Source of the DNA: Alkalinema sp. RU_4_3
GTDB taxonomy: Bacteria > Cyanobacteriota > Cyanobacteriia > Leptolyngbyales > Leptolyngbyaceae
Assembly: GCA_012031975.1 (NCBI GenBank)
Contig: JAAUSA010000018.1
Span: 1 to 39,089, forward strand
DNA: 39,089 bases
Direction: 5' to 3'
Part shown: positions 1-39,089 of the stretch, piece by piece
Position numbering within the stretch: the stretch's first letter is position 1
How the letters are laid out: each line of letters starts with the position of its first letter
Position numbers and translations under genes: made by a program
Notes under the pieces: generated by a model
What the model was told of the DNA's origin: nothing
Seen by the model: the letters and a program-made list of their open reading frames with translations, nothing else
Databases searched by the model: none

Positions 1-695
1 ACCCCCATCGGATCCTCCCCCCCCAACCCCGCCGCCAACACCCCCGCCTCCTCCAACCGAAACCCTGAAAGCTCGATCGATCGCCCAATATTAAAAGGCG
101 TACGCTGCCGATCCTGAATCAAATCCGCCGGCGTCGTCACCCCAATCAACGCAAACGTCAACCGCCGCCACTCCGGCTGATCCGCCCGTCGGTTATAACA
201 ATCCCGAATCACCGCAAAAAAGTCATCAACCTTAAAATCCAAACTCAGCACACTATCAATCTCATCCACCAGCACCACAATCGGCCCATCCACCAGCCGC
301 AACAGCACCTCCTCCAAAAACTTGCCCAGCCGCTGCACCGGCGACAACAAAGGCATCCCCGCCCACCACTCATTCAAATCAAACCGATCCCACAGCCCCA
401 AGCTCCCCACCAACGAATCAATCACCCCCGCATACCACTGCTCCGGCCCAATCCCCGCCGTCCCGATCGCCGTCACATCCACACTGGCACAGGCCACCCC
501 TTCAGCCTGCAACCGCGCCATCACCTGCACCCGCAGACTCGACTTCCCCATCTGCCGCGAATTCAGCACATAGCAAAACTCCCCCGATCGCAGAGCCTGA
601 TAAAAATCCTCATCCGCCTGCCGCCGCACATAGGTCACAGCATCCGTCGGCAGACTACCACCCACTTGATAGACATCAGGGGAACTCAAAGCCAT
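1..695 (-). CDS. AAA-like domain ATPase (PF14516-type), N-terminal part; runs off window
   Basis: The minus strand is open from an ATG at 693-695 to the window edge, giving about 231 residues and no stop. Residues about 45-53 (NSRQMGKSS) form the P-loop in the form typical of the cyanobacterial AAA-like family, with RQMGK in place of a classical GxxxxGK. Residues about 139-147 (IVVLVDEID) are the Walker B strand. The first about 30 residues ([14 protein letters not shown]) match the usual entry into this domain. In this family the ATPase is often fused to WD40, TPR or effector domains downstream, and that part lies outside the window. The role is unknown; STAND-like signalling is a family-level guess. 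It sits downstream of the PEP-CTERM gene, 54 nt away. Confidence 0.85.
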
Positions 696-707
696 AGCTA
701 TTCAGGG

Positions 708-729
708 ATTTCTCTTACATTAGAGAAAT
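708..729. other. small inverted repeat between AAA-like and PEP-CTERM genes
   Basis: ATTTCTC (708-714) and GAGAAAT (723-729) form a perfect 7-bp dyad with an 8-nt loop, 13 nt upstream of the ATPase start codon. It could be an operator for the ATPase gene or a weak terminator after the PEP-CTERM gene. There is no U-tract directly after it on the minus strand. Confidence 0.35.
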
Positions 730-749
730 TCTACTACCAAACCCACCCC

Positions 750-1676
750 TTAGCGCCGCCTCAACCGAGACAACCCAAGCAAGTAAACCAACCCCAGCAA
801 TCCACTCGGCCCAGGCACCTGCTTCACTCCCAAATCACCTGCAACAAACCCATTATTGCCAGACGGTGCGATCGATCGCCGTTCCCCCGAAATCATAAAC
901 TCTGTCCAAGATGCCGTAAAACTAGAAGTGCCATTTTCCACCCCTCGCACATCCTCCAAATAACTCGACCACACCAGTCCACCAACTGCCGTCCCAGGAG
1001 CCAATCCCGCCAACGCATAGGTCAACGTCAATTTATCCGCCGGACCCGTTAGCCCCGAAGATGTTTTATTCGTACCCACACCTTGCAGCGTCCCCTTATT
1101 TGCCGCCACATACCAACCCACAGTCGGCGATCCCGACAACCCGGAGGCCTGACCATAGGCTCCAACCACTGGCATTTGAGAAAACATCGATCCATCTGGC
1201 TTCAGAAAGCCCAGTACAGCATATTCCCAAAGCGTTCCAGAAGTATTCAAACTTGTGAATTTCGCTTGCAGATCCGTAATCTGCCACTCTTCCGAAAATA
1301 GCAGCGTTGCTGTTGTCGAAACTAACGATCCGGGGTTATTTTGCTGAACAGACTTATTAAATCCACGGTTAGAAACAATCGTCTTTCCAGTCAACTTCAG
1401 ATTTGGTGTGCCAGAACTGGACAACGCCGCAGGATCGCTGTCACTATAATCGATCGTAAAGTCATCTCCGTCTTCATTATCCGCTACCAGTTTTGCGCCC
1501 GTCTGATCGTTTAATAGATTGTAGGACGACGACCCACTTAGGACCGTTGTCGCACCTGGAAAGGCATACTCGCTAAAGTCGATCACGACATTCTTCAAAC
1601 TTGCAGCCTGTGAAGGCATAGGGGAAGTGGCGATCGCACCAAATCCAACGATCGCCGCCAAAAAAACACGCTTCAT
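750..1676 (-). CDS. PEP-CTERM-like sorted exported protein
   Basis: This is a 308-residue protein counted from the ATG at 1676. A longer in-frame start at 1724 exists but would put 16 polar residues before the signal peptide. The N-terminus is a Sec signal peptide (MKRVF, a hydrophobic run, then PSQA-A at about residue 24). The C-terminus has the tripartite sorting signal: VPGPSGLLG, a short hydrophobic stretch (LVYLLGL) and a basic tail (SRLRRR). In PEP-CTERM proteins this is recognised by an exosortase and the mature protein goes to the cell surface or matrix. Here the motif reads PGPS rather than PEPS. The middle is rich in Ser, Thr, Gly and Asn with no domain I recognise. It lies next to the exopolysaccharide cluster, a frequent association for exosortase substrates. 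No exosortase gene is in the window. Confidence 0.8.
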   Translation of the reverse strand: MKRVFLAAIVGFGAIATSPMPSQAASLKNVVIDFSEYAFPGATTVLSGSSSYNLLNDQTGAKLVADNEDGDDFTIDYSDSDPAALSSSGTPNLKLTGKTIVSNRGFNKSVQQNNPGSLVSTTATLLFSEEWQITDLQAKFTSLNTSGTLWEYAVLGFLKPDGSMFSQMPVVGAYGQASGLSGSPTVGWYVAANKGTLQGVGTNKTSSGLTGPADKLTLTYALAGLAPGTAVGGLVWSSYLEDVRGVENGTSSFTASWTEFMISGERRSIAPSGNNGFVAGDLGVKQVPGPSGLLGLVYLLGLSRLRRR

Positions 1677-1834
1677 GATCACTCTAAACTCAGTTACAGA
1701 ACAGTCAAGCCCATCTTCCAGCAACCCTCACAAATCCATGGCTTTCCTTTAGCTATCCCCAAATCAGAAAATAACTCTCACAAAATAATAAAGACATATC
1801 TCCCACGATTTTGGCACCACTCAAAGCGATCACC

Positions 1835-2794
1835 TTAATCCAAACGCAAGAAATTAAGCATTTTTTCAATCTCTCGATCGACTAACTGGTTCCAAGCAAT
1901 TCTGTAATGGCTCAAATCGAGATCGCAGATTTTCAGTTGTTCGATCGCATCCACCATAGAAGAAACTGAGTTGTCCACTAAAATTGCCCATTCACCAAAG
2001 ATTTCCTGAATCAAAGGCGTATTACTCACAATCAAAGGTGTATTAGAAGATAGCGCTTCACAGGCTCCACTGGGCTGGATCAGATCCTGCGTGGTCAGAA
2101 CTAGAGCAGCGGCACTGCTACATAACAAGGCATGATATTCCTGAATCGGCAGAAACCCTGTCATCCTGACATTTTGAAGCCCTTGGAGTTTCATCTGTAG
2201 CGCCTGGGGTAGCTTTAAGGCATCAGCAGTTAGGATAAAGGTATGGTCCGGCAACTGAGCCATGCTGTCTAAAAGCATCTCAACAGGCTCATCGGGATCG
2301 AAGGAACAGATCACGAATATCTGGCGCTCTATCCGTTTAGCTTGGTATGATTCGATCGCTTCCAAAGGATCTGGAATATTGAAAAACGTAATATCTGGAT
2401 AGTCTTGCTTCGCCAACGCCAGAATGCCATGGTTATGGACAATCACCGCTGCGGCATTTTTAAGCAAGCGATCGCTCAGCGGCAGCTTGCCCCAGGCGAT
2501 TTTTCCACCCACATTTTGAAAGACTGGGTTATGGGCATCGATCACATAGGGTATTCTTAACAGCCAGGCAACAACGGCACTATACAGGGGTGGTGCCTGA
2601 GCTACGATAAATGTAGGCTTTTGTTTGATGGCCGTATAGCAACTAACAAGTAGTTTATACAAATAATCGATCGGCCTGCATAGCTTCCTTCTAAAGATAT
2701 GGGGAATAAACAAAATTTCAGACCTTAGTCGAGGCGCAAGCACCTCGGCCCGTCGCTGATATCTCTTCCAAACAATAAATAAAGCTCTATCCAT
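1835..2794 (-). CDS. glycosyltransferase, GT4-like (GT-B fold)
   Basis: This 319-residue protein resembles GT4 (group 1) glycosyltransferases that transfer a nucleotide-activated sugar to a lipid-linked glycan at the inner face of the membrane. The N-terminal half carries VIDAHNP (84-90) and the VIVHNHG segment (117-123) usual for the acceptor-side Rossmann domain. The C-terminal half has the donor-site signature PSGACEALSSNTPLI (241-255), with the conserved Glu at about 246. It is the last glycosyl-transfer gene of the polysaccharide cluster, 46 nt downstream of the SGNH hydrolase gene. Sugar and linkage cannot be predicted. The protein is somewhat shorter than typical GT4 enzymes (about 370-400), but both lobes look present. 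Confidence 0.85.
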   Translation of the reverse strand: MDRALFIVWKRYQRRAEVLAPRLRSEILFIPHIFRRKLCRPIDYLYKLLVSCYTAIKQKPTFIVAQAPPLYSAVVAWLLRIPYVIDAHNPVFQNVGGKIAWGKLPLSDRLLKNAAAVIVHNHGILALAKQDYPDITFFNIPDPLEAIESYQAKRIERQIFVICSFDPDEPVEMLLDSMAQLPDHTFILTADALKLPQALQMKLQGLQNVRMTGFLPIQEYHALLCSSAAALVLTTQDLIQPSGACEALSSNTPLIVSNTPLIQEIFGEWAILVDNSVSSMVDAIEQLKICDLDLSHYRIAWNQLVDREIEKMLNFLRLD

Positions 2795-2840
2795 TTACCG
2801 ATTACTCCAGACAAGTTACAAAAATATAGCTCTTTGACCG

Positions 2841-4067
2841 TTACGCATTAGCGACTTTAATCCCACCAATATAAGCGATGCCAATTATATTTAGCTTCCA
2901 TTTTCGTGGGTCTTGCTGCCTTGGGAGTACCTTATGGTATTCCAATTCAAAATCCTCAGGCTGTTCCAAACAATTAGAAATTGAAACTGGCAAAAAATCA
3001 CAGGATTCAGAGAATCGAACGAGCGGTAATGTAACTAGCGTAATTGCATTGCGCGGCTTCACTGGATTCAGCCAAGAGGCATAGGTACTTGTAACGATAC
3101 AATGACCATTAAATTCAATCTTAATGAAACCATGATCTAAATCAGCCTTCACATAAACTGCAATCAGCCTTCCCTTAAGCAGAAAGTTTAACGCATTTTC
3201 CTGGGAAATAGAAAAATATCTTTCTTTGAAAATTGAATTTTGATAGACCAACACATCCGGCTTTTCTAAGAAGAACTGGCTATCATTAAATCGATCGAAA
3301 AATGCCAGTCTATGAAAATTATCTGCATAGATAGGTTGTACATCAGAGGGTTTGAGTTGTTTTCTCCCTAGTCGCAAATCTTGGATGACACCTATTCTAT
3401 TGAGTTCATCCGTAATAATTTGGGCAACGACCTTAACCCCAAGAGGACGACTGTAATGGGAAGGATCGGCCTCCTCATACAAAGTTCTCACCTGTTTCGT
3501 ATCCGAAGAACAATGCAGCGATCGCGTGACATCCACAATCGGCAACCTATATCGCTGAGCAATCTGCTGATAGAGTTCAGACAACTGACAGTTTTCATCA
3601 TGAAAATGATCAAGATGCCTAAACAAAAGGATCACAATCAGACAGTTAGAATTAGACCCCTGAACTTTTCTAATAAACCCTTCCAGCACCTTGCCAGCCG
3701 CATCTAGTGAGTAATTATTCTTTTCAATTGCATATCGATCATTAACACAATATTCAAAAAAAATAATATCATTGTTTGCCGAGATCCTATGTCTATCCTC
3801 CTGAATTAACCCATAGATACTATGGGTACCCCCTAGAGAATAGTAGTTTAGCTGCGTCGGGCGAGAGGCTGATTTACTGATGGAAGCATCCAGGTAATTC
3901 GCATAGCCCTTTCTCATTACGGAGTTAGAACCGCCAACGATCGCAACCCTCAATACCTCCTCCTTATATAAGCGCGAAACCAGGCCCACGAACAGTTGCC
4001 TAATCCACATTATTGAGGCAAAAATTCTTCTCATTAACATTTCCCAATACAACACCACAAGCATCAT
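2841..4067 (-). CDS. SGNH/GDSL-type hydrolase or acyl-modifying protein of the polysaccharide cluster
   Basis: This 408-residue protein has the four SGNH blocks in its first half. GGSNS (45-49) supplies the nucleophilic Ser (47), SLGGTHS (77-83) the block II Gly, EYCVND (105-110) the block III Asn, and DPSHYS (201-206) the Asp-x-x-His pair. Family members are serine esterases, or they add or remove acetyl groups on polysaccharides. A role in decorating the exported glycan is inferred from its position between the glycosylphosphotransferase and GT4 genes. The last about 200 residues have no recognised domain and may be a beta-rich carbohydrate-binding part. The N-terminus has a hydrophobic stretch (MMLVVLYWEML, then IFASIMWIRQLFVGLV) that may anchor it. 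The start is uncertain, with Met codons at 4067, 4064 and about 4034. Confidence 0.75.
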   Translation of the reverse strand: MMLVVLYWEMLMRRIFASIMWIRQLFVGLVSRLYKEEVLRVAIVGGSNSVMRKGYANYLDASISKSASRPTQLNYYSLGGTHSIYGLIQEDRHRISANNDIIFFEYCVNDRYAIEKNNYSLDAAGKVLEGFIRKVQGSNSNCLIVILLFRHLDHFHDENCQLSELYQQIAQRYRLPIVDVTRSLHCSSDTKQVRTLYEEADPSHYSRPLGVKVVAQIITDELNRIGVIQDLRLGRKQLKPSDVQPIYADNFHRLAFFDRFNDSQFFLEKPDVLVYQNSIFKERYFSISQENALNFLLKGRLIAVYVKADLDHGFIKIEFNGHCIVTSTYASWLNPVKPRNAITLVTLPLVRFSESCDFLPVSISNCLEQPEDFELEYHKVLPRQQDPRKWKLNIIGIAYIGGIKVANA

Positions 4068-4091
4068 ACGCCTTCTCCAGCACCTAAGGAT

Positions 4092-5539
4092 CTAGTAGGC
4101 CCCCGACCTACTGAATACTACCAGGATTGTCTTAAGGAAGATCTTCAGATCAAGCCAAATGGACCACTGCTCAATATATTGAATGTCCAGCTTCAGGACA
4201 TCATCAAAGTTTTGGATGTCCGATCGCCCAGAGATTTGCCATAGCCCAGTGATGCCGGGTAAGACTTCATGGCGGATATGATGGTGGGGCTCGAACTTCT
4301 CCACATCTCGCAGGGGGAGGGGACGGGGTCCAATGAAGCTCATCTCCCCCAAGAGAACGTTGAACACTTGGGGGAGTTCGTCCAGACTATAGCGACGCAG
4401 TATCTTGCCAACCCGCGTCACCCGAGGATCGAACCGAATCTTAAAAAGAATCCCATCCTTATTGACATTCTGATCTTCCAATGCTTTTTGAAGTTGATCA
4501 GCATTGGCAACCATAGTCCGGAACTTCCAGACATTGAAGGGTTGATTATGCAGACCAATTCGGAGCTGGCGATAGAATATGGGTCCGGGATTATCTAGGA
4601 AATGATGATCGAAAGAAACAGATAAATTGGAGAAAGTAGCACCAAGAAAGCTGCCGCGCCCAGAAAATCAAGCACTCGTTTCAGTAAAAAGCTAATGCCT
4701 TCGATACTCGGGGCATTCAGCCTAAAACAGGGAATACTGTGAATATAGGAAAGTTCAACCTCCCGGAAAACAGGTTTTAATTCCCCCGGCAGGAGGTAGA
4801 GGGTAATGCCAGCATGTTGCAGCTTCCAATAGACATACATGGGATCGGCCAGCGGATTGGCATGAATATAAACCTCTGACACACCGATCGCACGAAGACG
4901 AGTAATCGTATTATCAATATTTTCCAGAGACAATGCTGTTATTTCATCCCAACCGCAAAATTTATAATAGGCACAGCCCCTAATTAAATCAATCACCATA
5001 CTGGCATTCTGCGGATCGACAATTAAAAAAACTGAATGGAGAAATAGATTGGCCTTATTACATTGTATTATAATTAAATTAGAGATATATCGCCCAAAAC
5101 TGACAAAGAAAAAGCTGAAAGCCCAGAACAGGAGGAAAGTCGATCGCGCCACTAGCGCCTGAGGGAAGTAAAGAAACGCAACCAGTAGGATAATTAGACT
5201 AGAGATCGAAATAGATTTAAAGATTGCTGGATAGTTACGCCGATGTTTACCTGATTTATACAGTCCATTCGTCAAGAAAATGCTAATGTTAATACCAACT
5301 AGCAGAATGATAATGCTAGGATTCTCTTTAAAACTCCAGGTTGGATTCCAAGTTGAACTCAGACTTTCCGTGATATACCGGGCGAGGATGAGAAGAATCG
5401 AATCTAAGACAATCAGGTAAGAAGCCCTAATGTTTTGAGTAATCAGACTTCTACTAAACGTCAGCCACCTAGAGTCTCGAAGATCGAGTGTGGCGGCAGT
5501 GCCTGTTTTCTCCTTAATTGGATCCGCTAGATTAGACAT
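4092..5539 (-). CDS. polyprenyl-phosphate glycosylphosphotransferase (WbaP/exopolysaccharide initiating enzyme), frameshifted
   Basis: This is the initiating sugar-1-phosphate transferase that loads the first sugar on undecaprenyl phosphate. The first frame (5539 down to a TAG at 4595-4597) holds four or five N-terminal membrane helices, a CoA-binding-like Rossmann segment and the start of the catalytic domain (KRVLDFLGAAAFLVLLSPIY). The protein then continues in another frame with LDNPGPIFYRQLRIG, VWKFRTMVANAD, SLDELPQVFNVLLGEMSFIGPRPL and PGITGLWQISGRS, which are the canonical catalytic motifs. Restoring one base at about 4598-4599 (GG on the plus strand, probably GGG) gives one 482-residue protein of normal length. 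All catalytic motifs lie after the shift, so the first fragment alone could not be active. It is either a sequencing error or a recent null mutation. Confidence 0.85.
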
Positions 5540-5581
5540 AACGATTGCCCTGACAAATTTTCCAGATGAATGAATAGAGCG

Positions 5582-6271
5582 TCACTCAATGTTCCAGCCA
5601 CCGTAGACCACAAAAGATTTTGTGATACCCAAAAACCTTTCTCGAAAGAGATGGGAACCAGGAAAGAGATAGCGAAACTTCCTTTCCGTCAACAGCCGGA
5701 TCGATTCAACTTCCTCTCTGGCTCTGACCGAGGAGTCGAATTTTGCATACCAGCCCAGTGAAAAATGAGTCACTAGCCAAACACGCCAGGCAATCGGCAG
5801 CCAGTGAAACGCTGGGAAGACAAAGTGGGGCTCGATCGGGAAGTAAAAGTTAGGCGTCTGAATAAAATATCGCTTACCCACCCGCTGGATTTCCTGCGCC
5901 ATCAGCGCCTGATCAGCATAGACACCCACATGCTCAATCACAGAGTTCGAGAACACAACATCAAACGCTTTCGTTTGGAACTGCCGCATGTCCCTGGCAT
6001 CACCCACACAAGATCTCAGCCGGGGATGGGGGGATATCTCACCCAGTTCTGATTCACTCGTATTCAGCAGCACAATCTCAACGTCAGTCACCCCTGAATC
6101 TAATAGCCCCGTACTTTGCCAGAACGCCGATCGCCCACCCACATCTAAAATTCGAAGCGGCTTGGGCACAGTGGATAGCAGGCGATTCAGCAACTTCAAT
6201 CTTTCATTGCGCAAAGCCGTTGCAATAGAATTCGACTGGTGATGATCGTAAATGCGACTGAGGAGTTTCAT
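5582..6271 (-). CDS. class I SAM-dependent methyltransferase
   Basis: A protein of about 229 residues beginning at the ATG at 6271 (MKLLSRIYDHHQ). A TTG 27 nt upstream also keeps frame. Motif I is LRILDVGGRSAFW, the acidic strand beta-2 end is near DVEIVLLNTSE, and FDVVFSNSVIEHVG is the post-I/motif IV region typical of Methyltransf_11 proteins. These transfer a methyl group from SAM, and here a sugar of the repeat unit or its end group is the likely acceptor, by context only. It lies between the WecG-type glycosyltransferase and the glycosylphosphotransferase gene. The C-terminal third (FPIEPHFVFPAFHWLPIA) is hydrophobic and aromatic. Confidence 0.8.
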   Translation of the reverse strand: MKLLSRIYDHHQSNSIATALRNERLKLLNRLLSTVPKPLRILDVGGRSAFWQSTGLLDSGVTDVEIVLLNTSESELGEISPHPRLRSCVGDARDMRQFQTKAFDVVFSNSVIEHVGVYADQALMAQEIQRVGKRYFIQTPNFYFPIEPHFVFPAFHWLPIAWRVWLVTHFSLGWYAKFDSSVRAREEVESIRLLTERKFRYLFPGSHLFRERFLGITKSFVVYGGWNIE

Positions 6272-6322
6272 GGTAGATTGCGATCGAAGGTCTAGCAAGA
6301 ATGAAAAGCAAATCCAAACAAA

Positions 6323-7128
6323 TTAACCAAATGACTCAACTTTTTCACTGCCATCCGGCATCGGCGGACTAAAGTCCTTCAAGCCCGATCGCTGTTGAAA
6401 AATATTCCACAAATAGAGGGGATTGAGCACCGTATACCGATACCACAGCCTTCTAGGTTCTTGAATCAATCGAAACAACCATTCAAGACCCGTGTCCTGC
6501 ATGATCTTCGGAGCCTGGGGCAAATTGCCCGCGAAGAAATCAAAGGCTGCGCCCACCGCCAAAATAGGCATTTCCAGCACATCCCGATATTCATAGGCCC
6601 AGACCTCCTGGCGGGGACAGCCCAAACCCAGAATCAGCACATGGGCTCCGGTCGCTTTGACGCGATCGACTAGATCCAATTTCTCATCCTGGGACAGTCT
6701 CCGAAACTTCGAAGGTTCATGGCCCGCGATCACAATGCCCGGAAAACGCTTCTCTAGATTGCGAACTAGATTATGGAGAACCTCCGGCTTGCTGCCATAG
6801 AGATAAATACCAAGGCCGCGATCCGCACAGGACTGCAATAACTTAAGCGTTAGATTGGGGCCATAGACTCTATCATCCAACCTTTTCCATAAAGCCAATT
6901 CAATGCCCATCGCACAGGCTGCCCATCGGGCACAACTAGATCAAGACCATTTAAACGTCGCGCATGGGTCGGATCCAAAACACCTGTCATCACACCATGG
7001 ACCGCTAGGGCACTAACCGCGTAGGCCCGCCTACTCTCAGCGGCTTCGGTGATCCGATCAACAGCATAGGCATAATCAACGGCATGGACATTAATTCCAA
7101 GGATGGAGTGTTTTCCCTTGTTAATCAT
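6323..7128 (-). CDS. WecG/TagA/CpsF family glycosyltransferase (GT26), frameshifted
   Basis: GT26 enzymes add N-acetylmannosaminuronate, ManNAc or similar sugars as the second sugar on a polyprenyl carrier. The start is the ATG at 7128, which overlaps the TGA of the epimerase gene as ATGA. The first frame gives [32 protein letters not shown] and LYGK. The second frame resumes with [58 protein letters not shown] and [16 protein letters not shown], all family hallmarks. Adding one base in the TTTT run at 6883-6886 (AAAA on the coding strand) joins them as about 268 residues, with [11 protein letters not shown] across the junction. It is probably one intact gene with a homopolymer error. Confidence 0.87.
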
Positions 7129-8192
7129 AGCTGCACCCACTTGTCTAGATTTTTTGCGTAGATCTCACCCAGAATACCTTTAATATTATACTGAATTGAC
7201 CAGTCAGGATAGCGCTGTTTAAATTTCGATAGATCGCTGACATACCAAATGTGATCACCGATACGATTGTCTTCGGCGTAGGTATATTGGAGTGGGCTAG
7301 AGGCTATTTCCTGACACAGACTAATTGCTTCTAGCATGGAGCAATTGCTTTCCCTCCCACCTCCAATGTTATAGACCGCCGCCACCTCGGGATCTTTGTA
7401 GAATTCATAGAAGGCTGCGATCAAATCAGCCGAATGAATATTGTCCCTGACTTGCTTGCCTTTGTAACCAAACACCTGATAGGGCTGCCCTGTCACCGTG
7501 CATTTCATCAAATAGGCAAGAAACCCATGGAGCTTTGTCCCCGAATGGTTTGGTCCAGTCAAGCAGCCGCCCCGAAAGCAGACGGTGCGAATCCCAAAGT
7601 ATCGCCCATATTCCTGCACCAGCACATCCGCCGCCACCTTAGAGGCCCCGAACAGAGAGTGCTTACTTTGATCGATACTCATATCCTCCGAAATACCTGC
7701 AAAGTATTGATGGGAGGAGTCAATCTCCCAACGCTGCTCCTGCTCGATCAGGGGCAGGTAATTTGGCAAGTCACCATAGACTTTGTTCGTCGAAGTGAAG
7801 ATAAACACGGCCTCTGGGCAATGGTCACGGGTTGCTTGCAGCAGGTTTAAGGTGCCATTGGCATTGACCGAGAAGTCAGAGAAGGGATCGCTCGCTGCCC
7901 AGTCATGGGACGGTTGCGCCGCCGTGTGAATAATCAGGGAAATATTCTGGCCAAATTCCGCAAAGATTGCCTTAATACTAGCGTAGTCTCGGATATCAAC
8001 ATCTCGGTGGTCATAATCCGGGATCTCCGCCTCAAGACACTTGCGGTTCCACTCGGTGGAGGCCTCCTCCCCAAAGAAGAACTTGCGCATGTCATTATCG
8101 ATCCCAATAATTTTCAGGCCGAGGCGACCAAAAAATCTGACGGCCTCAGACCCAATCAGCCCAGCGGAACCCGTAATAATTGCGATACTCAT
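7125..8192 (-). CDS. NAD-dependent sugar epimerase/dehydratase (CDP-paratose 2-epimerase-like SDR)
   Basis: A 355-residue extended short-chain dehydrogenase. The NAD-binding site is [15 protein letters not shown] near the start, with the acidic residue at the end of strand 2 ([12 protein letters not shown]). [17 protein letters not shown] and [10 protein letters not shown] are typical of the CDP-paratose/tyvelose epimerase group, which inverts C2 of a nucleotide deoxysugar. The usual YxxxK catalytic pair reads FGASK here. I believe this substitution recurs in this subfamily, but it should be checked. It should supply an unusual sugar nucleotide for the repeat unit. It is translationally coupled (ATGA) to the WecG-type gene downstream and lies 54 nt from the flippase gene upstream. 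Confidence 0.85.
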
Positions 8193-8246
8193 AGGACTAG
8201 TGGTGGTTTGATTAAAACAACAAAAAATCGAATGCCTCTTAAGGGA

Positions 8247-9521
8247 TCAAATTAGTTTTTTCTTATCCCTTGTATAATAAGCATAAACAGCCCCCCAAAG
8301 AAACAGCATAAGTAGAATTTCAGAAATTAGCGTCGCCCAGATCGCACCGCGCCACTGATAGATGCGGATGAGAAACAGATTAAGCACCCCATTGAGTAGG
8401 GCTGTTAAGACCTGGGCAAAGCTCCTGATGCGCTGATAGTTGGCACCCGTAAGAATGTCAGCGGCTAGGCGGTGGAGGCTCTTAAATAGAATGGTTGGGG
8501 AAAGCCACATTAAAGCAATGGCAGAGTTCAGGTAACCATCACCCAGTATTTTGGGGATCAAAGGCGACATCAGGAAGATCAAGGCAACCGCCAAGATCGA
8601 GTAGCCAAACAGGATAGGCAATATTTTTCGACCCAGTTGCAGGGCCGTCTGAATCCCAAAGGCACCTGCTCGAAAGAAGTCCCTAAATGTAGCCAGCATC
8701 AAGGATTGCATTGGTAGCAGGGAAACATTCAGAATATGGTAGGCCGCTCCGTACACAGCCACCGATTCAACGGTGGATAACTTAGCCAACATAGTCTTAT
8801 CCAGGTCATTATAAATATTTTCAGCCGCATCACTAATTGAGAACGAAACGCCCTGTCCGAGCCTTTGGAAAGTCCTAGCAACTTTAAACTTAGGATAGCC
8901 AATCTGCCTAAACACCATTACATAACTGACGATCGCCGTCACCAAGGTCGCCACACAGTAAAGAACTGACCATATCAATAAGGTTGGCTTAAATAGGGTA
9001 ACAAGGGCCAATATGCCAAGAAAGCGATTAATCGACAGAGACAAGATTATTTTAGAAGATTGCCCTAGCAGGCCCAGGCCAATAAAAGCATCCCGGCCAT
9101 TATCACTTAATGGCATAAATATAAGATTTGACACTGCAAGGAGCAGTACTGAATCGATCGAGATGTACGGAATCGGATATGAGCTGAAGATTAATAGGAT
9201 GGTTGCCGTTAAGGCCGACCCAAAAAATAGGGTCTTTAAGATCGAGGCACCATAGTACTCGGCGCATAGGCTCTGATCCCTGGAGACATGCTGAATTAAA
9301 ACCCTGCTGCTCCCGAGATTAGCAAAGGGGATAAAGAGCGAGATAATGGCGATCGTAGCAATGAAGGCCCCATATTTATCCGGACCAAAGGTGCGCGCCA
9401 AGACAACAAAATAGACGGACTGGACGATCAATCTTAGGAAGAACGAATTGAAGAGCATTTGGGAGTTTCTAAACAGCTCTCCCTGGCGTAACTTAGCAAG
9501 CAGAAGCCGTAGATTATCCAT
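8247..9521 (-). CDS. wzx: Wzx-type oligosaccharide flippase (MOP family)
   Basis: An integral membrane protein of about 424 residues with about 12 hydrophobic helices, beginning MDNLRLLLAKLRQGELFRNSQM and containing FGPDKYGAFIATIAIISLF. This is the layout of Wzx/polysaccharide biosynthesis flippases, which move lipid-linked repeat units across the plasma membrane. The ATG at 9521 has an AAGAG upstream and gives a typical N-terminus. A GTG at 9557 would add 12 residues and overlap the previous stop by 4 nt (GTGA), so coupling by that start is possible. It lies directly downstream of the Wzy-like gene. The DNA is visibly more A+T-rich than the Wzc gene. Confidence 0.85.
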   Translation of the reverse strand: MDNLRLLLAKLRQGELFRNSQMLFNSFFLRLIVQSVYFVVLARTFGPDKYGAFIATIAIISLFIPFANLGSSRVLIQHVSRDQSLCAEYYGASILKTLFFGSALTATILLIFSSYPIPYISIDSVLLLAVSNLIFMPLSDNGRDAFIGLGLLGQSSKIILSLSINRFLGILALVTLFKPTLLIWSVLYCVATLVTAIVSYVMVFRQIGYPKFKVARTFQRLGQGVSFSISDAAENIYNDLDKTMLAKLSTVESVAVYGAAYHILNVSLLPMQSLMLATFRDFFRAGAFGIQTALQLGRKILPILFGYSILAVALIFLMSPLIPKILGDGYLNSAIALMWLSPTILFKSLHRLAADILTGANYQRIRSFAQVLTALLNGVLNLFLIRIYQWRGAIWATLISEILLMLFLWGAVYAYYTRDKKKLI

Positions 9522-9553
9522 GGTTGTGCTCTTGATGAATGAACAAACAGAAC

Positions 9554-10831
9554 TCACTCATGGCTGGGAAGCTGCCTGCCGTAGGGTACCGCATCAATCA
9601 CGTTTAACGGCACCATCACATGCCCTGGATTCAGGGAATAGATATAAGCCACAGAAATCACCCAATTAAGATGATTAATCGACATAAACGACACCTCCGT
9701 GAAGTTAAAGACCAAGGTATATAGTAGAAAGGAAAACATCCATAGGGTTCTATAGTCCTTAAGTATCAGATATAAAATTAAAGCCTTGCCAAGATTATAA
9801 AAATAGCCCAATATGAAAATAGAAAATCCTACAAAGCCCAAGTTGACCAAGATTTGAAGATAGCCATTATGGGCATGGACAGGCCCCCACTTATAGACCG
9901 TCCAGAGCATCTCCGTTTCCAAATGGGAAGCAGAAAAGAAAGAGCCATACCCGTAGCCCAATAGCGCTTTCATCTGAACAAACTCCCACAGTGAGTCCCA
10001 TAGCGGCGTTCTTCCGGAGATCGTAATGTCTTTATTATTGAAATCCAGGAACTCGCTGATATTAAAAATCAAGGCAGCCTGCACCATCAGAAACAGGACA
10101 ATCGAAAAACAAATCGCTGATACGCCCAGCTTCGATCGCAGTGAAGAATATTTCAGCACATTGAGAAGTATGACAATGGCGACAAGTGACAAAAGCGAGA
10201 TCGCTGATTTAGAGAAAATGATTAGAATTACCGAAAGAAGACAGGCCACACCACATAGGAGACGACGCCTGGGATACAGGCTAGCTAGGCCATAGAACAT
10301 CAGAAAGGAGATAAACATGTTTTCCCCCAGCGTGCTCTTATGAAGATAGATCCCCTTCCAGGCCCCCGAGATGGCCTCCGTATACATCACACCATCCCCC
10401 CGAAAAATAAACAGGAAACACAGGGGAATCGCCAGGCCAAAGGCCCAACCCATCAGCTTTAGCTGCCGATCGAAGCTATACTGCGTCCCCAAATAAAGAC
10501 CGAACAAGGTCGTCCCAATCAGCGAGATCACTTTTTTCAGGACAACAGTCGGCATGGAGGACCATAGGGCTGACGCCACGGCTAGGGCCAATAGAGCCAC
10601 CATCCACTTGTTTTTTAAAATAGCCCGACAGGTTAGTTGCCATCGCAGACCTAGCAGGGCGATCGTGACGAAATAGATTATCGAAGCGATCATCCTGAGC
10701 ATTGAGCTGCTTGAGTCAGGGCTATTCTGGGAATTACTCGTATCAATCACCAGCCCAAACAGCCCCTGGGAAAAGAAGAAAATAGAGGCTATGGCAAATA
10801 TCGTTTCACCCCATCGAAGTAGCTTTGTCAT
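9554..10831 (-). CDS. O-antigen ligase/polymerase (Wzy/WaaL-like) membrane protein
   Basis: A 425-residue, strongly hydrophobic protein with 10 or more membrane helices and one larger external loop (about residues 235-300). That loop carries SGRTPLWDSLWEFVQMKALLG, YGYGSFF and the histidine-containing HAHNGYLQILVNLG. The GRxxLW...HNxYL pattern is the signature of the O-antigen ligase/Wzy superfamily, which joins repeat units into a long chain at the periplasmic face. Its position beside the flippase gene and after a GT2 gene supports a polymerase role. The start is an ATG at 10831. Confidence 0.85.
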   Translation of the reverse strand: MTKLLRWGETIFAIASIFFFSQGLFGLVIDTSNSQNSPDSSSSMLRMIASIIYFVTIALLGLRWQLTCRAILKNKWMVALLALAVASALWSSMPTVVLKKVISLIGTTLFGLYLGTQYSFDRQLKLMGWAFGLAIPLCFLFIFRGDGVMYTEAISGAWKGIYLHKSTLGENMFISFLMFYGLASLYPRRRLLCGVACLLSVILIIFSKSAISLLSLVAIVILLNVLKYSSLRSKLGVSAICFSIVLFLMVQAALIFNISEFLDFNNKDITISGRTPLWDSLWEFVQMKALLGYGYGSFFSASHLETEMLWTVYKWGPVHAHNGYLQILVNLGFVGFSIFILGYFYNLGKALILYLILKDYRTLWMFSFLLYTLVFNFTEVSFMSINHLNWVISVAYIYSLNPGHVMVPLNVIDAVPYGRQLPSHE

Positions 10832-10843
10832 ATATAAATACTG

Positions 10844-11788
10844 CTAGGCCCCATGAATCTGCTTATATTCTTGATATTCAAACCCCAAGCTCCCCGAAAT
10901 CATCCCCGCCCCCAGGCACAGTCCCTGCACCCCTTGGACAAATTGTGATTTTCGACCGAGCGAAACCAGGGTCCCGACCAGACCTTGAACGAAACGAAAA
11001 CTCCCCTTGGCAATGCGCTTAACTCTAGTCTTCAAGGAACCATTCTGAACCAATTCACAAATCGCAAAGGAATTCCCCCGGCGATAGGCCCTTTTCCAGA
11101 GCCACTGCGGATTCGTCCGACTTTCCGGCAACCATTCCGTGACCAAGGCATTTTCGGCCCAGACCGCCCGATAGCCTTTTTCAAACAGCTGCATAAACAG
11201 GTGGGTATCTTCCGCCCCACTCAGGGCAAACCGCTCATCGAAGCGAAGATCGCGAAAGATCGCAGCCTTCGCCAATAGATTACTGGTATAGACATAGTTG
11301 TAGTTATGCCGCAGGTCCTGACCATTCGCCAAATTGGCCCGTTCAAAAAACCGTTGCAGCCAGCGATCGGTCGCCCCCATAAAGTAAGGTACCACAGGCC
11401 CCGTCAGCACATCGGCCCCAAACTCCATCTGGGCGGCCATCAACTCATCAAGCCAATGGCGATCCGCCACCTCGTCATCATCAAGGATCGCAATAAAATC
11501 GACTGGATATTTTTTCGCCATATCCACCGCATGGTTGCGGGCGATCGGAATCCCCCGCCGCCCTTCAATCTCGTATTCCAGGGCAATGCTATTTCTAGCC
11601 CTAAAGTCCTCACAGACCCTTCGAGCCGATCCCGCCGCGTCATTATCAACAATCACAATCCGCAGATCGGGCTGAATATTCTTGACAAACTGCTGCGCCG
11701 CCAGACTCTCTAGCAACCGACGCAATCCCTCGGGCCGAAAACAGGTTGTTACGCAAATCGCGATCGAAGTGGCTTGAATGTTTGACAT
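10844..11788 (-). CDS. glycosyltransferase family 2 (GT-A fold)
   Basis: About 314 residues from the ATG at 11788 (MSNIQATSIAICVTTCFRP). An in-frame ATG at 11830 would add 14 residues and overlap the Wzc stop codon as TAATG, so either start is possible. The GT-A core is clear: AICVTTCFRPEGLRRLLESL, the nucleotide-binding acidic residue in RIVIVDNDAAGSA, the metal-binding DDDE in FIAILDDDEVAD, and LSGAEDTHLFMQL, where the ED pair is the usual base region. The enzyme adds a sugar in the growing repeat unit. It lies 12 nt from the Wzy-like gene, so the two are probably co-transcribed. Confidence 0.85.
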   Translation of the reverse strand: MSNIQATSIAICVTTCFRPEGLRRLLESLAAQQFVKNIQPDLRIVIVDNDAAGSARRVCEDFRARNSIALEYEIEGRRGIPIARNHAVDMAKKYPVDFIAILDDDEVADRHWLDELMAAQMEFGADVLTGPVVPYFMGATDRWLQRFFERANLANGQDLRHNYNYVYTSNLLAKAAIFRDLRFDERFALSGAEDTHLFMQLFEKGYRAVWAENALVTEWLPESRTNPQWLWKRAYRRGNSFAICELVQNGSLKTRVKRIAKGSFRFVQGLVGTLVSLGRKSQFVQGVQGLCLGAGMISGSLGFEYQEYKQIHGA

Positions 11789-11829
11789 ATTGAATTTGAT
11801 TGAAGAGTAGAGCACCCAATGATCCCGCA

Positions 11830-14016
11830 TTACCTGCGACCCGCCACCGGGATTGGTTTGCCCCGCAAGGATTTACTGCCGCCTTCGCGATCGCGCCGAC
11901 CCTCCACCCCATTGACCACCATCCCCAACACCCGATGGCCCGACTGCCGCAGCCATTGACGCATGGTCTTTAACTGCTCAATCTCGACCTTGCCCAACCG
12001 CATGACAATCAGACTGCCATCCACCAAGCGATTCAACACGGTGCAATCCGCCGTCCCATTCAAAATGGGGGAATCAAACACCACAAAATCGTATTGGCCC
12101 ATCACCTGCTTCACCAAAGCTGCCATCGCCGTCGAATCGAGCAGCACCAGGGGATTAGGAGGCACCGTCCCGATCGGCAGCAGATCCAAATTATCCCGCA
12201 CCGCCACGATCGCCTGGTCCAGTTGCACCTGCCCGACCAGCAGATTACTCAGGCCCACCGCATTACTCGCGCCCCACACATGGTGCTGACAGCCGTAGCG
12301 CATATCGGCATCCACCACCAGCACTCGGCGCTGGCCCTGGGAAAGGGCCAGGGCCAGATTCGCCGCCACCGTCGATTTGCCCTCCTGGGCACCTGCGCTC
12401 GTCACCATGATCGATCGCGGCACCTGGTCCACGGGCAAAAACCGCAGATTCGCCTGCAACATTTGGTAGGCCTCCTGCCCCGCCAATTGCAGCGTATCGG
12501 ACAGCATCAATTGCGGCCTGCCCTCCAGGCTCGCTTCCCTGTGGGGAGGCGCCATCTGGGGAATCACACCCAGCAGAGAGTAGGGCATCAGCGCCGTAAT
12601 TTCCGGAATCGTCTTCACCGATCGATCGGCATAGTCCACCAAGAAAGCCAGCGACAGTCCCAGCAATAGTCCCGTTACGCCGCCCCCCAGAATGATCACG
12701 CCATTTTTGAGCAAAGCCCTATCTTCCGGGATAATCGCACTCGACACAATCCTGGCATTCCCCACAGTCTGATTTTCCGCCACCTGCACTTCCTTCAATT
12801 TATTCAGCAGCATATTGTAGGTGGTCTGGGCAGCATCCACCTGCCGCTGTAATTCCCGCTGGGTGGATTCTAGGGCCGGAATCGATTGGGACTTCGCCCC
12901 CATGGACGATCGCGACTGCACCAAGGAGGTCAAACCCTGTTTGAGACTGGTACGTTCTGTCTCAGCGCGGGCCAAATCCCCCACCAAGTCCTGCTGGGTC
13001 CGACTCATCTGCAACTGACCCAGGGAAACGGGCTGCCCCGTAATCTGCTGGGTCTGCTCCTGCAAGAGGGCCTGGGCCGCTGCCACCTGCTCCACTAGCT
13101 GTTTAATCTCCGGCGCATCCTCTTGGTAGAGGGTCCGTTGCTTGGCCAATTCACCCTCCGCCAGCCGCACCTCGGCTAGGGCCTTTTGCACCGCCTCCGA
13201 TTGATTCAGGGCATTCATTTGCAGGGCCTGATCCACATCCATACCAATTTGACTGCGCAACTGCGCCACGCGGGCCTCGGCCTGGGACAATTGGGCGGCG
13301 GAGCTATTGATATTTTGCGTTAACAGACCAATATTGCGGACCGATTCCTCAGTTTCCCGCCCCAGGGCCACCACGCCATTGGTCTCCCGGAAGCGTTGCA
13401 GGGCGTTTTCGGCCTTGCGGACGGCATTCTCGGTCTTGGGTAGCTCCGCTAAGATAAACTCGCGGGCCGCGATCGTCTGCGATCGATTTACCTTGACATT
13501 ATTGGTGATGTAGTCCTGCATCACCTGATTAACCAAGCGAACAGAGCGATCGGCATCATCAGACCTGTACATCACCTGCAAGATATCGGTCCCCGTCACA
13601 GGTTTAACCGTCAGCTTTTTCGCCACTTTGATCGCACTGATCGGTTGACCCTTGTGATCCCTCAAATCCAAGGTTTTTACCGAGGTCTCAAGGACAGGCA
13701 GGGACTTCAAAATTTCAGCCTCCGTACTCAGGGGATCGCTTCTAGAAGTAGCCGCTTTGATCTCCGAGGACTTTGGATTGATGCCCACCAGTTGCGAGGA
13801 TTCATCCGGCTTGACCAGCAGCATCCCCTGGGCACGATAGTTTTTTGACTGGAACAATACATAGAGACCTGCCAAGGTGAGTCCAGCCAACAACCCAGCT
13901 AGCACCAAACCCCAGCGACGCTGTAATACCTGCCAGTATTTCTGGAGATCTATCTCCTCAATGAAGTTAACGGTCTCGATCGCCGAGGTGGATGTCGGGA
14001 CTAAGTCATTTTTCAT
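11830..14016 (-). CDS. wzc: polysaccharide copolymerase with cytoplasmic BY-kinase-like domain (Wzc-type)
   Basis: A 728-residue protein of the Wzc type, which controls chain length and export. An N-terminal Wzz domain with a first membrane helix (about 36-55) is followed by a long coiled-coil/GNVR periplasmic region (about 195-410) and a second helix (about 438-460). The cytoplasmic CpsD-like domain then carries Walker A (SAGAQEGKST, 540-549), Walker A' (VLVVDADM, 565-572) and Walker B (DFVVFDSP, 643-650). The C-terminal tail (EGGSKSLRGKPIPVAGRR) has no tyrosine cluster; the last Tyr is residue 642. It is 118 nt downstream of the Zn-ribbon gene and overlaps or abuts the GT2 gene. Confidence 0.9.
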   Translation of the reverse strand: MKNDLVPTSTSAIETVNFIEEIDLQKYWQVLQRRWGLVLAGLLAGLTLAGLYVLFQSKNYRAQGMLLVKPDESSQLVGINPKSSEIKAATSRSDPLSTEAEILKSLPVLETSVKTLDLRDHKGQPISAIKVAKKLTVKPVTGTDILQVMYRSDDADRSVRLVNQVMQDYITNNVKVNRSQTIAAREFILAELPKTENAVRKAENALQRFRETNGVVALGRETEESVRNIGLLTQNINSSAAQLSQAEARVAQLRSQIGMDVDQALQMNALNQSEAVQKALAEVRLAEGELAKQRTLYQEDAPEIKQLVEQVAAAQALLQEQTQQITGQPVSLGQLQMSRTQQDLVGDLARAETERTSLKQGLTSLVQSRSSMGAKSQSIPALESTQRELQRQVDAAQTTYNMLLNKLKEVQVAENQTVGNARIVSSAIIPEDRALLKNGVIILGGGVTGLLLGLSLAFLVDYADRSVKTIPEITALMPYSLLGVIPQMAPPHREASLEGRPQLMLSDTLQLAGQEAYQMLQANLRFLPVDQVPRSIMVTSAGAQEGKSTVAANLALALSQGQRRVLVVDADMRYGCQHHVWGASNAVGLSNLLVGQVQLDQAIVAVRDNLDLLPIGTVPPNPLVLLDSTAMAALVKQVMGQYDFVVFDSPILNGTADCTVLNRLVDGSLIVMRLGKVEIEQLKTMRQWLRQSGHRVLGMVVNGVEGRRDREGGSKSLRGKPIPVAGRR

Positions 14017-14134
14017 AGGGTTTCATCCATCAAAATACAGGTAGACAACAGCGATAAATTGGGTATAAAATTTGACTACTCGAACTTAAGAGTAATCAAT
14101 CTTACAAAAATGAAATTAAGTACAAGCGAATCAA

Positions 14135-14563
14135 TTAGCCAGACCAGCGCAGGGATTTATTGCCATTGCATTGATAGTCATTGCGCCTGGCAGCATTGCG
14201 GGTAAACTCACCCACCGAACTATTTCCGACCGGGTCCATCACACCAGAGACCTGCATCCACAATTCCCGAGATGCCAGACTCACCTGATACTGATTGTCC
14301 TGGATGCGGACGTAATACCAATTTCTACATTGGCATTGCGCACACCAAAATTCTTCCAGCCATTCCCCAGATAGCGCAACCGTAGTGCGGTTTGCCAACA
14401 GTGCCTGGGCATTTTGCGGATTCAGGCCACGCGATCGTAGCTGCTCAACCTGATCAGCATATAGGCTGTATTTTTTACTGGCACTGTCTAGATAACATCC
14501 ATGGTTCGGACAGAAAATCCCGCGTCGCTTAGAACGCTTCCGATTGCGGTTACAACGATACAT
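14135..14563 (-). CDS. small zinc-ribbon-like protein, first gene of polysaccharide cluster
   Basis: A 142-residue basic protein from the ATG at 14563 (MYRCNRNRKRSKRRG). A GTG 12 nt upstream is less likely. Cysteine pairs are FCPNHGCYLD and FWCAQCQCRNW, and the spacing suggests one or two metal-binding knuckles. A helical segment between them (SLYADQVEQLRSRGLNPQNAQALLAN) is followed by a beta-rich part. I do not recognise a named family. Its place upstream of wzc suggests a link with the cluster, perhaps regulatory, but nothing in the sequence proves it. The DNA upstream holds the GTA-N8-TAC palindrome. Confidence 0.65.
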   Translation of the reverse strand: MYRCNRNRKRSKRRGIFCPNHGCYLDSASKKYSLYADQVEQLRSRGLNPQNAQALLANRTTVALSGEWLEEFWCAQCQCRNWYYVRIQDNQYQVSLASRELWMQVSGVMDPVGNSSVGEFTRNAARRNDYQCNGNKSLRWSG

Positions 14564-14595
14564 AGAGACACCCACTGACCGATAAAATGCACCAA

Positions 14596-14617
14596 CTCAG
14601 TACGTAAACATACTGAG
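14596..14617. promoter_or_regulatory. candidate NtcA-type operator upstream of the polysaccharide cluster
   Basis: CTCAGTA (14596-14602) and TACTGAG (14611-14617) are perfect 7-bp arms around an 8-nt centre. The inner part is exactly GTA-N8-TAC, the consensus of the cyanobacterial nitrogen regulator NtcA. It ends 33 nt upstream of the Zn-ribbon start codon. I see no TAN3T box at the spacing expected for class II activation, so if it is real it may act by repression. It could also be an RNA hairpin in the leader. Confidence 0.4.
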
Positions 14618-15077
14618 ACCATCTTAAGTTGATAGATGGGAAAATTAAAAGTAGATGCACGCAAAAAGTTCAGATTTAACTCACATATAGTTTGTATAAA
14701 GTAGCTGTCAGACCCGTTAGGTCAAACAACCCACAACAAACCTACATCAGTCACCGTAGATAAACTGAGATCCCCAGGGGACCATCAAAGTTCAACTCTC
14801 GGCTGAAAGGACTCTTCAGAGAAATCCGGAAGTATTTGATTTTTTTTTACAATACCACGACCCATCTCAACGAACCGCGACCTAAGCCAAACAGCGCAAA
14901 AAATCCGTAGAAACTAGGCAGTAATGTTAAGGTTCTGTGAATTCTTTTCTTTGAAGAAATAAACAAAGCTATTTTGGCCTGTTTTGTTGCAGCAACCTGC
15001 GATCGATTGCGCCAAAAAAAGAAGCGCTCCCAAAAAGGAACAATTCTCTCGATCAATATCTGTATCCAGACTCACAA
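14618..15077. other. gene-free stretch between Zn-ribbon gene and tRNA-Gly
   Basis: About 460 nt. I see no convincing coding region. The two short open frames here lack a plausible start context, and one runs straight through the tRNA. It is A+T-rich near 14640-14720, with TATAC/TATATG elements on the minus strand that could be promoter parts for the cluster. An 8-T run lies at about 14840-14847. Confidence 0.5.
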
Positions 15078-15148
15078 AGCGGGTGGGGGGAATCGAACCC
15101 CCATCATTAGCTTGGAAGGCTAAGGTTTTACCACTAAACTACACCCGC
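15078..15148 (-). tRNA. trnG-UCC: tRNA-Gly (anticodon UCC)
   Basis: Read on the minus strand, a 7-bp acceptor stem (GCGGGTG with CACCCGC) is followed by a short D arm (GTTTAGTGGTAAAAC), an anticodon stem TTAGC/GCTAA with loop CTTCCAA (anticodon TCC), and a T arm GGGGG-TTCGATT-CCCCC. The discriminator base is U, as usual for bacterial tRNA-Gly, and the CCA end is not encoded. Length is 71 nt. It decodes GGA/GGG codons. Confidence 0.96.
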
Positions 15149-15181
15149 ATGCAACCTCATAATAGCATACTCCAAAACAGC

Positions 15182-16195
15182 CTAGATAATCTCAACTTCT
15201 AACGTAACTCTCCAATCACTGCTCAGCACTGGAACTTGCAAACTAGTCTGAATACTTGGTCTATACGTTATCCGCTCGCTAGTCAAGATCGCCTTAGCAA
15301 ACTCAAGCTGAACCGACGAGACTGTTTGACCCGGCTCTAATCGAATTGAGTCATTCTGTACCAAACAGATCGGACGATCGCCATCTTGCCTACAGAGGAC
15401 AGACAGCGAAACTGCCACTTGAAATTTTTCACCCTTAGCAAATTGTGATGAACTTTGAACTTGAACGGGTTCATCACTCATCGTGATTCCCAAGATTGCC
15501 GACTGCACATCCCCTGGCTTAAAACCTGTAGGAATATGATCCTTTGAAATGATTACACCTCGACTAGAGACAGTTTCACCACTACCCTCACTCAATTTCT
15601 TATCACTTTCTGCGACCTCTACAGGATCCTGCTTCGGTGGTTCCTTTATGGGAACAGTCGGAGGTACTGGTTTTGGGACTTGCCCGGTCGAAGAATTCTG
15701 TTCCTTTCGAGAAGACGCTTTGGCAGGCTTTCCAGATTCTTGTACTGGAGACTTGGGCAACGTCGCCGATCGCGTTGGAGACTTGGGCCTAGGCTGCATC
15801 ACAGAGCTTGGGACCAGAGAAGGCGTCGGGCTAGGAGGTACGGGACTAGGCGTCGGACTAGGAGGTATGGGACTGGGCGTTGGACTGGTACTAGGCGCGA
15901 TCGCCACATCCTCCGGCGAGTCAGGAGCCGGAACCACAGGATCTGGCTTCGGAGCCTCCACTACAGCCACCTTCTCCGGCGGCAAAATCTCCCCATTCGC
16001 CCCCACCTCCACAAACTCCACAGGCGCAGGTTCACCCCCAGCCTGCTGCCCCGCCACCCGCACAATCGCAAACCGCACCATGCCCAACACCAGCGCATGG
16101 CCCAGAAAAGAGCCCATCAAACCCAACAGCAGCACATACTGCGGCTCACGATGGGCCAGACTTCCCGTAAATTTAGGCTCCTCGAACTCAGACAT
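15182..16195 (-). CDS. single-pass membrane protein with Pro/Ser-rich linker (TonB-like architecture)
   Basis: A 337-residue protein with a short cytoplasmic N-terminus, one membrane helix (about 20-42, YVLLLGLMGSFLGHALVLG) and a long Pro/Ser/Thr linker. The linker has tandem PTPSP-type repeats at about residues 100-130, repeated at DNA level near 15820-15890. A C-terminal domain of about 110 residues follows, with two Cys (LSVLCRQ and ICLVQND) and beta-strand character. The layout resembles TonB-like energy transducers that span the periplasm, but I do not see the TonB C-terminal motif, so function is open. It lies between tRNA-Gly and cyaC, 52 nt downstream of cyaC, and could be co-transcribed with it. 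Confidence 0.7.
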   Translation of the reverse strand: MSEFEEPKFTGSLAHREPQYVLLLGLMGSFLGHALVLGMVRFAIVRVAGQQAGGEPAPVEFVEVGANGEILPPEKVAVVEAPKPDPVVPAPDSPEDVAIAPSTSPTPSPIPPSPTPSPVPPSPTPSLVPSSVMQPRPKSPTRSATLPKSPVQESGKPAKASSRKEQNSSTGQVPKPVPPTVPIKEPPKQDPVEVAESDKKLSEGSGETVSSRGVIISKDHIPTGFKPGDVQSAILGITMSDEPVQVQSSSQFAKGEKFQVAVSLSVLCRQDGDRPICLVQNDSIRLEPGQTVSSVQLEFAKAILTSERITYRPSIQTSLQVPVLSSDWRVTLEVEII

Positions 16196-16247
16196 CTATA
16201 TATAAGGCAGAAAAACGCCTATACAGTGTAGCCAAAGTTCACCCGCT

Positions 16248-19200
16248 TTATACCCGCGCCACCGATCGCGCCGGCTCCGGCTCCACCCAAAAGGTCAACA
16301 CCGTCTCATCAATACCCTTCAACCGCAACGGCTCACCCTTCACCACGTCCTCATCCAAATAGTCCGCCACCGCCGCCGACACCAGAATCCGCCTCGGCTC
16401 CGCCTCCGTCTGCAACCGCGCCGCAATATTCACACTCGGCCCGATCGCCGTATAGTCCGATCGCGCCGCCCCCCCAAACATCCCCGACCACCGCCGTACC
16501 CTGGTGAATCCCACAACGGAAGGCCAGATCCGGCAATCCCTGCTCCAGCCACTTCTGGTTCAGCACCGCCAGCTCCCGGTACATCTGCCGCGCCGTCGCC
16601 ACCGCCCGCCGCACCTGCTCATTCGGCGTCAAATCCTCCGGCGCCCCAAACAACGCCATAATCGCATCCCCCATAAACTTATCCACAGTGCCGCCATTGT
16701 CAAAGACCGCCTGGGTCATCGCCGCCAAATACTCATTCAGCATCTCCGCCATACGCCGCGATCGCAACGTATTCGACAGCTGCGTAAAGCCCACAATGTC
16801 GCTAAACAGCACCGTCACCAGCCGAGGCTCAGGCCGCAGATCCAGAGTCAAATCCCCTGCCGCCGCCCGCTGCACCATCGAAGGCGGCAGGAAGCGCTTC
16901 AGCACCGACTCCGTCAGATAGGTGTTCAGCTCCGTCATCTTGCGCTCATTGGCCTTCAGCGACAGGAGATTCCGGACTTCAGCGAGCAACATACGATCGT
17001 TAAAGGGCTTCGACAGATAGGCATCGGCCCCCTGCTCCATCCCCTCTAGGTGGGTGTTTTCGTCCGCCTTAGCCGTCAGCAGAACGATCGGCGTCCCCTT
17101 AAGCTTCCCGTCCTGGCGAATCATCCGAATCATATCCAGACCCGACACCTGGGGCATCATCAAGTCCGTGACAATAAGATAGGGATTTTTCTCCTGGGCC
17201 ACCTTGAAACCCTCACCGCCATTGCGGGCCGTCACCACGCTATAGCCCTGCTGACGCAAAATGCTCGACACATAGCTGCGCAGATCCGGATTGTCATCCA
17301 CCACCAAAATCAACTGGCCCGTCTCACCCACCACCGTTTCACCGGGGATCGCCTCGGGATAGAAGGTATCGATCGGTTTGCCCAGATCCTCATCTTGGAG
17401 TTCGGTTTCTAAATCCGCCAGTTCGACGAGGGCGCGATCGGTCTGGACCTCAGCTTGGACTTCGACAATTTGATCGCTGGGCAAATGCTCCTTCCCAGTC
17501 TTCAGCCAAATGCTGAACAGACTGCCCTCACCATGGGTAGACTTGACCGTAATCTTGCCCCCATGCATCTCTACCAGTTCCTTCACCAGGGCCAGCCCCA
17601 GCCCCGTCCCTTCATAGCCCCGATTGGCCGACCCCTCCGCCTGCCGGAACCGCTCAAACAGATGCTCGATCTGATCGGCTCGAATCCCAATCCCCGTATC
17701 CGCCACCTCCAGCAGACATTGGTCCCCCAAGGGCCGCAGCACCACCGTAATCGTCTTCCCGGCGGGCGTAAACTTCATAGCATTCGACAGCAGATTGTAC
17801 ACCACCTTGTCGAACTTTTCGAGATCCAAATACATCGGCGGGCAGAAACTCAAATCCGCCGTCAGCCGAATCCCCTTCTTCTCGCAGTAGGGCCGGAAGG
17901 ACTCGACAATCTGACTGACAAAGTCCATCGTGTCACAGGGATGGAAACTCGGCTGCATCCGGCCCGCATCCAAGCGCTGCAAGTCCAAGAGCTGATTGAC
18001 CAGTCTGAGCAGGCGGCGGGAATTGCGCAGCGCGATCGACGCCTGATCAAAGGGCAAATCCTGTCGCCCCATCACCGCCGTCTCCAACGGCCCCACCATC
18101 AAGGTCAAAGGCGTCCGAAACTCGTGGGAAATATTCTGGAAAAACTCCGTCTTCTGGCGATCGGCCTCGATCAACTGCTCCGACTGACGGCGCATGGTTT
18201 GATACAAATTGGCCTGCTGCACGGCAATCGCCGCCTGGGCCGCCACCGTCTGGACCAGCTGCAATTCCGAAGGCTGCCAAAAGCGCGGCGCTTGGTTTTG
18301 GCGCAGGGAGATACTGCCGATGATCCGCTCCTCGGTGATCAACGGCACCACCAGCAGCGCCCTTGCGGGAGAGCGAAACTCCGGCGCATGGAATTCCGGA
18401 TGCTGGATCAAATCATTCAGCACCACAGGGGCACGTTCTACTAGCAGACGCTTAAGGACCGGGTTACCCTCGATCGGCACCTTAGACTTGGGCAGCGATC
18501 GCGTAATCGTGGTTTCGGCCGTAGCATTGCGGGCAGCTTCCAGGTCGATCACACCGAGGCTGGCATCGTAGAGCCCGACACACTGCACGTAGGCATCATC
18601 CTCGGTCCACATCGACAGGGCACAGCCATCGGCCTGGAGGGCCTGACCCAACTGCTGGGTGATCGCACTAAAAATTTCCTCGGGATCCAGACTCGATCGA
18701 ATCGAAGCCGTCACGGTGTTGATCAGCGATTCTCGCTTAGCCAAGGCTCGCACCTGTTCGTAGGCATGGGACTGGGCCAGCGCTAGAGCCGCCTGATCCA
18801 CGACCATCGCCACCATCTCCACTTCGTCTTCTTGCCAGGCCTTCACCTCGCCCCCACGATGGAGCGCCAACACCGCAATCGTCTCCCGCTGGGCAATCAA
18901 CGGCACAATCAAACTCGATCGCAGATTGAGATTTTGATAGACCTGCTGGGTTGCGGGATAGGCCGCCAGGGGGGACTCCGGGGCGATTGCATCCTCTAGC
19001 AATTCCACCTCGCCAACGGTCCAAATCGTCTGACTCAAGGGTTCAGAGGGCAGCAACGGGGAGATCTGCCCCTTGCTTTCCCCGGACCCGCAATACACCA
19101 CTCCATGCCCCTCCAACATGCCATTCTGGGCCGGACGGAGCAGGCAATAATCCATCTCGAAGGCCGAGCCAACGCTGCCCACAATCGATTTGATCAGCTC

Positions 19201-19686
19201 TTGATAGGTATGGGCACTGCGAATGGTCGTGGTGACTGTGTTGAGCAGGGTTTCGCGGCGGAGATTGCGGCGGAGTTCTTCTGTCCTGGCCTTGAGGACA
19301 CCATGGGTCTCCGAGGCCTGCCGCACCACCTGGCGGAGCTCTTCGTCATCCCAGGGCTTGGTGACATACTTAAAGACCTTGCCTGAATTGATCGCCTCGA
19401 CCAAATCATCGACGTCTGTGTAGCCCGTCAAGATAATCCGAATGATGTCGGGATAGCGCTTGGCCGTCAGACTCAGGAACTCTGTCCCGCTCATCAACGG
19501 CATGCGCTGGTCCGAAATAATTACGGCCACATCCCCTTCGCGCTCAAGAATCTCTAAGGCCATGGGGCCATTATCAGCTCTTAAGACACGGTACTCTCGA
19601 TGAAAGGTGCGATAGAGCAGATCTAGATTATCTGGTTCATCGTCCACCACAAGGAGCTTTTGCTTTTTACTCTCACGAGTGACCAT
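16248..19686 (-). CDS. cyaC: CyaC-type hybrid sensor adenylate cyclase (REC-GAF-GAF-HK-REC-cyclase), frameshifted
   Basis: About 1145 residues from the ATG at 19686. Order: REC1 (10-118, phospho-Asp about 59), two GAF domains (about 145-300 and 315-480), HisKA with His about 521 in NISHEFRTPL, HATPase_c (SNAMKFTPAG, ADTGIGI, GTGLGL), REC2 (about 770-890, Asp about 841) and a class III cyclase. The cyclase metal Asp residues are in LFSDIVGF (963) and FMGDAIMALF (1007), with the purine-binding Lys at 1003. After CGIHQGTAVVG the frame breaks at the CCCC run 16482-16485. Removing one base restores MFGGAARSDYTAIGPSVNIAARLQ. Thr in DYTAIG replaces the purine-binding Asp, which marks class IIIb, the bicarbonate-responsive group. 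The Asn and Arg of NIAAR are present. It makes cAMP in response to phosphorelay input. Domain order matches CyaC of filamentous cyanobacteria. Confidence 0.9.
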
Positions 19687-19822
19687 GCACCAATCTCCGG
19701 ATGCCAAAGCAAGATAAACAACAGGTTGAGAAGGTCATGTACTTGGGTTATGCGGTCCCAGTTGCCTGAGTCAACATAATCGTCCTTCTGTAGATAATTT
19801 GCCCAAGGAGCAGGGGGTACTA

Positions 19823-19838
19823 ACCTAAATCATTAGGT
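19823..19838. promoter_or_regulatory. short palindrome upstream of cyaC
   Basis: ACCTAA-ATCA-TTAGGT is a perfect 6-bp dyad with a 4-nt centre, 137 nt upstream of the cyaC start codon and 5 nt from the CRP-like site. It could be a second operator half. The binding protein is unknown. Confidence 0.3.
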
Positions 19839-19842
19839 CTAA

Positions 19843-19856
19843 GTGATATAAATCAC
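19843..19856. promoter_or_regulatory. candidate CRP/SyCRP1-type binding site upstream of cyaC
   Basis: GTGAT-ATAA-ATCAC is a perfect 5-bp dyad. It matches the inner ten bases of the cAMP-receptor consensus TGTGA-N6-TCACA, which cyanobacterial SyCRP1 shares; only the outermost T and A are missing. It lies 157 nt upstream of cyaC and 270 nt upstream of nrdR, in the divergent intergenic region. Feedback of cAMP on cyaC is an inference. Confidence 0.45.
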
Positions 19857-20007
19857 GGTTCTAACAAATGGCTGAGGCAATAGTACGGATAAACTTTCGT
19901 AGCTTATCCCTGCTGATTCCTTTCTCCATAATTCCCCGGATGGCAGGGCCGCTCACTATCTAAACTGATCCAGATTGTTCTAAAACCCAAGCAGAGTATT
20001 AGCTATA

Positions 20008-20065
20008 AGGGAACTCTGGATCAAATCCTCCCACTGATCCCCAATCGCTACATGTAGAGTTCCCT
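20008..20065. repeat. 10-bp inverted repeat upstream of nrdR
   Basis: AGGGAACTCT (20008-20017) is matched by AGAGTTCCCT (20056-20065), perfect arms 38 nt apart. The right arm ends 18 nt before the -35 element of nrdR. Purpose unknown: spaced operator sites or a remnant repeat. Confidence 0.4.
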
Positions 20066-20082
20066 AACAACTTTTATCATTC

Positions 20083-20111
20083 TTGACACTAGGGGTATCA
20101 TATTCTCTAGT
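20083..20111 (+). promoter_or_regulatory. sigma-70-type promoter of nrdR
   Basis: TTGACA (20083-20088) is a perfect -35 box, followed after 17 nt by TCTAGT (20106-20111), 4 of 6 for the -10. Predicted initiation is only about 8 nt before the nrdR start codon, so the mRNA would have a very short leader. Confidence 0.5.
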
Positions 20112-20126
20112 TTATTCAGAGCCTTC

Positions 20127-20606
20127 ATGCGTTGTCCTCTCTGCTCTAACTTAGAAAATCGGGTGCTGGAGTCTCGTGCAGCAGACGGCGGACATAGCGT
20201 CCGTCGCCGTCGTGAATGTCTCAATCCTGCCTGTGGCCATCGGTTTACGACCTATGAGCGGATTGATACAGTACCGATTACGATCCTCAAGCGAGATGGG
20301 CGGCGGGAGAGCTTCGATCGCAACAAAATTATCTCGGGCCTCCAGCGGGCCTGTGACAAAACCTCACTCAGCTTTGACCAGGTTGAAGAAATTACCTCCC
20401 TCGTTGAGGCTACCCTCCAGAAGATGGCTAATCGGGATATTCCCAGTACCGAAATTGGTGAACTGGTCCTACAGCATTTGCGATCGCTCAATGAGGTTGC
20501 CTACATTCGCTTCGCCTCGGTCTACTCACAGTTTCAGAGTATTCAAGACTTTATGGTGATAGTGCGTCAGATGCAAACCTCCCCGGAGGCTGAGACCGAG
20601 GGCTAA
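20127..20606 (+). CDS. nrdR: NrdR transcriptional repressor of ribonucleotide reductase genes
   Basis: A 159-residue protein. An N-terminal zinc ribbon (MRCPLCSN, then SVRRRRECLNPACGHRFTTYERI) is followed by an ATP-cone domain (about 49-139; VPITILKRDGRRESFDRNKI, VAYIRFASVY). NrdR senses ATP/dATP and represses ribonucleotide reductase genes by binding NrdR boxes. The second Cys pair here is CLNPAC (C-x4-C) rather than the usual C-x2-C. The gene is divergent from cyaC and has its own promoter. I saw no NrdR box in front of it and there is no nrd gene in the window. Confidence 0.95.
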   Translation: MRCPLCSNLENRVLESRAADGGHSVRRRRECLNPACGHRFTTYERIDTVPITILKRDGRRESFDRNKIISGLQRACDKTSLSFDQVEEITSLVEATLQKMANRDIPSTEIGELVLQHLRSLNEVAYIRFASVYSQFQSIQDFMVIVRQMQTSPEAETEG

Positions 20607-20813
20607 CCCCTTGAATTTACTTAGCATACTGATTTTTCTGGCACTGCCTATACCTAAAGTTATAGAAAATATACGGATTGAATCTGAAGATATGCCCTCC
20701 GATAGGATGCGACTATGCAATTTCTAGGGGAGAATGGATCGCAGTATTAGGTGGCCGACGTTAATTCCTGATGCCGATGTCTGACCCAGTTATTCCGTTG
20801 CAGAAGAATTATT

Positions 20814-22526
20814 ATGGTGCAACCCGCTGTCCGTCTAGCCCTAGAAGATGAGATTGTCGCCCAAGCCTTAGGCAGCATTCGGTTTGGGCGATTGGACGCC
20901 TATGTGCATCCCACACTAGGGGCCATTCTGGAACCCTCGAATCAGCCCCTAACGCGGGTTCCCAAAATTACACCGATTTTGCAGGTGCCGCCAGCCCCCC
21001 AGGTCTTTATCGGTCGGCATTTGGAACTGGCCCATGGGATTGCGGCGATCGTTGCCCATCGATCGATGGAGATCTGCGGCCCGTCGGGTATTGGAAAGTC
21101 ACTTTTTCTGCGTCAACTGGCCCACCATCCCCAGGTGACCACCTCCCACCCCGATGGGATTCTATTTTTGACAGAACGACTGGTGGGTGGTGATCTCTAT
21201 CAGAAGCTGTTTGATACTTTTTACTACACCTACCCCGATGCGCGATTGAGTGAAGCGGACCTGAAGTTGGTCCTGCGCGATCGCCAGGCTTTGATTTTGG
21301 TGGATGAGCTGGTGGATGGGGCGGAGACGATTTGCCAGCTCCATCAGTTGATGCCCCAGAGCACCCTAGTGGTCGCCACCGAAACGCCCCTGTTGCCAGC
21401 GCTGATGTATACACTGTGGCTGCCACCCCTGTTGGAGGAGGAGGCCCTGCAGTTGGCGGAGCGGCAGCATTGTCTGTCTGTGGAGGAGCAGGCGATAGTC
21501 TCGGCCTGCTGGCGGGAAACCCAGGGCAATCCCCGTCAACTCCTGCGGCGGGCCTTTTTAGCCCAGCGCCTAGAGGGCGGCTGGAGCCAGGAGATCCCAA
21601 CGACCCAGGACCTTTGGGTGTCTGTGTTTGAGGGATTGATGACTGCGGAGCAGTGGATCATGGCGCTGTTGATTGCCCTGGAGGGAGGTGGGGTGACTTC
21701 GGCACAGATTGCCGCCATTACGGGACCCCAGGAGCCGGGACCGAGTTTGCGTTCTGTGGTGCAGTCCCAGTTGGTCACCCTGCGGCAGGGGCGCTATTGG
21801 CTGACGGAATTACCGCCTAGGGATTGGGCTCAATCTTTTAAGGCCGAGGCTTGGATGGAGCGGGTTTGGGCCTATGTATTGCCCCAGATGGGCAGGCCCG
21901 CCACCGTCCAACAACTGGCGGATATGGCCTGGCTGTGGGCCATGGCCCGGTGGCTGCGGCGATCGCAGCGCCACGAGGACCTGTTGCAGTTGGGGCGATG
22001 GCTGTCGCCGATGCTGCTGCTGACCAAGCAGTGGGAGGACTGGAGCAAGCTGTTGCAATGGATGTTGCAGAGCAGTTGGCAACTGCAGGATAGCCAAACC
22101 CCAGGGGTGGTGTCGGAGGGCTGGATTTGGCAGCAGTTGGCGGTGCTGGCGGGCTGTCGGGAGGATGTCACCCAGGCCTATGATGCCTATACCCAGGCCC
22201 TGAAGCGCTATCGCCAGGGGGGCGATCTGCCCCAGGCGGAACTGATGGCGCGCTGTCGGCAGCGTCTGATGGTGGATATGGTGCCCACAAAAACTGCCAA
22301 GGCTGGGCCAGGCAAGCGCGATACCTTCCGAGTGACCGCTTCGCGCGCTAGTCGCCGTCAGGTGAATTTGGCCCTGGGGGTGATCGGGGCTGTGACCTTT
22401 GGGGTGACGTTAGTGGTGGGGCTGTTGGTGCAGCGTCTCTGGAGTCCCGAGGCGAGTCTGGACCAGTCGCCGATTCCAGTTTCTTCCCCCGATCCTCAGA
22501 AGCCCCAGGAGCATCGTTGGGATTAG
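20814..22526 (+). CDS. STAND-like NTPase with C-terminal membrane anchor
   Basis: A 570-residue protein that I cannot name. After about 60 unassigned residues comes a nucleotide-binding domain. VFIGRHLEL precedes it, as in ORC/STAND ATPases, then Walker A GPSGIGKS (89-96), Walker B ALILVDEL (159-166), a sensor-like STLVVATET and the GNPRQLL motif that replaces GxP in STAND proteins. A winged-helix-like part, a Trp-rich helical region and TPR-like helices (DVTQAYDAYTQALKRY) follow. Near the end a basic stretch (RASRRQ) leads into one membrane helix (about 518-540) and a Pro-rich tail of about 30 residues. No effector enzyme domain is visible. The stop codon overlaps that of the convergent DUF2079 gene by a few bases. 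Confidence 0.7.
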   Translation: MVQPAVRLALEDEIVAQALGSIRFGRLDAYVHPTLGAILEPSNQPLTRVPKITPILQVPPAPQVFIGRHLELAHGIAAIVAHRSMEICGPSGIGKSLFLRQLAHHPQVTTSHPDGILFLTERLVGGDLYQKLFDTFYYTYPDARLSEADLKLVLRDRQALILVDELVDGAETICQLHQLMPQSTLVVATETPLLPALMYTLWLPPLLEEEALQLAERQHCLSVEEQAIVSACWRETQGNPRQLLRRAFLAQRLEGGWSQEIPTTQDLWVSVFEGLMTAEQWIMALLIALEGGGVTSAQIAAITGPQEPGPSLRSVVQSQLVTLRQGRYWLTELPPRDWAQSFKAEAWMERVWAYVLPQMGRPATVQQLADMAWLWAMARWLRRSQRHEDLLQLGRWLSPMLLLTKQWEDWSKLLQWMLQSSWQLQDSQTPGVVSEGWIWQQLAVLAGCREDVTQAYDAYTQALKRYRQGGDLPQAELMARCRQRLMVDMVPTKTAKAGPGKRDTFRVTASRASRRQVNLALGVIGAVTFGVTLVVGLLVQRLWSPEASLDQSPIPVSSPDPQKPQEHRWD

Positions 22527-23920
22527 TGGGGACCGAATAGGTAGATGCCGTCTTGATCGCTCAGCAGCCGTTTTGTTGGATCCTGCTTGGCGGTGGCGAT
22601 CAAGCGATCGAGGTTTTGCTGCTTCTCGGGATTGCCAGGGTGGCGGCGATCGAGCAGGATGTAGTCGATATTCGTCAACTGCTGGGCGATGCTTTGCTCA
22701 GGAATCGTGATTTTGAGGATTTTGCGGTGGGCCAGGTGGGGGGCCAGTTTTGCGGTGGCGAGGACTGGGGATTGGGGCGGGATCTGGGCGATCGCACTGC
22801 GGCTGGCCTGCCAGTTGTCGAGGTGCTCCAGATAGCGCCAACCCAGGTAGCTGAACTTAGACAGGCAGAGAAACATCAATAGACTCCAAAGCAAAACCAG
22901 GCGCCGCCGTCGGAACCAAGGCCGTTGGGTGGTTTGGGCGATCACCTGGAGGGCCGCCAGCCAAAGAAAGGGAATTACAGGTAAGGAATATTGATGGACT
23001 AGGTCCTTCTGGGGATAGTAGGTGGTGATAAGGTTGATCGCGATCGTTGGCACCGCAGGAATCAAGGGCAATAGCGCTGGTCCTAACTTCAGGCCCCAAA
23101 CCCAGGGTAAAAACAGCAGCAGCAGATAGAACAGGTTATCCCCCGTGGCGATCCGCCCAAGCCACAGTCCTGGCTTTAGCACGACGCTTGCCAAAATCCC
23201 GCCGATCGAATCCCCAAACTCGGCATAGCGGGCGATCGATTCCACGCCACCACTCCGAAAACTCGGAATCACCCACTGTGTCACGGTGTAAAACCATAGT
23301 CCACCGAGGGCAAGGGCGATCAATCCCGGCAGCTGACGTTTGGTCACAAGCAACCATAGCCCTAGCCCCGCGATATTCAGTGCCAGGGAATCCCGGCAGC
23401 CTAGGGTCAGAATGATGGCGATCGTAAACCCCACGACCTTACCCGCCCGCGCTGCCCAAACCGCCCCCAGAATTAAGGGCACGGCGATCACCTCCGGGTG
23501 GAAGTCAAACAGGTTGACGTTAAAGACCAAGGGCTGGAGCAGGTAGACAGCGGCGAGGCTGTTGGACCAAGGTTTGCTCAGACCTGCTTGCTCAGCTAGC
23601 TTCCAAGTCACTAAACCGCCACTGGCCAGGGCGATCGCCTGCACCCCCAACAGCCAATAGACCGAAGGATAGATCCGGTACAGCAGTGATAGCCCGTAGA
23701 GTATCCAGTCGGCATGGCCCCCCATGAAATGGTAGCCCCAGAAGGAAACGATCGGCGTTTCCCCTTGGCTAATTAGGTAGGCCGCCTGATCGAAATAGCT
23801 CAAGTCCATGGCCGTGGACTGGAACAACAGATGCCGAGCGCAGCTATAGACCATCAACACCAGGGCATAGAGCGCGACCCAACCCCGGAGCGATCGCGGA
23901 AACTGACGGATAAAATCCAT
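22523..23920 (-). CDS. DUF2079 family polytopic membrane protein
   Basis: About 465 residues from the ATG at 23920; a TTG 24 nt upstream is also in frame. It has around 10 hydrophobic helices and the DUF2079 signatures: DLSYFDQAAYLISQGETP near the N-terminus, GGHADWILYGLSLLYRIYPS, and NLFDFHPEVIAVPLILGA. The family resembles GT-C glycosyltransferases/mannosyltransferases, with acidic residues in the first external loop (DLSYFDQ), but no substrate is established. The C-terminal about 80 residues are soluble. It converges on the STAND ATPase gene. Confidence 0.85.
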   Translation of the reverse strand: MDFIRQFPRSLRGWVALYALVLMVYSCARHLLFQSTAMDLSYFDQAAYLISQGETPIVSFWGYHFMGGHADWILYGLSLLYRIYPSVYWLLGVQAIALASGGLVTWKLAEQAGLSKPWSNSLAAVYLLQPLVFNVNLFDFHPEVIAVPLILGAVWAARAGKVVGFTIAIILTLGCRDSLALNIAGLGLWLLVTKRQLPGLIALALGGLWFYTVTQWVIPSFRSGGVESIARYAEFGDSIGGILASVVLKPGLWLGRIATGDNLFYLLLLFLPWVWGLKLGPALLPLIPAVPTIAINLITTYYPQKDLVHQYSLPVIPFLWLAALQVIAQTTQRPWFRRRRLVLLWSLLMFLCLSKFSYLGWRYLEHLDNWQASRSAIAQIPPQSPVLATAKLAPHLAHRKILKITIPEQSIAQQLTNIDYILLDRRHPGNPEKQQNLDRLIATAKQDPTKRLLSDQDGIYLFGPH

Positions 23921-23959
23921 GGACCTAGGGGGAAACGACGACAATTGAGCGTTCCCATG

Positions 23960-24547
23960 CTATCGCCTGACGGGGTTGTTTTTTAACTGGCGTAGTTCGG
24001 CCTCGCTCAGATCGCGCCATTGGCCGCTAGCTAAATCCTCCAAATGCAGGTGGCCGATCTGGGTTCGCACCAATCGGAGTGTGGGGAAGCCGATCGCCGC
24101 CGTCATTCGGCGTACCTGGCGATTGCGGCCCTCGGTCAGGGTGATGGATAGCCAGGCGGTGGGGATGGATTGGCGCGATCGAATGGGGGGGACGCGATCG
24201 GCGAGGTTTGGCGCTTTGATTAGCTTCACCTGGGCAGGTTTGGTCCGATAGTCTTGGATTTTGAGGCCGCCTTGGATCAGGGGGAGAAGATCGCTATCGC
24301 TCGGCTGGTTTTCCACCTGAACCCAATAGGTGCGCGGATGTTCAAACTTCGGGTGACTGAGGCGATGCTGGAGCGGACCGTCGCTGGTCAGCAGCATCAG
24401 GCCTTCGCTGTCGTAGTCCAGTCGACCGACCGGATAGATGTCGGGCAAGTCAATGAATTGTTTCAGCGTGACCTTCTCTGAGCCATCGGAACTGAACTGG
24501 CTCAGGACATTGAAGGGTTTGCTGAACAGAATGTAGCGATGGGGCAT
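23960..24547 (-). CDS. rluE: 23S rRNA pseudouridine synthase, RsuA/RluE-type
   Basis: A 195-residue protein from the ATG at 24547 ([12 protein letters not shown]). The catalytic motif is [19 protein letters not shown] (about 41-59), with the conserved Asp. [25 protein letters not shown] is the second family motif. RluE-type enzymes lack the S4 domain and isomerise a uridine in 23S rRNA (U2457 in E. coli); exact target here is inferred from homology. It is the likely downstream partner of the Uma2 gene, 14 nt apart. Confidence 0.9.
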
Positions 24548-24561
24548 AGGGGTCAATAGCC

Positions 24562-25137
24562 CTACAAAATGCCACTTAAGTTGAGTACAAACCCCGGCAG
24601 TTCAGGATTGCAGTCAACCTGGCTGGGCTGATTCAAGACTACTACGGATTGATCCGATCGATAGACCTCCACCTGTTTGCCCTTAGGGTTGATCAGCAGC
24701 CCTAGCACAGCGCCATTGCTGATATATTCCCGCATCTTTTCCTGCAAGGCCGTCAGCGAATCCGTCGCCGAGCGAATCTCCACCACAAAATCCGGGCATA
24801 GGGGCGGAAACTTCTGCTGTTGCGCGGCGGTGAGGGCTTCCCAGCGGTCGAGCCGGACCCAGGCTGCATCGGGGGAGCGATCGGCTCCATTGGGTAGCTT
24901 AAACCCACTGGAGGAGCTGAACACTTTACCGAGGAGGGTTTGTCGATTCCAGATGATCAGGTCTCCAATCACATCGGCTTCGCGCCCTCCACTTTCTCCT
25001 CCCACTGGCGGCATAATTACCAAATCTCCCATTGCATTGCGTTCAAACATCAGTTCTGGATTGTTGCCGCAGAGTTCATAGAACTGATCGTCCGTCATAT
25101 CGATCGTAGGTTTCAGACAAATCACGTAGGCCGTCAT
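24562..25137 (-). CDS. Uma2 family (DUF820) PD-(D/E)xK-like protein
   Basis: A 191-residue protein from the ATG at 25137 ([23 protein letters not shown]). An earlier in-frame Met at 25170 is less likely. Family motifs are [32 protein letters not shown], and the nuclease-like core [22 protein letters not shown], where PD...E..K are candidate metal and catalytic residues. Uma2 proteins are very numerous in cyanobacteria and have a restriction-endonuclease-like fold; no biological role is firmly known. It lies between rluE and the psbA terminator, on the same strand. Confidence 0.9.
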
Positions 25138-25182
25138 GGACAGATCTCCGCATCTCAGGAGCCCTTTCATTCTATCGCAACT

Positions 25183-25217
25183 AAAAACCCCCGCTACCCA
25201 TTGGGTAGCGGGGGTTT
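25183..25217 (-). terminator. intrinsic terminator of psbA
   Basis: On the minus strand, about 15 bp pair in AAACCCCCGCTACCCA and TGGGTAGCGGGGGTTT, with a minimal loop and a TTTTT tail. It starts 23 nt after the psbA stop codon. Confidence 0.9.
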
Positions 25218-25239
25218 AGTTCTCAACCAATCTCAGGAA

Positions 25240-26322
25240 TTAACCGTTGATGGCAGGAGCAGCAACTGCAACAGGTGCAGCAACGCCCGCAGCCAGGTCA
25301 AGAGGGAAATTGTGAGCATTACGCTCGTGCATCACTTCCATACCGAGGTTTGCCCGGTTGATCACGTCAGCCCAGGTGCTCACCACACGACCCTGAGAGT
25401 CGATGATGGACTGGTTGAAGTTGAAACCGTTCAAGTTGAATGCCATCGTGGAGACGCCCAGGGCGGTCATCCAGATACCAACCACAGGCCAGGCGCCGAG
25501 CAAGAAGTGCAAGGAGCGGCTGTTGTTGAAGGAAGCATATTGGAAGATCAAACGACCGAAGTAGCCATGGGCTGCAACGATGTTGTAGGTCTCTTCTTCT
25601 TGGCCAAACTTGTAGCCATAGTTCTGAGATTCAACTTCAGTGGTCTCACGAACCAAGGAAGAAGTCACCAAGGAACCGTGCATTGCGGAGAACAAGCTAC
25701 CACCAAACACACCAGCAACGCCCAACATGTGGAAGGGGTGCATCAGAATGTTGTGCTCAGCTTGGAACACCAACATGAAGTTGAACGTACCGGAGATACC
25801 CAAGGGCATACCATCAGAGAAAGAACCCTGACCGATGGGGTAGATCAAGAAGACTGCGGATGCAGCTGCAACAGGAGCAGAGTAAGCAACGCAAATCCAA
25901 GGACGCATACCCAAACGGTAGGAAAGTTCCCACTCGCGGCCCATGTAGCAGAACACGCCAATCAGGAAGTGGAATACCACCAACTGGTAGGGGCCACCGT
26001 TGTACAACCACTCATCCAAGGAAGCAGCTTCCCAGATAGGGTAGAAGTGAAGACCAATAGCGTTAGAAGAAGGCACAACAGCACCGGAGATGATGTTGTT
26101 ACCGTACATCAGGGAGCCAGCGACGGGCTCACGGATGCCGTCGATGTCCACAGGAGGAGCAGCGACGAAGGCAATGATGAAGCAGATGGTAGCAGAGAGC
26201 AAGGTGGGGATCATCAGGACGCCGAACCAACCGACATAGAGGCGGTTGTTGGTGCTGGTGACCCAGTTGCAGAACTGCGACCAGAGGTTCGCAGATTCAC
26301 GCGTCTGAAGAGTCGTGGTCAT
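25240..26322 (-). CDS. psbA: photosystem II D1 protein
   Basis: A full-length D1 of 360 residues, the core reaction-centre subunit of PSII in the thylakoid membrane. Key residues are in place: Tyr161, Asp170, Glu189, His190, His198 and the C-terminal Asp342-Leu343-Ala344 of the Mn4CaO5 site. A 16-residue extension follows Ala344 and is removed by CtpA. Residue 130 is Glu ([10 protein letters not shown]), the form of high-light or standard D1 variants; Gln130 marks the low-light D1:1 form. The gene has its own promoter and a strong terminator, so it is monocistronic. Other psbA copies are expected elsewhere in the genome. Confidence 0.99.
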
Positions 26323-26369
26323 GGTTTTTATGATGTCGGAGATAAATGTTTCGGTTTCCCGATGAATTA

Positions 26370-26398
26370 AAGATAACCGAACCGTAACGGAATGTAAA
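26370..26398 (-). promoter_or_regulatory. psbA promoter
   Basis: On the minus strand, TTTACA (26398-26393), a 17-nt spacer and TATCTT (26375-26370) fit a sigma-70-type promoter. The leader to the ATG would be about 40 nt, and it lies downstream of the previous gene's terminator. Confidence 0.6.
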
Positions 26399-26444
26399 GG
26401 AGTTTAACAATCTGCTTAGATTTGGAAAGCATATCGATCCCATT

Positions 26445-26481
26445 AAAAAAGCCAAACCGCCTGTAGTGATAGGCGTTTGGC
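26445..26481 (-). terminator. intrinsic terminator of the J-domain/pentapeptide gene
   Basis: On the minus strand, GCCAAACGCCT pairs with AGGCGGTTTGGC (one bulged base) around an 8-nt loop, followed by TTTTTT. It lies about 68 nt after the stop at 26549 and separates that gene from psbA. Confidence 0.85.
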
Positions 26482-26548
26482 CCAAAATTGAGATGGTGAG
26501 CGATCGCTCATATTTGTAACAAAGTCCTCCAGCGAGCCGATCGGCTAT

Positions 26549-27500
26549 CTACCCCACATAGACATGGCCATTGGGCATGATTGCCCCGATCAGCTTCGCC
26601 CCCGTCATCTTCACCATGACGCGATCGTCGTAGCCCACCTTGGCCCCTTCGAGGTTGGCGCCACGCAGGTCGGCACCGGAGAGATCCGCACCAATCAGAT
26701 TTGCCCCCCGCAGGTCCGCATTGGAGAGATCCGCCTCCAGCATATTGGCCCGGAAGAGGTTAGCGTTTTGTAAATTGGACTCAGCTAGGGTAATACGGTG
26801 CAAAAACGCATCACTGAGGTCGGCGTTGCTGAAGTTCGATCGGCTGAAGTTGCGATTCGACAGGTCCTTTTCCTTCAAATCCCGGTTACTAAAGTCCGAG
26901 CCCGAAAAATCTGCCTGGGCCGGGCGAGGGGGAGTGGCTGCCTGCTGGTAGTTGCGCTGGCTGTAGGTTTCTGGCCGAGGTGGGGCGTTGGGTCGGCTGG
27001 CTTCCCGGTATGAGGGAGCTTCCCGAGCAGGCTCCGCCTCGGGGCGATGGTACTCCGGACGGTAGCGCGACTGGGCGTAGTAGTCCGCTGGGGCTGGTTC
27101 TTTTTGGTGCCTGGGGGGGTGGCGGCGGTGGCGCATAGGCGCGGTAGTCCCTTGGATTCGAAGTCTCACTCTTAGCGGCCCGACGGGGTTCTTCCGCCTG
27201 GGGCTGGCGCTGCTTCTGGGAGGCCTGGTAGGCCGCATAGGGGTGATAGCGCTGCTTCTGTTCGGACTGGGGGGCAGAAGGTGGCTTATTCTGGTTCTCC
27301 CGCAGGGTGTCGCGGGCGTAGTTAATTTCTTTGAGCTTCGACTCAGCTAGTTGAATCAAACGCGTGTTGTCCTTCGGAACGCGATCGGGGTGCCAAATAA
27401 ACACCAAGTCCTTATAAGCCTGGGTCACCTCCGCCATCGCTGCGCTCGGTGGGAGTCCCAAGATTTCATAGCACCGACTTAGTTCGTCCCTCGACGCCAT
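26549..27500 (-). CDS. J-domain protein with C-terminal pentapeptide repeats, frameshifted
   Basis: One gene of about 316 residues after correction. The first frame has a J-domain (about 8-65; CYEILGLPPSA, FIWHPDRV with the HPD motif, KEINYARDTL), then a Gln/Pro/Ala-rich linker ending in a run of prolines. The second frame continues the linker (EPAPADYYAQSRYRPEYHRP) and gives about 20 pentapeptide units of the A(D/N)LxX type (DFSNRDL, ADLSNADLRGANL, ADLSGADLRGANL), which build a right-handed beta-helix. Removing one base between 27101 and 27119 (AAAAA or CCCCCCC on the coding strand) joins them. J-domains recruit Hsp70; the pentapeptide helix probably mediates protein contacts. Cyanobacteria carry several such fusions of unknown role. 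Confidence 0.85.
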
Positions 27501-27616
27501 TCACTTCTAGCCCCTACGATTCTCCTGGACATACCTCAATCAGTTTAAAGGCAACCCCGAACAAATACGGTGGTTTCAAAAGGTTATCTTTATCTCTTCT
27601 GGAGGATTGGCCAGGA

Positions 27617-27807
27617 CTAGACAGTCTCTAGCCAGTCAAAAATCTTGTCGAGCTGGTCCAAGGAAATCAGCCCGTACTGCCAAGGATCATCGGCAGGGGG
27701 TCAATGGCATTCTCCCGCTGCTTCAGGGCAAAATCCACCGCCGAAGAGGCGATCGACAGGTCTTCGACAAGAAATCGTATAAATTCCGAATAAATTGCTG
27801 GTGCCAT
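27617..27807 (-). CDS. DUF2949 family small protein, frameshifted
   Basis: A short cyanobacterial protein of 63 residues after correction. From the ATG at 27807 the frame gives YSEFIRFLVEDLSIASSAVDFALKQ and PLPMIL, then meets a stop. In the next frame it goes on as QYGLISLDQLDKIFDWLETV and ends at TAG (27617-27619). One missing base near 27682 (coding ...ATCCTT-GGCAGTACGG) would restore LPMILWQYGLISLDQL, the usual DUF2949 pattern. Function unknown. The 280 nt upstream carry no other gene. Confidence 0.75.
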
Positions 27808-28087
27808 GGACGCCTCACTTCCTGAGCCGGAAATAAAAATATCAATTTGTTGTTTGTTAAACAGATGGACCGATGGGGCCTTCGGAAAAGCCAGGCTGTC
27901 TGCTTGGGCCTATTGTGGAGAACGAATCTCAAAAATCGGACCCGGAATAGACAGTCTTGAATCTGTCCTCTATAAAAAGGTGAAATTATGGCTTTTCTAG
28001 AAAAGCTTCGAACTTGAAGCCGATCTATTGTGCCCAAACTAAAAGAATGGTAATCACCTGTACTTCCAAAGCCATTCGACCTATGCA

Positions 28088-28109
28088 TAGTAGCACATAT
28101 GTTCTACTA
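28088..28109. promoter_or_regulatory. 22-bp near-perfect palindrome
   Basis: The left arm TAGTAGCACAT and right arm ATGTTCTACTA are reverse complements except for one position, with no spacer. This is the size of a dimeric regulator site. It lies 281 nt upstream of the DUF2949 start and does not match the LexA, NtcA or CRP consensus. Confidence 0.45.
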
Positions 28110-28184
28110 AAACAGAGGAGAATCGAGGACGAAGTCATCGGAACGAGGAAAATACGGAGTAGACTCAGGAACCCTGCCTAAGAT

Positions 28185-28218
28185 ATCAGTGGTATCACTG
28201 ATGACCTTAATTGGTCAT
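28185..28218. other. two adjacent hairpins
   Basis: ATCAGTG-GTAT-CACTGAT (28185-28202) is followed directly by ATGACC-TTAATT-GGTCAT (28201-28218); they share two bases. This could be part of a structured RNA. Confidence 0.35.
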
Positions 28219-28373
28219 GGAGTATAGCACCTATTCCATCTTTCGCCCGACTGTTTGATATAAAAACTTAAACTTGGGTCTCGGGGTGATGATCCACACT
28301 TAACCCGTTAAGTATCGAACCTTAGGGAATGAACGATATTCTGCAGACATTTTGGAAATCAGGGCTGCAATGC

Positions 28374-28410
28374 ATCAGCCCCCCTGGCTCTGAGTCCTAG
28401 GGGGGCTGAT
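28374..28410. repeat. GC-rich hairpin downstream of the DUF192 gene
   Basis: ATCAGCCCCCCT (28374-28385) and AGGGGGGCTGAT (28399-28410) are a perfect 12-bp dyad with a 13-nt loop. It lies about 87 nt after the DUF192 stop codon. No U-tract follows on either strand, so it may be a dispersed palindrome or a factor-dependent 3' end. Confidence 0.6.
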
Positions 28411-28496
28411 AAATGGGGTATGACGACCTTGGGGGGTGAGGCCCCTGGTGGTGTTAGGTTCTAAGTCTTAGATTATACACAACTTATCCTAGGCAA

Positions 28497-29000
28497 TTAC
28501 TTGTTGATAGGACGCGGTTTGACCACTAGGCGATCGCCCACCTTCAGTCCCAGGGCCTCGGCCTGGCCGGCTGCCAGCTCGATCACCTGATCGATTGTGG
28601 TTTGGGAGGGGTAGGTGGGGCAGGGGTCGGATTTGCAGGGGGAGGCATTGTGGATCTCTTCGACGACGCCCTGGTGGAGGTAGATGATATCTAGGGGGAT
28701 GAGGGTGTTCTTCATCCAGAAGTTGACCCCGCGAGCGGGCTTGAAGGGGAAGAGCATGCCGCGATCGTCAGCCAGGGAAGTGCGAGCCATCAGCCCAATT
28801 TGCTGCTCCAGGGGGGTCGCTGCCACTTCTAGGCCAATGGTTCGCTGGCCGATGGTTACCTCAGCCGTAATGGGCAGGGACTGGCCCGCTGGCTTGGCCG
28901 CCATGGTCCTCTGCTCCGGCGGGGCCGATTCCACGGGGGTAGGGGTCCCGGCCATGCAGCCTGCCAGGAAAATGCTGATTAAAATACCGATCGATCGCAT
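28497..29000 (-). CDS. DUF192 family lipoprotein
   Basis: A 167-residue protein from the ATG at 29000. The N-terminus is a lipoprotein signal peptide (MRSIGILISIFLAGC, lipobox LAGC with Cys15), then a short Pro/Ala linker and a DUF192 domain. Its motifs are ATPLEQQIGLMARTSLADDRGMLF, FWMKNTLIPLDIIYL and IDQVIELAAGQAEALGLKVGD. DUF192 proteins are small beta-barrels of unknown function, sometimes next to exopolysaccharide or stress genes. Two Cys (PCKSDPCP) lie in a loop. It is 77 nt downstream of the response regulator gene and is probably the last gene of the nadK operon. Confidence 0.9.
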   Translation of the reverse strand: MRSIGILISIFLAGCMAGTPTPVESAPPEQRTMAAKPAGQSLPITAEVTIGQRTIGLEVAATPLEQQIGLMARTSLADDRGMLFPFKPARGVNFWMKNTLIPLDIIYLHQGVVEEIHNASPCKSDPCPTYPSQTTIDQVIELAAGQAEALGLKVGDRLVVKPRPINK

Positions 29001-29077
29001 GACCTGCTGCCTCACCAGAAGATTGCCCATACTCTACTAGACTTCCAATCCTGCAACAGAAAACCCGGAAACTAAAC

Positions 29078-29773
29078 TCAAGCCTCCCGCAGCACGTAGC
29101 CCACGCCGCGTACGGTTTGGATCAAGCGGCGCTCACCCTCCTCTTCAATCTTGAGCCGGAGATAGCGGATATACACCTCAATCACATTCGATTCTCCCAT
29201 AAACTCGCTGCCCCAAACATTTTCCAGAATCTGCTCACGGGGCAGCACCTCCCGAGGATGCTCCATCAAAAACTTGAGCAGTTCGAACTCCTTGAGGGTC
29301 AGATCGATCGATCGCCCATTGCGCAGCACCTGCCGCAGACCCAGGTCCAACACCAGGTCAGCAAACCGCAGTTGCTCATGCTCTGTCACCTCTGTCTTGA
29401 GATAGAAGCACACCAGTTTTAAGAATTCCTCACTGCGGTAGGGCTTCAGCAGATAGTCATCGGCCCCCGACTCTAGGCAGGCAATACGATCCTCCACCTG
29501 GTCCCGCGCCATGATCAGCAGCAGGGGCAACCGACTGCCCTGCTGGCGAAGGGTCTTGCAAAAGCGCAGGCTGGCATCGCCCCCGGCGGCACGATCGACC
29601 ACCACCATCACAGGCGGAGCCTTAACCATCAGATCGAGGCCCTGGCTCGGCTCCACCGCCATCACCGTACGGTAGCCCGCCGCCTGCAAATCCAGGCTCA
29701 TGGACTGGGCGAGCATCGCATCGGGCTGAATCAGCAGCACACAGGGCTGCTGCTCTAGGGCATTAGTGGACAT
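29078..29773 (-). CDS. OmpR/PhoB-family response regulator with atypical receiver (NblR-like)
   Basis: A 231-residue protein from the ATG at 29773, inside the 3' end of nadK (11-nt overlap). The C-terminal winged helix is normal: [35 protein letters not shown] and [10 protein letters not shown], ending [12 protein letters not shown]. The receiver is unusual. The acidic pair after strand 1 is replaced ([10 protein letters not shown]), the usual Thr/Ser before ARD is Met (LLIMARDQ), while the phospho-acceptor Asp ([10 protein letters not shown]) and the Lys (DDYLLKPYR) remain. This recalls NblR, the phycobilisome-degradation regulator described as phosphorylation-independent. I infer the similarity but cannot confirm orthology. 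Confidence 0.85.
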
Positions 29774-30668
29774 TAGGCTTGGCCGCATGGGTGGTCCCCC
29801 ATCCTAATTTATCTCGCAGCAGATCCAAAAACTCCGGCGGTCTAAGCCGCACAAAACGCGCCGCATAGGGCGACTTCTCCACCCGAACAGTATCCTGGGG
29901 CGTAATATAGCACCCCGCATTACCATCGGCCACCATCATGACGCGATCGGCCACCGGAAAAATGGTCACAGGCTCCATATTGCTAAACACCAGGGTTCTA
30001 GAAGCCAGGGAATGGGGACAGATCGGCGTCATCTGAATCACCGGAATACCGGGGGTGATCACTGGCCCCCCCGCCGAGAGTGCATAGGCCGTTGAGCCCG
30101 TCGGCGTAGACAGAATGATCCCATCGGCGGCAATATCCACCCGCCCATGGCGACCGATCTCCACCTCAAAGTGACACATGCTGGTCAGGGGTTCGCGGTG
30201 GATGACCATCTCGTTCAGGCAAAGGGCCTCCCAGACAATATTGTGATCGCGGTACACCTGCACCGTCAGCATCGTCCGGTTTTCGATCTCATACTCCCCC
30301 GTCAGCAAGGCATCCAACTGCAAGGTGAGATCATCAATCAGCAGCTCCGTCAGAAACCCGAGATGCCCTGTATTCACCGCCAGCACCGGAATCCGAATCG
30401 GCGCTAGCTGCCGAAAGGCCGACAGCACCGTCCCATCGCCCCCCAGGGCCACTGCAAACACCACATCCTCATCAAATCCCGGTGGCGTCAACCGATCGAT
30501 CGGCGTACGACAGACGGAGCTATCGGAGGTCGCATAGCCCAAAATTCCACCCTCCCCCGTCGCCACCACAACCTCCCATCCCCGCGACTCAAAGGCCGAT
30601 CGGAGTATGGCTAGGGCGGAGAGGGCGGAGGGCTTTTGATCGTTATAGATGATCCCAGCCTTAGGCAC
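29763..30668 (-). CDS. nadK: NAD kinase (ATP-NAD kinase)
   Basis: A 301-residue cytoplasmic enzyme that phosphorylates NAD to NADP. The nucleotide motif is [11 protein letters not shown] (with FAVAL before it), followed by [12 protein letters not shown], the catalytic-site segment NEMVIHRE and [17 protein letters not shown]. The start is a GTG at 30668 ([13 protein letters not shown]), the conserved N-terminus of cyanobacterial NadK. It overlaps the response regulator gene by 11 nt and follows ycf39 by 61 nt. Confidence 0.95.
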
Positions 30669-30729
30669 GTTGACTATCCGCAGTTAATTGTTAAACAGAC
30701 TTGCTAAGCTAAGCCAGCATAGCGGAGAT

Positions 30730-31715
30730 TTAGAAGCGCGGGTAGGCCCGTTCGGTTTTCTTTTTCTTTTTCTTCTTGAGTTGCTCCTGGGCATACTCGA
30801 CTTCCTTGAGTTTCTTCAAAATCCGGCTGAAGTAGTCCTGCATGTAGGTTTCCAGCGTAGAAACCTCGCCAGGATCGATGCCTAGAATCTCATAGGTTTC
30901 AGTCATGTCAGCATTGAGCGGCTTGCCCGTGGCGACGACTTCGGTGAAGGCGAGGCGATCGGCCATGTTCCAGGTCCATTGGAAGAAGCGCATGATTTTT
31001 TTGACGCTCCGCACCACCTGGATCGGCACGGCCGTGGTTTTGGCGGTTTTGCCGGAGAGGCGTTCGCATAGATCGATGATTTCGTAGGCACCCCAGGCGC
31101 GGCTGCCGACGACCGGTAGGGTTTTCTTTTCCGAGGCCGGGGCCTTCAGTGCGGCGACCGCAAACTTGGCAATATCGATCGTATCCATGTAGGCCGTGGG
31201 GGCAGTGTCACCCATCACCCAGACGGACTGCCCTTCTAAGACCGGAATGGCATATTGGCCGATTAGCCCCTGCATGAAACCGCAGGGGCGAAGAATGGTG
31301 TAGTTGAGATCCACTTCTTTCAGGTAGGCCTCAGTGCAGGCCTTGATTTTCATCAAGGGCACATTGGGGAATTTTTCGGCATCTAGAATAGAGAGGAAGA
31401 TATAGCGATCGATGCCCGCTTTCTTGACCGCTTGAATCAAATTGACCCGACCCTCCCAATCGATGGCCTTGATGCTCATGGCATCGGAGGCCCTGGCAGT
31501 CGATGCATCGATCACCGCCGTCACGCCTTCTAGGGCCGCAGGTAGGGTGTCCGCATAGCAAATGTTGCCGATACCAGCTCCGCCCCCCACTCCTTCAAAA
31601 ACGCCGCGCGCTTTTGACTGCGTACTAGACAGCGTACCTGGTACCCCTCATCTAGGGCACGGCGAGCAATCTGTCGTCCAAGGGTTCCAGTAGCGCCAAC
31701 AATCAGTAAGGTCAT
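30730..31715 (-). CDS. ycf39: Ycf39-type NmrA-like SDR, PSII assembly factor, frameshifted
   Basis: An atypical short-chain dehydrogenase of about 328 residues after correction, homologous to plant HCF244. Ycf39 acts with high-light-inducible proteins in delivering chlorophyll to, or stabilising, newly made D1. The first frame has [16 protein letters not shown] and the second strand (CLVRSQKRA), ending at GAELV. The other frame takes over with [56 protein letters not shown] and the C-terminal [18 protein letters not shown]. One missing base at about 31568-31578 accounts for it (for example coding TCGGC in place of TCGGGC). The tail carries a KKKKKKK run. It lies between petM and nadK. Confidence 0.87.
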
Positions 31716-31880
31716 GGGGAATAAAGTCGCGGGGTCTTATATGACAAAATGTTAACTCGATTTGACAATCCTATCAGACAAGCCCGGTCAAAGGGTGATG
31801 TTTCTGAGAATTGGGGTGATTTTGGGATCCGAAATGACTACAAAGGTAAAGTTTTGTCGTTTGGAGGCCTGGGATTTCCC

Positions 31881-31917
31881 AAAAAACGAATCAGCCAAGG
31901 GATACCCCCGGCTGATT
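31881..31917 (-). terminator. intrinsic terminator of petM
   Basis: On the minus strand, AATCAGCC pairs with GGCTGATT around a 13-nt loop, followed by CG and TTTTTT. It begins 30 nt after the petM stop codon. Confidence 0.8.
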
Positions 31918-31946
31918 TGTTAAGCGGAATTGATCGATTGCTTGGC

Positions 31947-32048
31947 TTACTCTTCGTCGCCTTGGATCTTCAGCAGGCCGTACCCGAGGATAATACCGAT
32001 GGGAATTAGGATGGCGGTGGTCAGGGCAACGGTAAAAATTTCTCCCAT
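31947..32048 (-). CDS. petM: cytochrome b6f complex subunit VII
   Basis: A 33-residue single-helix protein (MGEIFTVALTTAILIPIGI, ending KIQGDEE). PetM is a peripheral small subunit of cytochrome b6f in the thylakoid membrane, and length and sequence match the family. The start at 32048 follows from the conserved MGEIF N-terminus; a longer upstream reading in the same frame is not coding. It has its own terminator, so only read-through would join it to ycf39. Confidence 0.95.
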   Translation of the reverse strand: MGEIFTVALTTAILIPIGIILGYGLLKIQGDEE

Positions 32049-32096
32049 GAGATGTCTCCGAGTACAGTAATTTCTGATAGTTGGGTTGATCGTCTC

Positions 32097-32125
32097 AATA
32101 TATTGTAAACCAGGTTGTGGGTCAG
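32097..32125 (-). promoter_or_regulatory. candidate petM promoter
   Basis: On the minus strand, CTGACC (32125-32120), 17 nt, then TATATT (32102-32097), giving a leader of about 40 nt before petM. Confidence 0.4.
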
Positions 32126-32323
32126 GTTCAGAAGTAATTATGGTGAAGCCGCAGATAGACGATGAACCCTTGGCTGGCGGCGGCAAGGTTAAAATTTCCT
32201 CAAGCGAGACTAGAGAGATTGCTGCCACCGGATACGATGTGGGTGAAGCCGGAGGGGGGCCTGACTTGGGAGAGCGGATAGAGAGGCGGCGGATGTTTGG
32301 ATCGAACAATATGTAAGGTACCT

Positions 32324-32968
32324 ATGGGGAAATCGTTAACACCGTCAGATTGGATCGACCTACTGAAGATCCATCGGGCGATCGCCGTGATTCGATCGGA
32401 CGAGGTCGCACTGGGGTTAAAGATGGCCCAGGTGGTGGCAGCAGGGGGCCTTCGATTAATCGAGGTGACCTGGAACAGCAGCAACCCAGCCCAACTGGTT
32501 ACCCAACTGCGGGAACAGTTACCCAACTGTCGGATCGGCGTCGGGACAATCCTCGCTCCCGATGAACTGCGCGAGGCTATAGCCGCCGGAGCCGAGTATG
32601 CCTTCATGCCCTACTGCGATCGGGCCGTAATGGACTACGCCCTGCACCGAGAGATCCCGATTATTCCAGGGGCCTTGACACCGACAGAGATTATGAACGC
32701 CTGGCAGATGGGGGCGACCTGTATCAAGGTGTTTCCCGTCCAATCCCTGGGAGGGCCAACCTATATAAAGAGCCTGCGCGATCCGTTGGGGGATTTGCCC
32801 TTGATTCCGACGGGGGGCGTGACGGTGGAGAATGCGCGATCGTTGGTGGATGCGGGGGCGATCGCTGTGGGGTTGGCGGGCAATCTGTTTCCGAAGGAGG
32901 CGATCCGGGATGGGGATTGGGGTTTGGTGCAGGTGCAGGCGGAGAAGTTGGTGAGAAGTTTTGGGTAG
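32324..32968 (+). CDS. eda: KDPG/KHG aldolase (bifunctional 4-hydroxy-2-oxoglutarate / 2-dehydro-3-deoxyphosphogluconate aldolase)
   Basis: A 214-residue TIM-barrel class I aldolase from the ATG at 32324 with AAGG upstream; another in-frame ATG lies at 32297. Catalytic motifs are VIRSDE, the Glu in LRLIEVTWNS and the Schiff-base Lys in TCIKVFPVQ. GVGTILAPDEL and LIPTGGVTVENA (phosphate site) are also conserved. It cleaves KDPG to pyruvate and glyceraldehyde 3-phosphate (Entner-Doudoroff), or KHG to pyruvate and glyoxylate. No edd gene is nearby, so which reaction dominates is open. It is divergent from petM. Confidence 0.92.
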   Translation: MGKSLTPSDWIDLLKIHRAIAVIRSDEVALGLKMAQVVAAGGLRLIEVTWNSSNPAQLVTQLREQLPNCRIGVGTILAPDELREAIAAGAEYAFMPYCDRAVMDYALHREIPIIPGALTPTEIMNAWQMGATCIKVFPVQSLGGPTYIKSLRDPLGDLPLIPTGGVTVENARSLVDAGAIAVGLAGNLFPKEAIRDGDWGLVQVQAEKLVRSFG

Positions 32969-32985
32969 TGGGTTGGGCTAGCCCC

Positions 32986-33011
32986 TAAATCCCCCAATTC
33001 TGGGGGACTTT
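32986..33011. repeat. dispersed palindrome between convergent genes
   Basis: CCCCCA-ATTC-TGGGGG (32991-33006), preceded by AGCCCCTAAAT and followed by ACTTTG. This resembles a short palindromic unit seen in many copies in cyanobacterial genomes. It lies between the 3' ends of eda and sixA and may serve as a bidirectional 3' end. Confidence 0.55.
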
Positions 33012-33029
33012 GAACTGGGTGAGGTTATT

Positions 33030-33515
33030 TTAGAGTAGGAGTCGGGGTGGGGCCAGCCAAAACAAAGTCGATCGCCCCACAATTTCCCCTTCAGCAGGCG
33101 TTTCTATGCCAATCACTCCGGCCTTCTTCATCTGAATATTGTCCGTCGGCTGGCCAAAGGTCAAGAAAGCAGCGGCATTGCTGAGATTAGGTTCGTGACC
33201 GACGATCGCCACAGATTTAGCAGTGGTGTGCGTCAGCCAGGTTTGCAAAGACTCAAAGGTGTAGTCAGGCTCCAGGAAGTCGGCAGTCTCTAGACGATCG
33301 CCAATCTGAGTTGCCAAGAGAATCTCAGCGGTTTGCAACGCGCGTAGGTAGGGGCTAGTGAGGATCACTTCGACCGATACCTTGAGGCCCTTGAGGCGTT
33401 CGGCAACTCGGCGGGTTTTGGCTTGACCTTCCGGGGTGAGGGGACGGAGGCGATCGTCCGCGTATTCCCCGAACTGCCCAGCTAAACCATGGCGAACAAG
33501 ATAGATTAGGGTCAT
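33030..33515 (-). CDS. sixA: phosphohistidine phosphatase SixA
   Basis: A 161-residue histidine-phosphatase-superfamily protein: catalytic IYLVRHGLAG at the N-terminus, LTSPYLRALQTAEIL and the second His in VAIVGHEPNLS. SixA removes phosphate from phosphohistidine of HPt domains and carrier proteins. Length fits the SixA branch. It starts 23 nt from the divergent PLP-enzyme gene. Confidence 0.92.
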   Translation of the reverse strand: MTLIYLVRHGLAGQFGEYADDRLRPLTPEGQAKTRRVAERLKGLKVSVEVILTSPYLRALQTAEILLATQIGDRLETADFLEPDYTFESLQTWLTHTTAKSVAIVGHEPNLSNAAAFLTFGQPTDNIQMKKAGVIGIETPAEGEIVGRSTLFWLAPPRLLL

Positions 33516-33538
33516 GGTTTGTTTTTGGGGGTGAAGGG

Positions 33539-34553
33539 ATGTTTTGTATCCAGTACCAGGATATTGCAGCGGCGAGCGATCGGCTGCGGGGGATAGCCCA
33601 TCGAACCCCTGTGTTAACCTCCGCCACGGTGAATGCCCAAACCCAGGCCGAAGTCTTTTTCAAGGCTGAGAACTTTCAGCGGAGTGGTTCCTTCAAGTTT
33701 CGAGGGGCCTTCAATGCAATGTCGCAGTTGTCGGCGGCGGATCGCGATCGCGGTGTTGTTGCCTATTCCTCTGGCAACCATGCCCAAGCTTTGGCCCTGG
33801 CGGGACAACTGCTGGGGGTCGCGGTGACGATTGTGATGCCTCAGGATGCGACCCAGGTGAAGCAGGATGCGACCCGTGGCTATGGGGCAAAGATTATGTT
33901 CTACGATCGCGGCTCCCAAAGTCGGGAAGATGTGACCCAGGAGCTGGTCACGGCAGGTGCAGTTTTGATCCCACCGTTTAACCATCCGCATGTGATCGCG
34001 GGTCAAGGGACGGCGGCGAAGGAACTGATTGAAGAAGTGGGGCCGTTGGATTTGCTGTTGGTCTGCTGTGGGGGTGGGGGTTTGCTTTCTGGGAGTGCGA
34101 TCGCGGCAAAGCATCTCCTGCCGGGTTGTCAAGTGATCGGGGTGGAGCCGAAAAAGCGGACGATGCGACGCGATCGTTTAATACGCGGCGTTTGGTCAAG
34201 ATTGAGGTGCCGGATACGATCGCCGATGGGGCGAGGAGCCAGGCCTTGGGGGAGCTGACGTTTCCGATCGTGCTGGATCTGGTGGACGATATGGTGACGG
34301 TGTCGGAGATGGCGATTTTGCGATCAATGTTGTTCTTGTGGGAGCGGCTGAAGGTGGTGGTGGAGCCGACGGGGGCGCTGGGTGCGGCGGCGGTGCTCGA
34401 AGGGATTGTGGCGCAGCCGGGGGCGAGGATTGGGGTGATTTTGAGCGGGGGAATGTGGATTTGAAACAGGCGAGTAAGTTGTTTGGTCAGGTGAAGCCGA
34501 AGAAGGAGCGATTTGCGATCGAGAGGAGGCCGCTGACTTGGGAGCTGTCTTGA
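33539..34553 (+). CDS. threonine dehydratase / serine racemase-like PLP enzyme, doubly frameshifted
   Basis: A fold-type II PLP enzyme of about 338 residues after two corrections. The Schiff-base Lys is 53 in SGSFKFRGA, the pyridine/carboxylate loop is YSSGNHAQALA, and the phosphate-binding loop is CCGGGGLLSGS. It deaminates threonine or serine to 2-oxo acids, or racemises serine; the substrate cannot be read from sequence. After QVIGVEP the frame slips at AAAAA 34151-34155 and resumes as EKADDATRSFNTRR and LGELTFPIVLDLVDD. It slips again at GGGGG 34447-34451, where GVILSGG must be followed by NVDLKQASKLFGQV. Each is one missing base. If real, the gene is dead. Confidence 0.87.
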
Positions 34554-34584
34554 GCAGTTTTCCCGTAATCAAACCGATCGATTA

Positions 34585-34738
34585 GAGTCCTGTAGGGACG
34601 GCCCGACTAGCCCGCAATTCATTCGCGGTGCGTTTAGGCAGCCAACGATGAGGGCTTCAGGATCGGGGTGGTGGGTGGGCATCACGGAGAGCCTGCGAAT
34701 GAATTGCAGGCTAATCAAACACCGTCCCTACAGGACTC
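34585..34738. repeat. 154-bp nested palindromic (MITE-like) element
   Basis: Outer perfect 17-bp inverted repeats GAGTCCTGTAGGGACGG (34585-34601) and its complement (34722-34738) enclose a second, inner perfect pair GCAATTCATTCGC (34614-34626) and GCGAATGAATTGC (34695-34707), extended with mismatches to about 20 bp. The middle about 70 bp has no open frame. No clear target-site duplication was seen. A further small hairpin CCGATCCT/AGGATCGG follows at 34738-34758. Confidence 0.75.
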
Positions 34739-34796
34739 CGATCCTCCATAAGGATCGGGGTTTGACTGGGATTGAATCGCAGGTGGGTTCTGAAAC

Positions 34797-35132
34797 CTAA
34801 CCCTCGTTGGCCATGCGGGGGACGCCCATGCTGTAGTTCATCACGCGGGAGTTGAGATTGTAGGAGACATCGCCTTTGAGGAGGAGCGATCGCACAAAGT
34901 GCTCCAAGTCTGACCCAATCCGCCGTACGTTGTAGTCCGTCAGCTCGACGCCGCTGGAGGCTTCAACGAGATCGTCAAACTTTCGATAGACCTGCTGCAA
35001 GGAGTCATCTTTCCAAATCAGCTCGTTGTCTGGATCCACATCTAGGGTCAATACCGTATCGCTGGGCACCAATTCGTTGTTCTCAACGGTGGCCGAGAAA
35101 ATGTGAATGTGACGAGTTGTTGATTTGAGCAT
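34797..35132 (-). CDS. ndhM: NAD(P)H-quinone oxidoreductase subunit M
   Basis: A 111-residue subunit of the NDH-1 complex (photosynthetic complex I) in the thylakoid membrane, a cyanobacteria/chloroplast-specific subunit of the membrane-peripheral arm. Family blocks are KSTTRHIHIFSATVENNEL, SDTVLTLDVDPDNEL, YRKFDDLVE, LTDYNVRRIGSDLEHFVRS and YNLNSRVMNYSMG. Complete, with no oddities. It is monocistronic on the minus strand, close to the palindromic element at its 3' end. Confidence 0.96.
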   Translation of the reverse strand: MLKSTTRHIHIFSATVENNELVPSDTVLTLDVDPDNELIWKDDSLQQVYRKFDDLVEASSGVELTDYNVRRIGSDLEHFVRSLLLKGDVSYNLNSRVMNYSMGVPRMANEG

Positions 35133-35310
35133 GGTAACTAGGCAGTTCGAGTAGGCTAAACAGTCGGATTCAGCAAATTATCTGATTCTTTCTCTTCTAT
35201 CATTGTACAGGGGTAATCGACCGCAGAATCGGCCAGTTCCCTTGGCAAAACATTTATAGAACTCCATTGATAAACCGAGCATACCGTACCGTTTCCCCTC
35301 CTGACTGGCG

Positions 35311-36045
35311 ATGTTTAACCCCCTCAAGCTGCTGTTCATCCGCCACGCCCAATCCACGGGAAACGTCGAGAAACGGATGCAGGGCCATGGCGACTACGAA
35401 TTGACGGAACTGGGTCGTGATCAGGCCGCCCGTCTGGCCCAACGGCTCCAGATGGAAAACTGGTGCCCGACCCATGTCTACACTAGCCCCCTCAAGCGCA
35501 CGCTGCAAACCACTCGTATCCTTTTAACGGCTTTTCCCACGGAGCCTGTGCCTGGGATTGTGGGCGATCAGACGGACACCGATAGCGTGATCGCGCCCAT
35601 TCTTCAGAAGCCGATTCCCGTGACCTACGCGGAGGAGCTGGCGGAGTACCAGAATGGCATCTTTAAGGGGCTGACTTGGCTGGAGGCTAAGGCGCGCTAC
35701 CCGGAGCTTTGTCGTCAGCTTGAGGCTTCCCAGGATTGGATCCCGGTGCCGGAGGCGGAGACGCTTCAGGATGCGCGCGATCGGTCTAGGCGATTTGTGA
35801 ATAAGATTGTCGATCGGCATCGCAATGGCGATCGGATTTGGGTGGTGAGTCATAGCTGGATCATTCAGCATTTGATCTCGGAGCTTTTGGGGAGCGACAG
35901 GTCTTGGCGGTTGCAGGCGCATAATACGGGGTTGTTTGAGTTTTGGGTGGATCAGTCGCGGTGGCATCGTACGGACCAGAATCGGTTTAATACGGATTTG
36001 TGGCAGATTCGGCGGTTTAATGACAATCGGCATTTGCATGGGTAG
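35311..36045 (+). CDS. histidine phosphatase family protein (phosphoglycerate mutase-like)
   Basis: A 244-residue protein with the catalytic LLFIRHAQSTGNVEKRMQG, the Arg pocket TSPLKRTLQTTRIL, the Glu loop (YAEELAEYQNGIFKGLTW) and the second His in WVVSHSWIIQHLI. Such enzymes hydrolyse phosphomonoesters, and some act as alpha-ribazole, sugar-phosphate or broad phosphatases. A metabolic role cannot be assigned. Starts at the ATG at 35311, 178 nt from the divergent ndhM start. Confidence 0.87.
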   Translation: MFNPLKLLFIRHAQSTGNVEKRMQGHGDYELTELGRDQAARLAQRLQMENWCPTHVYTSPLKRTLQTTRILLTAFPTEPVPGIVGDQTDTDSVIAPILQKPIPVTYAEELAEYQNGIFKGLTWLEAKARYPELCRQLEASQDWIPVPEAETLQDARDRSRRFVNKIVDRHRNGDRIWVVSHSWIIQHLISELLGSDRSWRLQAHNTGLFEFWVDQSRWHRTDQNRFNTDLWQIRRFNDNRHLHG

Positions 36046-36096
36046 ATGGGTGGGTGGTTTGGAGGGTTGGGGTGGTCTGTGGGGGGCGGAGATAGT

Positions 36097-36115
36097 GGGC
36101 GTGGGATACACGCCC
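36097..36115. repeat. dispersed palindrome (GGGCGTG/CACGCCC)
   Basis: GGGCGTG-GGATA-CACGCCC followed by CCTACC, in a G-rich intergenic stretch (36046-36130). It resembles a recurrent intergenic palindrome of cyanobacteria. Confidence 0.5.
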
Positions 36116-36248
36116 CTACCAGAGAAAAATATTGGGATGGAAATGGGTGGAACTCAGAATATTTCTGCGGAACATTTCACAGAGGCATAGCGACAAAAGA
36201 GATAAGCAATCGAATTAATCGTGCTTCATCCCACGAGGAATTAAAAAC

Positions 36249-36773
36249 ATGAAACTCTCTCTCAAAGCTTCCGCTATTCTGTCTGGTTTTTCTGCTGTTC
36301 TAGTCCTATCTAGTCTGGCTTGTTCTGCCTCTGCTCAACCCATGCGTTTTGACGGAAGCTACATCGGTGCAGGTGCTACGGGCAGTGTGAACAGTGTCGG
36401 CGTCCCTGGCGGTGCAGCAACATTTGGTGGTGCAATTCAAGGTCGGGTTGCTATCTCTAATACCCCTATTTCTGTTCGTGCTTCTGCACTTTTTACTGAC
36501 AAAAATAGCGCGATCATTCCAACCGTAACCTACGACTACGGCATTGGTAAAAACACCAACCTCTACGGCGGTGTCGGCTATTCTTTCGTGCAGAACAAGG
36601 GCGTCGCGACGCCCCTGGGTAACAAGAACAGCACTGTCTTGACCGCTGGTATCGAGTCCCAAGTGGCCAAGGGCGTCGTGGTCTATGGCGACACCAAGGT
36701 GGGTCTGAAGGCTTACCAGGGTAGCAATGCCGCTGCCGTGAATGTCGGTGGTGGTGTCGGTCTGAAATTCTAG
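36249..36773 (+). CDS. exported small beta-barrel-like outer-membrane protein
   Basis: A 174-residue protein with a signal peptide (MKLSLKASAILSGFSAVLVL, cleavage after SASA at about 29-30). The mature part alternates polar and hydrophobic residues in strands ending in aromatic residues (SYIGAGATGS, VTYDYGIGKNTNLYGGVGY, VVVYGDTKVGLKAY) and finishes with GGGVGLKF. A C-terminal Phe and this pattern fit an 8-stranded outer-membrane beta-barrel. GAGGAA lies 9 nt before the ATG. I do not recognise a named family. Confidence 0.75.
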   Translation: MKLSLKASAILSGFSAVLVLSSLACSASAQPMRFDGSYIGAGATGSVNSVGVPGGAATFGGAIQGRVAISNTPISVRASALFTDKNSAIIPTVTYDYGIGKNTNLYGGVGYSFVQNKGVATPLGNKNSTVLTAGIESQVAKGVVVYGDTKVGLKAYQGSNAAAVNVGGGVGLKF

Positions 36774-36929
36774 TCGCTTCACTGGTTTTACTTTTCCTGA
36801 TTGGTTCTGGGGGATGAGTGCAGCAGCATTCATCCCCTTTTCCCTCTTCTCTCTTCTTTCTTCTTTCCGAGTAAGCGCTATCTCTCTGGTAGAATGACCC
36901 CTTGGATTCTTGCAAGGCTAGAGGAAGTC

Positions 36930-37913
36930 ATGGCAGAGACGCTTTTGTTTAATGCCCTGCGTGAAGCGGTGGATGAGGAAATGGCCAGGGATGCCCATGT
37001 GTTGGTCATGGGTGAAGACGTGGGGCATTATGGTGGGTCCTATAAGGTCACGAAGGACCTCCATGCAAAATATGGCGACTGGCGACTGCTGGACACGCCG
37101 ATCGCCGAAAACAGCTTTACGGGGATGGCGATCGGTGCGGCTATGACGGGCCTGCGTCCGATCATCGAAGGCATGAACATGGGTTTCCTGCTGCTGGCCT
37201 TCAACCAGATCGCCAACAACGCCGGGATGCTGCGCTACACCTCCGGTGGGAACTTCAAGATTCCGATCGTCATCCGAGGTCCGGGCGGCGTGGGTCGTCA
37301 ACTCGGGGCCGAACATTCCCAGCGTCTGGAGGCTTACTTCCAAGCGGTGCCAGGTTTGAAAATTGTGGCTTGCTCGACGCCGAAGAACGCCAAGGGTCTG
37401 CTTAAGGCGGCGATCCGCGATGACAACCCCGTGCTCTTCTTTGAGCATGTGTTGCTCTACAACCTGAAAGAGGACATCCCCGAAGGTGAGTACATCCAGG
37501 CCCTCGACAAGGCTGAGATCGTCCGACCTGGCAAAGACATCACGATCATTACCTACTCCCGGATGCGTCACCATGTGGTGCAGGCCCTGAAGGCGATCGA
37601 GGCCGATGGCTACGATCCTGAGGTGATCGACCTGATTTCGCTCAAACCGATCGACTATGAAACCATTGGTGTTTCGATCAAGAAGACCCACAAGGTGATC
37701 ATTGTCGAGGAATGTATGCGGACGGGTGGAATTGCCGCTGAGCTGATTGCTTCGATTAACGATCGCTTCTTTGATGAGCTGGATGGTCCGGTGCTGCGGA
37801 TGTCGTCCCAGGATATTCCGACGCCCTATAACGGGGTGTTGGAGAATCTGACGATCGTGCAGCCAGCTCAGATTGCTGAGGCGGTGCAGAAGATGATGAC
37901 TCGTCAGATCTAA
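36930..37913 (+). CDS. pdhB: pyruvate dehydrogenase E1 component, beta subunit
   Basis: A 327-residue protein from the ATG at 36930 ([18 protein letters not shown]), with the ThDP-binding and interface motifs of the transketolase central and C-terminal domains: [59 protein letters not shown], and the C-terminal [20 protein letters not shown]. Upstream in-frame codons do not look coding. With E1-alpha it decarboxylates pyruvate to feed acetyl-CoA. E1-alpha is not in the window, as is usual in cyanobacteria where the subunits are scattered. Confidence 0.96.
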
Positions 37914-37938
37914 ATGGGTGGTTTGAAACCTAACCCAA

Positions 37939-37971
37939 GGCGGAGCTGTTCGATCGGACGGCTCCGCTTTT
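37939..37971 (+). terminator. intrinsic terminator of pdhB
   Basis: GCGGAGC (37940-37946) pairs with GCTCCGC (37961-37967) around a 14-nt loop, followed by TTTT. It lies 26 nt after the pdhB stop codon. Confidence 0.8.
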
Positions 37972-38079
37972 GTATGAAGGTGTGTCACCCAATACCTGGA
38001 AAGACTACGCGATCGATCGGATGGGGGTATCATAGCAAATGGCATTCGTAAGAAATAACGTCCCTCACGGGCTGGGTTT

Positions 38080-39089
38080 ATGGGTAGACAACGCTGGTTA
38101 TTAATGGTGATTTTGGCGCTCACGGCGGCCTCAATCTATGTCTTGACGCAGTTTCCGCTGAAGCTAGGGCTGGACCTGCGGGGGGGATCGCAATTGACGA
38201 TCCAGGTGAATCCCACCGCTGAGATTAAGACGATCACGGAGCAGCAGCTAGAGGCGGTCCAAAAGGTGATCGAAAACCGGATCAATGGCCTCGGCGTCTC
38301 TGAACCCGTGGTCCAGACCGTGGGCCAAAACCAAATCTCGGTCCAGCTCCCCGGCATCGATGACCCCGGCCAGGCCCAGCGCGTCCTTGGTGGCACCGCC
38401 CAGCTCGAATTCCGCGAACAAAAAGCGGGCAGCGAAGGCCAGTTCGGGGCCGAAAACGTCATCCTGCGCGAACTCCAAATCAAACAGGCCGCCCTGCGTA
38501 ACTCCCAGGACCAGGCCGCCATTGACGAGAATGCAGCGGCGATCAAGCGGAGTTCTGAGGCGATCGCGGGTCTGTTTGAAAAACCAGCCTTGATTGGGAA
38601 GGATCTAACCGACGCCTACCCACAGCAGTCCGGTGCAGACCAATGGGCCGTGGGAATTAGCTTTAGCCCCTCGGGCGGCGAGAAGTTTGCCGAACTCACG
38701 AAAAAACTCGCTGGCACAGGCCGCAGCATCGGCATCTTCCTGGACAACGTGCCCATCAGCACGCCCACCGTGGACATCCAGTACGCCCAAACCGGGATTC
38801 AGGGCGGTGGTGCCACCATCAGCGGCAACTTCGACGCCAAATCCGCCAACGAACTGGGCATCCAATTAAAGGGCGGTTCCTTGCCCTTGCCGATTCAAAT
38901 CGTTGAAAACCGCACCGTCGGAGCCAGTCTGGGCCGTGACAGTATCCAGCGCAGCGTCTATGCGGGACTTGGTGGACTCTTCCTGGTTTTCCTATTCATG
39001 GTTCTGTATTACCGACTGCTGGGGATAATCGCCTCCATCGCCCTGGTGATCTACGCCCTGCTCACCCTAGCCGCCTTCAGTGCTGACTC
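38080..39089 (+). CDS. secD: protein translocase subunit SecD, N-terminal part; runs off window
   Basis: The first about 336 residues of SecD from the ATG at 38080. TM1 (WLLMVILALTAASIYVL) is followed by the conserved KLGLDLRGGSQLTIQV, the P1 domain (VIENRINGLGVSEPVVQ, ISVQLPGIDDPGQAQ), VGISFSPSGGEKFAELT, SIGIFLDNVPISTPTV and then TM2-TM3 (SVYAGLGGLFLVFLFMVLYY, IIASIALVIYALLTLAAFS). SecD with SecF uses the proton gradient to help pull preproteins through SecYEG. secF is expected beyond the window. Confidence 0.97.
   Translation, partial: MGRQRWLLMVILALTAASIYVLTQFPLKLGLDLRGGSQLTIQVNPTAEIKTITEQQLEAVQKVIENRINGLGVSEPVVQTVGQNQISVQLPGIDDPGQAQRVLGGTAQLEFREQKAGSEGQFGAENVILRELQIKQAALRNSQDQAAIDENAAAIKRSSEAIAGLFEKPALIGKDLTDAYPQQSGADQWAVGISFSPSGGEKFAELTKKLAGTGRSIGIFLDNVPISTPTVDIQYAQTGIQGGGATISGNFDAKSANELGIQLKGGSLPLPIQIVENRTVGASLGRDSIQRSVYAGLGGLFLVFLFMVLYYRLLGIIASIALVIYALLTLAAFSAD

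Follow-up and report, generated by a model that had tools for sequence, protein, structure and literature searches.

Does a cyanobacterial cell use cAMP to adjust the level of the enzyme that makes it? The question is raised by a palindrome in the window, that is the whole stretch of 39,089 nucleotides analysed here (contig JAAUSA010000018.1 of Alkalinema sp. RU_4_3). The palindrome lies between two divergently oriented genes. The minus-strand gene encodes a REC-GAF-GAF-HisKA-HATPase-REC-cyclase protein, the plus-strand gene NrdR. A sequence-only reading had suggested that a cAMP receptor might bind here in front of a cyclase gene. Transcriptional control of cAMP synthesis is poorly known in cyanobacteria.

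The palindrome, the cyclase gene and the receptor

The palindrome GTGATATAAATCAC (19843-19856) reads GTGATTTATATCAC on the cyaC (minus) strand. It is the sole copy within the whole window, where 0.03 copies are expected, and a match to its pattern appeared in three of 100 shuffled versions of the window. Its position was confirmed, as were that of a second palindrome next to it (ACCTAA-N4-TTAGGT, ACCTAAATCATTAGGT, 19823-19838, without strand) and the distance of 157 nt between the start of the core and the ATG of cyaC (19686). The supposed likeness to CRP sites also holds, as the exact GTGA-N6-TCAC core is present. Compared with the full TGTGA-N6-TCACA consensus, the box reads CGTGA...TCACT and deviates at two positions, the outer T and the outer A. 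Matches to the full consensus with two mismatches number 8 in the window versus 12.9 expected, so that, taken alone, nothing but the inner core stands out.

The minus-strand gene (16248-19686; REC-GAF-GAF-HisKA-HATPase_c-REC-class III adenylate cyclase) was rightly taken for an adenylate cyclase gene: its product follows the REC-GAF-HK-REC-class III cyclase order of CyaC-type proteins, and the best solved matches of the cyclase domain are 1WC1, the nearest, and 1WC0 (ADENYLATE CYCLASE), which we take to be Arthrospira CyaC. In the window, the frame of this domain is broken by an extra base in a GGGG run (16482-16485). Three relatives have intact genes that read straight through, and conservation of the frame downstream of the frameshift (16248-16514) remains good, so that the extra base would be a lesion of very recent date or else an error of the assembly.

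A suitable receptor had been called for by the sequence-only reading, and the same genome encodes one. Among its nine cNMP-binding proteins, L001 alone (233 aa from its ATG, with the cassette FGEM...PRST) has an RETVxR recognition helix. In an alignment with E. coli CRP its RETVTR falls on RETVGR, and these are presumably the residues that read the DNA. NtcA (L004) and the PtrA-like L009 carry an RVT(V/I)TR helix instead, RVTVTR in the case of NtcA. Each of the 23 further family genomes that were searched has an orthologue of this CRP, at 72-80% identity.

Conservation of the box and its assignment to cyaC

The family sample comprised 42 genomes, the window's own being the only one of its genus; counts of 41 omit genome G043, which has no full-strength cyaC match. 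An exact GTGA-N6-TCAC core lies within 600 bp upstream of cyaC in 8 of the 41 genomes, representing five genera (shuffle control: mean 0.28, maximum 3 in 300); in one of the eight (G004) this site is a second one, outside the module described below. Of the other motifs searched in the same 41 regions, the reversed control and the FNR type were each found in none and the NtcA type in three. When one core mismatch was allowed, 20 of 41 genomes scored versus a shuffle mean of 3.5, and since single shuffles reached up to 9, the strict count and the composite count that follows are preferred.

On the cyaC strand, the order of the module is CRP box, 17-19 nt, GTTAGAA, 13 nt, GGGCAA. Written as a composite (G[TC]GA-N6-TCAC, GTTA at 31-33 nt from the start of the box and GGGYAR exactly 20 nt from GTTA), it is present in 20 of the 41 genomes, which belong to 8 of the 19 genera. 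It did not occur in 200 rounds of shuffling, a figure which is no blind test as the composite was defined after inspection of the alignments. Across the class, nine of 388 genomes contain the composite when up to one mismatch is tolerated: eight belong to the family, all with the match at cyaC, and the ninth is a stray. The sequence-only reading had let its proposal depend on conservation in relatives, and on this point, as on that of the receptor, the result is in its favour.

The boxes themselves vary within narrow limits. Seven of the 20 genomes have GTGA and 13 have GCGA in one half, the latter presumably a weaker CRP half-site; GCGATC, which this half resembles, is a common cyanobacterial word. 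In one relative (G042) the box matches all ten positions of TGTGA-N6-TCACA. Throughout the 20 boxes the third base of the half-site is G with C opposite, and this bears on the idea of an NtcA site, or one of a PtrA-like regulator, which would make cyaC a target of nitrogen control. NtcA is encoded in the genome, GTG-N8-CAC differs from GTA-N8-TAC by one base per half, and NtcA has been reported to bind the cyaC promoter of Anabaena in EMSA (PMC12282138, in part). An NtcA site should have A at the third position of each half, but G stands there in 20 of 20 boxes and GTA...TAC in none, as expected for the RETVxR helix of CRP and not for RVTVTR of NtcA; the exact GTA-N8-TAC matches upstream of cyaC, 3 in 41, come from two genera. 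We therefore regard nitrogen control through this box as quite unlikely.

A quick maximum-likelihood tree was calculated from CyaC N-termini (41 family rows and five Nostocales as outgroup). On it the 20 box genomes group together as a single clade (SH-aLRT 95), and the box is absent from all 21 genomes outside this clade, a result that uses the box label from the composite defined after inspection. FACHB-63 is a clade member whose locus L169 carries the box. These 21 genomes are boxless at the module position and possess cyaC, though the family carries CRP. Five Nostocales cyaC loci that were examined (L165, L166, L168, L170, L192) lack the CRP core, the bipartite element and the nrdR neighbour alike. 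The distribution is consistent with a single gain of the box (or a single loss on the other side) followed by retention in 20 of 20 genomes, which is strong evidence for function. It also speaks against a chance palindrome without function: a single perfect core is in fact unremarkable on the scale of the genome, in which GTGA-N6-TCAC occurs at 62 places versus 32 for the reversed control pattern, but chance would hardly keep such a site clade-wide at nearly fixed geometry, and we give this explanation almost no credence. In all probability the palindrome is a genuine CRP binding site in front of the cyclase gene, retained within a group of related cyanobacteria.

The divergent neighbour nrdR (20127-20606, plus strand) had been thought to share the site. 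In 35 of 41 family genomes the examined stretch indeed contains it in divergent orientation to cyaC, so that the box might serve nrdR or both genes. Among box genomes the distance from the box centre to the start of cyaC ranges from 125 to 501 nt, and that to the start of nrdR drifts from 163 to 502 nt. Both genomes of one genus (g5) have retained the box although nrdR was not found within 1.5 kb. The nearly constant distance between box and GTTA, the variable distance to nrdR and the g5 genomes without nrdR in reach together place the box on the side of cyaC and not of nrdR; nrdR is probably no target, and a role of the box at this gene, alone or jointly with cyaC, appears very unlikely.

Between the CRP box and nrdR an inverted repeat, TGATCCA...TGGATCA, is located at 19966-20023. 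It also occurs on the nrdR side in two other genera, g15 (four of four genomes) and g19, its arms lying 41-51 nt apart from start to start, and is possibly a control element for the nrdR side.

A bipartite element downstream of the box

The second part of the module is represented in the window by GTTAGTA (19818-19824, minus strand), which stands here for the conserved GTTAGAA and follows the CRP box at 18 nt, and by GGGCAA (19799-19804, minus strand) 13 nt further on. GTTA-N16-GGGYAR is present in 37 of 41 family cyaC upstream regions, versus a shuffle mean of 0.095 and a maximum of 2. The analysis thereby brings to light a promoter-like bipartite element, GTTANA-N14-GGGYAA, which at the cyaC genes of the family is more widespread than the CRP box and may constitute either the core promoter or the fixed site of a co-regulator. 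The second palindrome, which overlaps the GTTAG element by two bases, is not conserved: among 41 family cyaC upstream regions, that of the window's own genome alone has an exact copy, one further genome has a copy with one mismatch and another a copy with two, both elsewhere in the region, and it was rejected as a conserved element.

The exact form GTTAGA-N14-GGGCAA was found in 33 of 42 family genomes, and its places outside cyaC appeared scattered when judged by eye. In the window's own genome GTTA-N16-GGGYAA occurs at 26 places versus 16 for the control, and no shared regulon was apparent by eye among the other places. The notion of a regulon marked by this element was rejected on these grounds.

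In letters and spacing the element is similar to the SigB promoters of B. subtilis, GTTTAA-N15(+/-2)-GGGTAT (PMC9847131, in part), and cyanobacterial SigF has been said to group with SigB (PMC2758279, in part). It differs from the SigB case in that the corresponding loci of the family lack it: the element was found in none of 30 SigB/F-type sigma loci and in none of ten pilin loci, where a single loose match was seen. Membership in a SigB/SigF-type promoter class is therefore unsupported. Furthermore, the window's own genome shows no enrichment of the core pattern of Synechocystis SigF (3+1 places versus 3+5 for the control), and a SigF-type promoter was rejected for GTTAGAA-N13-GGGCAA.

A predicted feedback circuit

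From the arrangement of box, element and gene we infer that CRP binds the box in vivo and that a feedback circuit exists, through which the cell probably tunes, by way of cAMP, the level of the cAMP-making enzyme. A cAMP-loaded dimer of the single canonical CRP of the genome would bind the palindrome in the cyaC promoter and, from its place upstream of GTTAGAA-N13-GGGCAA, would help RNA polymerase to start transcription of cyaC. More cAMP would then lead to more CyaC, so that the cAMP pool would reinforce itself in a positive feedback, with the signals sensed by CyaC itself acting as a gate. We consider it likely that cAMP-CRP activates cyaC from this box and thereby raises cAMP. Points against this reading are the GCGA half in 13 of the 20 boxes, the missing outer T and A of the window's copy, the 21 cyaC-bearing family genomes that lack the box and the frameshift in the window's own cyaC.

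Activation is the most likely sign, since in 20 of 20 cases the box is situated upstream of the conserved element, free of any overlap with it. If GGGCAA serves as -10 element, the centre of the box would lie about 58 nt upstream of the transcription start, in a class I-like position; if the TAGAA part of GTTAGAA takes this role, the centre would fall near -40, in a class II-like position. A sigma-70 -10 element was not recognised in the cyaC promoter, which makes the choice between class I and class II geometry uncertain, and both distances are activator positions.

The opposite sign has a precedent. At E. coli cyaA, cAMP-CRP represses from a site at the promoter, and the same could apply to cyaC, resulting in negative feedback. 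The passages of PMC3169459 that were consulted do not state the sign for E. coli. The two systems have in common that the cAMP receptor sits at the promoter of the gene for the cAMP-making enzyme. They differ in that the cyanobacterial enzyme is a multi-domain class III cyclase and in that activation is predicted for it, the box lying upstream of the conserved element without overlap in every one of the 20 genomes and its centre, whichever -10 element applies, falling where activators bind. Repression of cyaC is accordingly deemed unlikely, and activation is retained as the predicted sign.

CRP control of cyaC in a cyanobacterium did not come up in our literature search, in which sources were available in part. 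SYCRP1 and CyaC are summarised in PMC4284465 (in part). The cyaC box shares its TGTGA-N6-TCACA type and the kind of protein with the SyCRP1 sites of Synechocystis and with predicted cyanobacterial sites (PMC2633013, in part), and the parts of that article that were consulted do not list cyaC among the targets of CRP. In Anabaena the same gene is under transcriptional control by different regulators, FurA and NtcA, both reported at cyaC (PMC12282138, in part). With the box in all 20 members of the clade, feedback on cyaC becomes directly testable, and the sister genera, which have the same cyaC and CRP and lack the box, provide a natural comparison.

The crp gene of the window's own genome also has a CRP-type box, TGTGATCGGCGTCACT (locus L249, 1334-1347), in a 205-bp divergent intergenic region with its centre 78 nt before the crp ATG. 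Together with the box at cyaC and a non-sigma-70 promoter containing the new element GTTANA-N14-GGGYAA, it could make up a doubly positive, possibly switch-like circuit in which cAMP-CRP raises its own level as well as that of its ligand; we put this extension forward tentatively and regard it as doubtful. Predicted CRP sites of cyanobacteria include one at sycrp1 itself (sll1371; PMC2633013, in part). The exact core is absent from 36 other crp upstream regions, so that the window's own genome is the one case in 37, and conserved autoregulation of crp was rejected for this reason; matches with one mismatch were seen in two crp upstream regions at class level. A further protein of the genome, L002 (1411-2103), is a CRP paralogue which has kept the cAMP-binding cassette and lost the DNA-reading triad of the helix-turn-helix.
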